From an uncultured Porphyromonadaceae bacterium (GTDB lineage: Bacteria; Bacteroidota; Bacteroidia; Bacteroidales; Muribaculaceae): 64,000 nucleotides of DNA. The DNA is taken from positions 1-64,000 of the forward strand of contig CANRVB010000004.1 of the NCBI GenBank assembly GCA_947643165.1, read 5' to 3'. This document shows, one piece after another, positions 1 through 64,000 of this stretch. The first letter of the stretch is position 1; each line of letters starts with the position of its first letter. Position numbers and translations under genes: made by a program. Below the pieces are notes generated by a model. The model was not told where the DNA came from. It ran no database searches and saw only the letters and a list, made by a program, of their open reading frames with translations.

Positions 1-46
1 CCCAAAACCGAGATTCAGGAAATTTAGGTACAAATTCTAGGAAAAC
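1..46 (-). mobile_element. Possible terminus of an IS1380-like insertion sequence
   Basis: This stretch follows the abrupt end of the GH13 gene. Read on the minus strand it contains CCTAGAATTTG, which resembles the ends of IS1380-family elements such as ISEcp1 (CCTAGATTCT), and it is more AT-rich than the gene it abuts. No transposase is inside the window, and the inner part of the element would lie to the left of base 1. The identification rests on a short resemblance recalled from memory, so it is tentative. Confidence 0.3.
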
Positions 47-2380
47 TCAGATTTCCATCAGTGCGGCGTGGTGCTGATTGTCGAGCAGGTCCCAGGCAGT
101 CTGTTTGGGCGAAGTGTTGTTGCTGCCGTCAGCTTGTTTGAGCGGTTGTGCGTCACCGAGTTCCTGGAACTGCCATATCATGTGTGCGCCTGGAGTCATA
201 AGCATTTGTGCTGCTACAGATCCCAGTCGACGCATGGCAACCTCCTCGTTGTTTTTTACGGATGCCGGAGCCCACTGGCTCTGTTTGTAAGCCATTCTTT
301 CTTCATCATGGCTTTCTGCATAGCTTATGGTTGAGCCTGCGGTTCGGCCGCCGTCAAGAGGTGCGTAGAAACTGTTCATGTTTGACTCGGCCTGGTAGCC
401 CATTGCAAATTGGCATGATGGGTTGTTTATGTTGGCCCAGTTCAAATCTCCGTCTTGTGCAAGTTGATTTTCTTCAGTTGCGGTCGCGAGGTCTTCGTTG
501 ATGAATATGGCATCAGATTTCACACTGCGAATGGCGGCATGTATTCGGGCCATTCTGTCGATACGAGATTGATTGATACGGTTGGTTGCGCTTTCGGATG
601 GGGTAGAGAAGGTGTTAGTGACACGGTTATATGATGTGCCATACGATTGGTTATCGCCCAATCCCTTTACAAGATCGAAACGGTATCCATCAAATCCATA
701 TTCCTCGATCCAGTGCTTCACCGCATCGGTCCATTGCAGCTCGACGAGTGGGTTGCCTTGGTTCCAATCGTTGAGTACATTGTAGGCGTGAGGTGAAGAT
801 GCATTGAAAAATGGGTTTTCGGCTGGATTGTACATTACCCACCACGGATGCGATGAATCGGCTTGATTGAACACTACATCGAGTATTACGGCCATACCGC
901 GTGCATGAGCTTCGGCAACAAGTGTGCGGTAGTCATCCGGCGTGCCGTAGGCTTTGTCGGGGGCGAAGTAGAAGTTAGGGTTATAACCCCAGGAATTGTT
1001 ACCGCCGAATTCCATGACTGGCATTAGCTCTATAGCGTTTACGCCAAGGTCCTTTAGGTAGTCAAGCTTTCCGATAGCTTCGCGAATGTTGCCTGACGCA
1101 GGAGTACCGCTATTGTCCGATGTGAAATCGCGCAGCAATAGTTCGTACACTACCATTCGGTCTTGTGCTACGGGAGTAAATCCCTTGTCAGCCTTGATCT
1201 TGGAAAATAGCAAAGTGTGCCAGGCTAAAGGTACGTTGATGTTGCTGAGTTGCTGCGGATATTCCGGAAGGTTTGGAAACACATCGGCCGCTATGTATCG
1301 GTCGTTATTTGGATCAAGTATAAGAGTGGCATAAGGATCGGCTACTGCTGTCGTGCCATCGATCAGGTAGAAGTAACAGAAGTCATTGCCAATGGATGCT
1401 TTTGGTATGCTGATCCAATAGTATGGCTGTCTCAGGGTGTATGCGTTTTTCATACATGTGGTGTCGGTTGGTAGTGCTATGCAATCAGTAGCGTGATAGA
1501 GCTGCGTGGAGGGATCTATTGCATAATCGTTCCATGATCCTACCAGAGTGACGTTCTTTTTGCTTGGTGCCGCTATACAGAATATGTATTCCGATCCGTT
1601 GTCTACCACACCTTGCGTTATTGAGGTGTTAGGATAGGCCTTCTCGTCGGTGGGCAGTAATGCGGACAGAGCCAATGTATCGGCGACAGTCGAGCCATCA
1701 GCTTCTGCTATAGCGGTTACAATTGCTCTATGTCCGCTTGCTATGGAATAGTCAACTGAAAGATCCATCGAGCCCGGAGCTGATGAGGCTATGGTTGTGC
1801 CGTCTACGTTTATGGTTATGTCTGCGGGAACGGTTGTAGCGGCTTTAAGTCTGACAGTGTTGTTATCGGTAGTCACCACTCCCATAGTAGAGGCATCTGA
1901 TGAGAGAGATACCTGTAGTCCAGGCGCGTACACGTCCACAGCAATGTCTCCTCCATCGGCAGTTTTTCCCTCTTTAGATCCATTGCTGTTTCTGAACACA
2001 AACATCATTTTCTTGACCACGACATCAGCATCGGTTATGCCATAAAAGTCATTTATGTTGCTCATACTGAGCTGCCAAGTGTTGGTGTCGACATATTTAA
2101 GTTTGTATTTGGGGTTGTTGTCCAACCATGTGGGGGCATATTGCCAGTCGGTAGGTGATGCTGATCGGTTGGTTATCACCCCAGTATGGGCATAGACGGC
2201 ATCGTTGGGCCCGAGTCCGGAGAGCCCTTTATTGCCTTGGTCGGCGTGAAATGTTATTATAATGTCCTCAGAATCAGTCTGAACGTGTGAAGGTTCGGTG
2301 GTGACTACTTGAGCGAGAGCCGTCGCAATTGACAAAATGCTCGCTAACATAAACGTTAGCAGGCGTTTAGGTTGAATCAT
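47..2380 (-). CDS. Secreted GH13 alpha-amylase family protein, C-terminally truncated
   Basis: This is a predicted extracellular starch- or glycogen-degrading glycoside hydrolase of family 13. The start at 2380 is chosen because MIQPKRLLTF begins a clear signal peptide ending near ALAQ; the upstream extension to 2449 looks non-coding. N-terminal beta-rich modules (about residues 25-370) precede the catalytic barrel. The GH13 motifs are visible: DVVFNQ (region I), GYRFDLVKG with the nucleophile Asp, INED with the acid/base Glu, and ESHDEE with the transition-state Asp. The region I His is replaced by Gln, which I believe is usual in this Bacteroidetes subfamily. The protein stops at WDLLDNQHHAALMEI, where relatives continue through the end of the barrel and a C-terminal beta domain. 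About 100 residues therefore seem missing, probably because of an insertion. Substrate specificity cannot be read from the sequence. Confidence 0.85.
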   Translation of the reverse strand: MIQPKRLLTFMLASILSIATALAQVVTTEPSHVQTDSEDIIITFHADQGNKGLSGLGPNDAVYAHTGVITNRSASPTDWQYAPTWLDNNPKYKLKYVDTNTWQLSMSNINDFYGITDADVVVKKMMFVFRNSNGSKEGKTADGGDIAVDVYAPGLQVSLSSDASTMGVVTTDNNTVRLKAATTVPADITINVDGTTIASSAPGSMDLSVDYSIASGHRAIVTAIAEADGSTVADTLALSALLPTDEKAYPNTSITQGVVDNGSEYIFCIAAPSKKNVTLVGSWNDYAIDPSTQLYHATDCIALPTDTTCMKNAYTLRQPYYWISIPKASIGNDFCYFYLIDGTTAVADPYATLILDPNNDRYIAADVFPNLPEYPQQLSNINVPLAWHTLLFSKIKADKGFTPVAQDRMVVYELLLRDFTSDNSGTPASGNIREAIGKLDYLKDLGVNAIELMPVMEFGGNNSWGYNPNFYFAPDKAYGTPDDYRTLVAEAHARGMAVILDVVFNQADSSHPWWVMYNPAENPFFNASSPHAYNVLNDWNQGNPLVELQWTDAVKHWIEEYGFDGYRFDLVKGLGDNQSYGTSYNRVTNTFSTPSESATNRINQSRIDRMARIHAAIRSVKSDAIFINEDLATATEENQLAQDGDLNWANINNPSCQFAMGYQAESNMNSFYAPLDGGRTAGSTISYAESHDEERMAYKQSQWAPASVKNNEEVAMRRLGSVAAQMLMTPGAHMIWQFQELGDAQPLKQADGSNNTSPKQTAWDLLDNQHHAALMEI

Positions 2381-2466
2381 GGTGCTAATAATGGTTATGT
2401 AAGTATGAATGTATATAGAAAGAGTGGAGAGTGCGTGTGATGAGGGCAATAGGCCCTAATAACAGC

Positions 2467-2512
2467 GACAAGCGTCTCCGCTTGGTTATCAAGTCTTAAG
2501 GAGACGCTTGTC
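2467..2512 (-). terminator. Hairpin downstream of rpoZ
   Basis: A perfect 13-base inverted repeat (2467-2479 with 2500-2512, 20-base loop) lies between rpoZ and the amylase gene, both on the minus strand. A second hairpin, ATGCGGCT/AGCCGCAT (2529-2536 with 2545-2552), sits just after the rpoZ stop. Neither has a long T-tract, so termination at this point is inferred from position and stem strength. Confidence 0.5.
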
Positions 2513-2561
2513 AGTGCGTATTGTTGTAATGCGGCTACATGATAAGCCGCATGGCAGAAGG

Positions 2562-2897
2562 TTAGTCGAGATTGGCTTTTTCCTTGGCAGGATTTCTGAA
2601 GTACAGTTTGTGCTCAGAATACTCCTGAGTGGCAATCAGGGTTGGCTTCGGCAACTTCTCATAGTAACGGGATATTTCTATCTGTTCGCGGTTTTCGGAG
2701 ATTTCCTCCAGATTGTCATTGAGAGTTGCAAACTCCTGAAGCTTCTTTTCCAGATCGTGCTTCATCTCGCCAGCTATCTGATTTGCTCTGCGGGCAATGA
2801 TGCTTACAGTCTCATAGATGTTGCCTGTATCTTCCGACAGCTCTATGAGGTCATGAGGCTGTGTGTTGAAGGGAGCGTTGGTCTTTTTGTAGTCCAT
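2562..2897 (-). CDS. rpoZ: DNA-directed RNA polymerase omega subunit (Rpb6-like, Bacteroidetes type)
   Basis: This 111-residue protein matches the Bacteroidetes omega subunit, which helps assemble and stabilise the beta-prime subunit of RNA polymerase. The segment NIYETVSIIARRANQIAGEM (about residues 26-45) is the Rpb6/omega core, with the conserved Arg-Arg-Ala following the helix. The C-terminal half (KLPKPTLIATQEYSEHKLYFRNP) is typical of the Bacteroidetes version and absent from the E. coli protein. The gene lies 51 bases downstream of bamD on the same strand, an arrangement common in Bacteroidales, and probably shares its promoter. Length is normal. Confidence 0.9.
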   Translation of the reverse strand: MDYKKTNAPFNTQPHDLIELSEDTGNIYETVSIIARRANQIAGEMKHDLEKKLQEFATLNDNLEEISENREQIEISRYYEKLPKPTLIATQEYSEHKLYFRNPAKEKANLD

Positions 2898-2948
2898 TTT
2901 ATATATCTCTCTGGTTGATTTTTTAAATATTCAGTCTGTCTTTTCCGG

Positions 2949-3773
2949 TTAGTCCTTCACATAGTTGCCGGCTATACGGGCTATACGGTCGGCTTCCTCT
3001 CGGTTGGGGCCATCGGGATAGTTGTTGATAAATGAGTAGTACTCATCAAGCACGGTCCTGTAGCGGTCGGCCTTACGTTCATCGACGCTCTCGCGGGCTT
3101 CCTGATATCTTGACTTCAATATCAGCATTTCCAGCTCTTCCTTATACTTCGAGTAGGGATATGTCTTTATGGCATTTTTTGCCACAACTATAGCCGACTC
3201 ATAATTATTCTGGTTCATGAAGTTGCCCAGATTGTAATATAGCTGAGCGCTCTGCAACTCTTTAAGTGTGAGCTTGTCCTGCAACTCGAATATGGCGTTC
3301 TGTGCTATTGTCACGCGTTCGCTTTGTGGAAAGTAATCAAGGAATCCTTGCAGTTCCTCAATGGCATGCATAGTGTCCGACTGGTCGAGCTGTGGATCCG
3401 GTGAATCAAGATAATAACCGTATCCGCAATAGAATCTTGCCAATTCCGTATACTTTCCATTTGGATATCGCGCATAATACTGCTTGAAGCACACCGAGGC
3501 ATTGGGGTAATCCTTGTTTTCGTAGTAGCTCAGACCGAGCAGATAAAGAGCGTCCTCAGCCTTCTGTGTACCCTTGAGTACGGTCACGATGTCGCTCAAC
3601 AAGGTAGAGGCCTGAACATAACGTTTCTCGTCGAAAGCTTTCTGGGCGTATGCCAGCTTCTCGTCTATGGTGCCCGACTTGAGTATCTTCTGATACTCGC
3701 CACATGAGGTCAGGGCCAGAGAAGCACCGATCACAGTGGTGAGAAGGGCCGATATGAGAGTGTTCTTTTTCAA
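2949..3773 (-). CDS. bamD: Outer-membrane assembly lipoprotein BamD
   Basis: BamD is the lipoprotein of the BAM complex that works with BamA to fold beta-barrel proteins into the outer membrane. The 274-residue product begins with a lipoprotein signal peptide ending in the lipobox LTSC (Cys24). It continues with TPR-like repeats, for example AEDALYLLGLSYYENKDYPNASVCF at about residues 75-100 and a second set at about 110-235 (YYARYPNGKYTELARFYCGY, IKTYPYSKYKEELEML). The pattern of periodic Ala/Tyr and Pro-rich turns matches the family, and length is as expected. It is the first gene of a bamD-rpoZ operon read from the promoter at 3855. Confidence 0.92.
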   Translation of the reverse strand: MKKNTLISALLTTVIGASLALTSCGEYQKILKSGTIDEKLAYAQKAFDEKRYVQASTLLSDIVTVLKGTQKAEDALYLLGLSYYENKDYPNASVCFKQYYARYPNGKYTELARFYCGYGYYLDSPDPQLDQSDTMHAIEELQGFLDYFPQSERVTIAQNAIFELQDKLTLKELQSAQLYYNLGNFMNQNNYESAIVVAKNAIKTYPYSKYKEELEMLILKSRYQEARESVDERKADRYRTVLDEYYSFINNYPDGPNREEADRIARIAGNYVKD

Positions 3774-3854
3774 GAGATCAAATCTTTATTGGTTTATGCC
3801 GGCGTCCGACCACCAAAGTATATATGGTTGTTGTCGCCGGTCTGACTCAGTCGG

Positions 3855-3886
3855 CAAAGTTAGTAAAAGTTGTGGGTATACAGAAA
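3855..3886 (-). promoter_or_regulatory. Promoter for bamD-rpoZ
   Basis: Read on the minus strand, TAACTTTG (3855-3862) matches the Bacteroidetes -7 element TAnnTTTG. A TTTC about 20 bases upstream (3883-3886) stands for the -33 element TTTG. It lies 82 bases upstream of the bamD start codon. Confidence 0.55.
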
Positions 3887-3981
3887 ATTTTATGCTTTTT
3901 TTTGTGAATATTGTCGAGCTTATGGCTGTTGGACTCTACAGTCTATAAAGTTGCGCCGTAAGAGGCGATCCTCCTAAGGAA

Positions 3982-4012
3982 TTTGGTATGTGTCGGTTTT
4001 TTTGTAATTTTG
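3982..4012 (+). promoter_or_regulatory. Promoter for the PASTA protein-rluD operon
   Basis: TTTG (3982-3985), a 19-base spacer and TAATTTTG (4005-4012) match the Bacteroidetes primary sigma factor consensus exactly. It leaves a leader of about 65 bases before the GTG start at 4084. Confidence 0.7.
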
Positions 4013-4083
4013 CGTGGATACTTCGACGCTAACTGCGCTACTGTAGTATCATAATTAATTGTTTGTGAATAATCGACTGACCT

Positions 4084-4728
4084 GTGAAACAGAATGATGA
4101 TAAGCGAGTAGCAAGTTCACGAGGATATTTTACCAAGAGACTCCTGATAAATATGTCGGTAGTCGTTGTGGTAGGATTCGGACTGGTGTGGGCGGCTTTG
4201 GTATGGCTTGACGTGTGGACTGAGCATGGCAAAGAGGCCACAGTACCTGGTGTTTTAGGAATGGACTATGCCGAGGCGACGCGGCGGTTGGCCGCCGATG
4301 GATTTGCTGTAGAGTTGAATGACTCCCTGTATGACTCATCGCGGAAGCCTGGCGCTGTAGTTGACCAGAACCCCCGCAAGGGTACTAAGGTGAAGCCGGG
4401 GCGTGAAATATACTTGACAATCAACTCGTTGTCACCAAGAACAGTAAAGGTACCTCAGATAGTCGATGTGTCAGAACGTCAGGCGAAGGCTTTGCTGAAC
4501 GGCGTCGGCTTGAAGAATATAACAGTGGTGAAGGTGCCGTCTGACTACAAGGGTCTTGTAGTCGGTGCCCGTAGCGGAGGCCGAATGATAGTGGCGGGTA
4601 TGCGTCTGCCGGTATCGGCATCCATAGTGCTCGAAGTAGGTGAGGGCCCTGCGGAATTCAGCAACGATGAGGCAGCCGACAGCTTGACTCAGGCCGTTGA
4701 AGGCGATGGCTTTGATATAGACATATAA
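4084..4728 (+). CDS. Membrane-anchored PASTA domain protein
   Basis: The product has 214 residues: a short basic cytoplasmic N-terminus, one membrane segment (about residues 22-44), then at least two PASTA domains outside the membrane. The first is ATVPGVLGMDYAEATRRLAADGF (about 53-120, ending VDQNPRKGTKVKPGREIYLTIN) and the second is KVPQIVDVSERQAKALLNGVGLK (about 121-187). PASTA domains bind peptidoglycan or beta-lactams in Ser/Thr kinases and PBPs, but no kinase or transpeptidase domain is attached here, so the role is unknown. The start is GTG at 4084, because the first in-frame ATG would fall inside the membrane segment. rluD follows 18 bases later in the same operon, as commonly seen in Bacteroidales. 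Confidence 0.85.
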   Translation: MKQNDDKRVASSRGYFTKRLLINMSVVVVVGFGLVWAALVWLDVWTEHGKEATVPGVLGMDYAEATRRLAADGFAVELNDSLYDSSRKPGAVVDQNPRKGTKVKPGREIYLTINSLSPRTVKVPQIVDVSERQAKALLNGVGLKNITVVKVPSDYKGLVVGARSGGRMIVAGMRLPVSASIVLEVGEGPAEFSNDEAADSLTQAVEGDGFDIDI

Positions 4729-4746
4729 AGCAAAGATCGTGGAATC

Positions 4747-5817
4747 ATGATAGAAATGGACGAAGACGATCTGGTCGACGATAGCGTGGAGATTGCGGCT
4801 GACGATGGCGCGGAGTGCGGAATGTATGAGCACTTCCGCTTTGTCGCTGATAAGGGACAGGCGTTGCTGCGTGTTGACAAGTTTCTGGTAGAGCGGATGC
4901 AGAAAGCATCGCGCAATCGTATTCAGCAGGCGGCCGAAGCAGGGTGCATACTTGTTAACGGGAACCCTGTAAAAAGCAATTACCGTGTGAAGCCACTCGA
5001 TGTGGTGAGCATAGTGATGGATCGGCCGCGTTATGAGCATGAGATAGTGGCCGAGGATATACCCCTCGATATCGTATATGAAGATGAAACGGTGATGGTG
5101 GTCAACAAGCCGGCAGGACTGGTGGTGCATCCGGGACATGGCAATTATACCGGAACATTGGTGAATGCTTTGGCCTGGCACTTCAAGGATAATCCGAACT
5201 ATGATGTGGATGATCCGCGTCTGGGACTGGTACATCGTATAGACAAGGATACATCGGGTCTGCTTGTGATAGCCAAGACCCCTGATGCTAAAACACATCT
5301 CGGACGTCAATTCTTCAATAAGACCACAAAACGTGAGTATGTGGCGGTAGTCTGGGGAATACCACAACCATCGTCAGGCCGAATCGAAGGTAATATAGGC
5401 CGCAATATCCACGACAGGCTGCAAATGGCCGTATATCCATCGGGATCCGATCAAGGCAAACACGCAGTTACCCATTATGAAGTTGTGGAGCCGCTGCTGC
5501 ACGTTTCGGTAGTGAAATGTGTGCTTGAAACAGGACGTACCCACCAGATAAGGGTCCACATGAAGAGTATCGGTCATACTTTATTCAATGATGCCCGATA
5601 TGGAGGTGACGAAACCCTGCGTGGCGAACGGAGCTCCAGTTACAACCAGTTTGTGTCCAATTGCCGTAAATTATGTCCCAGGCAGGCATTGCATGCCCGA
5701 ACACTTGGATTCGTGCATCCTGCCACCGGCAAGGAAATGTTTTTTGAGGCTGCAATACCTGCAGACATGCAGGGCCTTATTGATAAATGGCGTGCTTACG
5801 CTAACTCGAAAAAGTGA
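4747..5817 (+). CDS. rluD: RluA-family 23S rRNA pseudouridine synthase (RluD-like)
   Basis: The enzyme isomerises specific uridines in rRNA, most likely 23S rRNA helix 69 if it is a true RluD orthologue. An S4 RNA-binding domain (about residues 42-90, RVDKFLVERMQKASRNRIQ) precedes the catalytic domain. The RluA signature HRIDKDTSGLLV (from residue 163) holds the catalytic Asp166. Downstream, ETGRTHQIRVHMKSIGH and the terminal HARTLGFVHPATGK are also typical. The 356-residue length is normal, with an acidic N-terminal extension of about 35 residues. It is co-transcribed with the upstream PASTA gene. Distinguishing RluD from RluA or RluC targets is not possible by eye. Confidence 0.92.
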   Translation: MIEMDEDDLVDDSVEIAADDGAECGMYEHFRFVADKGQALLRVDKFLVERMQKASRNRIQQAAEAGCILVNGNPVKSNYRVKPLDVVSIVMDRPRYEHEIVAEDIPLDIVYEDETVMVVNKPAGLVVHPGHGNYTGTLVNALAWHFKDNPNYDVDDPRLGLVHRIDKDTSGLLVIAKTPDAKTHLGRQFFNKTTKREYVAVVWGIPQPSSGRIEGNIGRNIHDRLQMAVYPSGSDQGKHAVTHYEVVEPLLHVSVVKCVLETGRTHQIRVHMKSIGHTLFNDARYGGDETLRGERSSSYNQFVSNCRKLCPRQALHARTLGFVHPATGKEMFFEAAIPADMQGLIDKWRAYANSKK

Positions 5818-5858
5818 ATGCCACGGCCACCCTCAGCGCTAAAAAAAATAGCAATACG

Positions 5859-5890
5859 TTTCGTGAAATGGGAAAAATTGAGTAATTTTG
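5859..5890 (+). promoter_or_regulatory. Promoter for the acyltransferase operon
   Basis: TTTC (5859-5862), a 20-base spacer and TAATTTTG (5883-5890) match the Bacteroidetes promoter. The leader of about 105 bases contains a short hairpin, CTGCC/GGCAG (5920-5936). Confidence 0.6.
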
Positions 5891-6000
5891 GGGCAATATT
5901 ACAAATGCCCATGTGACGTCTGCCGTCGTAAGGCAGCAGGCACCTTTATTCTTTCACAAGAGAGCGACTCCTCGCCTCGCCCTAACTGACAGACAAGTAT

Positions 6001-7182
6001 ATGAGTCGACAATATGACTTCAGCGACATAGCACCGATTGACGATGATGTTTTCAGCGCGAAAATGGCAGCGCTTGTCAATGAGCCCGGTTTTGAGCACG
6101 CAGTGCGTTTTGTAATGCCCGATGTGGACTATCAGGAGTTCAGAAAGACCCTGCTCTCCATACCCGACAAAAATCAATTTCAGAACAAGATAATGTGGCC
6201 ATTTCTGGAGATGCTGTGTGAGCGTACCACCAGTGGCATCACATGCTCCGGACTCGGCAACATATCTCCGGAAGGAGCCTATACATTTGTCACCAACCAT
6301 CGTGATATAGTTCTCGATGCGTCATTTCTGAATCTTTGTTTCCTGAGAAGCGGCATTCCAACCTCTGAGGTAGGAATAGGTGATAATTTGCTGATATATG
6401 ACTGGATCACCGATCTGGTGAGGTTGAACAGAAGTTTCATCGTGAAACGCAACCTACGTCTGTCCAAAGCCCTCGAATCAGCCAAGAAGCTCTCTGCCTA
6501 CATCCATCATGCCATATCCGACAAACACCGCAGCGTATGGATCGCCCAGCGTGAAGGCCGCGCAAAGGATTCCAATGATATGACTCAGGAAGCCGTGGTG
6601 AAGATGCTTGCTCTTGGTGGCGAAGGCGGATTTGTAAGCAGTATAGAGAGCCTTAACATAGTGCCTGTGTCGATATCCTATGAGTATGATCCCAACGACT
6701 ACCTGAAAGCACGTGAGTTCCTGCTCAAAAAACTTGATCCTGAGTTTAAAAAATCGCAGCGCGATGATCTGTTCAGCATGGAGACCGGAATGCTTCAGCA
6801 GAAAGGCCGCATACATTTTGCCATAGGAAGCTGTATCAACGCTCAGATTGACGATAGCCTCAGGGCGCTTGATAAACATGAGGCAGTCAAGCGAGTGTGC
6901 CACATGATAGACTGCTCTATCCATGAAGGCTATCAGCTGTATCCGATCAACTATATAGCTTACGACATGCTTCACAACGTAGATACATATTCTTCCCAAT
7001 ATACATCTCAACAAAAGGCGGAATATGAGGAATATCTCGAGAGTCAGCTTGATAAAGTCAATATACCGGGTACTGAAATCTCGGCACTCGACCGAAACTT
7101 CATGCGGGAAATGATGTTGACTATGTATAGCAACCCATTGATAAATAAAAATCACGCAGTCAATAAATGCGAGTCCCTCTGA
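6001..7182 (+). CDS. 1-acyl-glycerol-3-phosphate acyltransferase-like protein
   Basis: This 393-residue protein belongs to the glycerolipid acyltransferase (PlsC/PlsB-like) superfamily. The acyltransferase core begins near residue 95 with VTNHRDIVLD, which holds the catalytic His100 and an Asp; the motif is NHRD followed by a second Asp, as in the glycerol-3-phosphate type rather than a strict HX4D. The motif RSVWIAQREGRAKDSND (about residues 178-194) corresponds to the substrate-binding block, and VPVSISYEYDP to the conserved Pro block. There is no signal peptide or obvious membrane helix. It probably acylates lysophosphatidate or a related lipid at the inner membrane; the exact acceptor is not deducible. 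The next gene overlaps its end by 16 bases. Confidence 0.8.
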   Translation: MSRQYDFSDIAPIDDDVFSAKMAALVNEPGFEHAVRFVMPDVDYQEFRKTLLSIPDKNQFQNKIMWPFLEMLCERTTSGITCSGLGNISPEGAYTFVTNHRDIVLDASFLNLCFLRSGIPTSEVGIGDNLLIYDWITDLVRLNRSFIVKRNLRLSKALESAKKLSAYIHHAISDKHRSVWIAQREGRAKDSNDMTQEAVVKMLALGGEGGFVSSIESLNIVPVSISYEYDPNDYLKAREFLLKKLDPEFKKSQRDDLFSMETGMLQQKGRIHFAIGSCINAQIDDSLRALDKHEAVKRVCHMIDCSIHEGYQLYPINYIAYDMLHNVDTYSSQYTSQQKAEYEEYLESQLDKVNIPGTEISALDRNFMREMMLTMYSNPLINKNHAVNKCESL

Positions 7183-8381
7183 TACCCTTGCTGCTATTTC
7201 TGACAGTTTGCCTTGCCTGTGATCTGTATATCTGGCGGGCAATAGGTACGCGTCTGCGGCGCCCTCTGTCGAAGAAATTGCAATGGGTGCATATCGGTGT
7301 GTCATTAATACTGTATGGCGTGTTGATCACAGCAATGTCATTGCCACGCCGCAGCGGCAGCGATCAGGATTTACTCGACATAATGTGGATGATGTTCACA
7401 TTCATGTCATTCTATGTGCCAAAGACGCTGTTCTGTATTATAGACCTGTGCGCATCGGTTCCCAAGTTATGGAAAAGACATCGTATCGGCTGGCTCTCGC
7501 GGGTGGGAGCCGTAGTCGGCGGTCTATTGTTGGTATCCATGTGGTGGGGCGCTCTTGGTGGCCGTTATTCTACTCAGGTAAGGGAGGTGAATATATATAT
7601 CCCGGATCTTCCGGCCGCATTTGAGGGATACACGATCGCACAATTTTCCGATTTTCATGTAGGAACCTACGGCCAGGATACGACTTATGTCAGCAAGGTA
7701 GTAGACCGGCTGAATGCGCTTGACGCTGACATTATAGTATTTACCGGAGATATAGTTAACCGTCATACCGAGGAGCTGCTTCCCTTCGTTGGGCCGCTTT
7801 CGCGACTTTCAGCTCACGATGGTGTCTACTCTATACTTGGCAATCATGATTATGGTGACTATCACGAATGGCCAGATGCAAAAGCCAAGGAACAAAACCG
7901 GACTCTGCTGATCGATTTGAACAAGGAGATGGGGTGGCGTCTGTTGCTCAACGAAACGGAATTCCTGCACAGAGGAAATGACTCGATTGCACTCATAGGT
8001 GTGGAGAACATAGGCGACCCTCCCTTTCCCATTTACGGCTCACTTGACACATCCTATGATGGAAATCTTGGTGACGCGGTGACTAAGATACTGCTGTCTC
8101 ATAATCCTGCGCACTGGACTATGGATATAGAGAAAAACGATGATATCAATATAGCCCTCACTCTTGCGGGGCATACACACGCCATGCAGATAGAATTGTT
8201 AGGCCTGTCACCCGCAGTGTTCCGCTATCCCAAATGGGGAGGGCTGTATAGATCTGATTCTGATCCCGACAAACAGTTATATGTAAATATTGGTCTTGGA
8301 ACTGTTGCTATACCGATGCGCCTCGGCGCAAGGCCCGAACTTACATTGTTCACCCTGACAAGCAAGAATCCCAAGTCATAA
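7167..8381 (+). CDS. Membrane-anchored calcineurin-like metallophosphoesterase
   Basis: The 404-residue product starts with several hydrophobic segments (about residues 3-20, 42-60, 72-95 and 115-130). A metallophosphoesterase domain of the YaeI/LpxH-like superfamily follows. Metal-binding motifs appear in order: FSDFHVG, FTGDIVNRH, LGNHDYGDY and LAGHTHAMQ. The N-terminal membrane domain plus a periplasm-facing phosphatase is a common Bacteroidetes architecture. The substrate is unknown; a phospholipid or lipid-A related phosphate is plausible because the gene overlaps the acyltransferase gene by 16 bases. The ATG at 7167 gives the hydrophobic start MRVPLIPLLLFL. Confidence 0.85.
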   Translation: MRVPLIPLLLFLTVCLACDLYIWRAIGTRLRRPLSKKLQWVHIGVSLILYGVLITAMSLPRRSGSDQDLLDIMWMMFTFMSFYVPKTLFCIIDLCASVPKLWKRHRIGWLSRVGAVVGGLLLVSMWWGALGGRYSTQVREVNIYIPDLPAAFEGYTIAQFSDFHVGTYGQDTTYVSKVVDRLNALDADIIVFTGDIVNRHTEELLPFVGPLSRLSAHDGVYSILGNHDYGDYHEWPDAKAKEQNRTLLIDLNKEMGWRLLLNETEFLHRGNDSIALIGVENIGDPPFPIYGSLDTSYDGNLGDAVTKILLSHNPAHWTMDIEKNDDINIALTLAGHTHAMQIELLGLSPAVFRYPKWGGLYRSDSDPDKQLYVNIGLGTVAIPMRLGARPELTLFTLTSKNPKS

Positions 8382-8414
8382 TAAACGGACTAACAATTCA
8401 GCTATTCAATAAAA

Positions 8415-10751
8415 GTGGCAAACGAATATGCGGCAGCGATTAGCCGCGAAATGAATCTCGGCCCCCGTCAGGTTGGGGCCATTGTCAAGATGTTCGACGA
8501 GGGTCTGCCTATTCCTTATATAGCCCGATATAGAAAAGAGCAGACCGGTGGTGCAGAAGAAGCTATCCTCTCAGCCATAAGGGCCAGGGTGACGGCTATG
8601 GCACAGTTTGATGAACAGAAACAAGCTGCTATCGATGAAATACACAGTTTAGGTATGACCGACAGCAGTATAGCCGAAGCCATCGCTTCGGCTGAGGATT
8701 CATATGAACTCGCTGATCTGACGGCTTTCTATCAGCTGAACCTCGCAGTTGGTGATGATACGCAGACAGTGATCAACAGGTATGCATCACAGATGCTGGA
8801 GAATCAGCCCGGCGATCTTGACTTTAAAACTCTGGCAAATCAATTACTGGCCGCCAATATTGAGTTTGAACCCGTACATATCAATGAGCCGGCTGCGATA
8901 GAGGAATTTGGTATTGCCGCATTTGATTCCAACAGAAAAAACGCCATCATAAGTTTTCTATATGCAGTAGCCCGTATCATCGGCTCGACACCCAAGGCAC
9001 GAAGACTTGTGCGTCAGCGTTACCAACGTCAGGCTACCGTGGCCACGACAATAATCGATCCGGCTTTGGCTGATGCACCTGAAAGTGCTCCTTACCGCCA
9101 GTTGCTCGATCATAGCGAGTTGCTTCGTCTATGCACACCGCAGAGATACCTGCTTATGTGTCGCGGTCGTAACGAGGGCATACTCAATATGCATATAGAC
9201 ATATCGGGAGGTGATAGTGGAGCGGCTGAAGACCTTAAGAACCGTCTTGTCAGAATGTTTGTCCGCAGTACTCTCTCCGACGATATGTCGATGCTCGTGC
9301 GATATGCCGTTGAACTTGCTTATGCACATCATCTAAGGCCGGAAATACGCGACGAGGTGACTGATGCCGCTCAACGCAAATCGGAAGTCGCTGCAATCGA
9401 ACAGATGTCAGAGAATCTACGGGAAAAGTTGCTCGCACCACCGCTTGCTCCTCTCCGCAGAGTGATGGGCATATATCCCGAATCGAGTGATGTGATACAC
9501 GTCGTATGCCTGGAGCCTGGCCCGAAGTTCTCGGACGGGGCTGTGATGGCACTCGCTACATTGCGTCCTGTATCCGATCCTTACGGTTCATCCGAACACC
9601 TGGGTTTCCTGCTTGAACGCAACATGATAGAGGCGGTTGCGCTCGCCGAAATGCCGGCGGCCAGAGGGGTTGAGATTGTAATACGCAATTTGCAACTTCC
9701 ACGTCCCCCCGAAATGCACTATATCAGTGCACGTATGTGCGAGATCGTGGCCGACAGCGAGCTTGAGGCCAATCCGAGTCTCGCTGCTTCTTCCGATGCC
9801 ATATATTCACGGTCGGTAGCTGCCGGAAGATTGCTTCTTGACCCGCTTGCCCAATTGGTCAAGGTCATTCCGGAACTGGTGGTAGATCCATCGCTTCATC
9901 CGGAGGCTGTGGATCAGAAAGCGTTGCGGCAGGCTCTTGTCGATACTGTCAGATCGTGTGTGTGCTCGGTAGGAGTTGATCCGAACACTGCATCCTATGA
10001 GATGCTGAGATATGTTCCGGGCATCACTCAGAAACTTGCCGATTACATATTTGAGTTCCGCCAGAATGCCATCTTCAATACCCGTCAGGATCTGCTCGAG
10101 GTGAAGCGAATGGGCACAAAAGCTTTCAATCTGTGTGCGCCATTCTTCCGCCTGCCTGAGAGCCCGAATCCTTTGGATAATACATTCATTCATCCTGAAC
10201 GGTATGATGATATCGAACGTATTGCATCGGATATGGGAGTGACGGTAGATCAGCTATCCCATAGCTCACAAGTGCAGAATGTATTGGCTCAGACAATACC
10301 TACTTATGCAAACCGTAAGCTGAATGCCGCGACTCTTAAGTTCATAGTGGAGTCTCTGCGCCTCGGAGGTAACGATCCCAGGGTACAGGCTGCCACTCAG
10401 CGCGGCAACTATGGCGCAGGGATGCAGTCTGAAGGGCCGATCCGACCTCAACGGGTAGCATCATCGGGTCAGCAGACGGGTCAGACCACAATCGATCCTG
10501 AGTTTTTGTCAACCTTGCATATCGGTCAGGTATTGGAGGGACGAGTGACACATCTTGCGCCCTATGGAGCGTTCGTTAATATCGGACATAATACGAGCGG
10601 CCTTCTGCACGTGTCTCAGATGTCGGATGACTTTATTTCATCACCAAATGAACTTGTATCGCCGGGCCAGACGCTTAAGGTGAAGATATTGGATATCGAT
10701 CCGCGTTTGCTGCGAGTGGCATTGACTCTAAAAGGTATCATACATGAATAA
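8415..10751 (+). CDS. tex: Tex family S1 RNA-binding transcription accessory protein
   Basis: Tex proteins are cytoplasmic nucleic-acid-binding factors related to eukaryotic Spt6. The 778 residues show the expected order: a helical N-terminal region (EYAAAISREMNLGPRQVGAIVKM, GLPIPYIARYRKEQTGG), a YqgF-like central portion, a helix-hairpin-helix region (GVDPNTASYEMLRYVPGITQKLADYI, about residues 520-545) and a C-terminal S1 domain (LHIGQVLEGRVTHLAPYGAFVNIG, about residues 700-775). The start is a GTG at 8415, which gives MANEYAAAIS and matches where family members begin. Length is at the long end of the family. Confidence 0.93.
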   Translation: MANEYAAAISREMNLGPRQVGAIVKMFDEGLPIPYIARYRKEQTGGAEEAILSAIRARVTAMAQFDEQKQAAIDEIHSLGMTDSSIAEAIASAEDSYELADLTAFYQLNLAVGDDTQTVINRYASQMLENQPGDLDFKTLANQLLAANIEFEPVHINEPAAIEEFGIAAFDSNRKNAIISFLYAVARIIGSTPKARRLVRQRYQRQATVATTIIDPALADAPESAPYRQLLDHSELLRLCTPQRYLLMCRGRNEGILNMHIDISGGDSGAAEDLKNRLVRMFVRSTLSDDMSMLVRYAVELAYAHHLRPEIRDEVTDAAQRKSEVAAIEQMSENLREKLLAPPLAPLRRVMGIYPESSDVIHVVCLEPGPKFSDGAVMALATLRPVSDPYGSSEHLGFLLERNMIEAVALAEMPAARGVEIVIRNLQLPRPPEMHYISARMCEIVADSELEANPSLAASSDAIYSRSVAAGRLLLDPLAQLVKVIPELVVDPSLHPEAVDQKALRQALVDTVRSCVCSVGVDPNTASYEMLRYVPGITQKLADYIFEFRQNAIFNTRQDLLEVKRMGTKAFNLCAPFFRLPESPNPLDNTFIHPERYDDIERIASDMGVTVDQLSHSSQVQNVLAQTIPTYANRKLNAATLKFIVESLRLGGNDPRVQAATQRGNYGAGMQSEGPIRPQRVASSGQQTGQTTIDPEFLSTLHIGQVLEGRVTHLAPYGAFVNIGHNTSGLLHVSQMSDDFISSPNELVSPGQTLKVKILDIDPRLLRVALTLKGIIHE

Positions 10752-10777
10752 ACTATCATACTCCTATAGCTTTTAAA

Positions 10778-11752
10778 ATGAAACGCTTTATTTACATTCT
10801 TCTCATCATTCTGATAGTTCTTCCGGCTGAAGAACTGTTCGGATTTTATTCAGTCACCCCCGCTTTGGCATTGCTGATTGGCCTTGGATTCGCGTTGACA
10901 CTCGGTTGTCCAGCACCAAAGTTCAACAAAAAGACATCAAAATATCTTCTTCAGGCCTCTGTCGTTGGCCTTGGATTCGGCATGAATCTGGTTGAATCAT
11001 TGAAATCAGGTGCCGATGGAATGCTCTTTACGGTAGTTTCTGTTGTAGGTGTCATGTTCGTTGGCGTGTGGCTTGGGCGTCATCTGCTGATAGACAACCG
11101 TACCTCATGGCTGATATCCTCAGGCACAGCTATATGTGGTGGATCGGCTATCGCAGCGGTTGGCCCGGTTGTTAAGGCTAATGATCATCAGATGGCAGTG
11201 TCGCTCGGTGTGATCTTTATTCTTAACTCCATTGGCCTGTTTATTTTCCCGCCGATGGGACATATGTTCGATATGTCGCAAAATCAGTTTGGCACATGGG
11301 CGGCCATAGCAATCCATGATACATCGTCGGTAGTGGGAGCGGCTGATGCCTATGGCGCCGAGGCTCTGAAAATAGCTACACTTGTCAAGCTCACACGTGC
11401 CTTGTGGATAATTCCGCTCGCATTCTTCACAATGTTCTGGTTCCGCAAGGAGCATCGCAAAGAGGCCGCCTTGGCTGGTGATGGCAAAAGTAAGGTGTCG
11501 ATACCATGGTTCATATTCCTGTTTGTAGTAGCCATGGCTATTAACACGTATCTTCCTCTTCCCGAATGGCTTACATCTACGCTGGTTATCGCAACCAAGC
11601 GAGGCTTGGTACTTACTTTGTTTCTGATCGGCTGTTCTCTGACCCTCAAGACAATCAAGGCTGTAGGTATCAAGCCTATGGTACAGGCAATATTGCTGTG
11701 GATTGTCATAGCCGTATTTTCTCTGATCGTAGTCCTCAATACAATTTCCTGA
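10778..11752 (+). CDS. yeiH: YeiH/UPF0324 family putative sulfate exporter
   Basis: This is a 324-residue inner-membrane protein with about ten hydrophobic segments, of the UPF0324 family annotated as putative sulfate exporters. Family hallmarks include LLQASVVGLGFGMNL, SGTAICGGSAIAAVGPV (about residues 112-128) and AIAIHDTSSVVGAA (about 176-189). The transported substrate has not been settled for this family, so the name is a family label. It follows tex by 26 bases and precedes comEC by 13, so the three are probably co-transcribed. Confidence 0.88.
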   Translation: MKRFIYILLIILIVLPAEELFGFYSVTPALALLIGLGFALTLGCPAPKFNKKTSKYLLQASVVGLGFGMNLVESLKSGADGMLFTVVSVVGVMFVGVWLGRHLLIDNRTSWLISSGTAICGGSAIAAVGPVVKANDHQMAVSLGVIFILNSIGLFIFPPMGHMFDMSQNQFGTWAAIAIHDTSSVVGAADAYGAEALKIATLVKLTRALWIIPLAFFTMFWFRKEHRKEAALAGDGKSKVSIPWFIFLFVVAMAINTYLPLPEWLTSTLVIATKRGLVLTLFLIGCSLTLKTIKAVGIKPMVQAILLWIVIAVFSLIVVLNTIS

Positions 11753-11765
11753 TCTGAAATAGCTT

Positions 11766-13721
11766 ATGCCGTTTCCTCCTCCCACGGCACCAATGATACC
11801 CATAGCCGCAGCTTTTGCGTCAGGCATAGCTGCGGCTATGTTTTTACACTCTTACGTTTTTGCTCTGCTCATAATAGGGCTTGGAGTCATATCTTTAATA
11901 TATCGGCGCATCTATTGGGTATTGATGGTGCTGTGCGTTCTGGCCGGTGGGCTTGATTATATGGTTAACCGGCCAATGGATAGCGTAGCTGTGGATACAC
12001 CTTCACGTTTTATCGGAACGGTCGATCGGGTGAAGGACATGACATCATCGAGGGCTGTGACTGTAAGGATAAGCAATATTGACGGTCTGGAGATCGATCC
12101 GTTTTCTGCCAATCTCATTATCCCATCGGCCGAGCCTGCGCTTTCGGTGGGTGACAGGCTTGCGTTCGGAGCGTCCTTGAAACCATTGTCGTATATCCCT
12201 GATCTCCCCGATGAATTTGATGTGACCTCCAAAATGCGGAGTCAGGGCATAATAAGATCGGGAGTCGTGGTCAGCGATTCTATCACCGCCATTTGGACAG
12301 ATCCGTCACTATATTATTCTATACGACGGTTCCAGTCTACATTGCGTGATATAATAAGAGGCAGCGCCCTTGATGACAATAGTAAGGACTTTCTTATGAC
12401 ATGCCTGCTCGGGGACCCTGATGCTATGTCACAAGATAGGCGGGACAACTACACATCGTCGGGTATGGCCCATATATTGGCTTTAAGTGGCCTTCATGTA
12501 GCCGTGCTTACCTTGATAATCACATTGCTGCTCATTCCTCTGCGTCTCTGTCGGATCAGGTGGATCTCACCAGTATCTGTTATAATCCTGTTGTGGATTT
12601 TCGCGTTGGTTACTGGGCTTTCAGCTTCTGTGGTCAGGGCGGTCATAATGGCTACGGTAATAAGCTTTGGCATATTGTTGCAACGTCGGTCTACAACAGC
12701 CAATTCGTTGGCGCTTGCTGCATTTCTGATTCTTCTATTCGATCCGGCCCAGTTGATATCTGTCGGTTTTCAACTTTCCTTTGCCGCCGTTGCCGGTATT
12801 ATTGCTTTTGGCCCACATTTCGTATTCTGGGAAAAACGATCCGCACCACTCCGTTTTTTCGGAGCGTTTGTCGCAACCTCACTTTCGGCTATTCTTGGAT
12901 CGACTGTTTTCAGTGCGTACTATTTTAATGCTATTCCGTTGCTGTTTCTTCCTGCTAATTGCATTATATTGCCGTTCATACTGCCCGTGGTGCTGTTCAT
13001 AGGTATTATTGTGATCATAACAGGCGTATGCGGTATTGAGATTATATGGATCTGCCGTGTGGAAGATTTTCTTGTCAGATTGATCGACAAGATCACAGCC
13101 CTTGTGGCTAACACACCGTGGAGTGCTATCTCACTGGGTGATGTTGGTATTGTCGGGGCTGTTTTTGCTATTGGTGCGCTTGTCGTGTTTAAGATATGGT
13201 TGGTGAAACGGCGGTATATATGGATGGTCGCGTGTGTCACTATGGCGATATTAAGCATAACGGCATGCGTTGAGCGCATGATGCCTGATCGCGGATTCGA
13301 AATCTACTTTGTCCAAAAACATCCTCGGTCATCAGAAATATATGTGCGCTCAGACACATCGCTTTACCTCATATCTACTTCTGTGCCGGGAGAACGTGAT
13401 GGCATAAAGGATGCGGCCATGCGTCGGTATGGTCGCTATATGCGGCGCCGTGGTATAAGTAATATTACGATAGCATCTGACACATGTGACTTGGGTCCGG
13501 TTGCAAGACGTGGTAATTGGGTTGCTGCAGGAAATCATGCAATTCTATTGGCAGTGCATAATAATCTGCCGTTTCTACCGGAGAACAAGCGTATTCGCGT
13601 TGACTATGTTGTAGTTGCTCCTACATTCCGCGGTCGTATGTCAGATATACTCAATTATGTCCGTCCCGACAGTGTGGTATGCAGTTCTTTATGGCTCGAC
13701 AGGCAGATTCCCAAGCAATAG
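11766..13721 (+). CDS. comEC: ComEC/Rec2-type membrane channel protein without a beta-lactamase domain
   Basis: This polytopic protein of 651 residues has an N-terminal hydrophobic block, a soluble DUF4131-like beta domain (about residues 75-170) and the competence core. The core begins with LLGDPDAMSQDRRDNYTSSGMAHILALSGLHVAVL (about residues 218-245), whose SGLHV is the family signature. Many further membrane helices follow (about 245-485). ComEC conducts single-stranded DNA across the inner membrane during transformation. The C-terminal tail (about 510-651) is short and lacks the metallo-beta-lactamase metal motifs found in full-length homologues, as is usual in Bacteroidales. Its last 33 bases overlap the end of folK on the opposite strand. 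Confidence 0.85.
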   Translation: MPFPPPTAPMIPIAAAFASGIAAAMFLHSYVFALLIIGLGVISLIYRRIYWVLMVLCVLAGGLDYMVNRPMDSVAVDTPSRFIGTVDRVKDMTSSRAVTVRISNIDGLEIDPFSANLIIPSAEPALSVGDRLAFGASLKPLSYIPDLPDEFDVTSKMRSQGIIRSGVVVSDSITAIWTDPSLYYSIRRFQSTLRDIIRGSALDDNSKDFLMTCLLGDPDAMSQDRRDNYTSSGMAHILALSGLHVAVLTLIITLLLIPLRLCRIRWISPVSVIILLWIFALVTGLSASVVRAVIMATVISFGILLQRRSTTANSLALAAFLILLFDPAQLISVGFQLSFAAVAGIIAFGPHFVFWEKRSAPLRFFGAFVATSLSAILGSTVFSAYYFNAIPLLFLPANCIILPFILPVVLFIGIIVIITGVCGIEIIWICRVEDFLVRLIDKITALVANTPWSAISLGDVGIVGAVFAIGALVVFKIWLVKRRYIWMVACVTMAILSITACVERMMPDRGFEIYFVQKHPRSSEIYVRSDTSLYLISTSVPGERDGIKDAAMRRYGRYMRRRGISNITIASDTCDLGPVARRGNWVAAGNHAILLAVHNNLPFLPENKRIRVDYVVVAPTFRGRMSDILNYVRPDSVVCSSLWLDRQIPKQ

Positions 13722-14180
13722 CCTCAAAAAACTGCCCATGGCGTTAAGGTCGCCTTTGAGCAGCATTTTAACCAATGGCAGCCGATTATATTTGCGACCT
13801 ATCTCATGTTGGCGTAGAAGATTGTTCCCGTCAAATATCACGTCGATGTCGATTGCAACCCTTGGAGCTGGGCGCCGTCTTCCGAGTTTCCACTCTATAT
13901 ACTTGGATTCTTCGTTCAGCAATGAAGCATTGATTGGAAAATTTATTGCGATTGCCACCACAGCATTGGCGTATGCCGGCAGTGGAGCGCATTTTGCTGA
14001 CATATAGTGAGGTATCGTGGAGTCAAGTCTCTCGGCAGCTATAAGTGTTGCTATTGGTAGATGGGAACACAACGCTGCAATCGCTTCTTCCACTCTGTCG
14101 GTAGCGCTGCGCTCTCCCCACCATTGGTCAGCATTCGAGCCGATAGAAAAGGCGATGTTCAAGAGTTCCATATTGACCAC
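13689..14180 (-). CDS. folK: Probable HPPK, folate biosynthesis pyrophosphokinase
   Basis: HPPK transfers pyrophosphate from ATP to 6-hydroxymethyl-dihydropterin. The 163-residue protein shows SIGSNAD near the start, AYANAVVAI for the conserved substrate-binding Asn, and ELGR-like EWKLGRRRPAP followed by AIDIDVIFDG, which matches the family R-x-[LI]-D-[LI]-D-I metal-binding motif. The Arg-rich loop before it fits ATP binding. Conservation is weaker than in E. coli, so the call is probable rather than certain. The start at 14180 overlaps aroE by 22 bases; Met4 at 14171 is an alternative. The 3' end overlaps comEC in convergent orientation by 33 bases. Confidence 0.72.
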   Translation of the reverse strand: MVNMELLNIAFSIGSNADQWWGERSATDRVEEAIAALCSHLPIATLIAAERLDSTIPHYMSAKCAPLPAYANAVVAIAINFPINASLLNEESKYIEWKLGRRRPAPRVAIDIDVIFDGNNLLRQHEIGRKYNRLPLVKMLLKGDLNAMGSFLRLLLGNLPVEP

Positions 14181-14920
14181 GAGGCTAAGGCCTGTCCACG
14201 CAACATACCTATTCCGCTACATGTTTTTGCTCCATATTGAGCTCCGAGTTGCATGAATCGGGTGGGATCCGGATTATACACTGCATCATACAGCAGATGG
14301 TTTGAATCAAGAGCTTCATATGGTAGGTCCGGAGCCGAATCAACATCGGGCCACATTCCGAGTGGAGTAGTATTGACGATCACGCTATGATTTTTAATGA
14401 TGGATTGATCACGGTGGAGATCTCCGTATGTAAGCAATCCGGGCGATGCGTTACGACTTACTCCGGTCACCTCAAAACCAAGTTTTTGCAATCCACATTT
14501 TACGGCAAGCGAGGCTCCACCTGTGCCAAGGACAAGAGCCTTACGTGTGAATTGGGGCTCGATCAGGGGTCTAAGGGTACTTGTGAATCCGATTATATCA
14601 GTGTTATAGCCTGCAAGTATTGGGCTATTGTTCTGTCGGTCAATTTTTATTGTATTGACAGCACCTATTTCCACGGCTATCGGATCAACATAGTTGAGTA
14701 GTTTCAGCACATCTTTTTTGAATGGGATGGTAACATTAAGCCCGCGTAGACCCGGATAACGTTCTATTATCGCCATGACTCCACACAATGGATCATCGAC
14801 CGATGGCATCTCAAAGTTGAGATAATCAGCATTGATTTTATCAACTTTAAACATATTGGAGAAAAACTCTCGGGAGAACGAATGACCGAGTTTACGGCCT
14901 ACTAATCCGTATATGTCCAT
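14159..14920 (-). CDS. aroE: Shikimate dehydrogenase
   Basis: AroE reduces 3-dehydroshikimate to shikimate with NADPH in the aromatic amino-acid pathway. The 253-residue protein starts MDIYGLVGRKLGHSFS, where the GHSxS motif binds shikimate, and continues with LRGLNVTIPFKKDVL (catalytic Lys in the IPFK block), a GAVNTIK segment, GYNTDIIGF, the nucleotide loop LGTGGASLAV (about residues 131-140) and VNTTPLGMWP. The C-terminal GIGMLRGQA corresponds to the conserved GxxML. The length is slightly short but complete. It is followed by folK with an overlap of 22 bases, which suggests translational coupling. Confidence 0.92.
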   Translation of the reverse strand: MDIYGLVGRKLGHSFSREFFSNMFKVDKINADYLNFEMPSVDDPLCGVMAIIERYPGLRGLNVTIPFKKDVLKLLNYVDPIAVEIGAVNTIKIDRQNNSPILAGYNTDIIGFTSTLRPLIEPQFTRKALVLGTGGASLAVKCGLQKLGFEVTGVSRNASPGLLTYGDLHRDQSIIKNHSVIVNTTPLGMWPDVDSAPDLPYEALDSNHLLYDAVYNPDPTRFMQLGAQYGAKTCSGIGMLRGQALASWSIWNS

Positions 14921-14945
14921 ATTTTATTCGTAAAATTGGTTCATC

Positions 14946-15695
14946 TCAGTGCGCAAGGTTGTCATATACTTCGCGTTTGCCAATGTCAAGCCATCTGTAC
15001 GGCTTGTCTGCGATATATGCTTTGATGCAGAGTTTATCGCAATTATCTATATAGAAATCTGTAATACCGAATGTTTGGTCACCTGATCTGTATTCATTCA
15101 TCAATTTTAGCACTTTGCGGCTTAAAACATGAATACCTCCAAATGCGGCCTGCATCCATTGTGTCTGGTCAACCGTTTGATGTAGGGGAGTCCTGATCAG
15201 TTTCTTATCGCAGTCCATCCATCCGATCATGGTCTGAGTGTGTATATCGAACAAGAGCTTTCGTCGTGTTTGTCTGTTTGGATCTACAAGCAACGTTATG
15301 TCTGCTCCCGATATCATATGTCTGCTCGCCATATCTTTTAGGGCGAAGTCTGTCAGTATATCTGCATTGGTTACGATCACATGATCCGTATCATTGCCGT
15401 CAGTCAAGGCCAAAGCCTGCCTTATGCCGGCGCCTGTATCGAGCAGACGGTTGCGTTCATCACTGATCGCTATTTCCGACCGGTAACGGCTTCTGTTGGA
15501 TTCGATATGTCTGATCATCATGTCTGCGAAATGGTGCACGTTGACGATTATCTTATTGACTCCGGCCTGCTCCATATTCTCAATGGCATGGTCAAGCATT
15601 GTCTTCCCATTCACTTTCAGCAATGCCTTTGGGCAGTTGTTGGTCCAGGGTCTGAGCCTTGTTCCCATCCCGGCCGCAAGAATGATTCCGTTCAT
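14946..15695 (-). CDS. MurU-like sugar-1-phosphate nucleotidyltransferase
   Basis: This 249-residue nucleotidyltransferase shows the pyrophosphorylase signature LAAGMGTRLRPWT (about residues 6-18) and the substrate Lys motif PKALLKVNGK. The family activates a sugar-1-phosphate with an NTP. It starts four bases before the stop of the upstream kinase-RapZ fusion (ATGA overlap at 15692-15695), and a kinase/nucleotidyltransferase pair of this kind is the AmgK-MurU arrangement. In that pathway MurNAc is phosphorylated on C1 and converted to UDP-MurNAc for peptidoglycan recycling. The MurU assignment is inferred from the pairing; a mannose- or heptose-1-phosphate enzyme is possible. The protein ends in a region (KAYIADKPYRWLDIGKRE) typical of MobA-like family members. 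Confidence 0.8.
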   Translation of the reverse strand: MNGIILAAGMGTRLRPWTNNCPKALLKVNGKTMLDHAIENMEQAGVNKIIVNVHHFADMMIRHIESNRSRYRSEIAISDERNRLLDTGAGIRQALALTDGNDTDHVIVTNADILTDFALKDMASRHMISGADITLLVDPNRQTRRKLLFDIHTQTMIGWMDCDKKLIRTPLHQTVDQTQWMQAAFGGIHVLSRKVLKLMNEYRSGDQTFGITDFYIDNCDKLCIKAYIADKPYRWLDIGKREVYDNLAH

Positions 15696-17176
15696 ATCCG
15701 TGATTGCAGTTGATAATTTATACCGAGATTTGTGTGGCTTACGTTGACTTTCACTCCATACCGGTCGTTTATATATCTGGCCATGTGTTCGGCGCTATAT
15801 ACCGATCGGTGACGTCCGCCCGTACAGCCGAAAGCTACCGAAAGCGATTTGAATCCACGTTCCTGATAGCGCTCTATTGCCGCACCAACCATGGCTTCGG
15901 CGTGTCGTAATAATTCAGGTAGTTCACCGTCAGCCTCTATGAATTCGATCACTTCCGTATCCATACCTGTCATGCTGCGGTAGTGTTCGTAACGACCTGG
16001 ATTGTGAGGCGCTCGGCAATCGAATACGAATCCGCCACCGTGCATCGATCTGTAGCGTGGCATACCGCGTTTGTAGCTGAAACTACAAACATCTACTGTC
16101 AGCGTATCCTTATCATCATTATCTGTTGTGCAACCCACCGTACACCATGGATGACGCTCCGCTTCCTTCAAAGCATTGCACAATACATGCATTGCATCAT
16201 CATTCTCGTTGTCAAGCAAAGTGAGCAGTGTGTGAAGTGCGTTTGGAATGCTTTCGAGAAATTGCACTTTTCCCTCGGAGAGTCCTCTGAGACCATACGC
16301 ACCAAGCACCTGAAGCAACCGTATGATCACCATCAGCCTGAGAGATTTGTCAAAGTTCTCACGGCGAGTGTCTGGTGCATACTTCTGCATTTCTGCGAAA
16401 TATTCATCTACCATAATAGCCCTGATATGGTCAGGTATCTTTGCGCGGCTTTGCCAAAGAAGCGACGCCAGGTCGTAGGTCACTGGAGCCAGTCGTCCAC
16501 TTTGATAGTCTATCCAGTGTGGATTGCCATCATTGTCTATTATTACGTTGCGCGACTGGCAGTCTCTCAGCGAGAACGCCTCTGCCACTCCCGTATTATT
16601 ACCGGCAACCATGTCGGCTAACCGGTCGAAAGCAAGGTCGAGTTCTATATCGTTTACCTCAATATTCAGCTGACGTAAAAAGCAGAATCTGAAATATTCA
16701 AGATCGCGCATCACTTCCCTACGGTCCATTTTTGCAGGTGTCAGGCATCTGCTTTGGTCAAGTCCGTTGAGTGTGGCAAATTGCATGGCCGGTAGTGATA
16801 CTATGGCTTTGCGCAATGTTTCTGTTGGCTCACCCTCCCACTTGCCATCACGACTACCTGGCGAAATAGCTTCGAGCAGCGAACGGTCACCAAGATCACT
16901 TTGGATATATGCCGACTTATCATCAGACACCGCAATAATGTCTGGCACAGGCAGCCCTTTGGCTGCCATATGGCGTGACAGATAGCAGAATGCAGCGTTT
17001 TCCTTTGCCGATGGACCGATGGTGCCGATTATTGTCGGTTCATTGGTGGGATAAAGCCGGTAATATCTGCGTCCCGATGCCGCACCGGCCAACGGTACTA
17101 TCTTTGAAATCTTTATTGCGGCCTCATTGCATAAACGCGTCAGCCGGTCATGATCATTGGTATTGATTGGTTGCAT
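15692..17176 (-). CDS. AmgK-like sugar kinase fused to a RapZ C-terminal domain
   Basis: The 494-residue protein joins two modules. Residues about 10-330 form an aminoglycoside-phosphotransferase-type kinase, like AmgK: SGRRYYRL corresponds to the nucleotide loop, LRDCQSRNVII holds the catalytic Asp205 (the usual His before RD is Leu), and WIDYQSGRLAPVTYDLASLL holds the metal-binding Asp223. Residues about 357-494 match the RapZ C-terminal domain: SFSYKRGMP, VFDCRAPHNPGRY, and GCTGGRHRSV at 450-459. In E. coli that domain binds glucosamine-6-phosphate and small RNAs and adjusts GlmS levels. The fusion suggests that an amino-sugar kinase is tied to sensing or control of cell-wall precursors, which is an inference. 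It overlaps the downstream MurU-like gene by four bases. Confidence 0.85.
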   Translation of the reverse strand: MQPINTNDHDRLTRLCNEAAIKISKIVPLAGAASGRRYYRLYPTNEPTIIGTIGPSAKENAAFCYLSRHMAAKGLPVPDIIAVSDDKSAYIQSDLGDRSLLEAISPGSRDGKWEGEPTETLRKAIVSLPAMQFATLNGLDQSRCLTPAKMDRREVMRDLEYFRFCFLRQLNIEVNDIELDLAFDRLADMVAGNNTGVAEAFSLRDCQSRNVIIDNDGNPHWIDYQSGRLAPVTYDLASLLWQSRAKIPDHIRAIMVDEYFAEMQKYAPDTRRENFDKSLRLMVIIRLLQVLGAYGLRGLSEGKVQFLESIPNALHTLLTLLDNENDDAMHVLCNALKEAERHPWCTVGCTTDNDDKDTLTVDVCSFSYKRGMPRYRSMHGGGFVFDCRAPHNPGRYEHYRSMTGMDTEVIEFIEADGELPELLRHAEAMVGAAIERYQERGFKSLSVAFGCTGGRHRSVYSAEHMARYINDRYGVKVNVSHTNLGINYQLQSRI

Positions 17177-17183
17177 AGTTCTG

Positions 17184-17215
17184 CAAACTTAATTATTTTC
17201 ATCGAGATAGCCAAG
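17184..17215 (-). promoter_or_regulatory. Promoter for the kinase-RapZ/murU-like operon
   Basis: On the minus strand TAAGTTTG (17184-17191) fits the -7 element. CTTG (17212-17215) is a weak -33 match after a 20-base spacer. It lies only about 8 bases upstream of the start codon, so the transcript would be nearly leaderless. Confidence 0.4.
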
Positions 17216-17255
17216 TCCCGGATGTCAACAACATATATTCACCTGCAGTGTGCGG

Positions 17256-17286
17256 TTGGTTTAATGGAATTTAATTCATAACTTCG
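17256..17286 (+). promoter_or_regulatory. Possible promoter for the DUF695 gene
   Basis: TTGG (17256-17259), a 19-base spacer and TAACTTCG (17279-17286) give an imperfect match to the Bacteroidetes promoter about 80 bases upstream of the start at 17366. Confidence 0.35.
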
Positions 17287-17365
17287 CATTGGTAATATGC
17301 CGGGTATGGCGTTTAGTGACCATGACTGTCGGGCTGATCATCAAAAAACAGAAATAAATACGATT

Positions 17366-17818
17366 ATGGAAGAGAATAAACCGAGCAAGACTACCGGACA
17401 GTGGTGGACTGCACCTACCGAAAGCGAATCAGGCCGTCTGATTATGGTTACAGGCCGGAAGGACGTTGACACGTTCAGGAACAATCCGCGCTACTGTATC
17501 CGCATTGAAGTCAGCTGGCGATACGATGGTCTACCTGACGGTATGCCTGACGAAGCTGTTGCAAAGATGATGGAGAAGGCACACGATGCATTGCTTGGTG
17601 TTTTCGCCAAAGACCCCGTAGCTGTGATGACCGGAGTATATACGGGCGATGATGAGCGCGATTGGATCTTCTATACTACGAGTACTCACATATTTGGGCG
17701 AAAACTCAACGAAGCGCTTGCTGATCTGCCCGTCCTCCCGTTGCAGATATACGCCGAAAACGATCCCGACTGGGCTGAGTATGATGAAATGAGCCGTGCC
17801 GAAATACGTATGGACTGA
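17366..17818 (+). CDS. DUF695 domain protein
   Basis: This is a small cytoplasmic protein of 150 residues whose function is unknown. It fits the DUF695 family, with an N-terminal QWWTAPTESESGRLIMVTGRKDV followed by WRYDGLPDGMPDE (about residues 50-62) and the C-terminal YTTSTHIFGRKLNEAL...LPLQIYAENDPDWAEYDEM. I set the start at the ATG at 17366, because the longer frame to 17297 carries non-coding-looking residues. No signal peptide or membrane segment is present. The gene stands alone between divergent and convergent neighbours and ends at a strong terminator. Confidence 0.8.
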   Translation: MEENKPSKTTGQWWTAPTESESGRLIMVTGRKDVDTFRNNPRYCIRIEVSWRYDGLPDGMPDEAVAKMMEKAHDALLGVFAKDPVAVMTGVYTGDDERDWIFYTTSTHIFGRKLNEALADLPVLPLQIYAENDPDWAEYDEMSRAEIRMD

Positions 17819-17842
17819 TGATGCCCCACTAAGTAGGAATAT

Positions 17843-17902
17843 AAAAATGGCATCCGGGTGTCATGAATGAATTGGTTCATGACACCCGGATGCCATTTTT
17901 TT
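17843..17902. terminator. Strong bidirectional terminator between DUF695 and ftsH
   Basis: An uninterrupted 25-base inverted repeat (17843-17867 with 17876-17900) has an 8-base loop. It is flanked by a run of A on the left and a run of seven T on the right. Either strand therefore gives a GC-rich stem followed by U residues, as needed to end the two convergent transcripts. Confidence 0.92.
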
Positions 17903-17913
17903 ATCTGAAGCGC

Positions 17914-20001
17914 TTACTGCTTATCCGGATTGTATGGGGGAGGGGTCTGATCGCCATCCGAGGCCGTATTGTCATTTGTATCCTCAGATGCATTAGAGCC
18001 TGCATCAGTCTTGCCTGAATCGTTATCATTGTCCGATTTCTTGTCTGAAAGATCCTCATATGGATCATCCGGCTTTGTTGTGGCCGCTGCTGACCGGGCT
18101 GCAAGTATTTCATCCGTGCGCGATGTCCAGGGACGTTTTCCGAATATCTTCTCCACATCCTCCGTAAATATCACTTCGCGTGTTATAAGCGTGTCTGCCA
18201 GCTGGTGGTGACCATCAGCATATTTCTGGAGAATTTGCTTGGCACGTTCATATTGTTCAGCTATGATGCGCGATACCTCTTCATCTATCATGCGGGCACG
18301 CTCATCGGAGTAGGGTTTGCTAAAACCATAATCCTGCCCCGTCGAGTCATAATATGACAGATTCGGAAGCTTCTGGCTCATGCCGTAATATACGACCATT
18401 GCATATGCCTGCTTGGTGACACGTTCAAGGTCATTGGCAGCTCCGGTAGATATACGGCCGAGAAACAGTTCTTCGGCTGCGCGTCCACCCAATGTAGAAC
18501 ACATCTCGTCCAACAACGCCTGAGTGGGAGTGATTTGTCGCTCTTCCGGCAGATACCATGCCGCTCCCAGTGCCTTGCCGCGGGGAACTATCGTCACCTT
18601 GATCAGCGGATTTGCATAGCGCAGATGCCACGATATGGTGGCGTGGCCGGCCTCATGCACTGCTATTGAGCGTTTCTCCTCGTCTGTAGTTATTTTCGAA
18701 CGTTTTTCCAGACCTCCTATTATACGGTCAACGGCATCAATGAAGTCCTGACGTCCTACATACTCCTTATTATGACGGGCGGCTATCAGGGCTGCCTCGT
18801 TGCACACATTGGCGATATCTGCGCCCGAGAATCCTGGAGTCTGACGTGCCAGCAAATCAACATCAACTGTATCATCAGTCTTGATCTTGCGTAGATGTAC
18901 ATTGAATATAGCCACACGGTCGTTAAGGTCAGGCAGATCAACATATATCTGACGGTCGAATCGGCCGGCTCGCAGCAACGCCTTGTCAAGTATGTCGGCG
19001 CGGTTGGTGGCGGCAAGTATTATGACGCCGCTGTTTGTGCCAAAACCATCCATCTCGGTCAGGAGCTGGTTCAGGGTATTCTCGCGTTCATCGTTGGCAC
19101 CCATATTGGGATTTTTGCCGCGGGCGCGACCTACTGCATCGATCTCATCGATAAACACTATACATGGCGCCTTCTCTTTGGCCTGACGGAACAGGTCGCG
19201 CACACGCGATGCTCCCACGCCGACAAACATCTCTACGAAATCCGAACCCGACATCGAGAAAAACGGCACATTGGCCTCGCCTGCGACAGCCTTTGCCAGA
19301 AGTGTCTTACCGGATCCCGGAGGGCCCACAAGAAGAGCGCCCTTGGGTATTTTGCCGCCAAGATTGGTATATCGCTGGGGATTGCGGAGAAATTCCACTA
19401 TCTCCTCAATTTCCGTCTTGGCTTCCGAAAGTCCCGCGACATCCTTGAAGGTCACTTGTATAGGACCATCCTTATCAAATATCTTTGCTTTCGACTTGCC
19501 GACGCTGAACACGCCACTGCCGCCCGAACCATCCTTACCCGACATCCGGCGCATCAGGAAAAACCAGAAGGCTATGAACAGCACCACTGGACCGAACGTC
19601 CACAGCATGGCCGAGTAGTCGCTCCCTTTCTCAAACTTGACCTCGCCCTTGAATGATCCATCGGCCTGCCACTGCTCGATTTTGTCCTGCAGTTTGTCGG
19701 GCGAAGGTATGTCCGTCACTATGCACGCTTTGACTCCCGATCCTGATTTGAATGCTCCATCAGGAAACACTTTGGCTGCCAGCGAATCCGACAGAAAGCC
19801 CTCAGCCCGGTTCTTATTGGTTATGACTACAATCTTGTTGACGCCACCGGTGGCTACGTAACTCTCAAACTTACTGTAGCTCACTTCGCGCGACACTGAG
19901 TTGTCGTCAAGATAGAGTATGCCTACCAGAAATACCAGTACTATGGCATACATCCAGTACATATTGAGCCTTATCTTGCTTTTTTTAGGCTTGTTATCCA
20001 T
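17914..20001 (-). CDS. ftsH: ATP-dependent zinc metalloprotease FtsH
   Basis: FtsH is the membrane-bound AAA+ protease that degrades misfolded membrane proteins and regulatory proteins such as LpxC in other bacteria. The 695 residues contain an N-terminal membrane helix (about 13-31), a periplasmic domain, a second helix (about 133-150), an AAA module with Walker A GPPGSGKT at 226-233 and Walker B IVFIDEID near 281-288, the SRH region [21 protein letters not shown], and the zinc motif HEAGH at 449-453. The C-terminal tail (about 650-695) is low-complexity, rich in Asp, Asn and Ser, and probably unstructured. rsfS lies immediately upstream on the same strand. Confidence 0.96.
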
Positions 20002-20066
20002 TATTGAGCTTAATGATATAAATAGAAAGACGTTTATTGGGGATATTGGTTGACTATCCTGCAGGA

Positions 20067-20429
20067 TCAGTCAAGATCTGGCAGAGTGGTCATGTGCCCG
20101 TCGCTCCATAATTCCTCAAGATTATATCTTGAGCGGGCTTCCGGACGGAATACGTGTACAAGTGTATCACCATAATCCACCACGATCCATTCCGAGTTTT
20201 GATAGCCGTCATAGTTATATGGTTTGATTCCATTTGTCTCCAGCAGATACTCGCGTATGCTGTCGGCTATTGCGGCCACGTTCATCGATGATGATCCCTC
20301 GCAGATGATAAATTTTTGTGCGGCGCACGATTCAATATGTGATGTATCGATTATTGTGATATTACGTCCTTTACGTTGACGTATGCCCTCCACTATGAGA
20401 GGGGTCAGATCTAAGATTCGTGTATTCAA
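20067..20429 (-). CDS. rsfS: Ribosome silencing factor RsfS
   Basis: RsfS binds ribosomal protein uL14 and blocks subunit joining when nutrients are scarce. The 120-residue protein matches the RsfS/Iojap family. It carries KGRNITIIDTSHIESCAAQKFIICEG (the family V-x-D-x-[ST]...F-[IV]-[IV]-C-[ST] block, residues about 20-45), SSMNVAAIADSIREYL, the G-Y-x-x-x-x-W-[IV]-[VL]-x-D-[YF]-G-D core as GYQNSEWIVVDYGDTLVHVF, and YNLEELW near the end. ftsH follows 65 bases downstream, a frequent Bacteroidetes gene order. Confidence 0.94.
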   Translation of the reverse strand: MNTRILDLTPLIVEGIRQRKGRNITIIDTSHIESCAAQKFIICEGSSSMNVAAIADSIREYLLETNGIKPYNYDGYQNSEWIVVDYGDTLVHVFRPEARSRYNLEELWSDGHMTTLPDLD

Positions 20430-20462
20430 AAGCTAATCTGTGTATAAATGGTTATTCGATTG

Positions 20463-20470
20463 CAAATTTA
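20463..20470 (-). promoter_or_regulatory. Probable promoter -7 element upstream of rsfS
   Basis: TAAATTTG on the minus strand matches TAnnTTTG and lies 33 bases upstream of the rsfS start. The -33 position holds only a weak TTCG. Confidence 0.45.
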
Positions 20471-20541
20471 TAAAAATAGTTTCATTCCGAACCTACTTTT
20501 ACAAATACTAACAAACAAAAGAAGCAAAATGATTTCTACTG

Positions 20542-21798
20542 TTACTCATAGCGTATGGATTCGGCCGGCGAGAGGGTGGACACCATATGCGATGGCAGTA
20601 TCAATATCCCGCATGATATGGCGATTACACTCAGGTTCAGAAGCAATATTGCCTCCCAGCCTATCTCCACCGGAACATAACTCAGGTAGTATGATTCCGG
20701 ATCAAGCGGAATGAAGCGTGTCGTGTGCTGTAGCCATACGAAGCCCAGACCTATGATGTTGCCGATTATCAGACCCCATACCACAAGCCTTTCCGACATA
20801 TATATGAATATACCGCGTATCTGGCTGTTGGTGGCGCCGATAGCCTTTAGTATTCCGATCAGTCTCACCCTCTCAAGTATCAGTATGAATAGACTTGATA
20901 TCAGCGTGAAGCCAGCTACGAGAGCCATGAGTATCAGTATGACTACTACATTCGTGTCCAGCAGATCAAGCCAGCTGAAATATGGTGCGCCGCTGCGCAA
21001 TACATTATCAACGCCGAGCACTTGCCCCGATCCCGAAGCTATCGACTCCGACAATAGATTTTGTGCGAGTTCGGTGGATAGCGTCGGAATCTCCTTTTCT
21101 GCCACTCCGTTTATTTCAATGCCGGTACATTGTATCGAATCAAATCCGGCAAGTCTCTGCATTGTTCCGATGTCAACAAAGGCAAACTGCTTGTCGTAGT
21201 CGCTGAAATGCGTGTCATAGATGGCGGCAACTGTGAAGCGGCGCGTGCGCAGGTCCCCGTTGCTGAAGAAATGGGCGAAAATACGTTCGCAGGTGTCAAT
21301 CCCCAGAGCCTTGGCCGTATGCGAGGATATGGCGATAGCGTTCGGATCTTCCCCCGACACCATTTTCCCTCGTTCTATCTGCGAAGCTATGAAATCATAC
21401 GATTTGCCGGCGCTGATACCTCTGAACACAATACCTTGAAACGCACTGTCGGTTTTCAGTATTCCCGGCATGTCTACGGTCGGCGACACGCTTGCCTCCG
21501 GTACTGTCTGCGCTATCACTGCCGCTGTCTCCGATGTCAACGATATCGGGCTCAGTCTGTCAAGCGATGCCGACTGCGGATAGATCTGTATCTGCGAGTT
21601 AAAGCCCTCTACCTTCCTCTTTATTTCATGCTTGAAGCCCGTGACAACAGCGATGCTGATAAGCATCACTATCAGCGATAGCGCGATTCCACCCACAGCG
21701 ATAGCCACGCTGGGCGACATACGGCGCTTATTCTCGGTTTCTGTCCCGGAGGTCCTGAAGCTCAGACGTCGGCCGATATATACCGATATATTCATCAA
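20542..21798 (-). CDS. FtsX-like ABC transporter permease (LolC/LolE-type)
   Basis: This 418-residue inner-membrane protein has the FtsX/MacB permease layout: one membrane helix at about residues 30-52 (VAIAVGGIALSLIVMLISIAVVTGF), a large periplasmic domain to about 270, and three C-terminal helices (about 275-300, 325-350 and 370-400). The opening YIGRRLSFRTSG...VAIAVGGIALSLIVM is characteristic of LolC/LolE-like proteins, which extract lipoproteins from the inner membrane with the LolD ATPase. No ATPase gene is adjacent, so the partner must be elsewhere. The aminotransferase gene ends 12 bases upstream. Confidence 0.85.
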   Translation of the reverse strand: MMNISVYIGRRLSFRTSGTETENKRRMSPSVAIAVGGIALSLIVMLISIAVVTGFKHEIKRKVEGFNSQIQIYPQSASLDRLSPISLTSETAAVIAQTVPEASVSPTVDMPGILKTDSAFQGIVFRGISAGKSYDFIASQIERGKMVSGEDPNAIAISSHTAKALGIDTCERIFAHFFSNGDLRTRRFTVAAIYDTHFSDYDKQFAFVDIGTMQRLAGFDSIQCTGIEINGVAEKEIPTLSTELAQNLLSESIASGSGQVLGVDNVLRSGAPYFSWLDLLDTNVVVILILMALVAGFTLISSLFILILERVRLIGILKAIGATNSQIRGIFIYMSERLVVWGLIIGNIIGLGFVWLQHTTRFIPLDPESYYLSYVPVEIGWEAILLLNLSVIAISCGILILPSHMVSTLSPAESIRYE

Positions 21799-21810
21799 TA
21801 CATGTGGCTG

Positions 21811-23016
21811 TTAGCGTTTGGTCGTACGGCCTGGATAAGCCGCCAAAGCTTCTTCAAGCACTTTGAGCGCCTTTGCAAGGTCTTCCTTTTGAAGCACGTA
21901 GGCCAATCTCACTTCATTCTTACCCATGCCGGGCGTCGTGTAGAAGCCTGAGGCTGGAGCCATCATGATTGTCGCGCCTTCATATTCGAATTCCTCAAGA
22001 CACCATGCGCAGAACCGCTCCGCATCATCTACTGGCAGCGACGCTACCGTATAGAATGCGCCCATTGGTATTGGTGTGTAGCAGCCGTCTATGCGGTTTA
22101 TCCCATCCACAAGAAATTTGCGCCGGTCCACATACTCGTTATATGTCCGCAGCATGTATTCAGCCGAAGCGTCTATCGAAGCCTCTGCCACAAGCTGTCC
22201 TAACAATGGCGGGCTAAGACGCGCCTGGCAGAATTTCATCACGTTCTTCTTCAGTTCCTTATGCTTGGTTATGAGAGCACCTATGCGGATGCCGCACTCG
22301 CTGTACCGCTTCGATACGCTGTCTATCAGTACTACCTGCTCCTCGATACCCTTGAGATGGAACGCCGATATATATGGAGCGCCCGTATATGTGAACTCAC
22401 GATACACCTCGTCCGAGAACAGGAAGAGGTCATGCCGCTTCACTATGTCGCGCAACGAATCCATTTCACGCTGGGTATACAGATATCCCGTCGGGTTGTT
22501 GGGATTGCATATCAGTATTCCCTTTGTGCGGGGCGTTATAAGCGCTTCAAACTTCTCTACCGGAGGCAACTCGAATCCGCTTTCTATGCTGGTGGGAATT
22601 GTCACGATCTTTGCTCCGGCAGATATCGCGAAAGCCATATAGTTCGCGTAAGCCGGTTCCGGCACTATGATCTCGTCACCCGGGTCCAGACAGGCCATAA
22701 ATGCAAACAGCACTGCCTCCGATCCGCCCGATGTTACGATTATGTCATCTACATCTACATTTATGTTGAACCGGTGATAATAGTCTGCAAGCTTCTTCCT
22801 GAGCGATAGAAGTCCTTCCGACGGACTGTATTCCAGCACGCTGCGGTCTATTTTTTTCAATACGTCGAGACCTTCTTGAGGTGTCGGCAGATCGGGCTGA
22901 CCTATATTGAGATGATACACCTTGATTCCTCGTTCCTTGGCCTTGTTGGCGAGTGGCACGAGTTTGCGTATAGGTGATGCGGGCATTATTTCGCCACGTT
23001 GTGAAATTGTAGGCAT
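21811..23016 (-). CDS. PLP-dependent class I/II aminotransferase (aspartate aminotransferase-like)
   Basis: This 401-residue fold-type I aminotransferase shows NIGQPDLPTPQ near the start, YSPSEGLLSLRKKLADYY, TSGGSEAVLFAFMACLDPGDEIIVPEPAYANY, ICNPNNPTGYLYT, FSDEVYREF, and the PLP-lysine block DSVSKRYSECGIRIGAL. The conserved Arg that binds the substrate carboxylate lies in NEVRLAY near residue 372. The family transfers amino groups between aspartate, aromatic or other amino acids and 2-oxoglutarate; this member's substrate is not evident. A -7 element (23044-23051) is close upstream, so it probably starts its own transcript and leads into the FtsX permease. Confidence 0.9.
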   Translation of the reverse strand: MPTISQRGEIMPASPIRKLVPLANKAKERGIKVYHLNIGQPDLPTPQEGLDVLKKIDRSVLEYSPSEGLLSLRKKLADYYHRFNINVDVDDIIVTSGGSEAVLFAFMACLDPGDEIIVPEPAYANYMAFAISAGAKIVTIPTSIESGFELPPVEKFEALITPRTKGILICNPNNPTGYLYTQREMDSLRDIVKRHDLFLFSDEVYREFTYTGAPYISAFHLKGIEEQVVLIDSVSKRYSECGIRIGALITKHKELKKNVMKFCQARLSPPLLGQLVAEASIDASAEYMLRTYNEYVDRRKFLVDGINRIDGCYTPIPMGAFYTVASLPVDDAERFCAWCLEEFEYEGATIMMAPASGFYTTPGMGKNEVRLAYVLQKEDLAKALKVLEEALAAYPGRTTKR

Positions 23017-23043
23017 TTACTTGGAGACTAATATTAAACATGG

Positions 23044-23051
23044 CAAATTTA
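23044..23051 (-). promoter_or_regulatory. Promoter -7 element for the aminotransferase gene
   Basis: TAAATTTG on the minus strand lies 27 bases upstream of the start codon at 23016 and fits TAnnTTTG. Confidence 0.45.
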
Positions 23052-23179
23052 CGATAAATTGCCATATCTGACAAATGAACTTTATTCTAATGACTGCCTG
23101 CCGATAATAAATGTGCTGACGTCCGCATCGGTCTGAGTGCCGACATCTGGCTGTTTGTTGTTCGTAGGCGCTTGGCTTG

Positions 23180-23899
23180 TCAATTGTTGCTTGTCGATGG
23201 TTTTGTGCTGTTTAGGGCCGATGTGAAGTACACCGTGAATACCGGAAAGAGTATGAGCCCCTCGGCCGACAGCACTACCGACAGTACACGTCCTGTCGAG
23301 GTGAGTGGCTCCACCGAGCAGCCGGCCGTGGTCATATCCATTACCGTCCACCACATGGCGTCCCAGTACGATGCCACCGACGGATTGATGAAATGTTCTG
23401 CCACATAAAACATCAGCGAGCCGAAATATATCGTGGTGACCATGAGTATGATATACGTACGGAATAGATTGGCAAGCTTGTTCGAGGATATGAAGCCCGC
23501 AACTAGCGCCACCACGTAGGCGGCCCTTATCATAGGCAGAAATCTGAGCAGATACTGGATCTCGCCCGCTATATGCCATTCGAAATGGGCTATGATGTTG
23601 AGCCACGGCACACATATCAGCAGAAACATCAGATGGCTCAGTATATGACGGCGGCGGTTTCGGCTCAGAATCCAGCTCATCAGCACATCAAATATGAAGT
23701 ATATGCATATTTTGAACTGAAGGTTCAGATAGGTCGGATCGGCCATGAACGACACATTTATCAGAGTGTCGTAGGTTATGTAGGCCAGTAGGAATATACT
23801 TAGCGTTATGGCGCCAAGATGCACTATCAGAAGCACATAGCGCCTCCAATTGCTTCCTCTTGGTTGTGATGAAGTGCTGTTGACTGTTGATACTGCCAT
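23180..23899 (-). CDS. Potassium-channel-like ion channel with an atypical selectivity filter
   Basis: The product has 239 residues and about six hydrophobic segments (roughly 21-42, 58-78, 87-104, 122-138, 148-168 and 205-228), as in voltage-gated-like channels of the ion transport superfamily. A pore loop before the last helix reads YWDAMWWTVMDMTTAGCSVEP. The position of the potassium filter TVGYGD is occupied by TAGCSV (191-196), so ion selectivity is doubtful. The fourth hydrophobic segment has few basic residues (LRFLPMIRAAYVV), so voltage sensing is unlikely. The start ATG at 23897-23899 lies inside a long inverted repeat. Its promoter is not evident and it may be read through from rlmB. 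Confidence 0.78.
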   Translation of the reverse strand: MAVSTVNSTSSQPRGSNWRRYVLLIVHLGAITLSIFLLAYITYDTLINVSFMADPTYLNLQFKICIYFIFDVLMSWILSRNRRRHILSHLMFLLICVPWLNIIAHFEWHIAGEIQYLLRFLPMIRAAYVVALVAGFISSNKLANLFRTYIILMVTTIYFGSLMFYVAEHFINPSVASYWDAMWWTVMDMTTAGCSVEPLTSTGRVLSVVLSAEGLILFPVFTVYFTSALNSTKPSTSNN

Positions 23900-23974
23900 A
23901 GGGTTACGTGTGGTCAGTTAAGTGCCGCCGGTTTTTAAGCGTTTGGCACTTATTATAACGACACCCTATGGCAG
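23893..23974 (-). promoter_or_regulatory. Nested hairpin covering the channel gene start codon
   Basis: A 12-base inverted repeat (23893-23904 with 23963-23974) encloses a second one, AGTGCC/GGCACT (23921-23926 with 23945-23950). In the minus-strand transcript the downstream outer arm contains the AUG start codon of the channel gene, so folding would bury it. It could be a translational control element or an inter-gene structure; no T-tract follows it, so it is not a typical terminator. Confidence 0.6.
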
Positions 23975-23987
23975 ATGGTTCTGACGG

Positions 23988-24743
23988 TCAGATAACTTCC
24001 AGATTGGCTATGAGGCGCTGTCTCACTACTTCATAGAGCATGATGCCCGCGGCAACCGATACATTTAGCGACTCTATCGAACCAAACATTGGTATCGACA
24101 CGAATGTATCACATTCCTTCAGCACTTCTGGTGAGATACCTACATCCTCGGCGCCCATTACAAGAGCCACAGGTCCTGTATAATCCACCTGAGTGTAGTT
24201 GATATCTGCCTTCTCGCTTACGGCGACAATCTTGTAGCCATTGTCCCGCAGATATTTTACGCCGGCGGCAAGATTGCGTTCACGGCATACGGGGAGGCGC
24301 AGCAACGCTCCGGCCGATGTCTTTACGGCATCGCCGCCTACCGACACGCTTCCACGTTCCGGGATTACAACTGCATTCGCACCCGCACATTCACATGTGC
24401 GCGCTATTGCTCCGAAGTTGCGCACATCCGTTATACCGTCGAGCACCATCATCAGCGGGAGTATACCCTCTTCATATAGCGAGGGTATCAGTTCGCCCAG
24501 ACGGTTATAGGTGATGGGTGAGAGCACAGCCAGTACACCCTGATGATTTTTACGTGTTATCGCATTGATCTTTTCTACTGGTACTTTCCGGCATACAAGG
24601 TGGTATTGTCTCACCAGGTCATACAGTTGCTTCACAAGCTCGCCCTGCAGATCCTTGCTGATAAGGATGCGGTCTATGTCGCGTCCGGCCTCTATTGCCT
24701 CGATAACGGCACGTATGCCATATATGTATTCACTCTTGTCCAT
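23988..24743 (-). CDS. rlmB: 23S rRNA (guanosine-2'-O-)-methyltransferase RlmB
   Basis: RlmB methylates the ribose of G2251 in the 23S rRNA P-loop using S-adenosylmethionine. The 251-residue SpoU-family protein has the N-terminal RNA-binding domain (YIYGIRAVIEAIEAGRDIDRILI, about residues 7-30) and the knotted methyltransferase domain. Motifs include LDGITDVRNFGAIARTCECAGANAV (about residues 100-125), VALVMGAEDVGISPEVLKECD (motif 2) and SIPMFGSIESLNVSVAAGIMLYE (motif 3). It lies 18 bases downstream of recN on the same strand. Confidence 0.93.
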   Translation of the reverse strand: MDKSEYIYGIRAVIEAIEAGRDIDRILISKDLQGELVKQLYDLVRQYHLVCRKVPVEKINAITRKNHQGVLAVLSPITYNRLGELIPSLYEEGILPLMMVLDGITDVRNFGAIARTCECAGANAVVIPERGSVSVGGDAVKTSAGALLRLPVCRERNLAAGVKYLRDNGYKIVAVSEKADINYTQVDYTGPVALVMGAEDVGISPEVLKECDTFVSIPMFGSIESLNVSVAAGIMLYEVVRQRLIANLEVI

Positions 24744-24761
24744 ATCTACTTGAATGTTTTG

Positions 24762-26435
24762 TTACTGTTTTCTACGGCGGGAGAGTAGTTTCTGTGCGGC
24801 GGCTCTTGCGTCTGAGTCCGATCGGTCGCCGCTGAGCATTATTGCTATTTCGTCTATGCGTTGTTCATCTGTGAGCGGGGTTATGCGGGTATGTGTAGCC
24901 TCGTCATCATCCTGCTTGTACACCTTGAAATGATGTGCGCCCATGGCCGCCACCTGTGGTAGATGGGTTATGGCTATCACCTGGATGCTGTCTCCGATCT
25001 CTCTCATCATGCTGCCCATGCGGTTGGCTACATCTCCGCTCACACCCGTATCGACTTCATCAAATATGATCGAGGGCAATTCCATGCGCCTGGCTACTAT
25101 CGACTTTATACTGAGCATAAGCCTGGAGATCTCGCCGCCCGATGCCGCGGTGCCTACTGGAAGCAGCGGTTGGTTCTTGTTGAAGGCAAACATGAATACT
25201 ACATTGTCGGCGCCGCTTACGCCGAGTTCGGCCTGACTTACCTCTACATCACATCTTAGATTGTGCATGCCGAGAGGTCTGGCACGGTTTACCAGTTCTT
25301 CAGCAAACACCTTTGCCGATTCTATACGCGATTGTGTCAGGGCCGCTGCGGTTTCTTTAGCCAGCGAAAGCGTCCGGCGTGCTTCCTTCTCGAGCTCGCC
25401 GAGTATATTGTCGCTGTCATCAAGATCAGCCAGTTTCTTGCGTAGTTTGTCGCGCAGATCTATCAGCGCCGCCAGCGAGTCCACGTGGTGCTTCTGTTCG
25501 AGCGAATACATCAGGTCAAGCCTGCGCTCTATCTCCATCAGCTCCTCCGGATCAGCCGTGAGGTCATCATTGATCCCTTCAAGAGTATCCGATATGTCCT
25601 TTAGCTCTATCGACGCACTGTCAAGTCGCTCCGGTATGCTTTCATTCTCATCCAGTATCGGTTTCAACGTCGTGCATGCCTCTCTTGCCTGATCTATTAG
25701 ATCTATGGCGTTCGATGCCGGTCCCGACAGGGCCTCGAGCGCAATGTTTATAGCCGACTTCAGGCTATTGATATTTTCAAGAATCTCCTTGCGTTGTTCA
25801 AGTTCTGTCTGTTCCTCCGGTCCCGCTATTTTGAGATCTTCCAGTTGCTCAAGCTGGTAGCGCGTATATTCCTCGTCATCCTTCGACTTCCGTTGGTTGG
25901 CACGGGCTGTCTTTAGACGTTGTAGTGCCGACTTGAACGTATTCCAGCGTTTGGAATGCTCTGCACGCATATCCCCGTTTTCGGCAAGGGTATCTATTAT
26001 CTCCACCTGAAATTCAGGTCGTGCGAGCAACAGATTCTGATGCTGGGAATGTATGTCTACCAACAGCATGGCGATATCCCGCAACACTGCAAGTGGTACG
26101 GGAGTGTCATTGACAAACGCACGCGATCGTCCCGATGGCGCGATCTCGCGTCTTAGTATGCAGCGTTTGTCATCCCAGTCTATATCATTATCCGCGCACC
26201 ATACCTTTAAGCGTGGGTGATCATCCACCGTAAACGTGGCTTCTATCACGGTCTTCTTGTCCGACGATCTCAGGACTCGTGTGTCTGCGCGGCTACCCAT
26301 TATCAGCGACAGAGCGCCAAGCATGATTGACTTGCCCGCACCCGTCTCGCCGGTTATTATGTTCAGGCCCTCATGAAAAACAATGTCTATGTTGTCGATC
26401 AGGGCATAATTGGATATGTGTAAAGTCTCAAGCAT
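24762..26435 (-). CDS. recN: DNA repair protein RecN
   Basis: RecN is an SMC-like ATPase that helps repair double-strand breaks. The 557 residues begin with MLETLHISNYALIDNIDI, then Walker A GETGAGKS at 29-36 and DTRVLRSSDKKTVIEATF. A long central coiled coil (about residues 155-365) is rich in Glu, Lys and Leu. After it comes the signature SGGEISRLMLSIKSI and the Walker B SIIFDEVDTGVSGDVA, then ITHLPQVAAMGAHHF. The gene sits between DUF4835 and rlmB in a compact minus-strand cluster that also holds coaBC, an exonuclease and dnaN. Confidence 0.95.
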   Translation of the reverse strand: MLETLHISNYALIDNIDIVFHEGLNIITGETGAGKSIMLGALSLIMGSRADTRVLRSSDKKTVIEATFTVDDHPRLKVWCADNDIDWDDKRCILRREIAPSGRSRAFVNDTPVPLAVLRDIAMLLVDIHSQHQNLLLARPEFQVEIIDTLAENGDMRAEHSKRWNTFKSALQRLKTARANQRKSKDDEEYTRYQLEQLEDLKIAGPEEQTELEQRKEILENINSLKSAINIALEALSGPASNAIDLIDQAREACTTLKPILDENESIPERLDSASIELKDISDTLEGINDDLTADPEELMEIERRLDLMYSLEQKHHVDSLAALIDLRDKLRKKLADLDDSDNILGELEKEARRTLSLAKETAAALTQSRIESAKVFAEELVNRARPLGMHNLRCDVEVSQAELGVSGADNVVFMFAFNKNQPLLPVGTAASGGEISRLMLSIKSIVARRMELPSIIFDEVDTGVSGDVANRMGSMMREIGDSIQVIAITHLPQVAAMGAHHFKVYKQDDDEATHTRITPLTDEQRIDEIAIMLSGDRSDSDARAAAQKLLSRRRKQ

Positions 26436-26449
26436 ATGCGCGGATATGA

Positions 26450-27370
26450 TCAGTTGCTGTTGGAAGCATTATTTTTTATTCGTTCGATACGGTCTTGTTC
26501 GGTGGGGTATATTTTAGATAGCAGTGTCACCACTTCCGTGCGTTCTTCCGGGGTGGTTCTGCTGAAAATATTGACCAGTTCATCGAGCTTTGTATCTCGG
26601 AATATCGACAACGCGGCCGATGTTGGTTGGATCTGGTATATCTTGTCAAGGTTCTGCAACGCCTCGGCTATGGTTGCCCGGCCTTTGTCTGGACTTACAT
26701 TCATTATGTCGAGCCCCTGGCGATGATAATTGTAGAGTAGTGAGCGCATCTGGGCATTGTCGGCGAATGCGTTCAATATCGCGCTCCGGTTTTTATTGTC
26801 TTCAAATAACCGCCATCCGGCTTCTCCCGACGATTGGGCACGTTGGACTATCGCCGATGCCTTGGTATAGTGGTCCGAGCCACCTGAAGGCGAAAAACTG
26901 TCGAAATCCACGCCCAGTATAAGAAATGCGTAGAAATCAAGGATTGCAGTCAGGTTTGACGTATTCTCCTGCTCGTTATATACGAGTTGATCCCCCTCAC
27001 GATACTCAAAGTCAATGTTTGTGTCCTTTAGATTGAGCATCGGGGTAGTATACGATGAGTTGTAGACCGGCCTGAATGACTGTATCTGAAGATCTCCGGA
27101 TATATGGTCATCGCTGTAGCTGTTGACAGATAGCAGCATCCGGCACTCTATCCTTTCAGCCTGCGATATTTGCACGTCCGAGAACCGGGTGGTGTTCATA
27201 TACGATTCAAGCGCCTCTTTCAACGCGCTGAATGTGGCTTTGTTTGTGCCTTGAAGTTGGGAAGTGTTTACATCGATCGCACATTTCAACTCCTGGGCAC
27301 TTATGGACAAAGTGGTGGATATAGCCGATATGAGCAGCAGTATTCTTATTATCATCAGGAGAGTGGACAA
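26450..27370 (-). CDS. DUF4835 family secreted protein (PorD-like)
   Basis: The 306-residue protein has an N-terminal signal peptide (MSTLLMIIRILLLISAISTTLSISAQ) and matches the Bacteroidetes DUF4835 family. Key blocks are ELKCAIDVNTSQLQGTNKATFSALKEALESYMNTTRFSD, LQIQSFRPVYNSSYTTPMLNLKDTNIDFEY and ILDFYAFLILGVDFDSFSPSGG. Some Flavobacteria annotate relatives as the type IX secretion protein PorD; I recall that link but cannot check it. The gene lies between coaBC and recN, a neighbourhood I recognise across the phylum. Periplasmic or outer-membrane location is inferred from the signal peptide. The biochemical role is unknown. Confidence 0.82.
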   Translation of the reverse strand: MSTLLMIIRILLLISAISTTLSISAQELKCAIDVNTSQLQGTNKATFSALKEALESYMNTTRFSDVQISQAERIECRMLLSVNSYSDDHISGDLQIQSFRPVYNSSYTTPMLNLKDTNIDFEYREGDQLVYNEQENTSNLTAILDFYAFLILGVDFDSFSPSGGSDHYTKASAIVQRAQSSGEAGWRLFEDNKNRSAILNAFADNAQMRSLLYNYHRQGLDIMNVSPDKGRATIAEALQNLDKIYQIQPTSAALSIFRDTKLDELVNIFSRTTPEERTEVVTLLSKIYPTEQDRIERIKNNASNSN

Positions 27371-27392
27371 TAGTTGTTAAATACCCTCTTGG

Positions 27393-28595
27393 TTACTTGC
27401 CGGCTTCGGCTATACAGTCTATTATGTCTGTTGCTACAGCACGTTTGCTCTTTAGTTCAAAGTCTGTCCGTTGCTCGTTCTTGCTTATTACAGACACCTG
27501 ATTGGTATCTACGCCGAAACCGGCTCCCTTGTTTCGGAGCGAATTGAGCACAATCATGTCCAGATTCTTGCGGGTTAACTTCTCGATGGCATGATCTGTC
27601 TCATTGTCAGTCTCGAGTGCGAACCCTACGAGAAGTTGTCCCTCTCTTTTCGATTGACCCAGAGTCGCGGCTATGTCAGGATTCTTCACAAGTTCGATCG
27701 TGGGTACCCCCTGATGCTCTCGCTTTATCTTCTTGTCCGCTGGATTTGCTGGCGCATAGTCGGCTACAGCCGCTGCCATTATGGCTATGTCACATTCTGG
27801 CCACAGCTTGTTGCATGCGTCAAGCATCTGTCGGGCCGATTCCACGCCGATCACTTTTACCGAGGGGTTCGATGGCTTGATTGATACAGGACCAGCCACT
27901 ACTGTCACGTCAGCTCCTCTGTCGGCAGCTTCATCCGCGATCGCAAATCCCATCTTTCCGGTCGAGAAATTACCGATAAATCTGACAGGATCTATCCGCT
28001 CATAGGTAGGGCCTGCTGTTATAAGTATCCGTTTCCCCTTGAGGTCGGATTGTTGGTCGAAGAATTTGTCAAGCACCTCAAGTATCTTTTCAGGCTCTTC
28101 CATGCGCCCTTTCCCTACAAGATGACTTGCAAGTTCACCCTCTTTGGGCTCGATGATATGATTGTTGTACGATCGCAGCAGCTCTATATTGCGCTGGGTC
28201 GTAGGATGAGCCATCATATCAAGATCCATGGCTGGAGCGACAAAGACTGGAGCCTTTGCCGACAGGTAGGTTGTGACAAGCATGTTGTCAGCTATACCGT
28301 TTGCCATTTTTCCTATTGTCGAAGCCGTGGCGGGGGCTATTACCATTGCGTCCGCCCATAATCCCAGATCCACATGACTGTGCCATTCACCCGTATTGGC
28401 AGTGAAGAAGTCACATATCACAGGACGACCGGATAAAGCTGACAATGTGACCGGCGTGATAAATTCGCGGCCGGCTGGAGTGATTACAACCTGAACCTCA
28501 GCCCCGGCCTTTACCAATCCGCGGAGCAAGGTGACAGATTTGTATGCGGCTATACCACCGGTAATGCCGAGTATTATGTTCTTGCCTTTAAGCAT
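27393..28595 (-). CDS. coaBC: Bifunctional phosphopantothenoylcysteine decarboxylase / phosphopantothenate-cysteine ligase
   Basis: CoaBC performs two steps of coenzyme A synthesis: it couples 4'-phosphopantothenate to cysteine and then decarboxylates the product. The 400-residue protein starts MLKGKNIILGITGGIAAYKS (flavin-binding N-terminus), and contains NTGEWHSHVDLGLWADAMVIAPATA (with the catalytic His), PAMDLDMMAHP, and the ligase domain from about residue 188 (LITAGPTYERIDPVRFIGNFSTGKMG). The Lys-rich KIKREHQGVPTIELVKNPDI segment of the CoaB site follows. Its start overlaps the end of the upstream exonuclease gene by 8 bases, indicating translational coupling. Confidence 0.95.
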   Translation of the reverse strand: MLKGKNIILGITGGIAAYKSVTLLRGLVKAGAEVQVVITPAGREFITPVTLSALSGRPVICDFFTANTGEWHSHVDLGLWADAMVIAPATASTIGKMANGIADNMLVTTYLSAKAPVFVAPAMDLDMMAHPTTQRNIELLRSYNNHIIEPKEGELASHLVGKGRMEEPEKILEVLDKFFDQQSDLKGKRILITAGPTYERIDPVRFIGNFSTGKMGFAIADEAADRGADVTVVAGPVSIKPSNPSVKVIGVESARQMLDACNKLWPECDIAIMAAAVADYAPANPADKKIKREHQGVPTIELVKNPDIAATLGQSKREGQLLVGFALETDNETDHAIEKLTRKNLDMIVLNSLRNKGAGFGVDTNQVSVISKNEQRTDFELKSKRAVATDIIDCIAEAGK

Positions 28596-29412
28596 GCGTG
28601 TTGAAATTATTCATACCCGTCTTCCTGCAACCCTGGTTGTGGCGTGAGGTAGATATACGGTCATGAATATTTTTGAAGCAGTCCTTTGTGTTTTTTGAGA
28701 AGTCACCTTTCATTATCCAGTCATAATATCCGGGCTCACGGCTTAGCACCTCTTCCGCTATCTTGCCTTTATATTTGCCGAAATTGATCACTTCCCTATT
28801 GTTGTCATCATATACAAGCCGGCCCATGAAATCCACATTGCGGTTCATTGCCGAGAAATCAGCCAAAGCGTCTATGTCATTGGTCAGATCGGGGTAGCGG
28901 TCAAGTTGGGCTTTGAGTACTTCATATGTAGCCATGGTGTCGGCATCCGACGAATGTGCCTGTTCCAGATCCTTGTCGCAGTAAAATCTGTATGCGGCGA
29001 TGAGCGTTCGTTGTTCCTTCTTGTGGAAAATATTCTGAACGTCGATGAAGCGCGACTTGGAAAAGTCGAAGTTGATTCCGGCACGTTGAAATTCCTCATC
29101 AAGCATCGGCACATCAAAGCGTGTGGAATTGAAGCCTGCAATATCACACCCCTCGAAGTATTTGGCGATACCGCTTGCTATCTCCGCGAATTTCGGTGCA
29201 TCGGCCACATCGCTGTCCGTGATATGGTGTACTGCGGTGGCCTCTTCCGGAATATGTATGCCCGGATTTACGCGTCGGGTGTATGGCTTCGGATCCGTAT
29301 CTCCGGGCTCCACCTTCAGAACCGTTATTTCGACTATACGGTCATTGGTGATGTTGGTTCCGGTCGTCTCGAGATCGAAAAATATTATAGGCTTTTTTAG
29401 ATTGAGTTCCAT
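28588..29412 (-). CDS. DEDDh 3'-5' exonuclease (DnaQ-like) with a C-terminal DUF3820-type segment
   Basis: The 274-residue protein has an exonuclease domain of the DnaQ/DNA polymerase III epsilon superfamily. The motifs are IIFFDLETTGTN (ExoI, Asp and Glu near residues 13-15), AGFNSTRFDVPMLDEEF (ExoII) and QAHSSDADTMATYEV (ExoIII with His). The C-terminal quarter, INFGKYKGKIAEEVLSREPGYYDWIMKG, fits the short DUF3820 motif often attached to such nucleases. It is more likely a repair or processing exonuclease than the replicative proofreading subunit. It lies between dnaN (7 bases upstream) and coaBC (8-base overlap). Confidence 0.88.
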   Translation of the reverse strand: MELNLKKPIIFFDLETTGTNITNDRIVEITVLKVEPGDTDPKPYTRRVNPGIHIPEEATAVHHITDSDVADAPKFAEIASGIAKYFEGCDIAGFNSTRFDVPMLDEEFQRAGINFDFSKSRFIDVQNIFHKKEQRTLIAAYRFYCDKDLEQAHSSDADTMATYEVLKAQLDRYPDLTNDIDALADFSAMNRNVDFMGRLVYDDNNREVINFGKYKGKIAEEVLSREPGYYDWIMKGDFSKNTKDCFKNIHDRISTSRHNQGCRKTGMNNFNTHA

Positions 29413-29419
29413 GATCCGG

Positions 29420-30553
29420 TTAATATTCTACGATATTCATAGGCATGAGAATCATCAGCAGCTCTGTGTCAGGTTCCTGTTCTGCCGGTATGCATACTGC
29501 TGGACGGCTCGGATCGGCAAGCTTCATGACTACCTCCGGAGCTTGTATTGTCGAGAAGATATCCAGAAGATATGGCCCGCTGAATCCGATTACCATGTCC
29601 GAACCTCCGTAGTCGCACGACACAGTCTCGCGTCCCGATGTGCCCGATCCGCTGTCCTGGGCTGTCAGCAGCAGCGAGTTGTCGCTGAGCTTGAATTTGA
29701 TGAGTCCGTTGCCGTCATTCCCGAACACGGTGACACGCTTTACGGCGTTGATCATCGACAGGCGGTCGAGCGTCAGGATATTGGGGTTTGATGGAGGGAT
29801 CACGCGGTTATAGTCAGGGAAGCATCCCTTTATCTGGCGGCAGTCGAAACGGTAGGACGCCGTACGGAAACAAACACTCTTTTCTGTTATCGTCACATGT
29901 ATATTCTCCTCCTTGGCGAAAACATTCTTGAGAACCGTAGCAGGTTTGACGGGCAGAATGAATGAGCAATTTGTCGACGGAGTGATCGACTGATCCGTAA
30001 AGCGTACCAGCTTGCGTGTGTCGGTCGAGACAAACACAATGCGGTCTGGCTTCACATCCCACAGTATACCCATCATCTGCGGACGCAGGTCATCTGAACC
30101 TACTGCGAAAATGGTATTCTCGATTCCGCGCAGAGCCTGCTCTGCCGTGATGTCAAACTCGATGCATTGGTCGGCCGGAACCTCAGGCTCTGTGGTCAGA
30201 GGATAGTCCGCTCCGGAAATTGCAGCTGTGTGATATACACCGTTAGGGTAGGTTATGATTGTCTCAAGTGTGGAATCATTGATCTCAAAAGTCATTCCTT
30301 GAGCCGGCATCTCCTTGAGCAGATCGACCATACGGTGGGCATCAAGGCAGAACGACCCCTCGCCTTCAGCATCCGTCACCTCGAGAGTGGCGACAAGCGA
30401 GTTTTCTGTGTCAGAAGCTTTTACTGTCAGAGTGTTGTCGGCCAACGTAAACAGGAAGTTGTTGAGAATGGTCAGCGCATTTTTCGAGTTTATGACTTTG
30501 CTTACTGCCGAAACAAAGGTGTAGAGTGTCTTGCTTGGAACGTTAAATTTCAT
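29420..30553 (-). CDS. dnaN: DNA polymerase III beta subunit (sliding clamp)
   Basis: DnaN forms the ring-shaped clamp that keeps the replicative polymerase on DNA. The 377-residue protein shows the three-domain clamp pattern: MKFNVPSKTLYTFVSAVSKVINSKNALTILNNFLF at the start, then SDTENSLVATLEV, LDAHRMVDLLKEMP, the second domain from about residue 125 (ALRGIENTIFAVGSDDLRPQMMGI) and the third ending VMKLADPSRPAVCIPAEQEPD...ELLMILMPMNI. It is first in the minus-strand dnaN-exonuclease-coaBC-DUF4835-recN-rlmB cluster, downstream of the -7 element at 30596. Confidence 0.96.
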   Translation of the reverse strand: MKFNVPSKTLYTFVSAVSKVINSKNALTILNNFLFTLADNTLTVKASDTENSLVATLEVTDAEGEGSFCLDAHRMVDLLKEMPAQGMTFEINDSTLETIITYPNGVYHTAAISGADYPLTTEPEVPADQCIEFDITAEQALRGIENTIFAVGSDDLRPQMMGILWDVKPDRIVFVSTDTRKLVRFTDQSITPSTNCSFILPVKPATVLKNVFAKEENIHVTITEKSVCFRTASYRFDCRQIKGCFPDYNRVIPPSNPNILTLDRLSMINAVKRVTVFGNDGNGLIKFKLSDNSLLLTAQDSGSGTSGRETVSCDYGGSDMVIGFSGPYLLDIFSTIQAPEVVMKLADPSRPAVCIPAEQEPDTELLMILMPMNIVEY

Positions 30554-30595
30554 AATCTACGGTTTCGAGTTGATGAGGAGTATTGTTTATAATAA

Positions 30596-30603
30596 CAAAG
30601 GTA
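30596..30603 (-). promoter_or_regulatory. Promoter -7 element for dnaN
   Basis: TACCTTTG on the minus strand matches TAnnTTTG and lies about 43 bases upstream of the dnaN start. The -33 position holds ATTG near 30623-30626 at about 19 bases spacing. Confidence 0.5.
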
Positions 30604-30753
30604 TGAAATATTTTCGACAATTCAATAATCGATGCGGATTATATGAAATAATCCAAATAATCCGCACCTCAACCTGTCGGAACCTTCGATGTTGGTATTT
30701 GTGGTTGTAAATATCTGATTAGTAGCGATATATGCATAAAATACGACTGTTTG

Positions 30754-30787
30754 GAGATCGGGATGCCGGTGCCGTCTTCCCGATCTC
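30754..30787. repeat. Inverted repeat upstream of sppA
   Basis: A perfect 10-base stem (30754-30763 with 30778-30787, loop of 14 bases) stands alone in the dnaN-sppA gap. It has no T-tract on either side, so it is unlikely to be an intrinsic terminator. It could be an operator or RNA structure. Confidence 0.5.
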
Positions 30788-30884
30788 TGAGTAAACGTGT
30801 TGTGGCATAATGAGTTACGCGCGTTGGGGTATGCGTCCGGGACAATAATCTGGCTCAAATGATATGTATGTCACGAATATTTAT

Positions 30885-30892
30885 TATATTTG
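30885..30892 (+). promoter_or_regulatory. Promoter -7 element for the sppA operon
   Basis: TATATTTG matches TAnnTTTG and lies 48 bases upstream of the sppA start. The -33 box is weak. Confidence 0.5.
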
Positions 30893-30940
30893 CACAATTG
30901 GGTATTGCCCAGTATTTATTACCTTTTATTATAGAAGAAG

Positions 30941-32713
30941 ATGAAGAGCTTCCTGATGAGTTTTCTGGGTTCGCTGGCAGCGTTGTGGGTATCATTGACG
31001 CTGGTGGTGGTCTTGGGAATGTTTTTTGTGGCGATAGCTGTCGTGGGTTCATCACAGCAGGGCGGTGTGACTGTTAAACCTCACTCTATCTTGCGTTTAG
31101 ACCTGTCTGGACAGATCGCGGATCGACCTTCGCCCAGAGATATTATTGGCGAGATAACCGGTCAAGCCGGCGAAAAAGTTTTGCCGTTGGACCGTATGGT
31201 CGCAGCCATTGACGGCGCTGCTGACGACGATAATATAGACGCTATATATATAGAATGTAACGGCGCTCAGGCTGGTTTGGCACAGACACAGGCTATTGTC
31301 GATGCGTTGGCTCGCTTCCGCGATAGCGGTAAACCCGTATATGCCTATGCAGACCAGATGACCCAGGGCAACTATGTCATAGCTGCTGCCGGAGCTGACT
31401 CCGTTTTTGTCAATCCAATCGCTATGCTCGATATACATGGCCTGTCTGCGACCACATTATATTATAAGGAGCTGATGGATAAGATAGGCGTTGAAGCTCA
31501 GATAGTTAAGGTCGGTACTTATAAGAGTGCGGTGGAGCCGTTCATGCTTAATGAAATGAGTGCCGCAAATCGGGAGCAGCAGGCTGCTTATCTTGGTTCT
31601 ATATGGCATACGCTGGCCGAGCAGATAGCGCAGGGCAGAGGCGTTACTGTCGACACTGTCAACGTTTGGGCCGACAGCTATTCGTATACCAAATCTTCCG
31701 AGTGGCTCATGGCCAATGGATTGGTCGATGCTACAGCTTACAGACACGAGATGATGGAGCGTCTTGGAGCGCTCACCGAGTCTAAAAAGCCAAGAGAACC
31801 TCACATGGTAGACTTCACAGATTATTACGATGTAGCCGTTAAGGCAGGTCATGGTAAAACGCAAATTGCTGTTCTCTATGCTTTAGGCGATATTACGGAG
31901 GATGGCAGCTCGGGCATAGCATCATCGAGACTTGTGCCTCAGATCCTTGATCTGGCTGACGACGAGAAGGTTGATGCTTTGATATTGCGTGTCAACTCGG
32001 GCGGTGGCAGTGCGTATGCCTCAGAGCAGATCTGGGAGGCTCTGGAGCAATATAAAAAGATCTCAGGCAAGCCATTTTATGTCTCGATGGGCGATGTGGC
32101 CGCATCTGGTGGCTATTATATATCGTGTGGCGCAGACCGTATATATGCCGACAAGGTGACACTGACCGGATCCATAGGTATATTTGGAATTATTCCGTCA
32201 GCTCACAAGCTGATGGCCGACAAGTTAGGAATACATTCAGCAACTGTCGCTACCAATACTACAGAGCAACTTACGTTCCTCAAACCAATGGGCGAGAGGC
32301 AGCGTGCAGCCATGCAGGGTTATGTCGATGCTGGTTATGAGCTCTTCACACGCCGCGTGGCAGAGGGCAGATCGATGTCGCAGGATAGTGTCAAGGCTAT
32401 AGCTGAGGGCCGTGTATGGGACGGCCTGACTGCAAGCCGCATTGGTCTTGTCGATAAACTCGGTGGTCTTGATATGGCAATAGCCGACATGGCGGAAGAA
32501 CTGGGAGTTGAGTCTGGCGATTTTTATGTAAAAAGCTATCCCGCAGTGAAATTCAAATGGTGGGAAGAACTGGTTGAACAAACGGGACAGCTGCAGCAGT
32601 CACGGATAGAACAGTTTGCCGGACCGTTGGCTCCTCTTTATCGTGCCGTGCGGTCGGTAGAGACTATGGACAACCCGGTGCAGTGCAGAATGCAACCCGT
32701 TGTGATTGACTGA
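30941..32713 (+). CDS. sppA: Signal peptide peptidase SppA, 67-kDa type
   Basis: SppA is an inner-membrane protease that cleaves leftover signal peptides in the membrane. The 590-residue protein has one N-terminal membrane helix (about residues 7-32) and two tandem Clp-like domains. The Ser/Lys dyad characteristic of the long type is visible: VGTYKSAVEPF holds the catalytic Lys in the first half, and VAASGGYYISCGADRIYA holds the catalytic Ser in the second half. Length and architecture match the family. It heads a plus-strand run sppA-lpxK-punA-thiL. Confidence 0.94.
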   Translation: MKSFLMSFLGSLAALWVSLTLVVVLGMFFVAIAVVGSSQQGGVTVKPHSILRLDLSGQIADRPSPRDIIGEITGQAGEKVLPLDRMVAAIDGAADDDNIDAIYIECNGAQAGLAQTQAIVDALARFRDSGKPVYAYADQMTQGNYVIAAAGADSVFVNPIAMLDIHGLSATTLYYKELMDKIGVEAQIVKVGTYKSAVEPFMLNEMSAANREQQAAYLGSIWHTLAEQIAQGRGVTVDTVNVWADSYSYTKSSEWLMANGLVDATAYRHEMMERLGALTESKKPREPHMVDFTDYYDVAVKAGHGKTQIAVLYALGDITEDGSSGIASSRLVPQILDLADDEKVDALILRVNSGGGSAYASEQIWEALEQYKKISGKPFYVSMGDVAASGGYYISCGADRIYADKVTLTGSIGIFGIIPSAHKLMADKLGIHSATVATNTTEQLTFLKPMGERQRAAMQGYVDAGYELFTRRVAEGRSMSQDSVKAIAEGRVWDGLTASRIGLVDKLGGLDMAIADMAEELGVESGDFYVKSYPAVKFKWWEELVEQTGQLQQSRIEQFAGPLAPLYRAVRSVETMDNPVQCRMQPVVID

Positions 32714-32732
32714 CAATGAAAGCCTGAGCGAG

Positions 32733-33848
32733 GTGAACGGACGCAATAAGATATTATCGATCATGGTACTTTGGCCGCTGTCAAAGCTTTATGGCTTGGC
32801 AGTGGCGGTGCGTAATATGCTGTTTGACCGTGGCATATTGAAACAGCATAGTTTTGATATACCCGTCGTCGTGGTAGGCAATATAGCCGTCGGAGGTACT
32901 GGCAAGACTCCTCACACTGAGTATATTGTTGAGCAGTTGTCGGAACAGTACAGCATAGCAGTGTTGAGCCGCGGATATAAGCGTAGAACAAAAGGCTTTG
33001 TAGCAGCTACGCCAGATTCGACACCAGATGAGATAGGTGATGAGCCTACACAGATATACCGTCGTTTTGCCGGAAAAGTTCCGGTAGTCGTATGTGAGGA
33101 CAGGGTGAAAGGAATACGCACAATCCGCTCACGTTTTCCGGAGGTTAATATGGTCGTGCTTGACGATGCATTTCAGCACCGTTATGTCAAGCCGTCGGCA
33201 GCGGTGGTGTTGGTGGAGTTTGGTAAACCGCCATACCGGGATAGTCTGCTGCCCCTCGGTCGACTGCGGGAGCCTCAGACGGGTCTCAACCGCGCCGATA
33301 TAGTCGTGGTTACAAAATGCCCGGCGGAAGCCAAACCTATGGACTATCGTGAGTTTAAGGAAAATCTTAATCTGTATCCTTATCAAAAGCTGTTTTTCTC
33401 ACGCTACAGGTATATGCCGGCGCTCCCCATTTTTGCCGAAAGGGCAATAGCCGCCCCGACGCTTCAGTCGATGAGACCCGGCGATATTCTGTTGTCGCTC
33501 ACAGGTATTGCCAATCCGCTTCCGTTTGTCAGGTTTTTGCGCAGGTCTGGTGCCAAGGTCAAAATACTGAAATTTGATGATCACCACCGTTTTACTATGG
33601 CTGACATGGAACTTATCAAAGAAAAATTCAGAAAATTCAGTGGCCGCAAATATATCATCACCACTGAAAAGGATGCCATACGGTTGGAAAAATTGTCTTT
33701 TTTCCCTGAAGAGCTCAAACCATTCATCTTTTATTTGCCAATACATGTGGAGATGATTCAGGCTTCGGCGCCGCATTCCTCTCTCGATGAAGCTATATTG
33801 CAGACATTAAGGGAAAATTCAAACCAAACCCAACAGGTGAATTGTTAA
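32733..33848 (+). CDS. lpxK: Tetraacyldisaccharide 4'-kinase (lipid A)
   Basis: LpxK phosphorylates the 4' position of the lipid A disaccharide precursor at the inner membrane. The family signature is present: LWPLSKLYGLAVAVRNMLFD near the start, the P-loop VGNIAVGGTGKTPHTEYI, VLSRGYKRRTKGF, IGDEPTQIYRRF, VLDDAFQHRYVKP and FDDHHRFTMADM. I place the start at the GTG at 32733, just after the sppA stop; the ATG at 32763 and a TTG at 32706 overlapping sppA are alternatives. The product is about 370 residues, normal for the family, and shows that the organism makes lipid A. Confidence 0.9.
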   Translation: MNGRNKILSIMVLWPLSKLYGLAVAVRNMLFDRGILKQHSFDIPVVVVGNIAVGGTGKTPHTEYIVEQLSEQYSIAVLSRGYKRRTKGFVAATPDSTPDEIGDEPTQIYRRFAGKVPVVVCEDRVKGIRTIRSRFPEVNMVVLDDAFQHRYVKPSAAVVLVEFGKPPYRDSLLPLGRLREPQTGLNRADIVVVTKCPAEAKPMDYREFKENLNLYPYQKLFFSRYRYMPALPIFAERAIAAPTLQSMRPGDILLSLTGIANPLPFVRFLRRSGAKVKILKFDDHHRFTMADMELIKEKFRKFSGRKYIITTEKDAIRLEKLSFFPEELKPFIFYLPIHVEMIQASAPHSSLDEAILQTLRENSNQTQQVNC

Positions 33849-33869
33849 TACTTAAAACAACAATCTGAT

Positions 33870-34682
33870 ATGCTAACTAAAATTCAAAAGACTGCAGAAT
33901 ACATTAAGGCCAAAGTAAAAAGTGTGCCTGACACAGCCATCATACTCGGAACCGGATTGGGAGCTCTTGTAGACCATATCGAGAACAAGAACTACATACC
34001 GTATACAGAGATACCGGACTTCCCAGTATCGACAGTCGAAGGACATAGCGGCAACCTGATATTCGGAACACTTGGTGGCCGTCCTGTCATAGCCATGCAA
34101 GGACGTTTCCACTACTATGAGGGCTACGACATGAAGGAAGTCACATTCCCTGTCAGGGTAATGCAGGCACTCGGTGTGAAGACGCTCTTTGTCAGCAATG
34201 CTGCCGGTGGTATGAACAAGGAGTTCAAGGTAGGCGACATAATGATCATAACAGATCATATCAACCTATTCCCTGAAAATCCGTTGCGTGGCAAGAACTA
34301 TGATGAACTGGGACCGCGCTTCCCTGCGATGACTGAAGCTTACAGCCATCGACTCATAGAAATAGCTGACAATGTAGCCGCTGAAAAGGGCATACGCGTG
34401 ATGCATGGTGTATATGTGGGCACCCCAGGTCCTACATTTGAGACTCCTGCCGAGTATGAATACTTCCGTATCATAGGTGGTGATGCCGTCGGTATGTCGA
34501 CGGTGCCTGAGGTGATTGTCGCCAACCATGCAGGAATGGAAGTGTTCGGTGTATCTGTCATAACCGATCTCGGAGGTAAGGATGTTACGGAAGTGCCGAC
34601 TCATGAAGAGGTACAGAAGGCTGCTCAAAAGGCCCAACCTTTTATGATGGAGGTAATAAAGGGCATTGTAGCACGTATCTGA
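33870..34682 (+). CDS. punA: Purine nucleoside phosphorylase (inosine/guanosine type)
   Basis: The enzyme splits inosine or guanosine with phosphate to give the base and ribose-1-phosphate in purine salvage. The 270-residue trimeric-type PNP shows IILGTGLGALVDHIE near residue 25, FPVSTVEGHSGNLIFG, GRFHYYEGYDMKEVTFPVRVM, LFVSNAAGGMNKEFKVGDIMIITDHINL, and the active-site block VGTPGPTFETPAEYEYFRIIGGDAVGMSTVPEVIVANHAGM. All catalytic blocks are present and length is as expected. It follows lpxK by 21 bases. Confidence 0.95.
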   Translation: MLTKIQKTAEYIKAKVKSVPDTAIILGTGLGALVDHIENKNYIPYTEIPDFPVSTVEGHSGNLIFGTLGGRPVIAMQGRFHYYEGYDMKEVTFPVRVMQALGVKTLFVSNAAGGMNKEFKVGDIMIITDHINLFPENPLRGKNYDELGPRFPAMTEAYSHRLIEIADNVAAEKGIRVMHGVYVGTPGPTFETPAEYEYFRIIGGDAVGMSTVPEVIVANHAGMEVFGVSVITDLGGKDVTEVPTHEEVQKAAQKAQPFMMEVIKGIVARI

Positions 34683-34713
34683 TAATCCGAATCGGTAAAT
34701 AAATCCGCAATAT

Positions 34714-35781
34714 ATGGAAATATCTGAAGTAGGGGAGTTCGGCCTGATTGACAGACTGACGGAGAATCTCCCTGTGCATAATGATTCCACGATAAAGAGC
34801 GTAGGCGATGACGCTGCCATTCTGCGTTATGGCGCAGATCGCGATTTGCTTGTATCGACCGATTTGCTTGTCGAGGGAATACATTTCGATTTGACGTATG
34901 TTCCTCTTAAGCATCTCGGCTACAAGGCGGCCGTAGTCAATTTTTCTGACATCTGTGCCATGAATGGCATACCACGTCAGATTACAGTAGGTCTGGGCAT
35001 ATCGTCAAGATTCACAGTCGAGCATATCGAGGCCCTGTATGCCGGAATACGTCTGGCTTGCGAAATCTACGGTGTTGATCTTGTGGGCGGCGATACTACA
35101 TCATCAAAGTCCGGATTGGTAATCAGCATCACTGCTATCGGCGATTGTGCTAAAGGTGCAGCTGTGACACGCAACGGTGCGCACGACACGGACTTGATAT
35201 GCGTGTCGGGCGATCTTGGAGCCGCTTATATGGGCCTTCAGTTGCTTGAGCGCGAGAAAATAGCTTCGGCAGGGCATAAGGATTTTGTTCCGAAGTTCGA
35301 AGGAAAGGAATATCTGATTGAACGTCAGCTCAAACCGGAAGCCCGCCGTGATATAGTTGAAATACTTGCTAAAAATGAGATCATACCGACATCTATGATC
35401 GATGTCAGCGATGGACTGTCATCTGAGCTACTTCATCTCTGCAAGGAGGGCAACTGCGGATGCCGTGTCTACGAGGACCGTATCCCAATTGATTATCAAA
35501 CGGCGGTGATGGCTGAGGAACTTAACATGAACCTTGTTACCGCAGCACTGAATGGCGGTGAGGATTATGAGCTCTTGTTCACTGTGCCTCTCCATATGCA
35601 CGACAAAGTCAAGGATCTTGATGGTATAAAAGTGATAGGACATATAACCAAACCCGAACTCGGGGCGGCACTTGTCACGCGAGATGGCTCGGAAATACAA
35701 TTGCGTGCGCAAGGCTTCAACCACATGGCCCCAGTCCAGGAGGTGTCAACCGAACCTGACAACTCCGGAGATAAGGATTGA
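34714..35781 (+). CDS. thiL: Thiamine-monophosphate kinase
   Basis: ThiL phosphorylates thiamine monophosphate to thiamine diphosphate, the final step of the cofactor pathway. The 355-residue AIR-synthase-type protein starts with EVGEFGLIDRLTENL, then SVGDDAAILRYG, LVSTDLLVEGIHFDLTYVPLKHLGYKAAVVNFSDICAMNG (metal and ATP binding), GVDLVGGDTTSSKSGLVISITAIG and IDVSDGLSSELLHLCKEG. GGEDYELLFTV is also diagnostic. It ends the sppA operon and a large hairpin follows. No TPP riboswitch is visible upstream. Confidence 0.94.
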   Translation: MEISEVGEFGLIDRLTENLPVHNDSTIKSVGDDAAILRYGADRDLLVSTDLLVEGIHFDLTYVPLKHLGYKAAVVNFSDICAMNGIPRQITVGLGISSRFTVEHIEALYAGIRLACEIYGVDLVGGDTTSSKSGLVISITAIGDCAKGAAVTRNGAHDTDLICVSGDLGAAYMGLQLLEREKIASAGHKDFVPKFEGKEYLIERQLKPEARRDIVEILAKNEIIPTSMIDVSDGLSSELLHLCKEGNCGCRVYEDRIPIDYQTAVMAEELNMNLVTAALNGGEDYELLFTVPLHMHDKVKDLDGIKVIGHITKPELGAALVTRDGSEIQLRAQGFNHMAPVQEVSTEPDNSGDKD

Positions 35782-35797
35782 AACCCGATCGCAACAC

Positions 35798-35853
35798 ATT
35801 CAGACGGGAAGCTGCGATAATGGCTGGACACCATCGCAACTTCCCGTCTGAAT
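35798..35853. terminator. Hairpin downstream of thiL
   Basis: A 14-base perfect stem (35798-35811 with 35840-35853) encloses an inner TGCGAT/ATCGCA stem. It lies 16 bases after the thiL stop. Only a short TTT follows, so the terminator role is inferred from position and stem strength. Confidence 0.6.
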
Positions 35854-35888
35854 TTCCGCCTGGCTCATTGACACATTTTAATGGACCT

Positions 35889-35923
35889 TTTGTTGTCGCT
35901 TTCACGAAAAAGGTTTAACTTTG
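35889..35923 (+). promoter_or_regulatory. Promoter for the DUF4290-rimM operon
   Basis: TAACTTTG (35916-35923) matches the -7 element. A TTG at 35893-35895 (spacer 20) or TTTG at 35889-35892 (spacer 23) supplies the upstream box. The leader is about 60 bases. Confidence 0.55.
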
Positions 35924-35985
35924 GGGGTTGTAATGCAATCGGCTTTGCCGGCTGCCTGTATTAATGTAACCGAACATACGGCGTT

Positions 35986-36582
35986 ATGCTGACATATAAT
36001 ACCCATCTAAAGCCCCTTGTGCTGCCTGAATATGGACGAAATATTCAGAATATGGTAGAGCTTTGCAAAACTATTGAAGACCGCGAAGAGCGCAACAAAT
36101 GTGCCAGGTCGATAATAGTAGCAATGCGGACATTGTTGCCACAATCGGGCGATCAGACTGATATCCAGCAGAAATTATGGGATCATCTTGCCATAATGAG
36201 CAAGTTTGAGCTTGATATTGATTATCCTTTCGACGTGGTCCAGGCAGAAGAACTGCACTCTGATCCTCAGCCACTACCTACAGCACCCAACTATATACCT
36301 AACCGTATGTACGGGCTGCACGTGGTCCGTCTTGTCGATATCGCATCGTCAATGGAGCCCGGTGAGGAAAGAGACAATCTTGTGATGCTGCTGGCCAATC
36401 AGATGAAAAAACTTCGTATGTCGGTCAATGCCGAGGGTGTCGATGATCAGCGTATTTTCGATGATCTTGCGGAAATGTCGCATGGAGTTCTGAAGGTCGA
36501 CCCACAGCAGATGAAGCTTCACGATTTTGAAATACAGGAGATCGCCTCTCCGGCCAAGAAGAAGCGCAAACGCAAAAAGTGA
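35986..36582 (+). CDS. DUF4290 family protein
   Basis: This conserved Bacteroidetes protein of 198 residues and unknown function is recognised by its opening MLTYNTHLKPLVLPEYGRNIQNMVELC and RNKCARSIIVAMRTL (about residues 37-51). No signal peptide is present. The protein is mostly helical and ends in a highly basic tail (PAKKKRKRKK), which could bind nucleic acid or acidic partners. It stands first in an operon with rimM, which points to RNA or ribosome biology, but that is guilt by association only. Confidence 0.85.
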   Translation: MLTYNTHLKPLVLPEYGRNIQNMVELCKTIEDREERNKCARSIIVAMRTLLPQSGDQTDIQQKLWDHLAIMSKFELDIDYPFDVVQAEELHSDPQPLPTAPNYIPNRMYGLHVVRLVDIASSMEPGEERDNLVMLLANQMKKLRMSVNAEGVDDQRIFDDLAEMSHGVLKVDPQQMKLHDFEIQEIASPAKKKRKRKK

Positions 36583-36611
36583 GACTTATCACCGAATAAT
36601 ATGTTGCCGTC

Positions 36612-37172
36612 ATGATAAAACGAAGTGCTTTAGTCCCGGTCGGTGAAGTTGGCAAACCTCATGGCCTGAATGGAGAAATGCAGATGACTGTTGATGCTGA
36701 TATACCAGTAGAGTCAGGAACCTGTCTTATTTTCTCCATCGACGGCATATACGTGCCCTTCTTTGTTGACAGCTGCCGTCAGCGTACTCCGGCCAGCCGT
36801 CTTGTGAAACTATGCGACGTTGAGTCAGCTGATCAAGCCTCCGAGTTTCTCGGAATGACGGTATATATGACAATAGAATATGTTGACTCCATAGCCGATC
36901 AAACAGATGAAGATGGCGGCGAAGATGAAGAAGAGGGTATGTATGCAGATTCGTTGGTAGATTCAGATATAGTGGATACCGACGGTAATAAGATCGGCCG
37001 TATCACCGGAATCAATATGAATACTGCCAACGTCCTGTTCGAAGTGCTTCGTCCCGATGGGAAAATGATATATATACCAGTCGCTGCGGAATTTGTTGTC
37101 GGTTTTGATGAGAATAAATCAGAGCTAACCCTTGATTTGCCGCAAGGATTGATCGACAGTCAGATTGGCTGA
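36612..37172 (+). CDS. rimM: 16S rRNA processing protein RimM
   Basis: RimM assists maturation of the 30S subunit head near ribosomal protein uS19. The 186-residue protein has the N-terminal RimM domain (VPVGEVGKPHGLNGEMQMT, about residues 7-25) and a C-terminal PRC-barrel (IVDTDGNKIGRITGINMNTANVLFEVLRPDGKMIYIPVAAEFV, about residues 119-165). An acidic linker rich in Asp and Glu (about residues 96-110) separates them and is longer than in E. coli. It is 29 bases downstream of DUF4290. Confidence 0.93.
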   Translation: MIKRSALVPVGEVGKPHGLNGEMQMTVDADIPVESGTCLIFSIDGIYVPFFVDSCRQRTPASRLVKLCDVESADQASEFLGMTVYMTIEYVDSIADQTDEDGGEDEEEGMYADSLVDSDIVDTDGNKIGRITGINMNTANVLFEVLRPDGKMIYIPVAAEFVVGFDENKSELTLDLPQGLIDSQIG

Positions 37173-37189
37173 CCTTTAACCGCTAAAAG

Positions 37190-37510
37190 ATGAGATTTAT
37201 GGAATTTGATGAGAACAAGTGCATAGCTTTTATCAACGACCGCCTTGCATCTGTCGGCAAGGAGAAATATGACGGTGATGAACTGCTCAATATAGTCGAT
37301 ATGGTATATGATTACTACGACTCAAGAGGAATGCTCGATATTGATGATGATTCGGATGACGATATGGCTGAACGTCCGGCTCTTGACGCTGATATCGCCA
37401 GCTATGTCCGGACAATGTTGCGCCGCGATAAGATGTCGGTGGTGAAGTCGGAAGATGTCGATACTATAGTTTGTGCCGAACTTGATTATGAAGAAAGTAT
37501 AGATGAATAA
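37190..37510 (+). CDS. Small acidic conserved protein of unknown function
   Basis: I do not recognise a named family. The 106-residue product is strongly acidic, with helical segments (CIAFINDRLASVGKEKYDGDELLNIVDMVYDYYDSRGML) and a central Asp run (DIDDDSDDD, about residues 50-58). No signal peptide or membrane helix is present. It starts 17 bases after rimM and its end overlaps the OmpA-like gene by 8 bases, so it belongs to the operon. Codon use resembles its neighbours, so I take it as real. Confidence 0.75.
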   Translation: MRFMEFDENKCIAFINDRLASVGKEKYDGDELLNIVDMVYDYYDSRGMLDIDDDSDDDMAERPALDADIASYVRTMLRRDKMSVVKSEDVDTIVCAELDYEESIDE

Positions 37511-38201
37511 GTCTACACTCCACATAATGATGCTTTCTTCTGTCAGGCGTCTCGGTGTACTCTCTGCCTTTATATCTCTATGCACCATAGTGTCAGGCGC
37601 GAAGATATTCTATACTGATCCTTACGAGGGATATGCAGAGGAGGTGTTCATGGATATGGACTTTGAACCGAATCTGGCCACACCTCCTGTTCCCGACACC
37701 GAAAAGTCGGCCATTCAGGATTATATGTCAGCGTTGGCAAGAGGTGTGAAAGGTGCATTTTCGGTAGATCTGATGCGCGATGGCGAAGTGATGGTTGTCA
37801 CAATGCCTACCGACCGCCTGTTCTTACCAAATGACACAATCCTTGTGGATGGTGCAGAAAATGCGTTCAAGCCATTATTCCCATTGATGAAGGAGCCGGC
37901 CAGATACAAAGTGGTTCTGGCGCTCCATACAGATGATACTGGAAATGACCTGTATCGCGAACGTCTGTCTACCCAGCGCCTATATTCGGTATACGATATG
38001 TTGCTTGACGCTATAGACAACGGTGCGGTCAATCCTGATATAGTTATCGTACCGTTTGCCATGGGAGCCAACGATCCGATAACCGATAACGAAACAAGAA
38101 GGCACAGGGCTGAGAACCGGAGACTCGAGATATATTTCATCCCAGGACCCGAATTGATCAAGACTGCGCACGAAGGTAAACCACTTCCTGCAGTTCAGTA
38201 A
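37503..38201 (+). CDS. Secreted OmpA-like C-terminal domain protein
   Basis: The 232-residue protein has an N-terminal hydrophobic signal segment (about residues 8-32) followed by a short spacer. An OmpA-type peptidoglycan-associated domain then runs from about residue 90: FLPNDTILVDGAENAFKPLFPLMKEP, LALHTDDTGNDLYRERLSTQRLYSVYDML and the closing NETRRHRAENRRLEIYFIPG. The N-E-x-x-R...NRRLEI pattern is the peptidoglycan-binding helix. No beta-barrel precedes it, so it is probably a periplasmic, peptidoglycan-bound protein. It is the last gene of the DUF4290 operon. Confidence 0.82.
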   Translation: MNKSTLHIMMLSSVRRLGVLSAFISLCTIVSGAKIFYTDPYEGYAEEVFMDMDFEPNLATPPVPDTEKSAIQDYMSALARGVKGAFSVDLMRDGEVMVVTMPTDRLFLPNDTILVDGAENAFKPLFPLMKEPARYKVVLALHTDDTGNDLYRERLSTQRLYSVYDMLLDAIDNGAVNPDIVIVPFAMGANDPITDNETRRHRAENRRLEIYFIPGPELIKTAHEGKPLPAVQ

Positions 38202-38249
38202 TATGATCCAATCATAACCAAGAAAAATAAAACTAAGATAATATATAAA

Positions 38250-39731
38250 ATGGCAAAGGAATTAAAAGATCTTACCAAACGCGCTGACAACTACTCACAG
38301 TGGTATAATGACCTTGTAGTAAAGGCTGATCTTGCCGAGCAGTCGGCAGTGCGCGGTTGTATGGTGATAAAACCATATGGATATGCTATCTGGGAAAAAA
38401 TGCAGCAGCAGCTCGACCGCATGTTCAAGGAAACCGGTGTGCAGAATGCCTATTTCCCACTTCTTATACCGAAGTCATTTTTAAGCCGTGAAGCCGATCA
38501 TGTAGAAGGCTTTGCCAAAGAATGTGCGGTTGTCACACACCATCGTCTTAAGAATTCTCCTGATGGAAAGGGCGTAATTGTCGATCCAGAGGCAAAACTG
38601 GAGGAGGAACTTATAATACGTCCCACATCCGAGACTATAATATGGAATACGTATCGCAACTGGATACATTCCTATCGCGATCTGCCTCTGCTGATCAATC
38701 AGTGGGCAAACGTGATGAGATGGGAGATGCGTACCCGCATGTTCCTGCGCACCGCCGAGTTCCTTTGGCAGGAGGGACATACCGCCCATGCCACAAGCGA
38801 AGAAGCACAAGCCGAGGCTGTAACTATGCTGAATGTGTATGCCGACTTTGCCGAAAAGTATATGGCTGTGCCTGTAGTCAAAGGTGTCAAGACCGCAAAC
38901 GAGCGTTTTGCCGGCGCGGTAGAGACATATACCATCGAGGCTATGATGCAGGATGGCAAGGCGCTCCAGAGCGGCACATCCCACTTCCTTGGCCAAAACT
39001 TTGCAAAAGCTTTCGACGTGCAGTTTGTCAACAAGGAAAACAAGCCGGAATATGTATGGGCTACATCGTGGGGCGTATCTACACGTTTGATGGGTGCGCT
39101 TATCATGACACATTCCGATGACAATGGTCTGGTTCTTCCTCCCCATCTCGCACCTATACAGGTTGTAATAGTACCTATATATAAGACCAACGAGCAGCTT
39201 GAGGAGATCAATCAAGCGGTAGCTCCCATAGTGGAAGACCTGCGCAAGAGAGGAATCTCTGTGAAATATGACAATGCCGACAATAAACGTCCCGGTTTCA
39301 AATTTGCAGACTACGAGCTGAAAGGCGTACCCGTACGCCTTGCCATTGGTGCGCGGGATCTGGCGAACGGAACGGTCGAGATCATGCGCCGTGATACACT
39401 CGAGAAGTCGGAGGGTAAACTTGACGGAATAGTAGATCATGTAGCCGAACTGCTCGAAGATATTCAGGAGAATATCTATCGTAAGGCCCTGAATCATCGT
39501 GAAGAGATGACTGTCAAGGTAGACAATTATGAAGACTTCAAGGTAGCTCTCGATAAAGGCGGATTCATACTCGCGCATTGGGACGGTACACCGGAGACTG
39601 AAGAACGTATAAAAGAGGAGACCAAAGCTACTATACGTTGCATACCTCTGGATGCTCCTGAGGAGGAAGGCGTGGATATGCTTACAGGCAAGCCATCTCA
39701 TCGCCGTGTGATTTTTGCCCGTAACTATTGA
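38250..39731 (+). CDS. proS: Prolyl-tRNA synthetase (archaeal/eukaryotic type)
   Basis: The enzyme charges tRNA-Pro. The 493-residue protein is the shorter archaeal/eukaryotic-like type 3 enzyme without the editing insertion: [41 protein letters not shown] at the start, the class II motif 2 [24 protein letters not shown] (about residues 153-176), motif 3 with [30 protein letters not shown] (about 272-302), the anticodon-binding domain from about residue 305, and a C-terminal zinc-like domain ending RRVIFARNY. Length is normal for this class. Confidence 0.96.
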
Positions 39732-39741
39732 TTGTTACTCT

Positions 39742-40743
39742 ATGGAAATCAAACAGCCATTAACAGTGGACCCGCAGACAGATCGGATCTTATCTGATCT
39801 GCCTGTGATCGCTGTGGTAGTTCCGTGTTACAAAGAGGAACAGGCTCTGCCGATATCACTGCCCAGTCTAATACAAATGCTTGACCGAATGTCGGCCGAC
39901 GGTATGATCTCGGAACATAGTTTTGTGTTGTGTAGTGATGACGGTAGTACAGATGGAACATGGTGTGTGATTTCCGAATTTCATAAAGCTGCCCCCGGTC
40001 GAGTTAAAGGAATTCATTTGGCTCATAACCGTGGACATCAGTATGCACTTCTGGCAGGCCTGCTTGCGGCAGCCCCGATGTGCGATGCCGCGATATCTAT
40101 AGATGCTGATCTGCAGGATGATCCGGCAGCCATGCGTCAGATGATAGAGCAGTTTAAAGCCGGAGCCGAGATAGTCTATGGGGTGCGTTCAAGCCGGGAA
40201 AGCGATACATGGTTCAAGCGAAACACAGCCCATGCCTTTTACTCTTTCCAGCGCCATATGGGACTGGATACGGTATACGATCATGCTGATTACCGTCTGA
40301 TGAGCCGACGGGCCATTGAACTGCTTGCGGCTTATGGCGAGAGCAATCTGTTTCTACGTGGAATAATACCGCAGATAGGTCTGAAAACAGCTGTGGTAAC
40401 CTACGAACGTAGCTCACGTGTTGCCGGCGAATCGAAATATCCGTTGGCTAAGATGTTGAGCTTTTCAATCGACGGCATTACAAGTTTCAGCTCCCGTCCG
40501 TTGCGTATGATATTCTTTGTCGGAATAGCTTTGCTGATCCTTGATGTGGCCATGGCTCTATATGTATTCACAAGTTATTTCGGCCATGACACTATACCCG
40601 GTTGGACTTCTCTCATGTTGTCGACATGGTTCTTAGGAAGTCTGATATTGATAGCATTGGGTGTAGTGGGCGAATATATAGGAAAAATATTTATTGAAGT
40701 GAAACACAGACCACGTTTCGCCATAGATAAAGATCTGTTATAA
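39742..40743 (+). CDS. Membrane glycosyltransferase family 2 (GtrB/DPM1-like)
   Basis: The 333-residue protein has a GT-A catalytic domain and two C-terminal membrane helices (about residues 255-277 and 287-315). Motifs are VVPCYKEEQALPISLPSL, CSDDGSTDGTW, GLLAAAPMCDAAISIDADLQDDP (metal-binding DxD-like) and YGVRSSRESDTWFKR. This layout is shared by enzymes that transfer a sugar from a nucleotide to a polyprenyl phosphate carrier. I chose the ATG at 39742, ten bases after the proS stop; a TTG at 39715 would overlap proS. Sugar and acceptor are not deducible. Confidence 0.88.
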   Translation: MEIKQPLTVDPQTDRILSDLPVIAVVVPCYKEEQALPISLPSLIQMLDRMSADGMISEHSFVLCSDDGSTDGTWCVISEFHKAAPGRVKGIHLAHNRGHQYALLAGLLAAAPMCDAAISIDADLQDDPAAMRQMIEQFKAGAEIVYGVRSSRESDTWFKRNTAHAFYSFQRHMGLDTVYDHADYRLMSRRAIELLAAYGESNLFLRGIIPQIGLKTAVVTYERSSRVAGESKYPLAKMLSFSIDGITSFSSRPLRMIFFVGIALLILDVAMALYVFTSYFGHDTIPGWTSLMLSTWFLGSLILIALGVVGEYIGKIFIEVKHRPRFAIDKDLL

Positions 40744-40757
40744 CACATTACTGATTT

Positions 40758-41048
40758 ATGGACTCACGACAGTTTGTATCTGTAGTATCCCATCAATCGG
40801 GCATTGATGTAAAGACGGCGGCCGCTATGATAGAAGCTGTGGCCGGTGCTATATGTCGTCAATGCGCCGACCTTAATACTGTTGCCATACCGGGTTTCGG
40901 AAATTTTGTATCGGAGAAGTCTGATGAACATGTCGAAGTCGATCCGGTGACAAACAATAGAGTGCTTATTCCCCCGTCTATAAATATGCAGTTGCGCCCG
41001 AGTGTCATTCTGCGAAAACGAATCAAGACTGCAATCGACAAAAAATGA
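40758..41048 (+). CDS. HU family DNA-binding protein
   Basis: This 96-residue histone-like protein shows the HU/IHF fold: QFVSVVSHQSGIDVKTAAAMIEAVAGAICRQCADLNTVAIPGFGNFVSEK, with the helical N-terminus and the conserved FGNF turn, followed by VDPVTNNRVLIPPSINMQLRPSVILRKRIK in place of the usual beta-arm. The arm is altered compared with typical HU (PPSINMQLRPS for the NPQTGE/IPA-type stretch). Its last four bases overlap the start of the next gene, which carries a related domain. Confidence 0.85.
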   Translation: MDSRQFVSVVSHQSGIDVKTAAAMIEAVAGAICRQCADLNTVAIPGFGNFVSEKSDEHVEVDPVTNNRVLIPPSINMQLRPSVILRKRIKTAIDKK

Positions 41049-41929
41049 CAAAAATATCCATTCAGCAGCTTGCAGGTATGCTCCCGGCCGATCTGTTCGG
41101 ACCTGATGAGCAGAATCGTGTTGACTTCATAAAGATGCTGTTCGACACATTGACCTCAGAACTTGAGACAGGAGAAGAGGTTTGTCTGAAAGGTCTCGGA
41201 AGATTCAGTATGTCTGACAACGCAGACAACCCCGTCATATTTGAGCCGGATGCATCGGCAATGGAGATCGTAAACGCTCCTTTCGCAGGATTTCAACCTG
41301 AGCCATTGGCCGAGGAGGTTACCGATGACATGCTGTCGAGTTACGACAGCATTGCGGTGGAGGAGGTGCCTGTAGATATTGCTCCCGCTATCGAAGAGGT
41401 TCCTATACTTGTAGTAGAGGAGCCGACGGAAAACAGTGTAGAGTCAAATTCTGTTGATGAGTCTTACGTAGCTGAGACATCTGCGATCGAACCGGGAAAT
41501 AAGAGTGAGTCCCATGATGAGCCATTGCTTACAGACTATGCGGAGAGCAAGGACTCAGACGTCGGTCATGATATTTCTGAAGAGCCGCCGGCTATCGAAC
41601 AATCCATACCCGGCCGTTGTTTGGAAAATGTGAAAGCCGAAGAGTTGTCTGAGCCACGTCCGATGGCCGCTCCGCCTATATATAGAGAAGTGGCAGATAT
41701 GCAGGAATCATCAGATTACTGTCAGCCGGATGACACTGACCGGAAATCTTATTCTGGTTTTTGGTTAGGATTTATTTCAGGACTTGCGTTAGGCGCTGTA
41801 GCTTTTCTGATCTATGTCCTGTTTGATATAAATTCAAGCTCCTATCATCCGGAGGTATATGATGAAGAGGACTCAACCGAACTGACAACTATCGGCGACT
41901 TACCATCCAGCAACGAAGAAACGCTTTAA
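41045..41929 (+). CDS. HU-like domain protein with a C-terminal membrane anchor
   Basis: The 294-residue protein begins with a divergent HU-like domain (about residues 1-62: ISIQQLAGMLPADLFGPDEQNRVDFIKMLFDTLTSELETGEEVCLKGLGRFSM), in which LKGLGRFSM matches the HU FGxF turn. A long acidic, probably unstructured linker (about 63-235) rich in Glu, Pro and Val follows, then a membrane helix (about 238-260, FWLGFISGLALGAVAFLIYVLF) and a short acidic tail. A membrane-tethered nucleoid protein is therefore suggested. It overlaps the HU gene by 4 bases (ATGA), so the two products are made together. I do not know a named family for the whole protein. Confidence 0.8.
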   Translation: MTKISIQQLAGMLPADLFGPDEQNRVDFIKMLFDTLTSELETGEEVCLKGLGRFSMSDNADNPVIFEPDASAMEIVNAPFAGFQPEPLAEEVTDDMLSSYDSIAVEEVPVDIAPAIEEVPILVVEEPTENSVESNSVDESYVAETSAIEPGNKSESHDEPLLTDYAESKDSDVGHDISEEPPAIEQSIPGRCLENVKAEELSEPRPMAAPPIYREVADMQESSDYCQPDDTDRKSYSGFWLGFISGLALGAVAFLIYVLFDINSSSYHPEVYDEEDSTELTTIGDLPSSNEETL

Positions 41930-41941
41930 ACCCAAAGGAAC

Positions 41942-43369
41942 ATGTCGGCCGTCAACCAACCTCAAAACAATGATTCCGAAAACAAGTCGGCAACCATAAG
42001 CGAAGCCGATGCGAATGAAGTGAAGTCAGGCAAGTTGGCTGATAGGGTAGCACGTGTCAAGGACAAGGCTCTCTCGACGTGGCAATATTGGACTGTCGGC
42101 GTATGGCGTGATAGCACGAATTCATTTAAGGTCGGAATGGTTAAGACGGTCAATCTGTCGGTGCGGTCGTTTTTAAGCGCAGATCTTCAGAGCCAGGCTT
42201 GCGCTCTGACTTATCGTACTGTTCTGGCTATAGTTCCTGCTCTTGCGTTGGTATTTGCAATATTTCGAGGATTTGGTTTTTCCGACCAGCTCACCGATCA
42301 GCTATACAAATATTTCCCTTCGCAACATGAGGCTATCGAAATGAGTCTGAAGTTTGTCGATGGATATCTCGCACAGGCGTCCGAAGGTCTGTTTGTGGGA
42401 GTCGGCATATTGTTTCTGCTATGGACCCTTATAACGCTGCTCGGGAGCGTCGAGAACTCCTTCAATGCAATCTGGCAGGTGAGAAATGGTCGGACAATGT
42501 GGCGCAAGATCACTGACTACCTCGCCATATTTCTGGTATTGCCGGTATTGATGATATGTGCCAGCGGATTGTCGCTCATGATGTCGACTACCTTGAAGAA
42601 ACTTGTGTTTCTTGATTTCATGGGGCCTGCGCTCAACATACTCATCGATGTTGGAAGCTATATCATGACATGGCTGTTTTTTGCCGGCGCATATATGCTT
42701 ATTCCCAATGCAAAAGTCAAGTTTGTCAATGCTCTTATCGCCGGCGTTCTTGTAGGAACCGCTTTTCAGGTTATACAATGGCTGTTTCTTACCGGCCAGA
42801 TGTATGTCACAAGTTATAATGCCATCTACGGAAGTTTTTCGTTCGTGCCGTTGTTGCTTATATGGCTTCAATTATCATGGCTTGTCACACTTATCGGTGC
42901 GTTGTTATGCTATGCATCGCAGAATATAGGGCAGTTCAATTACTACCAGGATGTCGACAATATAAGTGAGGACTATAAGCTAAAGGCCACTATGGCTGTG
43001 CTTGCGGTTATTGTAAAACGATTTGTGCGCAATATGCCGCCTCTTACAACGACTGCCATTTGTACTGTCTACAATCTCCCGGCAAACCTTATCAAGCCTA
43101 TAGTTCTGAGACTTAATGAAGTTGGAATCATAGCTATGCAGGAGAGCGATGGTGAGTTTGATGAACATCCTCTGTTGCCGAACGTAGATGTGAATCAACT
43201 CACAGTGGGAGCCGCCATATCGAGGCTCAGAGAGAAGGGGAGTTCAGATTTTATTCCTGAATTTGATACTCACTTCGCTCCGGTATCCGCCGTGGTCGAT
43301 CAGCTTACTTGCGATATGAAGAATATAAGTGATGATATAGCCGTATCATCGTTAAATGTAAAAATATAA
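41942..43369 (+). CDS. YihY/virulence factor BrkB family membrane protein
   Basis: The 475-residue protein has six hydrophobic segments between about residues 75 and 325 and the family motifs SQACALTYRTVLAIVPALALVFAIFRGFGF, LLGSVENSFNAIWQVRNGRTMWRKITDY and NAIYGSFSFVPLLLIWLQLSWLVTLIGALL. The family was once thought to be RNase BN, but that is no longer accepted, and its function is unknown. The N-terminal 60 residues are charged and the C-terminal 140 residues (about 335-475) form a soluble extension with helix-turn-helix-like character (TTTAICTVYNLPANLIKPIVLRLNEVGII), probably cytoplasmic. It lies 12 bases after the HU-like anchor gene. Confidence 0.88.
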   Translation: MSAVNQPQNNDSENKSATISEADANEVKSGKLADRVARVKDKALSTWQYWTVGVWRDSTNSFKVGMVKTVNLSVRSFLSADLQSQACALTYRTVLAIVPALALVFAIFRGFGFSDQLTDQLYKYFPSQHEAIEMSLKFVDGYLAQASEGLFVGVGILFLLWTLITLLGSVENSFNAIWQVRNGRTMWRKITDYLAIFLVLPVLMICASGLSLMMSTTLKKLVFLDFMGPALNILIDVGSYIMTWLFFAGAYMLIPNAKVKFVNALIAGVLVGTAFQVIQWLFLTGQMYVTSYNAIYGSFSFVPLLLIWLQLSWLVTLIGALLCYASQNIGQFNYYQDVDNISEDYKLKATMAVLAVIVKRFVRNMPPLTTTAICTVYNLPANLIKPIVLRLNEVGIIAMQESDGEFDEHPLLPNVDVNQLTVGAAISRLREKGSSDFIPEFDTHFAPVSAVVDQLTCDMKNISDDIAVSSLNVKI

Positions 43370-43412
43370 CAGCCGGTTATCCGGTCAAATCTTATAAACC
43401 AATCTTATAATC

Positions 43413-43793
43413 ATGAACAAGATTCAAATTGCAACAACCAATGCTCCTGCAGCAATCGGTCCTTACAGCCAGGCTATCAAGTGTGGAAACATGCTCTTTA
43501 TCTCGGGCCAGATACCTGTGAATCCCGCCGATGGAACCATCCCCGAAGGTATCAAGGCTCAGACAGCGCAGTCTATCACAAACATCAAGGCTATCCTTAA
43601 GGAAGCTGGCCTGACTATCGACAATGTCATCAAGACCACCGTATTCCTTGCCGACATGAGCCTCTTCGGCGATATGAACGAGGTTTATGGCCAGGAATTC
43701 ACCTCTCCTTTCCCCGCACGTTCGGCTGTAGCCGTTCGCGAACTCCCCAAGCAGGTTCTCGTTGAGATCGAGACAATTGCAACCATCGACTGA
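43413..43793 (+). CDS. ridA: RidA family reactive intermediate deaminase
   Basis: RidA hydrolyses reactive enamine/imine intermediates such as 2-aminoacrylate. The 126-residue protein is full length and carries AAIGPYSQAIKCGNMLFISGQIPVNPADG, then LKEAGLTIDNVIKTTVFLADMSLFGDMNEVYGQEF and the active-site region FPARSAVAVRELPKQVLVEIETIA, where Arg in PARSAV binds the substrate carboxylate. It is the last gene before a terminator hairpin. Confidence 0.95.
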   Translation: MNKIQIATTNAPAAIGPYSQAIKCGNMLFISGQIPVNPADGTIPEGIKAQTAQSITNIKAILKEAGLTIDNVIKTTVFLADMSLFGDMNEVYGQEFTSPFPARSAVAVRELPKQVLVEIETIATID

Positions 43794-43843
43794 TCTCGCC
43801 TATATGCGGCTTTAGCCGGTAGTCAGAATAGGTTAATCAATCT

Positions 43844-43880
43844 AAAGGTGTGTTACACAGCCATGTGTTACACACCTTTT
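43844..43880 (+). terminator. Terminator after ridA
   Basis: A stem of 16 bases with one mismatch (43844-43859 with 43864-43879) and a 4-base loop is followed by TTTT. It lies 51 bases after the ridA stop. Confidence 0.8.
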
Positions 43881-43894
43881 AAGTATCCAGGTGC

Positions 43895-43924
43895 TTTGAT
43901 ATTTCCAAAAATTGCGTATATTTG
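43895..43924 (+). promoter_or_regulatory. Promoter for the alpha-L-fucosidase
   Basis: TTTG (43895-43898), an 18-base spacer and TATATTTG (43917-43924) closely match the Bacteroidetes promoter, 20 bases upstream of the start codon. Confidence 0.65.
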
Positions 43925-43943
43925 CGGTAAATACCAATAAACC

Positions 43944-45323
43944 ATGAAAATAAGCGATTTCTTAAAAGTAGGTATAGTTACGGCCGGCATAATGATGCCT
44001 GGCCAGAGCCTGTTGGCTCAGAAACAAGTAGATAAGAGTGTTGAAGAGCGAATGGAATGGTTCTCCAAGGCCAAACTCGGTATTTTCATCCACTGGGGTA
44101 TATATTCCAAGGGTGAGACATCGGAGAGTTGGGCATTCCATAACGGTCGCATCTCTCTGCCCGACTACATGAAGCAGGCGGAGAGCTTTACTGCATCCAA
44201 TTACGATCCGAAAGAGTGGGCTAAGCTTATAAAGGATAGTGGAGCCAAATATACAGTCATAACTACCAAACATCATGATGGTTTTGCGCTTTGGGACACT
44301 AAGGCCGGCGATGTCAGTGCCGTCAAATCGAGTCCGGCAGGACGCGATCTTATAGCCCCATTTGCAGAGGCGGTGAAAGATGAAGGTCTGAAACTGGGCT
44401 TCTATTATTCTCTTATTGACTGGCCACGCGAGGACTATCCGGAGACTTATCGCGATAAGCCCCCGAAGTACGATTTGAAGAAGCAGCCCGAACGTTGGCA
44501 GCACTTCCTTGATTTCAACAATGCCCAACTGACAGAACTTAGCTCACAGTGGAATCCCGATCTCTATTGGTTTGACGGCGATTGGGAGCACTCCGCACAG
44601 GAGTGGAATGCTGAAGGCGTTGTGAAGTTGTTGAGAAGCTTCAATCCCAACGTAGTCATCAACTCGCGCATACAGGGCTATGGTGATTACGCTACGCCCG
44701 AACTTGGTGTTCCTGTCACTAAGCCGGAGTCTAAATGGTGGGAGACATGCATGACTGTCAACGACTCATGGGGTTATCGAATAGAAGATGACAACTATAA
44801 ATCGCCTATGACTGTATTGCGTATGTTGGTCGACTGCATCAGCATGGGTGGTAACCTGCTCCTTGACATAGGTCCACGTGCCGATGGTTCAATCCCTCAG
44901 GAAGAGATTGATATACTCAAAGTGCTCGGACAATGGACGTCAAAGCATCAGGAGGCTATATATGAGACTCAGGCTGGAATTCCCGCAGGGCATGTGCAAG
45001 GATACACATCTCTGGGACTTGATGGCAAGACCCTTTATGTATATCTGCCCTATCGTCCTAACGAGTCAATCGAGGTAAAAGGCCTGAAGAGCCGCATTAA
45101 GAAAGCCCGGGTGGTAGGAACTGACAAGGAGCTCACCTGGAAGCATTATAACGACATCTCATGGAGCGAGGTGCCGGGAGTTTACTACATTGATGTTCCT
45201 GAAGACGTAGTAGATCCATATATAACCGTTCTTGCACTTGAACTTGAGGAGCCGGTTAAACTGTATCGCGGAGCTGGACAGGTGATCGACTTCAATGACA
45301 CTGATCAGTCCTTGCAGAAATAA
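43944..45323 (+). CDS. Secreted alpha-L-fucosidase, GH29
   Basis: The enzyme removes alpha-linked fucose from glycans such as mucin or host glycoproteins. The 459-residue protein has a signal peptide (about residues 1-25, ending SLLAQ). The GH29 barrel begins ERMEWFSKAKLGIFIHWGIYSKGE, with VITTKHHDGFALWDT (His pair, about residues 105-118) and LYWFDGDWEHS, where Asp211 is the expected nucleophile. The C-terminal part is a beta domain. The general acid/base cannot be located reliably by eye in this family. It has its own promoter and terminator, so it is a single-gene unit rather than part of a PUL. Confidence 0.92.
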   Translation: MKISDFLKVGIVTAGIMMPGQSLLAQKQVDKSVEERMEWFSKAKLGIFIHWGIYSKGETSESWAFHNGRISLPDYMKQAESFTASNYDPKEWAKLIKDSGAKYTVITTKHHDGFALWDTKAGDVSAVKSSPAGRDLIAPFAEAVKDEGLKLGFYYSLIDWPREDYPETYRDKPPKYDLKKQPERWQHFLDFNNAQLTELSSQWNPDLYWFDGDWEHSAQEWNAEGVVKLLRSFNPNVVINSRIQGYGDYATPELGVPVTKPESKWWETCMTVNDSWGYRIEDDNYKSPMTVLRMLVDCISMGGNLLLDIGPRADGSIPQEEIDILKVLGQWTSKHQEAIYETQAGIPAGHVQGYTSLGLDGKTLYVYLPYRPNESIEVKGLKSRIKKARVVGTDKELTWKHYNDISWSEVPGVYYIDVPEDVVDPYITVLALELEEPVKLYRGAGQVIDFNDTDQSLQK

Positions 45324-45350
45324 TATAAGCTTGACATCAATAATCACTTT

Positions 45351-45382
45351 ATGCGGTCGATTCGGAAACGGATCGGCCGCAT
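45351..45382 (+). terminator. Terminator after the fucosidase
   Basis: An 11-base stem with one G-T pair (45351-45361 with 45372-45382) lies 28 bases after the stop codon. The downstream sequence CTGTTTATCTT is only moderately T-rich. Confidence 0.6.
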
Positions 45383-45430
45383 CTGTTTATCTTATAGCGC
45401 AATGGGCAGTGGGGCGTAATAGATTTGGGC

Positions 45431-45461
45431 AAAAAAATTATCCCTGCAGACACTGCGGGAT
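45431..45461 (-). terminator. Second minus-strand terminator downstream of the small RNA
   Basis: The stem ATCCC...GGGAT (45440-45449 with 45453-45461, one bulged base, 3-base loop) is followed on the minus strand by AATTTTTTT (45431-45439). It would stop any transcript that reads through the first terminator. Confidence 0.7.
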
Positions 45462-45493
45462 ATCATCATTGTCACTTACTGACAGGATAAAAC

Positions 45494-45658
45494 AAAAAAG
45501 GGAGAATCATCATCGCGACGCCTCTCCCTCTAAACCTTTATCTTAATCTAATACTATGAAAAACACACACACAAATGTATATCTTAGTCAGCAAAATAGC
45601 TGATTTTTCCTACTTTTTACCGACAATGTTTGTTGCATCAAGCAGCTGTTCATTGTCT
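45494..45658 (-). ncRNA. Candidate small RNA of about 165 nt, unknown function
   Basis: A near-consensus promoter (TTTG, 21 bases, TATCTTTG) at 45665-45697 on the minus strand should start a transcript near 45658. Three structural elements follow in order: a GACAATG/CATTGTC stem (45651-45657 with 45622-45628), a TCAGC/GCTGA hairpin (45588-45603), a GU-rich single-stranded part, and a GGGAGA/TCTCCC stem (45500-45505 with 45523-45528) followed by six T (45494-45499). No frame is long enough to encode a protein. It is convergent with the fucosidase gene. It does not look like 6S RNA, tmRNA, SRP RNA or RNase P: there is no 5'-3' end pairing or known core. Possible kinship with Bacteroides GibS cannot be judged. 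Confidence 0.75.
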
Positions 45659-45664
45659 ACACTG

Positions 45665-45697
45665 CAAAGATAGCATATTTTATACATATCTTCCAAA
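45665..45697 (-). promoter_or_regulatory. Promoter of the candidate small RNA
   Basis: On the minus strand, TTTG (45694-45697), a 21-base spacer and TATCTTTG (45665-45672) match the Bacteroidetes primary promoter exactly. Downstream is the predicted start near 45658. Confidence 0.8.
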
Positions 45698-45815
45698 TAT
45701 TTTTATTCTTTTTTTTGAAAAAATTTATCACTTCCACGACAATTATCGTTCTATGCTCAATAAGCGAACAATATTTAGGATTCTATCGTTTTCATGATAA
45801 AAATTATGATGTTAT

Positions 45816-46259
45816 ATGATAAGATCAAATAATATTTTAATGCGGTTGTTACTGCTTATTGTTGTCACTGTATCGGCCGCTGCATGCAACGATTCTCAAT
45901 GGGATGAGCTACCGGCTCCCATAGCTCAGTTTATCGACCGTTATTTCAATTCTACCGATATTGAGAGCTACACCGATTCGGGAAGCTCCCATATAGTTGT
46001 GATAAAAAACGGTAGTAGGTTGACATTTGATTCTGACTATGAATGGACAATGATCGATGGCCGTGGAGGAACATTGCCTCAGATTCTTATTAGTGATCAA
46101 CTTCCTGAAGCACTCTATGGATTCCTGGTAAATCTCGAAGCTACAGATGGAGTTTATAGTCTGAGCCGCACAGCTTATACTATAACTGTTCAACTTCAAG
46201 ATACAGATGTCGTTTATGATCGTCGTTCTGGTTCGATCACATATCCTTCTGCTCCCTAG
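45816..46259 (+). CDS. PepSY-like lipoprotein
   Basis: The 147-residue protein has a lipoprotein signal peptide with lipobox SAAAC (Cys24) and a fold like the PepSY-like/putative beta-lactamase-inhibitor-like family (PF11396): WDELPAPIAQFIDRYF, followed by alternating beta segments (HIVVIKNGSRLTFDSDYEW, YTITVQLQDTDVVYDR). Family members bind partners in the envelope but have no settled function. The ATG at 45816 gives the complete signal peptide; Met9 (45840) also works. The last 23 bases overlap the 3' end of the opposite-strand gene at 46237. Confidence 0.75.
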   Translation: MIRSNNILMRLLLLIVVTVSAAACNDSQWDELPAPIAQFIDRYFNSTDIESYTDSGSSHIVVIKNGSRLTFDSDYEWTMIDGRGGTLPQILISDQLPEALYGFLVNLEATDGVYSLSRTAYTITVQLQDTDVVYDRRSGSITYPSAP

Positions 46260-47292
46260 AACCAGTGGGCATAACTCTTCTGAACCGCAACTTTGTTTTG
46301 AGCTCTGGGAAGCATAGTGTCAGCAAAGCGTGGTCATCCGAAAGAGTGGCATACATTTCTCCCGCTACCTTATGCATATGTGCGTCATTCCACGTCAAAT
46401 CATAGTTACCGGTGAATATGGTAGGGCGTAGTGCGCCTTTTATCATTCCGGGCTGCCATAGATGGTCCGATACTTCCGCTCCGTCAAGATAGATGATCCG
46501 CACTATTCCCGATTCAGTATCTGTTACGGTAGCCAGATGATAAAAACCGCCTGGGCGGGCATAGTCGTTGTCGTTCTCACGGTCAAGATATTCCCATAGC
46601 CCATCGATGTCCGAACTTTTCAGACTTTCCCCCGATAATAGCATGTTCACATCAAGCGTCGACTGTAGCTGACGGCTACGGTCATACGTCCGTTCCACTA
46701 CAAATAGCCGCGATTCTGCCAACCCGTCTATACGCATGAAACAGTTCGATGATGCTTGCGGCATCGGGGCAGTGAATATCATAGCCTCATGTAGTTCACC
46801 GGAGCCTATTGAAACAGACACCGAGGCTTCATGAGATGTAGCTCCGGATGTTGCAGAGAGTAATAATGTGTTGTAGCCACCATTGAGATCCACGTCCTTT
46901 ATTAAGTCGGCTTCTGCTACATCTGTCATCCCTCCAGGCCAGCGGCGTGTAGCACAAATATGAAGTCGCCGGCCTCCGTTAATATCATCAATATAGTCGG
47001 TTATTCTTCTTATCTCCACTTCGCACACCGCCGAATCTCCGTTGCTCCAACCAAGACTCCATGATGTTGGTGAGTTCCCTTTCTGACGGGGATTGTCACC
47101 TGGTACACGACATCTGGCCTCTACCGCCAACTCTCCCAGATATATAGGTTCAATGGATGTGCGCACAAGTGTAGTGTCGGACAACTGCGTAGGTTTATAT
47201 ATGGCATAGTCCTTTTCCGATTCCTCATTGGGGTTGGCTAAAGCTATGCTTGTAGAAGCTAATATGGCTATTACTGTCGCCGCTGTTCGCAT
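46237..47292 (-). CDS. Secreted protein of unknown function
   Basis: I do not recognise a family. The 351-residue protein has a short signal peptide (MRTAATVIAILASTSIALA) and an otherwise soluble, beta-rich sequence (LLLSATSGATSHEASVSVSIGSGEL, FYHLATVTDTESGIVRIIYLDGAEVSDHLW). It overlaps the start of miaA by 22 bases and converges with the PepSY-like lipoprotein, overlapping it by 23 bases. The overlap with miaA suggests co-translation. Codon use looks like the rest of the window. A few conserved-looking motifs (PGGFYHLATV, GNYDLTWNDAHMHKVAGEMYATL) are not diagnostic. Confidence 0.7.
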   Translation of the reverse strand: MRTAATVIAILASTSIALANPNEESEKDYAIYKPTQLSDTTLVRTSIEPIYLGELAVEARCRVPGDNPRQKGNSPTSWSLGWSNGDSAVCEVEIRRITDYIDDINGGRRLHICATRRWPGGMTDVAEADLIKDVDLNGGYNTLLLSATSGATSHEASVSVSIGSGELHEAMIFTAPMPQASSNCFMRIDGLAESRLFVVERTYDRSRQLQSTLDVNMLLSGESLKSSDIDGLWEYLDRENDNDYARPGGFYHLATVTDTESGIVRIIYLDGAEVSDHLWQPGMIKGALRPTIFTGNYDLTWNDAHMHKVAGEMYATLSDDHALLTLCFPELKTKLRFRRVMPTGSREQKDM

Positions 47293-48182
47293 AATGATAG
47301 GATTCTATCGGTAAACTCATCTGATGGCATCTCGGCAGGAAGCCAGTCTATATGGAGGCCTCTCTTCTCCATACCCCTGAACCATGTCATCTGACGCTTG
47401 GCAAACTGATGTATAGCTATTTCCAGTTGAGACACAAGCTCATCATAAGTGATCTGACCCGTGATATACAGTGTCAGGAACTTATATTCCAGTCCGTAGC
47501 ATATAAGTCGGTCAGCACTGACTCCTAAATCCAATAGATTTCTCACTTCATCCACCATTCCTTGACTCAGACGGCTGTGCAGACGTTCGGTAATACGGCG
47601 TCTGCGCGTCTCGCGATCAGTCATCACCCCTATTATAAGCGGTTGGGGATTATTAAGTGTGGCAACATCCGATGGAGCCTCCTCCGGATGTTCCATATAG
47701 TAGCTCTGTATTTCTATGGCTCGTATAGCACGGGCCACAGTGTCAGTATCTGTTGTATTGTGCAGTTGCTTCATCCGCGAGAGTATGTCGCGTAGTTCTG
47801 TCAGAGTCTTCCCGCGTAGCGACTCTCGCAGTTCCGGGTTCTGGGGAACCGATGGCAGAACCGTTCCTTTGGCTAACGCCTCGACATACATACCTGAGCC
47901 ACCGCACACTATAGCTGTGCAACCACGGCTCTCAATGTCGTTAACGGCTCGGTGCGCATCATCCAGAAAGCGATATAGATTATATACTTCGCCGGGCTCG
48001 GCAATGTCTATCAGATGATAAGCCACATCTCCATACTCGCTTAAATCTTTGCCGGTGCCTATATCCATGCGCCGGTACACCTGTCGAGAGTCTGCCGATA
48101 CTATCTCTCCGCCTATACGTTTTGCCAGATCCACGGCCCGTTTGGTCTTGCCGGTAGCGGTCGGCCCGGTTATTATAATCAT
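47271..48182 (-). CDS. miaA: tRNA dimethylallyltransferase
   Basis: MiaA adds a dimethylallyl group to A37 of tRNAs reading UNN codons. The 303-residue protein has the P-loop GPTATGKT at residues 6-13, VSADSRQVYRRMDIGTGK, YHLIDIAEPGEVYNLYRFLDDA, VCGGSGMYVEALAKG, and the C-terminal RQMTWFRGMEKR. All family motifs are present and the length is normal. It sits at the end of the minus-strand run starting at the receiver/PPDK_N gene, 26 bases downstream of the membrane protein gene. Confidence 0.95.
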   Translation of the reverse strand: MIIITGPTATGKTKRAVDLAKRIGGEIVSADSRQVYRRMDIGTGKDLSEYGDVAYHLIDIAEPGEVYNLYRFLDDAHRAVNDIESRGCTAIVCGGSGMYVEALAKGTVLPSVPQNPELRESLRGKTLTELRDILSRMKQLHNTTDTDTVARAIRAIEIQSYYMEHPEEAPSDVATLNNPQPLIIGVMTDRETRRRRITERLHSRLSQGMVDEVRNLLDLGVSADRLICYGLEYKFLTLYITGQITYDELVSQLEIAIHQFAKRQMTWFRGMEKRGLHIDWLPAEMPSDEFTDRILSLCEQRRQ

Positions 48183-48208
48183 GCTATAGTCGCTTTTATT
48201 ACGATTGC

Positions 48209-49543
48209 TTAATAGTCTTTACCCTGAATACTTCTGCGCCACCATCTGCGCAGACCAAAAAGAGGCTTGTCAGCATTGTCGTTCGCAACCAGCAACCACC
48301 GGCGATCCGAATAATCTATATCATATTTCTTCAGATCCTCAAGCCTGAATGTCGGCTTATAGTTGCGTACCGAATAAAGTCGCTCCCCATTACGGTCATA
48401 ACTCTTCCATGCCATCACCATGGTGTATATTCTGTAGAGTTCGGCCGAGAATGCCGGCGCGAGCTGACGATCATCTATCAGTCTGCTCAGCATCAGCATC
48501 GACAGCCAGGTCCCGGTAGGGTATGCATCCTCAAGGCGTGTGTGGTCGGCATCATCTATCATCACCATGTAGTGCATCGTATTCGATGCTCCGCCGCATG
48601 TCTCAGTAGTATACATGAACTTGACATCTGCGTTCTTTAACACAGGCATCATCCTTTCCAGATACTCTTTGGCCACATGAACGCCCACTTCTCGCTGACG
48701 ACCTATCTTTAGTGTGGCAGGAGTATCTCCTTTTGATTGTGCCGGATCATATAGCACATCATTGGCTGGATCGGCAAAGCGTACAAATATATAGTTTGAC
48801 CACACAAGTATAAATCGGAGCTCTGTATAGTCGCCGGTACGTATTTCCGATCCCTGCAGATCCTGCTCATAGTAATTCCATATACTGAAATAACGTATGG
48901 CCATATAGATTATCGACATGACCACAACCACCGTAGGCAGGATAAAAAAGAAGTATAGATCAGCACTGTTGATATTGACATCAATATAGTGCCAACCATA
49001 ATATGTCCATGTGATTCCCCACATTAGCCCGGATATCACCGAGAGAAACTTCACCTGATAAGTACCTTCCTGACAGAACAAAACGCCAAGAAAACCTTTC
49101 TCTACGGGAGTCCCGTGGCGCAGGCGGCAGTCAACGCAAAACGGATATTTGACACCGCGCAGACGTTGCCACATACACATGACAAATGTAATCGGTGCGA
49201 TGATAACTATTGGTATGAAAGGAAGTTCGGGTATCGTTTCCGCATCCTTGGGCACCGGAGTAAGCAGCAGCACAACCAGTATGGCTACAGTACTCCATAT
49301 CAAGCTACGGCTTGTCAGGAAAGGTATCAGATAACATTGCGGGAATTCCGAGCTACGGTTGCGGCGCACCATCATGTAAAACAGCATTTCGAGCACCACA
49401 GCCACGATCGGAACAATAATAGGTCGCACTATGAGAGGCGACAGCACGATGGCCAGTAAGGCCATCGTGCTGCCCACCCATGTGAGCCATAGTGAGAATA
49501 TTCCTTGCCTGTTGTCAAGTTGCTGTTTTGACCATTCTGTCAT
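48209..49543 (-). CDS. Polytopic membrane protein with a CxxC motif, unknown function
   Basis: I do not recognise the family. The 444-residue product has a short charged N-terminus, several hydrophobic segments (about residues 15-55, 78-95, 107-125, 165-185 and 196-218) and a soluble C-terminal half (about 225-444). Between helices lies YPFCVDCRLRHG (Cys136, Cys139), a possible metal or thiol site, and Cys157 and Cys20-rich neighbours add thiols. The C-terminal domain contains TLKIGRQREVGVHVAKEYLERMMPVL and TWLSMLMLSRLIDDRQLAPAFS. It lies 35 bases downstream of the DPP-IV gene on the same strand and 26 bases upstream of miaA. Confidence 0.65.
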   Translation of the reverse strand: MTEWSKQQLDNRQGIFSLWLTWVGSTMALLAIVLSPLIVRPIIVPIVAVVLEMLFYMMVRRNRSSEFPQCYLIPFLTSRSLIWSTVAILVVLLLTPVPKDAETIPELPFIPIVIIAPITFVMCMWQRLRGVKYPFCVDCRLRHGTPVEKGFLGVLFCQEGTYQVKFLSVISGLMWGITWTYYGWHYIDVNINSADLYFFFILPTVVVVMSIIYMAIRYFSIWNYYEQDLQGSEIRTGDYTELRFILVWSNYIFVRFADPANDVLYDPAQSKGDTPATLKIGRQREVGVHVAKEYLERMMPVLKNADVKFMYTTETCGGASNTMHYMVMIDDADHTRLEDAYPTGTWLSMLMLSRLIDDRQLAPAFSAELYRIYTMVMAWKSYDRNGERLYSVRNYKPTFRLEDLKKYDIDYSDRRWLLVANDNADKPLFGLRRWWRRSIQGKDY

Positions 49544-49578
49544 TTCACAACCGGCTTTGTTACGTTATACTTTCTCAT

Positions 49579-51786
49579 TCACCGCATGTTCTTCTCGAAG
49601 TAGTCGAGCATTCGGGCGTACACCACGGTCTGATCCTGACATCCATTGATGAAGTGGTTCATGTTGGGGAATATCAGCAGATCACACCAGCCGCCTGCCA
49701 TCTGGAGATTCGACACATACTGCACGGTATTAAGGAAATGCACATTATCATCGGCTGTACCCGTCATTACCAGTAGCGGGCACTTCACGTCTGCAGTTCT
49801 GTTTACCGGAGCCGATGCCACATAGCCATCGGGATTCTGCTGAGGGGTCAGCATATATCTCTCTGCATATACAGTGTCATAATAGCGCCAGTCCGTCACA
49901 GGAGCTACTGCTACTGCAGCGGCATACGGTGCATTGGGCTGCGACGATGCCATCAGCGTCTCATAGCCGCCGAAGCTCCAGCCATGTATTCCTATACGCT
50001 TGGCGTCAACATAGGGCAGTGTAGCCGCATAACGCGCTGCATTTACCTGGTCTATCGACTCATAGTGCCCCAGATTCTTATATACACATGTCATGAACTC
50101 GCGGCCTCGGCCTCCTGTTCCACGTCCGTCAACACACATTATTATGAAGCCACGTTGTGTGTAGTAGTTGGCCCAGTTTATGCCCCAGCTGTTGAGCACC
50201 TGTTGTGAACCTGGTCCCGAATACTGGAACATGATCACCGGATACTTCTTCGACGCATTGAAATCCTTTGGCTTAAGCATCCAGCCATTCAGCTTATAGC
50301 CTTCGCTCTCACATGTGAAAAACTCCTTCACCGGCTCATTGGCCCAACGCTTGCCATACTCGGCATTGTCTTCAAGTGTCTTGATCACCTTGTCATTGGC
50401 CGATGCGTTCAGCGTATATGTCGGGGGAGTGGTCACCGAGCTGTAGCTCATCGTATAATAAGCCATATCAGGGCTGAATGTTGCCGACGATGTACCCTCT
50501 GCCGGGCTTATGTCGGTCACACGCCCGTTACGGTCTATCTTGCTTACCGTACGGTTCATCGGCCCGTGCGCGGTCGACTGGTAGTAATGCACACCGCGCT
50601 TCTGGTCATAGCCATAGTAGTTGGTCACGTCAAAATCGCCGCTGGTTATCTGCTTCACGAGCGATCCCGAGTACGAATACTGATATATGTGGTCATAGCC
50701 CGAACGCGACGACGTGATCATGAACCCATCCGGATAATAGTGTATATCCTCATAGGTCGCGGTGCTGAGCCATGCCGGAGCCTCTTCCACCAGAAGCGAC
50801 TTGACCACCGTCGACTTCGGATTGGCCGAATATATCTCCATTCGCGTCTGTTCACGGTTCAGAGTCACCACTATCAGCCTGTCTGGCGAGAACGCATATG
50901 TTATTCTCGGTATGTACTCCGTGCGGGTGTCAGGCATTTTTATCTCCTTCACCTTGCGTGTCTCAACGTCATAGCTGTGAACCGTCACTATCGAATTCTT
51001 CTGGCCGGCCACTGGATACTTGTAGGTGAACTCTCCCGGATACAGTGCATACTGCGGCATTGCGTCACATGCACCCTCATACATCGGGAAACTATATAGT
51101 GGCACCTCGCTCTCATCATAGCGCAGGAAGCATAGATTCTGGTTGTCAGGTGCCCATGTCATCGACGATGCCGTGCTGAACTCCTCCTCGTATGTCCAGT
51201 CTGGCACACCGTTTATCACCTTATTATATGCTCCGTCGGTTGTGACAGCCACCTCAGTCCAGTAGTCTATCTTGCGGAGATATATGTTATTGTCGGCCAC
51301 AAAAGCTATCATTCGGCCATTGGGCGAGAACAAGGCCGCACGCTGGCGCGGATGATCCGTCGACAGGGGCTTGAGTATCCGGCTCCTTATCTCATATACA
51401 TAGTATTCCGCGTCAAACGACCGGCGGTATATCGACCGGCGGTTTCTATATACAAGTATCTTGCTTCCGTCAGGACTCAGCACATATCCCTCTATCGACT
51501 CAAGCGTAGTCTCTCGGGTGTGCGTCAGATCCATAAGGGTCTCAAGCTCCTTGCCGGTTTTCGTCTCATGTTTTACTATTCGTTTTCCGTCAGCCGACAG
51601 CTGAAGATATGTATTGCCATCTTGAGTATAGTTCAGCGCTCTCGGAGCCGATGGATAGCGTTCGCTGCCGCCGGTATACCGTTCTATGCCCTTGAAATCG
51701 GCGATATTGTTCACTGTGGTTGCATATGTTGCGGTAGCAGCCGAAGCCATTACGGCAAGTGATGCAATTTTCGAGATCTTGTTCAT
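49579..51786 (-). CDS. Dipeptidyl peptidase IV (S9B)
   Basis: The enzyme removes Xaa-Pro or Xaa-Ala dipeptides from peptide N-termini, probably in the periplasm. The start at 51786 gives MNKISKIASLAVMASAATATYA, a proper signal peptide; the longer frame to 51996 overlaps another gene. An N-terminal beta-propeller domain (about residues 40-480) includes DPP-type segments such as SPNGRMIAFVADNNIYLRKI and DWTYEEEF. The C-terminal alpha/beta hydrolase holds the nucleophile in GWSFGGYE (Ser604), the Asp in TGTADDNVHF (679/680) and the His in NMNHFI (711). The 735-residue length is as expected. Confidence 0.92.
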   Translation of the reverse strand: MNKISKIASLAVMASAATATYATTVNNIADFKGIERYTGGSERYPSAPRALNYTQDGNTYLQLSADGKRIVKHETKTGKELETLMDLTHTRETTLESIEGYVLSPDGSKILVYRNRRSIYRRSFDAEYYVYEIRSRILKPLSTDHPRQRAALFSPNGRMIAFVADNNIYLRKIDYWTEVAVTTDGAYNKVINGVPDWTYEEEFSTASSMTWAPDNQNLCFLRYDESEVPLYSFPMYEGACDAMPQYALYPGEFTYKYPVAGQKNSIVTVHSYDVETRKVKEIKMPDTRTEYIPRITYAFSPDRLIVVTLNREQTRMEIYSANPKSTVVKSLLVEEAPAWLSTATYEDIHYYPDGFMITSSRSGYDHIYQYSYSGSLVKQITSGDFDVTNYYGYDQKRGVHYYQSTAHGPMNRTVSKIDRNGRVTDISPAEGTSSATFSPDMAYYTMSYSSVTTPPTYTLNASANDKVIKTLEDNAEYGKRWANEPVKEFFTCESEGYKLNGWMLKPKDFNASKKYPVIMFQYSGPGSQQVLNSWGINWANYYTQRGFIIMCVDGRGTGGRGREFMTCVYKNLGHYESIDQVNAARYAATLPYVDAKRIGIHGWSFGGYETLMASSQPNAPYAAAVAVAPVTDWRYYDTVYAERYMLTPQQNPDGYVASAPVNRTADVKCPLLVMTGTADDNVHFLNTVQYVSNLQMAGGWCDLLIFPNMNHFINGCQDQTVVYARMLDYFEKNMR

Positions 51787-51847
51787 CCGGTTATTATATA
51801 GTTGATAGTGATATTGTTTTCTATTCCGTTTATTGTCTGCGTTGTGT

Positions 51848-53341
51848 TTAGAACAGTCGCAGCTGATTCGCGTCATCTGCCATCTTGGCCTTTTTAGGCG
51901 GTGCCTTATACCCGAAGTCATCATCTCCAGGCGTAGCCTGATGCAATGGCGGCGTCTGCGTATCGGCCGATGGTGCCACAAGCCATTCGCTCTCATCTAT
52001 CAGTTCATCTATAGCCGATATTTTAGGCTTCTCCGGCGACACCGGTTTCGGTTCATGCGGCTCTGTTTTTGCTTTCTGAGCTTTGGGTTTGCGCCCTCTG
52101 CGTGGCTTCTCTGGCGTCACGACTTCCGCCACCGACGCTCTCACTGCTTTCAGCTCCGCCTCTTTCTCTTCAAGTTTGGCCTCTGCCGATTTGCGGTATT
52201 CTGCAGCCTCCAGTATCAGGCTCTCTTTCTCTGCCTGTAGCTCCGAAATCTTGGCGTTCAGCTCATCTATGCTCTTCTGTGCATCATCACATGCAGCTTC
52301 AGCCGTGGCCATTCGTTCCGTCACCAGCTCTATCTGCATCTTCAGGTCTGCTATTTCTCGGTCTTTACCCGCAATGGTGGCATTGGCCTCGACCAACCTC
52401 TCGTCACCCTTCGATGCCGTTATTAGCTCACGTCTCAGATGCTCTATCTGTCTCTCCGACTGCACCTGGTTGGCCTCAGCCGCCTCAAGCGCATCGTTTA
52501 GTTCCTTCAGCGTGGTCGATGCTCGTTTCTCGCTCTGCTCAGCCTCGGCCATACGCATTCTCAGTTCGTTCTGATCCGACTGCAGTTTATCCCGTTCGGC
52601 GCGTAGCTTTCTGTTCGCCTCTTCAAGCTCCTGTGCTTTCTCCGCCTGTGTCCGGCTTTCCGACAGCATCAGCTGCAGATCCTCATTGCTCTTTGTCAGA
52701 TCAGCTATCTGCTTTATCAGTTTGTCGTTGCCGTCATCAGCCGATGCCATGTTGCCGCCGTTCACGCTCAGTACACGCAACTTGTTCTGCATGCTCCGGC
52801 TCTCCAGCTCAAACTGCTCCTTCTCTGCCGTAAGTGCCTCTACCTGCGATTCCAGATCATGCACACGTTCCGTCAGAGCACGTTTCTGGCGTGTGGCGCT
52901 CAGTTGCTCGTTCTGAAAAGCGTTCCGCTGCTCCTCCAGGTTGGCATACTGTCCCTTCAGCTTTTCGAGCTGCGTCATTATCGACTTGCGCTCCGATTCC
53001 GAAGCCGCCTCGCCGCGTTGGCGCGCTGCTGTCTGGGCGGCCTCGAGCGAACGCCTCACACCGCTGTCTATTGAGTCCAGTATATACTTGCGCTGTTGCT
53101 CCGTATTGATGCAGGTGCTTACAAAATCCGGCTGTATCTCATTGAACAGCTTCACCACAGCCTCAAATATCTCGCAACTGAGTGCTTCCGGGCTTACTTG
53201 CTCCGAAGCGCACGACTCCGGACCGTCGGCCTCCGGGCTCACCCCGGATTCTATCGGCTCGTTGGAACTCTCTTCGTTATATAGTTCCTCGTCCTCGCCG
53301 TGCAGACCCAGGGCCCGCTTCATTTTATCAAACAACGACAT
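51848..53341 (-). CDS. Long coiled-coil protein with an AT-hook-like motif
   Basis: I do not recognise a named family. The 497-residue protein has a short N-terminal acidic part (with CEIFEAVVKLFNEIQPDFVSTCINTEQQ, about residues 56-85), then about 300 residues of almost uninterrupted coiled coil (about 105-405; repeated heptads of Leu, Ala, Glu, Arg), and a basic Pro-rich tail. In the tail PRRGRKPKAQ (413-422) resembles an AT-hook, a minor-groove DNA-binding motif. No signal peptide or membrane helix is present. It lies 32 bases downstream of the receiver/PPDK_N gene and 61 bases upstream of DPP-IV on the same strand. A scaffold or nucleoid role is a guess. Confidence 0.75.
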   Translation of the reverse strand: MSLFDKMKRALGLHGEDEELYNEESSNEPIESGVSPEADGPESCASEQVSPEALSCEIFEAVVKLFNEIQPDFVSTCINTEQQRKYILDSIDSGVRRSLEAAQTAARQRGEAASESERKSIMTQLEKLKGQYANLEEQRNAFQNEQLSATRQKRALTERVHDLESQVEALTAEKEQFELESRSMQNKLRVLSVNGGNMASADDGNDKLIKQIADLTKSNEDLQLMLSESRTQAEKAQELEEANRKLRAERDKLQSDQNELRMRMAEAEQSEKRASTTLKELNDALEAAEANQVQSERQIEHLRRELITASKGDERLVEANATIAGKDREIADLKMQIELVTERMATAEAACDDAQKSIDELNAKISELQAEKESLILEAAEYRKSAEAKLEEKEAELKAVRASVAEVVTPEKPRRGRKPKAQKAKTEPHEPKPVSPEKPKISAIDELIDESEWLVAPSADTQTPPLHQATPGDDDFGYKAPPKKAKMADDANQLRLF

Positions 53342-53373
53342 GATATCAGATTAGTCTTTTGATTATGCTTCGG

Positions 53374-56300
53374 TTATTCTTTAGCCTCGTTCTCATCCAT
53401 CGGCAGTACCACCACTCCACGGCCTTTCTTACCGTCGATACCTATGGTTACCGGATCTTTGAACTCGACTACCCTTATGCGTTCCGACTCGTATACCGAC
53501 GGCATCTTGTCCAGCAGGTCCACATTATAGTAACCCTGCCCACCGCTCGCGTCAACAGTAAAATATGTTGCGCCCATCGAAGTCAGGTTCTGGAAGAAGT
53601 GTGTACCCTGGCTCGGCTCGACTCTGTATCCGGCCAGCGAAGCCTCCACTATAAGTCTTGCCTGCGATATATTGGGCCATTTCACCGGTATTCCCAACGC
53701 AGTGTCGCTCGAGCCCCATCGTCCAGGGCCTATCAGCACATAACCCTCGTTCTTCTTTATGAAATCACGGTTTATCTTCTCTATCTCACGGGCTATTTCC
53801 GGAGTATACATAGAGTTGAAATTCTCAGGCCTTACATATACTATATGCTTCACGTCGGTTATCGTGCCGTTGCCGAGAGCCTTTTCGCTTCTCAGCAGCA
53901 GATCCTCGTCTTTCATACTCATGAGCTGCTCGTCTACCTGCTCGCTCTTGTTTATGATTGGTCTTATCTGCAGCCAGTATATCCTGCCTTTATGCTCCGC
54001 CTCCGATGACACATCATCTATCATGCCCGCAAATTCTATCTCGATCGGGCGGCGCATTTCGCGCTGTCCGGTCATCAGCATGAATTCCACGGCTTTAGCC
54101 AGCGGAAAAGCATTGTGCTTCAGTATATTGTTGAAAGTCACCACTCTGCGGCCCTTGCCCGTGTCATAGTCTCTCAGCATGTAGCTCTCATGGTCAAAAC
54201 TCGACACCATCAGCTTCAGGGCGCCTGCGTTGGCCGCATCCTGCACCATCACACGTTTCAGGTTGAATGCGTCGTCTACCTTGAAGTCCGAACTGTTGTC
54301 ATTGTTGTTGGTGTCAAGCGCCAGCAACGATGTCTGCGTGTCGCGCAACGCCAGTTCCAGCTCCGAAGTCTGCAACACCGATTCCGGATGAGCCGGCGAG
54401 AACCGGAGGCTCAATCCTCCGTCAACTATATATTTGCCCAGACCTACGGCTACCTCCGCCACACCCTCCTCAGGCTTTTCATCGCCGACAGGGTAGTAGT
54501 TTAGCGATCGGCCCACGCCCGAGAACGATGGGAAATAGCCTATGCCGTTCACATCGCTGCCTATCACCTCCTGTATTATGACAGCCATCTTCTCCTGGTC
54601 TATCACATTCGAGGTCGCGTTCATGTATGCCTTGCTGTCGGCATAAAACACCGACGCATACACACCCTTTATCGCATCGCTCAGTAGCTTCAGCATCTCA
54701 TACTTATCCTCTACATGAGGAATCATATACGTCGAGTAGATACCGGCGAACGGTTGGTAATGGCTGTCCTCAAGCAGCGACGAACTCCTTATCGCAAGCG
54801 GCCTGTCAACCACCTCCAATAGTGCGAAAAACTCTTCTATCAGCCTTTCCGGGAGACGCGCTTTCAGAAAATACGACAGTATCTCCGAGTCCGGCGTGTC
54901 GCTCAGTGCCACCGGATACAGATTGTTGCTGGCCATAAACTCATCAAATATATCCGTACACAGAACCACCGTGCGCGGTATATTGATCGTTATGCCCCCC
55001 GGGAAGTTGTCAAATATCGGGTTCTTTTTTATTATCTGATCTATGAACGCAAGGCCACGGCCTTTTCCACCCAGCGAACCCTCGCCTATTCGGGCAAAAT
55101 TGGAATAATGGTCAAAACGGTCCTTCTTGAACACCGCCACCACTCCGCGGTTCTTCATCTTGCGGTACTTCACTATCAGATCGAATAGCAGACGTCTCAC
55201 TGCCGGCGTTTCATCAAGCGACTTGAAACGGTGCTCCCTCACGACATTCGCTATCGGGAACAGTGCGCGCGAATACAACCACCGTGATATATCATTGCTC
55301 GAAGCATGTCTCAGAAGCGACTCATCCGGTATATCGAATATATGATACTGCAGATCGCGCAGATCGCGTATCCTCAGCAGCTCCTTACCCGTTTGTGGAT
55401 CGGTTATCACAAAATCGCCGAATCCGAATTTCGTATTGATTGCCGCGCCCAGATCTACAGGTAGCTTCTTGCTGTTCTTGTCAAGAAACACACATCCCAT
55501 AGCCTCGGCCTCCGCGCGGTTCTCGCTTTCCGACGACTCTATGATAAATGGCATGTGCGGACGGCGTTCCTTTATGGCATGCGCAAGTTTCAGACCCGCT
55601 TTTGGATCCTTCGCTCCTTCCCTGTGAAACGAGACATCGCTTATCACGCCAAGTATATTCGACCCATAGCGCTCCACAAGCTCCATAGCCTCCTCATAAT
55701 CACGCGCGAGCATAACCTTCGGACGGCCGCGCATTCTCAGCATCTGTTCATGGGCATTCAGCGCCTCGGTCGAAGCCTCGAGACTCTGTTTCAGCAGATT
55801 CTTATACACATGAGGCAGTACCGACGAGTAGAAACGGACCGAATCCTCCACAAGCAATATCATCTGGATACCGACATTGTTTATGTCATTATCCGCATTC
55901 ATCCGGTCCTCCAGAAGCTTGATTATTGCGAGCAGCAGATCTACATTCCCCAGCCATGAGAACACATAATCTACACCACTCATATCCTCATTCTCCAGAC
56001 GCCGTGACACAGCTCTGCTGAACGGTGTCAATACCACTATCGGGAGTTTGGGCCTGAGCGCCTTGATCTCCTTGGCACCGTTCATAGTGTCGCTTACCGC
56101 ATCTACTCCCGGCATCATTATTACCAGATCGAAATGTTTCGATCTGATCTCTTCAAGAGCGGCCGCAGTGTCAGCCACTTGAGTTACTCGTGGTGGAGAG
56201 CTCAGATTCAGGGCTACGTATTCAAAGTACAGCTGTTCCTCGATACGTCCGTCCTCTTCCATCATGAATGCATCATACGGCGATGCCACCAGAAGCACAT

Positions 56301-56376
56301 TGTGAATGCGCTTCTGCATCAGTTCTTGAAATGCAGTATCCTTCAGGATAAGCCGGCTTAGTGCTTCTTCATTCAT
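53374..56376 (-). CDS. Receiver-receiver-PPDK_N chimera (PEP-synthase-like, no phosphohistidine domain)
   Basis: The 1000-residue protein opens with two receiver-like domains. The first (about residues 24-155) keeps the fold (VLLVASPYDAF, FDLVIMMPGVD, LPIVVLTPF) but lacks the phospho-Asp. The second (about 170-305) keeps the acidic pair Glu177-Asp178, a candidate phospho-Asp247 in GVISDVSF and Lys300 in FLDKNS. From about 420 follows the ATP-binding PPDK_N domain of PEP synthase: GGKGRGLAFIDQII, VDRPLAIRSSSLLEDSHYQPFAGIYST (Arg530) and EIEFAGM...GRIYWLQIRP. The His-bearing swivelling domain (TSHxA) and the PEP-binding barrel are absent. A unique C-terminal part (about 840-1000, GYVLIGPGRWGSSDTALGIP) closes it. 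The phosphoryl acceptor is unknown. It heads the minus-strand operon. Confidence 0.88.
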   Translation of the reverse strand: MNEEALSRLILKDTAFQELMQKRIHNVLLVASPYDAFMMEEDGRIEEQLYFEYVALNLSSPPRVTQVADTAAALEEIRSKHFDLVIMMPGVDAVSDTMNGAKEIKALRPKLPIVVLTPFSRAVSRRLENEDMSGVDYVFSWLGNVDLLLAIIKLLEDRMNADNDINNVGIQMILLVEDSVRFYSSVLPHVYKNLLKQSLEASTEALNAHEQMLRMRGRPKVMLARDYEEAMELVERYGSNILGVISDVSFHREGAKDPKAGLKLAHAIKERRPHMPFIIESSESENRAEAEAMGCVFLDKNSKKLPVDLGAAINTKFGFGDFVITDPQTGKELLRIRDLRDLQYHIFDIPDESLLRHASSNDISRWLYSRALFPIANVVREHRFKSLDETPAVRRLLFDLIVKYRKMKNRGVVAVFKKDRFDHYSNFARIGEGSLGGKGRGLAFIDQIIKKNPIFDNFPGGITINIPRTVVLCTDIFDEFMASNNLYPVALSDTPDSEILSYFLKARLPERLIEEFFALLEVVDRPLAIRSSSLLEDSHYQPFAGIYSTYMIPHVEDKYEMLKLLSDAIKGVYASVFYADSKAYMNATSNVIDQEKMAVIIQEVIGSDVNGIGYFPSFSGVGRSLNYYPVGDEKPEEGVAEVAVGLGKYIVDGGLSLRFSPAHPESVLQTSELELALRDTQTSLLALDTNNNDNSSDFKVDDAFNLKRVMVQDAANAGALKLMVSSFDHESYMLRDYDTGKGRRVVTFNNILKHNAFPLAKAVEFMLMTGQREMRRPIEIEFAGMIDDVSSEAEHKGRIYWLQIRPIINKSEQVDEQLMSMKDEDLLLRSEKALGNGTITDVKHIVYVRPENFNSMYTPEIAREIEKINRDFIKKNEGYVLIGPGRWGSSDTALGIPVKWPNISQARLIVEASLAGYRVEPSQGTHFFQNLTSMGATYFTVDASGGQGYYNVDLLDKMPSVYESERIRVVEFKDPVTIGIDGKKGRGVVVLPMDENEAKE

Positions 56377-56524
56377 CGTTTTGTCCGATTTCGGCCTGAA
56401 AAGAGTCTGTTATTGATAGATTGACAATTAAAATGAGTACAAATATACGAAGTATATTCGACGAAAAAAATAGCGGATGTCGCCTTTTAGGCGGATCGCG
56501 GTGCGAAAGCCAATTTTATTGAGT

Positions 56525-56557
56525 CAAATATACGAATAAGTGAGAGCAGTGTCAAAT
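56525..56557 (-). promoter_or_regulatory. Promoter copy 1 of a duplicated 33-base repeat
   Basis: On the minus strand this copy reads TTTG (56553-56556), a 20-base spacer and TATATTTG (56525-56532), a perfect consensus match. It lies about 150 bases upstream of the receiver/PPDK_N start at 56376. Confidence 0.75.
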
Positions 56558-56597
56558 TTATTTGAACATTGCCGAACGGAAGTATATTGCATGTATG

Positions 56598-56630
56598 CAA
56601 ATATACGAATAAGTGAGGGCAGTGTCAAAT
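56598..56630 (-). promoter_or_regulatory. Promoter copy 2 of a duplicated 33-base repeat
   Basis: TTTG (56626-56629), a 20-base spacer and TATATTTG (56598-56605) repeat copy 1 with one changed base in the spacer (56618). It lies 73 bases upstream of copy 1 and 33 bases from the trxB terminator stem-loop. Confidence 0.75.
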
Positions 56631-56662
56631 AAATCTGACACTATCTACCGCAATTTTACCAC

Positions 56663-56692
56663 AAAAAACTCCGGGCAGAATACCACCCGGAG
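56663..56692 (-). terminator. Terminator of trxB
   Basis: CTCCGGG/CCCGGAG (56669-56675 with 56686-56692) forms a 7-base GC-rich stem with a 10-base loop; on the minus strand six T follow (56663-56668). It is 25 bases after the trxB stop. Confidence 0.85.
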
Positions 56693-56716
56693 CCTTTTGT
56701 TCATGTCATGTTCTCT

Positions 56717-57661
56717 TTATACCGCTCCTTCCATCAGGAATCGCTCTACATCCAGAGCCGCTCTACAACCGCTTCCTGCAGCTGTGATAGCCTGACGGTA
56801 GTGCGGATCCGCAACATCTCCTGCGGCAAAAACACCTGGAATATTGGTTGCTGTCGACGGCAACGCTGTCACGATATAGCCGGCCTCATCCGTAGTGATT
56901 TTTCCCTTGAAGATATCCGTGTTGGGTCTGTGGCCTATTGCAAGGAAGAAACCGTCTATAGGTAGGTCATAGCTCCGCTCCTCGGGTGTTCCCTTGTGCT
57001 CTACAAGGTGCGCACCCTCAAGATACTCCTCGCCATATAGTCCGGCTGTGTTCGTATTGAACAGCACCGTGATGTTCGGATTCGAAAGCACTCGCTGCTG
57101 CATTACCTTGCTGGCACGGAGATGATCCTTGCGCACTATCAGAAATACATTCGATGCGATATTGCTTAGATACAAAGCCTCCTCACATGCTGTATCGCCA
57201 CCGCCTACTACAGCCACACGTCTCTTCCTGTAGAAGAAGCCGTCACATGTAGCGCATGCCGACACACCCAGACCTTGATACTTCTTCTCATCCGGAAGTC
57301 CCAGATAACGGGCCGATGCTCCGGTCGATATTATTACTGTATCGGCAATGATTTCCGCTCCGTCCGACGCCTTGGCATGAAACGGACGGCTGTCAAGATC
57401 TATCTCTGTGATCACGCCCGTGCGGATATCTGCTCCAAATCTCTTCGCTTGGGCACGCATATCCTCCATCATGTTCGGACCGGTCACACCGGCCGGATAG
57501 CCGGGAAAATTCTCCACCTCCGTAGTGGTGGTAAGCTGTCCGCCGGGCTGATGTCCTTCATAAAGCAGCGGACCGAGATTGGCTCTCGATGAATATATTG
57601 CTGCGGTAAATCCCGCAGGTCCTGAGCCTATTATCAGGCATCGTGTCTTTATTGGTTCCAT
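56717..57661 (-). CDS. trxB: Thioredoxin-disulfide reductase
   Basis: TrxB passes electrons from NADPH via FAD to thioredoxin. The 314-residue protein shows the FAD motif GSGPAG (12-17), GHQPGGQLTTTTEVENFPGYP, the redox pair CATC (Cys136, Cys139) in the order typical of low-molecular-weight TrxB, the NADPH motif GGGDTACEEA from 153, and the C-terminal FAD block PGVFAAGDVADPHYRQAITAAGSGCRAALD. Complete and of normal length. It is followed by a clear terminator. Confidence 0.96.
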   Translation of the reverse strand: MEPIKTRCLIIGSGPAGFTAAIYSSRANLGPLLYEGHQPGGQLTTTTEVENFPGYPAGVTGPNMMEDMRAQAKRFGADIRTGVITEIDLDSRPFHAKASDGAEIIADTVIISTGASARYLGLPDEKKYQGLGVSACATCDGFFYRKRRVAVVGGGDTACEEALYLSNIASNVFLIVRKDHLRASKVMQQRVLSNPNITVLFNTNTAGLYGEEYLEGAHLVEHKGTPEERSYDLPIDGFFLAIGHRPNTDIFKGKITTDEAGYIVTALPSTATNIPGVFAAGDVADPHYRQAITAAGSGCRAALDVERFLMEGAV

Positions 57662-57706
57662 AATATATTGGGGTTATGGGGTTATTTGTTATTTGTTGGT
57701 AGCCAC

Positions 57707-58345
57707 TTATCTCAGATCTACTATCTCCGCTCCGGGTGCTTGGTTTTTGTTGAACCTGAACACCGACATCGCCGGTGCTTTCTGCATCTCCTTCACATTG
57801 GTGATGCTGATCTCGGCTTTCTTGCCGTTGGCTAGCTCCAGCTCTATCTTTACTGGATATCGCTTTGCGTCGATGGTGAGGACAGCAGTCTTTATGTCGC
57901 TACGGCTTGTTTTCGACTTGAGTTCTACTCTCTTGTTGCCTCCCGAGGGTGCAAGCTGTCGTGCCGTGAATGCCGATCGGAGCGATCCTATTATTATGTA
58001 TGGATTCACCTGGCTCAGCTCCTCCGCGGTTGGTTCCGTTATATCGACCTCCTTGCGCGATGGCACATAGCTCCATTGTGTCGTGCCGTCATACCATATC
58101 TTCATATCTGGAGACGATAGCACGAATTTATCACCCGACATCGTGAGCGTACCCTTTACCGAAGACCCTTGGCTCGACATAGTGAAGTCTGCTGTCAGAC
58201 CCTTGGCCGATTTGAGCTTCGTTGCCGCGCCCTCCACAGTCTCCATGGCTTGGCTCGGCTTTGCCTGTGCCGACACCTGGACACTGCACGATCCTATCAA
58301 TATCGCTGCTGCGGCAGATATGCTTCTTATTATTCCTTGTCTCAT
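57707..58345 (-). CDS. LolA-like outer-membrane lipoprotein carrier
   Basis: LolA shuttles lipoproteins through the periplasm. The 212-residue protein has a signal peptide (about residues 1-27) and the LolA-like fold: GLTADFTMSSQGSSVKGTLTMSGDKFVLSSPDMKIWYDGTTQWSYVPSRKEVDITEP, with the family's W-x-Y-x-P strand pattern. The remainder is beta-rich with RYPVKIELELANGKKAEISITNVKEMQKAP...FRFNKNQAPGAEIVDLR. In Bacteroidetes, this gene commonly lies next to ftsK, as here (53 bases downstream). Assignment as the true LolA is likely but not proven. Confidence 0.85.
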   Translation of the reverse strand: MRQGIIRSISAAAAILIGSCSVQVSAQAKPSQAMETVEGAATKLKSAKGLTADFTMSSQGSSVKGTLTMSGDKFVLSSPDMKIWYDGTTQWSYVPSRKEVDITEPTAEELSQVNPYIIIGSLRSAFTARQLAPSGGNKRVELKSKTSRSDIKTAVLTIDAKRYPVKIELELANGKKAEISITNVKEMQKAPAMSVFRFNKNQAPGAEIVDLR

Positions 58346-58398
58346 TGTTTGTTTAACATTTCAAGTTGCCCGATGGTTGATTGACAGGCTGTCTTTAC

Positions 58399-61218
58399 TC
58401 ACGCATTTCCTCCGCATATCTCCAGAAAACGGTCAAGCGAGGTGCTGTCCATCAGTACTTGCCTTGGTTTTCCTCCCTGCGCCGGACCTACTATTCCTGC
58501 TCTTTCAAGCTGGTCCATTATCTTTCCGGCTCTTGGGAAACCTATGTTATAGCGACGCTGCAGGGCAGTGGTGCTGCCGATGCCGCTCTCTATTACCATT
58601 CTGGCAGCCGACTCAAATAGCGGATCGCGGTCTGTCATTCGCTCGCTGCCTCCTTGTGAGCCACCGGAAGCCGGAGCTACATATTCCGGCAGAAGATATG
58701 CATCTTCATAACCCGTTTGTTTTGATATCCAGTCACATATCGATTCTACCTCATCGGTATCGATGAATGCGCACTGCACACGCTCTATCGCGCCGTCACG
58801 CGAGAACAGCATATCGCCGCGGCCAATCAGCTGGTTCGCGCCTCCCTGGTCAAGAATTATGCGCGATTCAAGCTGTTGTGTCACTCTGAAAGCTATTCGG
58901 CCTGGGAAGTTGGCCCTGATAACACCCGTTATGATATTGGCTGAAGGACGTTGGGTGGCAAGAATGATATGAATGCCAACCGCACGTGCCTTCTGTGCTA
59001 TTCGGGCTATAGGGGTTTCGACCTCCTTGCCGGCTGTCATTATCAGGTCGGCGAACTCATCTATTATGACAACTATGTAGGGCAGATACTGGTGGCCGTT
59101 CTCCGGATTGAGCCTGCGTTGCACAAATTTATCATTATACTCCTTTATGCCGCGCACATTCGCCTTCTTCAGCAGCTCATATCTGTTGTCCATCTCCACA
59201 CACAGCGAGTTCAGCGACGGCACTACCTTGTTCGGATCGGTTATGATTGCCTCCTCCTCGTCTGGCAGCTTCGCCAGATAGTGACGCTCTATTCTGCTGT
59301 AAAGCGAGAACTCTACCATCTTCGGGTCGATCAGCACGAATTTTATCTCGGCCGGATGCTTCTTGTACAGCAGCGATGCTATGATTGTGTTAAGGCCTAC
59401 CGACTTACCCATGCCCGTCGAACCGGCCACAAGCAGATGCGGCATCTTCGTTAGGTCAGCTATATACACATCGTTGCTTATTGTTGCTCCCATAGCCATC
59501 GGAAGTGCGGCTGTAGTCTCCTGAAACTTTTTCGAGGCCAGTATGCTTCTTATCGATACTATCTGTGCATCCTTGTTCGGTACCTCTATGCCTATCGTAC
59601 CCTTTCCGGGCATCGGGGCTATGATTCGTATACCTATCGCCGACAAGCTCAGTGCTATGTCATCCTCCAGGCTGCGTATCTTGTTTATACGCACACCCTC
59701 GGCTGGTACTATCTCATATAGCGTTATGGTTGGACCTACTGTAGCTACGATCTTCGATATCTCTATGCCGAAGTTGTTGAGCACTCTGGTTATCTTGTCT
59801 TTATTTTCCTCCTGCTCCTCTTCGTCAACACTGTTGGCCTTCACCGGACGCTGGTGCAGCAGATCGAGTGGCGGCTTCTGGTAGTGACTCAGTTCAGCTG
59901 TAGGGTCATACAGATTCGGGCCGTCGTTTTCCGCCGTTTCAATTGGCGCGGCTATGGTTGTCACAGTCTCCACCTCTGTCTGGATGCTCTTGGCCGGAAT
60001 TACCGGTTCTGGTTCTACTTCTGCCACATCGCTTGTTGTCACATGTGCGGCCGGTATTTTTACCGCAGCATCATTCATCACCGACGGCTCAGACACTTGA
60101 TGATGGTGATCAAAGTATGGGTCATGATCAAGAGGGGAGGGCTTGGGTGGCTCTATCTTTATGGTCTCCCGCTCCTCGGTTGTTGTCTCTGTTTCCGTAG
60201 CCATCTCCACATCTTCTTCCCCCGGATTGGTAAGCGGTGCGGTCGGGCGTTTTGGAGCCTCGTTACGGTTGGTCTGCCGCGAGGCCTGCTCCTTTTCCTC
60301 CTCGTTCTCCGCTTCAATCTCCGAAGCCAGACGCTCTATGCGCCGTTGGTCCCGGCGTTCTCTCATCGCTGTGATTTTTCTGTTGACGAATCCCGTGAAT
60401 TTGGCAATCTCATCAAGAAAAATCAGGATGACAGCCGCCACAAGTATTACACATACCCCTATCATACCGAAAACACCGGTACTCTTGGCAAGCAACGAAT
60501 TTATGTAATACCCATGCTCACCGCCCCAGAACATTACGCTCGGCATCTTGTATGTCACCATTCCGAGTACTATCGATATCGTGATCGTCGTCAGCAGACA
60601 CTTGAAGGTGAGAGGGAAGAATCTGAACTTGCGGGTGCCCGTGAGCGACAAGCCGAGGGCGGCGACATAAAATACGATCACAATTGAACCGATACCGAAA
60701 CTTTTAGAGATAAGCGTTTCCGAAAGCCACGCCCCTATCGGTCCGCCTATGTTGTTTATCTTTTCAGTTTGGTCTATCATATTGCCGATCGCATAGCTCT
60801 GTATCATGCTCTGATCTTCGGCACCATTGGTTATGTAGCTTATGAAGGTGATACACAGGTAAGTAGCTATCACCAAAAGCACAATTCCCAGAAACATTGC
60901 CATACGGCCGTCGGTTATCATCCGGATAACACCACTGTCTTTCAGTGAATTACGTGTGGTTTTTACTGTGCTGGGGCGCTCTTTTGCCACTTTCTGACGG
61001 TTTCCGCCGGCTATTGGCTGTTGTTCCTGCCTTACGCTCTTGTTCTGCTTGTATGCGTTGTTGTCGTCTGCTTTATCCTGTTGCGGCGTGTTCTCGTTAT
61101 TGTCTCTGGCTGAGACTGTTGCCTGATTCTCATCAGATGCTACCCGACGGCGTGCGTGCCGTGGCTTGGGCAGTGCGTCCGATTCAAATGCCGGCGATTG
61201 TATATCGTACGATTCCAT
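58399..61218 (-). CDS. ftsK: DNA translocase FtsK
   Basis: FtsK pumps DNA away from the closing division septum. The 939-residue protein has an N-terminal charged region, four or five membrane helices (about residues 90-270), a long acidic linker (about 285-450), the FtsK alpha/beta motor with Walker A GSTGMGKS and Walker B VVIIDEFADLI, and a C-terminal winged-helix gamma domain (DPLFESAARMVIESGIGSTTALQRRYNIGFPRAGKIMDQLERAGIVGP), which reads KOPS-like motifs. Family length is typical for Bacteroidetes. Downstream genes lolA-like and trxB are on the same strand. Confidence 0.95.
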   Translation of the reverse strand: MESYDIQSPAFESDALPKPRHARRRVASDENQATVSARDNNENTPQQDKADDNNAYKQNKSVRQEQQPIAGGNRQKVAKERPSTVKTTRNSLKDSGVIRMITDGRMAMFLGIVLLVIATYLCITFISYITNGAEDQSMIQSYAIGNMIDQTEKINNIGGPIGAWLSETLISKSFGIGSIVIVFYVAALGLSLTGTRKFRFFPLTFKCLLTTITISIVLGMVTYKMPSVMFWGGEHGYYINSLLAKSTGVFGMIGVCVILVAAVILIFLDEIAKFTGFVNRKITAMRERRDQRRIERLASEIEAENEEEKEQASRQTNRNEAPKRPTAPLTNPGEEDVEMATETETTTEERETIKIEPPKPSPLDHDPYFDHHHQVSEPSVMNDAAVKIPAAHVTTSDVAEVEPEPVIPAKSIQTEVETVTTIAAPIETAENDGPNLYDPTAELSHYQKPPLDLLHQRPVKANSVDEEEQEENKDKITRVLNNFGIEISKIVATVGPTITLYEIVPAEGVRINKIRSLEDDIALSLSAIGIRIIAPMPGKGTIGIEVPNKDAQIVSIRSILASKKFQETTAALPMAMGATISNDVYIADLTKMPHLLVAGSTGMGKSVGLNTIIASLLYKKHPAEIKFVLIDPKMVEFSLYSRIERHYLAKLPDEEEAIITDPNKVVPSLNSLCVEMDNRYELLKKANVRGIKEYNDKFVQRRLNPENGHQYLPYIVVIIDEFADLIMTAGKEVETPIARIAQKARAVGIHIILATQRPSANIITGVIRANFPGRIAFRVTQQLESRIILDQGGANQLIGRGDMLFSRDGAIERVQCAFIDTDEVESICDWISKQTGYEDAYLLPEYVAPASGGSQGGSERMTDRDPLFESAARMVIESGIGSTTALQRRYNIGFPRAGKIMDQLERAGIVGPAQGGKPRQVLMDSTSLDRFLEICGGNA

Positions 61219-61309
61219 TCGATTTCTGACAGATTTTGATGTATATTAAGGGATTACGTGTCGAGATCATCTGTGTGAAGCTGCTTGTCGCTTCTATCTC
61301 AAACTTATG

Positions 61310-61341
61310 CAAAGATAATTCATTCAGACGACAGAAACAAG
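61310..61341 (-). promoter_or_regulatory. Promoter for ftsK
   Basis: On the minus strand, TATCTTTG (61310-61317) matches the -7 element; CTTG (61338-61341) is a near-match for the -33 box at a 20-base spacer. It lies 91 bases upstream of the start codon. Confidence 0.5.
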
Positions 61342-61364
61342 CGAAATATCCCCCTTCTGAACCT

Positions 61365-61413
61365 AAAAAATCACTATGCGGAGCCCGACTCCTCATCCTG
61401 GCTCCGCATAGTG
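61365..61413 (-). terminator. Terminator of rpe
   Basis: A perfect 14-base stem (61372-61385 with 61400-61413) with a 14-base loop is followed on the minus strand by TTTTTT (61365-61370). It is 25 bases after the rpe stop. Confidence 0.88.
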
Positions 61414-61438
61414 TTGGTAATCTTTACTTTGGACGTCT

Positions 61439-62089
61439 TTACCCGAGTTTCTTAAGTTGGCTTATCACATCCTTCGGACTCTCGGCCGAAAACACGAAAT
61501 TGCCTGCCACAAGTATGTCCGCACCCGCCGAAACCAGTTCAGCGCCGGTCTCCAGATTCACTCCGCCATCTATCTCGATGGTGGCATGCGAACCCGTCCG
61601 CTCTATAAGCTCCTTCAGCTGACGGGTTTTCTTTAATGTGTTGGGAATGAACTTCTGACCGCCGAAACCTGGGTTCACCGACATGAGCAGTATCATGTCA
61701 AGATCAGCAGCTATATCTTCCAGCATGCACACCGGAGTCGCGGGATTGAGCGTCACGGCCGCTTTCATTCCTGCGCCCTTGATCTGTTGCACCACTCTGT
61801 GCAGATGAGTGCATGCCTCATAATGCACATTCATTATCGCAGCTCCGCTGTCGCGCACCTGCGACACATAGCGCCCCGGATCTACTATCATAAGATGCAC
61901 ATCCAAAGGCTTTTGGGAAAGGGTGGATATGCTTTTTATCACAGGGAATCCAAACGATATGTTTGGCACGAACACCCCGTCCATTACGTCGAGATGAAGC
62001 ATGTCAGCCTCACTCTCGTTCAACATCTCGATGTCGCGTTCAAGATTGAGAAAATTTGCCGACAGCAGCGATGGTGATATCTGTATCAT
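61439..62089 (-). CDS. rpe: Ribulose-phosphate 3-epimerase
   Basis: The enzyme interconverts ribulose-5-phosphate and xylulose-5-phosphate in the pentose phosphate pathway. The 216-residue TIM-barrel protein shows SPSLLSANFLNLERDIEML, the metal-binding HLDVMDGVFVPNISFG, LDVHLMIVDPGRYV, VTLNPATPV, ILLMSVNPGFGGQKFIP and IEIDGGVNLETG...GADILVAGNFVF. All active-site blocks are present. It is followed by a strong terminator and preceded by the dedA-like gene. Confidence 0.95.
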   Translation of the reverse strand: MIQISPSLLSANFLNLERDIEMLNESEADMLHLDVMDGVFVPNISFGFPVIKSISTLSQKPLDVHLMIVDPGRYVSQVRDSGAAIMNVHYEACTHLHRVVQQIKGAGMKAAVTLNPATPVCMLEDIAADLDMILLMSVNPGFGGQKFIPNTLKKTRQLKELIERTGSHATIEIDGGVNLETGAELVSAGADILVAGNFVFSAESPKDVISQLKKLG

Positions 62090-62104
62090 TTATCGGTTGA
62101 TTGG

Positions 62105-62806
62105 TTATTTTTTAGGCTTGAAGGCATTATAGAGTATTATGGCAACGCACACTATTCCAAGTCCGAGGCCTATATAGGTCAGATAGTCGTTGTACATCTC
62201 TACCTGAACAAACAGATTGTCAAGCGATACCGTTTTGCCGAGCCAGTAGCCGAGACCGGCAAGCACTACGTTCCAGAGCATTGCTCCAAGGCCCGTGTAC
62301 ACAACAAATTTACCAACATTCATTCGGGCCAGACCGGCAGGTATGCTGATGAGCTGGCGGACAGCAGGTATCAGTCGTCCTACAAATGTTGATATGGCGC
62401 CATGCTTGTCGAAATATGCTTCTGCCTTATCGACCTTCTGACGGTCTATCAGGCATGCATGACCTATTCTTGAGTCTGCGAAACTGTATACCAGCGGCCT
62501 GCCTATCCATACAGACAGATAGTAGTTGATCAGTGCGCCGACTATGGCACCGGCTGTAGCCACAAGAACTATCACACACACGTTCATGTCGCTTATTGTG
62601 AGCTTCTCGCCATGATAGGTAAGTGTGTGGACAGTCTGTGCCGAAAGATATGCGGCAGGCGGAACAACCACCTCGCTCGGAAACGGTATGAATGAACTTT
62701 CCACCACCATGAGCACGAATATAAGCAGGTAGTTGGCGTTTTCAACCACCCACTGGAATATGTCTGCCGCATTAGTGGCGAAAAGAGTAATGAGTGTTTC
62801 TGTCAT
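62105..62806 (-). CDS. DedA family membrane protein
   Basis: DedA proteins are inner-membrane proteins with proposed roles in lipid flipping and envelope homeostasis. The 233-residue protein has about five hydrophobic segments and the family motifs VVESSFIPFPSEVVVPPAAYLSAQ (about residues 36-59), ALINYYLSVWIGRPLVYSF and FVGRLIPAVRQLISIPAGLARMN (about 138-160), the last with the conserved Arg residues. It is 15 bases upstream of rpe on the same strand. A specific lipid substrate is not deducible. Confidence 0.9.
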   Translation of the reverse strand: MTETLITLFATNAADIFQWVVENANYLLIFVLMVVESSFIPFPSEVVVPPAAYLSAQTVHTLTYHGEKLTISDMNVCVIVLVATAGAIVGALINYYLSVWIGRPLVYSFADSRIGHACLIDRQKVDKAEAYFDKHGAISTFVGRLIPAVRQLISIPAGLARMNVGKFVVYTGLGAMLWNVVLAGLGYWLGKTVSLDNLFVQVEMYNDYLTYIGLGLGIVCVAIILYNAFKPKK

Positions 62807-62833
62807 CTATTACTAATGATTACTTATGATCGG

Positions 62834-63418
62834 TTATAGCAGCCCTATTTGTTTGAACATCAAGCCGTAGATCTCCGCTTTCTTCTCCAATGGAAGTGGA
62901 TATGCTCTCGATGTGGATGGCATTCTGAACACAGTGAGCTTTCGGCCGGACGTGGAGATTCCCTCCACACATTCTCCAACCTTTGGCATTGTCAGACCGG
63001 TCAATTTTTCCACCTCTTTGGCTGCCTTTTCGCCGGTAGTGGCTATGACATTGCAGCCGGGCATTAGCGACAATAAGCCCTCGAGATCAACCGGCTCTAC
63101 AATCTCAAGATATTTGTCTGAAGCATTGTCGCGCAGGCGTCTCACTCTGTAACCGGTATCGCTCATTGCGATTCCGCGCTCTTCCAGAAAGTCCTTTATG
63201 TCGTTGAGACGGAACGATTTGGCTGCTTCATCCACAAATCTGTCCTTGTTGTCATAGAACACACAACCCATCACTCTCCAGAAGTCATTTATCCTGTTAG
63301 GATAATAGAAATCCATGGACCATCTTCCGGATTTGGGTGGGAAAGTGCCCATTATGAGTATGTTGGCATGTTGCGGTATGAATGGGTCAAACGGATGCGT
63401 TTCTATTTCCTGATTCAT
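62834..63418 (-). CDS. Uracil-DNA glycosylase-fold protein
   Basis: The 194-residue protein has motifs of the uracil-DNA glycosylase superfamily: ILIMGTFPPKSGRWSMDFYYPNRINDFWRVMG (about residues 20-51) and a C-terminal MPSTSRAYPLPLEKKAEIYG block that corresponds to the motif carrying the active-site His/Asn in other members. The exact class and whether it excises uracil are unclear; DUF4433-free Mug-like proteins of this type are common in gut Bacteroidales. The start at 63418 was chosen; Met at 63439 is also possible. It lies 28 bases upstream of the dedA-like gene, so they may be co-transcribed. Confidence 0.72.
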   Translation of the reverse strand: MNQEIETHPFDPFIPQHANILIMGTFPPKSGRWSMDFYYPNRINDFWRVMGCVFYDNKDRFVDEAAKSFRLNDIKDFLEERGIAMSDTGYRVRRLRDNASDKYLEIVEPVDLEGLLSLMPGCNVIATTGEKAAKEVEKLTGLTMPKVGECVEGISTSGRKLTVFRMPSTSRAYPLPLEKKAEIYGLMFKQIGLL

Positions 63419-63525
63419 CGGTATGCTGCTGTTGTTCATTTTGTTTGGTGCCGGCCTTTATGCCTGCACCCGTAAGAACACCTCCGGCCATGCGTTTGTT
63501 CCGGAAACAAGGGGCAATCTATGCA

Positions 63526-63567
63526 CGGAGTGTGACCTGCATCATCTGTGTTGCAGGCCACACTCCG
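63526..63567. terminator. Hairpin between efp and the glycosylase-fold gene
   Basis: A 16-base stem with one A-C mismatch (63526-63541 with 63552-63567) and a 10-base loop lies 31 bases downstream of efp. On the minus strand, which efp uses, no T-tract follows; TTTTT is found only in the plus direction (63574-63578). It is either a factor-assisted terminator or an RNA processing structure. Confidence 0.55.
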
Positions 63568-63597
63568 GAGATGTTTTTCGTTGCTACCCGTTAGAAT

Positions 63598-64000
63598 TTA
63601 CTTCACGCGTTCAACATACGATCCGTTGCGGGTGTCTATGCGTACCTTGTCACCGGTGTTGATGAACAGCGGAACACGTACCTCGGCACCTGTCTCTACT
63701 GTAGCGGGTTTGAGGGTGTTGGTAGCGGTGTCACCCTTTATGCCGGGTTCGGTGTAGGTCACCTCAAGCACTACGCTTGTCGGCATCTCGCATGTCAGGA
63801 TGGTGTCGGAAGCGGCGTGTACCATTGCTTCACAGATGTCACCTTCCTTCAGGAATTCAACGCCATCGATGCTCTCGCCCGGTATAGCCACCTGCTCGAA
63901 TGTCTCGGTGTGCATGAAGTTATAGCCCATATCATCTTTGTAAAGATACTGATAAGGGCGGCGCTCTATGCGCACTTCTTCAACCTTCACGCCTGAGTTC
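63598..64000 (-). CDS. efp: Elongation factor P, 5' end beyond the window
   Basis: EF-P relieves ribosome stalling at polyproline stretches. Only the C-terminal 134 codons or so are in the window; the frame stays open to base 64000, so the N-terminal KOW-like domain with the modifiable residue is outside. Visible parts are [28 protein letters not shown], then the OB-fold domains ending [56 protein letters not shown], which is the highly conserved EF-P C-terminus. The apparent Met at 63990 is a GTG codon inside the gene, so I do not treat it as the start. Confidence 0.93.

Follow-up and report, generated by a model that had tools for sequence, protein, structure and literature searches.

A candidate CAUAG-seed small RNA gene of Muribaculaceae related to FopS and GibS, with complementary sites in rodent-gut Microviridae

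A short RNA gene on the minus strand

The window (the whole analysed stretch of 64,000 nucleotides) very probably contains a gene for a short trans-acting small RNA (sRNA) of the A-type (CAUAG-seed) branch of the FopS/GibS group, a branch that no genome of the genus carries more than once. In silico analysis showed a -7 box at a fixed spacing, a near-invariant seed, a covarying terminator and a wide presence in the family. FopS/GibS-type RNA has so far been characterised in Bacteroides, and here it is found in a related gut bacterium. The A-type RNA would carry the FopS/GibS mode of control into Muribaculaceae, a dominant family of the mouse gut. By analogy with experiments on FopS and GibS in B. 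thetaiotaomicron, the 5' end of this RNA would pair with mRNA across or beside the AUG and block the initiation of translation. The features of the locus are as follows.

45491..45566, minus strand: A-type FopS/GibS-related sRNA, conserved core of 76 nt (cmscan FopS match, alignments of relatives, alignment A1)
45534..45566, minus strand: 5' seed of 33 nt, R1 plus the A-type-specific AAGATAAAGG (complementary to AUG-centred start regions; invariant in A1)
45497..45531, minus strand: intrinsic terminator hairpin with a GNGA-type loop (covariation)
45494..45499, minus strand: terminator T run, six T (sequence)
45572..45579, minus strand: inner promoter P2, -7 box TACATTTG (predicted start about 45566; TWnnTTTG spacing in A-type copies)
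45665..45697, minus strand: outer promoter P1 (exact consensus; outside the alignments of all 25 relatives)
45567..45660, minus strand: possible 5' extension if P1 is used, holding the two stems described initially (covers part of the seed in the predicted structure)

The gene (45566-45491, minus) consists of the seed GUGUUUUUCAUAGUAUUAGAUUAAGAUAAAGGU, the hairpin and six T, and the 5' end expected from P2 for the A-type RNA is GUGUUUUUC. Alignment A1 includes 58 A-type copies chosen from 106 distinct ones, and the first 33 columns, i.e., the seed, do not vary in any of the 58. This invariance is partly circular, since most of the copies came from an exact 29-mer scan (at least 117 stretches). 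The copies from the genus were found by BLAST and share the same seed, with two exceptions that were left out of A1: L021, near a contig end, diverges after TTTTTCATAGTATTAGAT, and L020 is broken by a contig end. In the terminator hairpin, two-sided changes occur in 11 of 12 pairs and 96.7% of cells are paired. The covariation score is 0.626 against 0.230 in shuffled alignments, and the number of cells changed on both sides is 137 against 35.5. The seed of the 76-nt form is predicted to be largely, but not fully, single-stranded (mean unpaired probability 0.63 over the whole seed).

Judged from the sequence, the sRNA gene is real, but its limits differ from those drawn in the initial annotation. 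Two of the elements described there were found again: the terminator with six T (hairpin 45531-45497, T run 45499-45494) and the lack of a protein frame, as the list of open reading frames has no minus-strand frame of 60 aa or more across the stretch.

Relation to FopS and GibS

At the gathering threshold, Rfam gave no match in the window, which agrees with the initial remark that the RNA could not be matched to a known family. Below the threshold this remark is only partly right. In E-value mode, cmscan detected FopS (RF04319) with 41.7 bits (E 7e-5; gathering cut-off of 56 not reached) and GibS (RF04182) with 35.8 bits (cut-off of 115 not reached). We scanned 20 loci of both seed types, A-type (CAUAG) and G-type (CAUGG), with the Rfam models. 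In 9 of 10 sources, G-type copies exceed the FopS cut-off, with 58.8-80 bits; the own-genome copy L031 has 58.8 bits. Eight other A-type copies from the family scored 41.8-56.1 bits with FopS, one of them just over the cut-off, and with FopS the window copy scores lowest of all those scanned. Two other families of the order have a bridging form, in which CAUAG is followed by AAGAUUAAGG; both loci of it that were scanned (L305, L307) pass FopS. The second G-type locus of the own genome (L033, G000:C39:7410), which is its third seed locus, has no Rfam match. There is no T-run terminator right after its seed; a strong hairpin is seen by eye further on, and this locus may encode a longer RNA.

FopS of B. 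thetaiotaomicron, as described in PMC11697453, and the A-type RNA are alike in their short length, in the 5' R1 seed followed by one terminator hairpin, in the sigma-ABfr-type -7 box and in the presence of sister copies in the same genome. R1 is identical in both, and the 3' extension of the seed differs (CAUAG...AAGAUAAAGG in the A-type, UUUAAGGUUAA in FopS). FopS, as described there, has a canonical sigma-ABfr promoter at its 5' end, whereas the window copy has the -7 box without the -33 TTG. FopS is multicopy; the own genome here has three seed-bearing loci, one of which is A-type. Unlike FopS, the A-type RNA is never found more than once in a genome of the genus, lies below the Rfam cut-off and has no pooled preference for susC, and no RRM_1 protein was found in the family of its host.

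With GibS of B. thetaiotaomicron (RF04182), as presented in PMC7366714, the A-type RNA shares the first 21 bases, which are identical to the GibS consensus, AAGAU shortly after them and the single copy. Together with the covarying terminator, this identity supports a probable trans-acting sRNA with GibS as the comparison, as had been proposed initially. However, GibS is about 145 nt long and has an R2 seed and two middle hairpins, while in the 76-nt A-type RNA the terminator comes straight after the seed, with neither R2 nor middle hairpins. The GibS promoter is PM2, and the A-type has a TAnnTTTG-type -7 box at fixed spacing. GibS responds to GlcNAc, by which it is induced, and it represses BT_0771 and BT_3893. 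Because the formal tests for FopS and GibS both fail, the RNA appears to be best called an A-type relative of FopS/GibS and filed as a member of neither. Literature searches found no paper on a Muribaculaceae small RNA with start sites and, judged by title, nothing related on noncoding RNA of Muribaculum intestinale. A GibS-like stretch was seen by eye in a B. finegoldii plasmid (L394, NZ_OY725923.1).

Sites complementary to the seed in Microviridae

About a dozen Microviridae from the rodent gut have sites, at or close to translation starts, that are complementary to the A-type seed and predicted to pair with it. The sites belong to capsid, small lipoprotein-like and leader mini-ORF genes, and some of them are tandem (L391, L392, L397-L403, L446-L455). 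The seed was compared by BLAST with 50,697 phage records, and microviruses were counted by organism name as raw counts, not scaled to their share of the collection. Three overlapping queries, which returned largely the same records, gave at least 23 of 127, 15 of 86 and 18 of 100 records. In each of the 14 distinct microviruses listed, the match is on the record's minus strand, and in the 13 records examined the annotated gene direction makes the mRNA complementary to the seed.

The longest pairing was found in Sigmofec virus 4104, where an unbroken run of 32 pairs, G-U pairs included, spans the AUG of a 62-aa gene. In bajarodmic 144, bajarodmic 15 and Peromfec RodF8_12, 18-22 pairs end 2-5 bases before the annotated AUG of the capsid gene, and bajarodmic 15 has two tandem sites there. 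A like site precedes an in-frame upstream start of the capsid gene in bajarodmic 777 (by eye). The capsid names are those of the depositors; of two capsid genes tested, one exceeded the Phage_F cut-off and one fell just short of it. Tandem sites lie ahead of a 43-aa gene in bajarodmic 234, and 21 pairs lie ahead of a 61-aa gene in Dipodfec UA06Rod_5. Sites at leader mini-ORFs were seen by eye in bajarodmic 116, bajarodmic 645 and Peromfec RodF5_6. The weaker cases are Dipodfec RodF1_76, whose long site has no AUG, bajarodmic 536, which pairs only with gaps, and the capybara site, with an E-value of 8.

Duplex energies with the consensus A-type seed range from -26 to -46 kcal/mol (z from -4.6 to -11 against shuffled seeds). 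They are not independent evidence, because the sites were picked for matching; the controls are independent. The G-type seed pairs less well in 13 of 13 cases, nearly equally in the capybara case. BLAST with the reversed seed gave no microviruses by name in 25 records, and with the G-type seed none by name in 35 records, six of which are unnamed phages. Among shuffled seeds, one search gave 2 microviruses in 12 records, on the plus strand inside a replication gene, and further ones gave none named in 23 records (some unnamed) and none in 13. A 16-nt core of the site was also sought in 2.68 Mb of host DNA (228 loci, some of which overlap); with two mismatches allowed, it occurs once outside sRNA genes, and not at a start. 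This is chance level, since six shuffled cores occur 0-3 times.

The rodent-gut Microviridae, which are single-stranded DNA phages, may have put the starts of their own genes, that of the major capsid protein among them, under the host A-type RNA, through seed-complementary sites of about 17-32 pairs, sometimes in tandem; we put this forward tentatively, as a serious possibility short of probable. With the same reserve, the RNA might repress the capsid gene, the phage mRNA might soak up the RNA, or the RNA might be an innate silencer directed against phages. It is also quite conceivable that the sites arose by coincidence or serve as a signal within the phage, such as a translation enhancer, unrelated to the host RNA. 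Most of the records matched are of other phages, which match weakly and include 47-48 Pseudomonas phages; E-values of single hits run from 3e-5 to 8, and some of the microviruses are related to each other. The IMG/VR scans also returned no such sites: variants of the microvirus site gave 0 and 2 stretches, and of 42 stretches from a 17-mer scan 39 were one unrelated coding sequence, so that these scans do not show the element in microviruses. Against coincidence stands the result of the control searches, in which named microviruses were few or absent. The best sites also stay paired by way of G-U, a number of them as far as the GUGUG end; tandem sites occur, and the majority are at starts.

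The complementarity between seed and phage suggests a testable link from a host RNA to the production of phage proteins. If the sites are real targets, phage structural genes would here be controlled by a host small RNA, and repression of the capsid by host RNA would amount to a carrier or temperate state in which the phage has no repressor. By title, among the matches listed, the literature holds no report of such a coupling; a search for Microviridae, sRNA and Bacteroidetes gave one infant-stool study, by title.

Phages also carry FopS-like genes. In Bacteroides phage BX-TP2 (L393, PQ571285.1), an apparently complete one was seen by eye, with the same seed, a preceding -7 box, a hairpin and a T run. 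Such genes have the FopS body (UUUAAGGUUAA) and are carried by the phage, unlike the host-borne A-type. The microvirus sites are the reverse of this case: they are complementary to the seed, and no sRNA body is seen. A 19-mer scan of IMG/VR gave 63 stretches, including phage-borne sRNA-like genes. In 16 of the 63 (L152, L163, L167 and 13 more), the start region of a 114-aa gene (MKNLIIALFIT...) contains an exact 19-nt anti-seed.

Promoters and form of the RNA

The full Bacteroidetes promoter noted initially is present as P1 (TTTG-N21-TATCTTTG, 45697-45665, minus). It is the sole match in the window to TTTG-N19..23-TATCTTTG, against an average of 0.05 in shuffled windows. A looser form (N17..23, TAnnTTTG) occurs nine times in the window, with 0.92 expected. 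Two near-identical 32-base promoter-like matches lie 73 bases apart at 56525-56556 and 56598-56629 (minus), and TRF found no tandem array in 56300-56900.

P1 is not part of what is conserved. Among the 34 genomes of the genus, 26, including the own genome of the window, match at E <= 1e-12. The alignments of the 25 relatives all start at position 115 or later of the 212-base query, which corresponds to 45586 or downstream. P1 and both upstream stems are in none of them. The initial annotation had drawn a unit of about 165 bases with a start near 45658 and two stems, and had suggested checking promoter and stems for conservation in relatives. Since the alignments begin at 45586 or downstream, conservation does not support that start site, length or stems; the inner core of 76 nt is what the 25 relatives share. 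The conserved unit starts at the inner -7 box TACATTTG (45579-45572). A TWnnTTTG box at the same spacing to the seed is present in 101 of the 121 A-type copies with full upstream sequence, and the -33 TTG in 95 of 124. The window copy retains the GTGTG start, the -7 box and its spacing; the -33 TTG is absent from it.

One could suppose that the functional RNA is a form of 165-168 nt made from P1, specific to this lineage and extended at the 5' end, in which part of the seed is hidden until a signal opens it. P1 matches the consensus exactly and P2 lacks the -33 TTG. The 174-nt stretch 45662-45489 folds better than its shuffles (z -2.94), and the first 10 bases of the seed are predicted to be more paired in the long form (unpaired probability 0.41 at 168 nt, against 0.62 at 76 nt). 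However, with P1 and the stems in 0 of 25 relatives' alignments, and with the -7 box, spacing and GTGTG start kept in the window copy, we consider this rather unlikely. For the preferred short RNA, the window gene would lie away from its usual site next to a Sua5 gene, keeping the -7 box, lacking the -33 TTG and the GTTAA repeats described below, and standing behind an extra consensus promoter. With this altered set-up, the 76-nt and/or the 168-nt form may be made.

Further upstream, GTTAA occurs 41-80 bases ahead of the seed in 85 of 121 A-type copies, against a mean of 11.8 and a maximum of 22 in 200 shuffled runs, and also in 22 of 27 G-type copies. At control sites in a sample of the own genome, it was found at 4 of 90 generic promoter-like and 4 of 30 AT-rich sites. 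The repeats sit about 60 and 70 bases ahead of the seed, and the commonest spacing of TTAA pairs is 10 or 11 bases. Of the A-type copies, 27 of 121 have a strict double GTTAA, as have 15 of the 27 G-type copies. The repeats look like a direct-repeat operator; the FopS paper mentions an unidentified regulator (PMC11697453). Upstream of the window copy, GTTAA repeats were not found. A palindrome-like ATGTT-N-AACAT or a near variant overlaps the -33 region of several copies from other families (L305, L309, L310, L312 and L025; by eye); a pattern search matched 4 of 27 G-type copies and none of 124 A-type ones.

Copy number and genomic neighbourhood

Exactly one A-type copy was found in 28 of the 34 genomes of the genus and none in 6, and G-type copies number 0 to 5 per genome; many of these assemblies are incomplete. 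The seed pattern occurs in 33 of 34 genomes, and the reversed-pattern control in none. Of the 28 A-type loci examined, two are truncated directly behind the gene; 14 have a Sua5/YrdC-like gene just downstream on the same strand, and the one tested is Pfam PF01300. The own genome of the window has no seed in the 400 bases upstream of its Sua5 gene, so the A-type gene has probably moved in this lineage. No fucosidase homologue lies within about 1.5 kb of the other 27 A-type loci, and the start region of the fucosidase gene does not pair with the seed (z +0.15). Given also the Sua5 neighbour at half of the loci, the fucosidase neighbour of the window copy is probably incidental.

Because it has the lowest score and its inner promoter lacks the -33 TTG, the window copy could be decaying or transcribed from P1 only. 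That it is a relocated relic which has lost its expression or use would also fit the missing GTTAA repeats. Nevertheless, all 33 seed bases, the -7 box and the terminator are intact, and no second A-type copy was found in the own genome (assembly 88.5% complete), which makes a relic improbable.

Host targets

We compared the pairing of the seeds with susC starts and with the starts of other genes, using one start per gene by our own start-choice rule, z-scores against shuffled seeds and part of each genome. In the own genome, 15 susC genes are over the family cut-off; 13 entered a first test with many candidate starts and 12 the later ones. The first test was noisy (A-type p 0.08, own G-type p 0.009) and was superseded by the test with one start per gene. 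With the G-type seed, the 12 susC starts of the own genome pair better than 346 others (p 0.006; 8e-5 for the own G-type copy), and so do 8 susC starts against 822 others in three relatives (p 0.006). Pooled, 20 susC genes against 1168 others give p 0.0002. Against signal-peptide-like genes, p is 0.0035 pooled (20 and 303 genes) and 0.09 in the relatives alone (7 and 221). The A-type seed has no pooled preference for susC (p 0.12, 20 against 1168; p 0.18 against signal-peptide-like genes), with p 0.34 in the own genome and 0.07 in the relatives. In the relative G007 (4 susC genes), p is 0.02 for the G-type and 0.32 for the A-type.

These data divide the role in glycan use that was initially suggested: they favour it for the sister G-type seed and not for the A-type. 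Two seed types of one genome can thus be told apart, one of which fits susC starts and the other, pooled, does not. This pooled contrast resembles the published difference between FopS-10, which binds a susC mRNA, and GibS, which does not (PMC11697453). We find it hard to believe that the RNA is FopS proper and represses the translation of susC/PUL genes as FopS-10 does: it shares the R1 seed and the architecture, and in the relative G002 the A-type seed pairs better with 3 susC starts than with those of 235 other genes (p 0.008; G-type 0.12), but the pooled A-type p of 0.12 stands against 0.0002 for the G-type and the Rfam cut-off was missed. The targets of the A-type RNA would rather differ from the susC targets of its G-type sisters; the best complementary sites are in phage mRNAs.

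Near-perfect anti-seed sites in 11 genomes are not enriched (63 non-sRNA sites, 64 in the control). At least three of the best of these host sites (L316, L317, L319) were rejected, as they look like sRNA genes on the other strand; in these three relatives, variant sRNA-like seeds CATAGGATTAGATTTTTAAGGTT are read from the complementary strand. Target scoring combined over orthologues, which covered 18 clusters only, gave no clear A-type candidate (best -2.02); for the G-type, an MFS transporter gene leads (-4.19). Two long open reading frames (L318:1210-2172 and L322:2-2161) have start regions complementary to the seed, including AAAAACAC; neither gave anything over the cut-off in PHROGs or Pfam.

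The partner protein RbpB

RbpB of B. thetaiotaomicron is an RRM protein that binds FopS and lifts repression (PMC11697453). A search for RRM_1 gave 0 of 34 genomes in the genus and 0 of 197 in the family, the latter drawn evenly from a larger group; the Bacteroides ihuae control was positive. Because no RRM_1 protein is detectable in the family, the A-type RNA would work without RbpB, and the family, where no RbpB-type protein was found, offers a natural test of whether RbpB is needed. Across the order, we searched 198 genomes for FopS-type RNA with stricter filters, at which weak matches are lost, and found it in 40. RRM_1 is present in 25 of these 40 and in 115 of the 158 RNA-negative genomes, and a link between FopS-type RNA and the presence of RRM across the order was rejected (Fisher p 0.24). 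The other 15 of the 40 RNA-bearing genomes have no RRM_1, so the RNA family persists without this type of protein.
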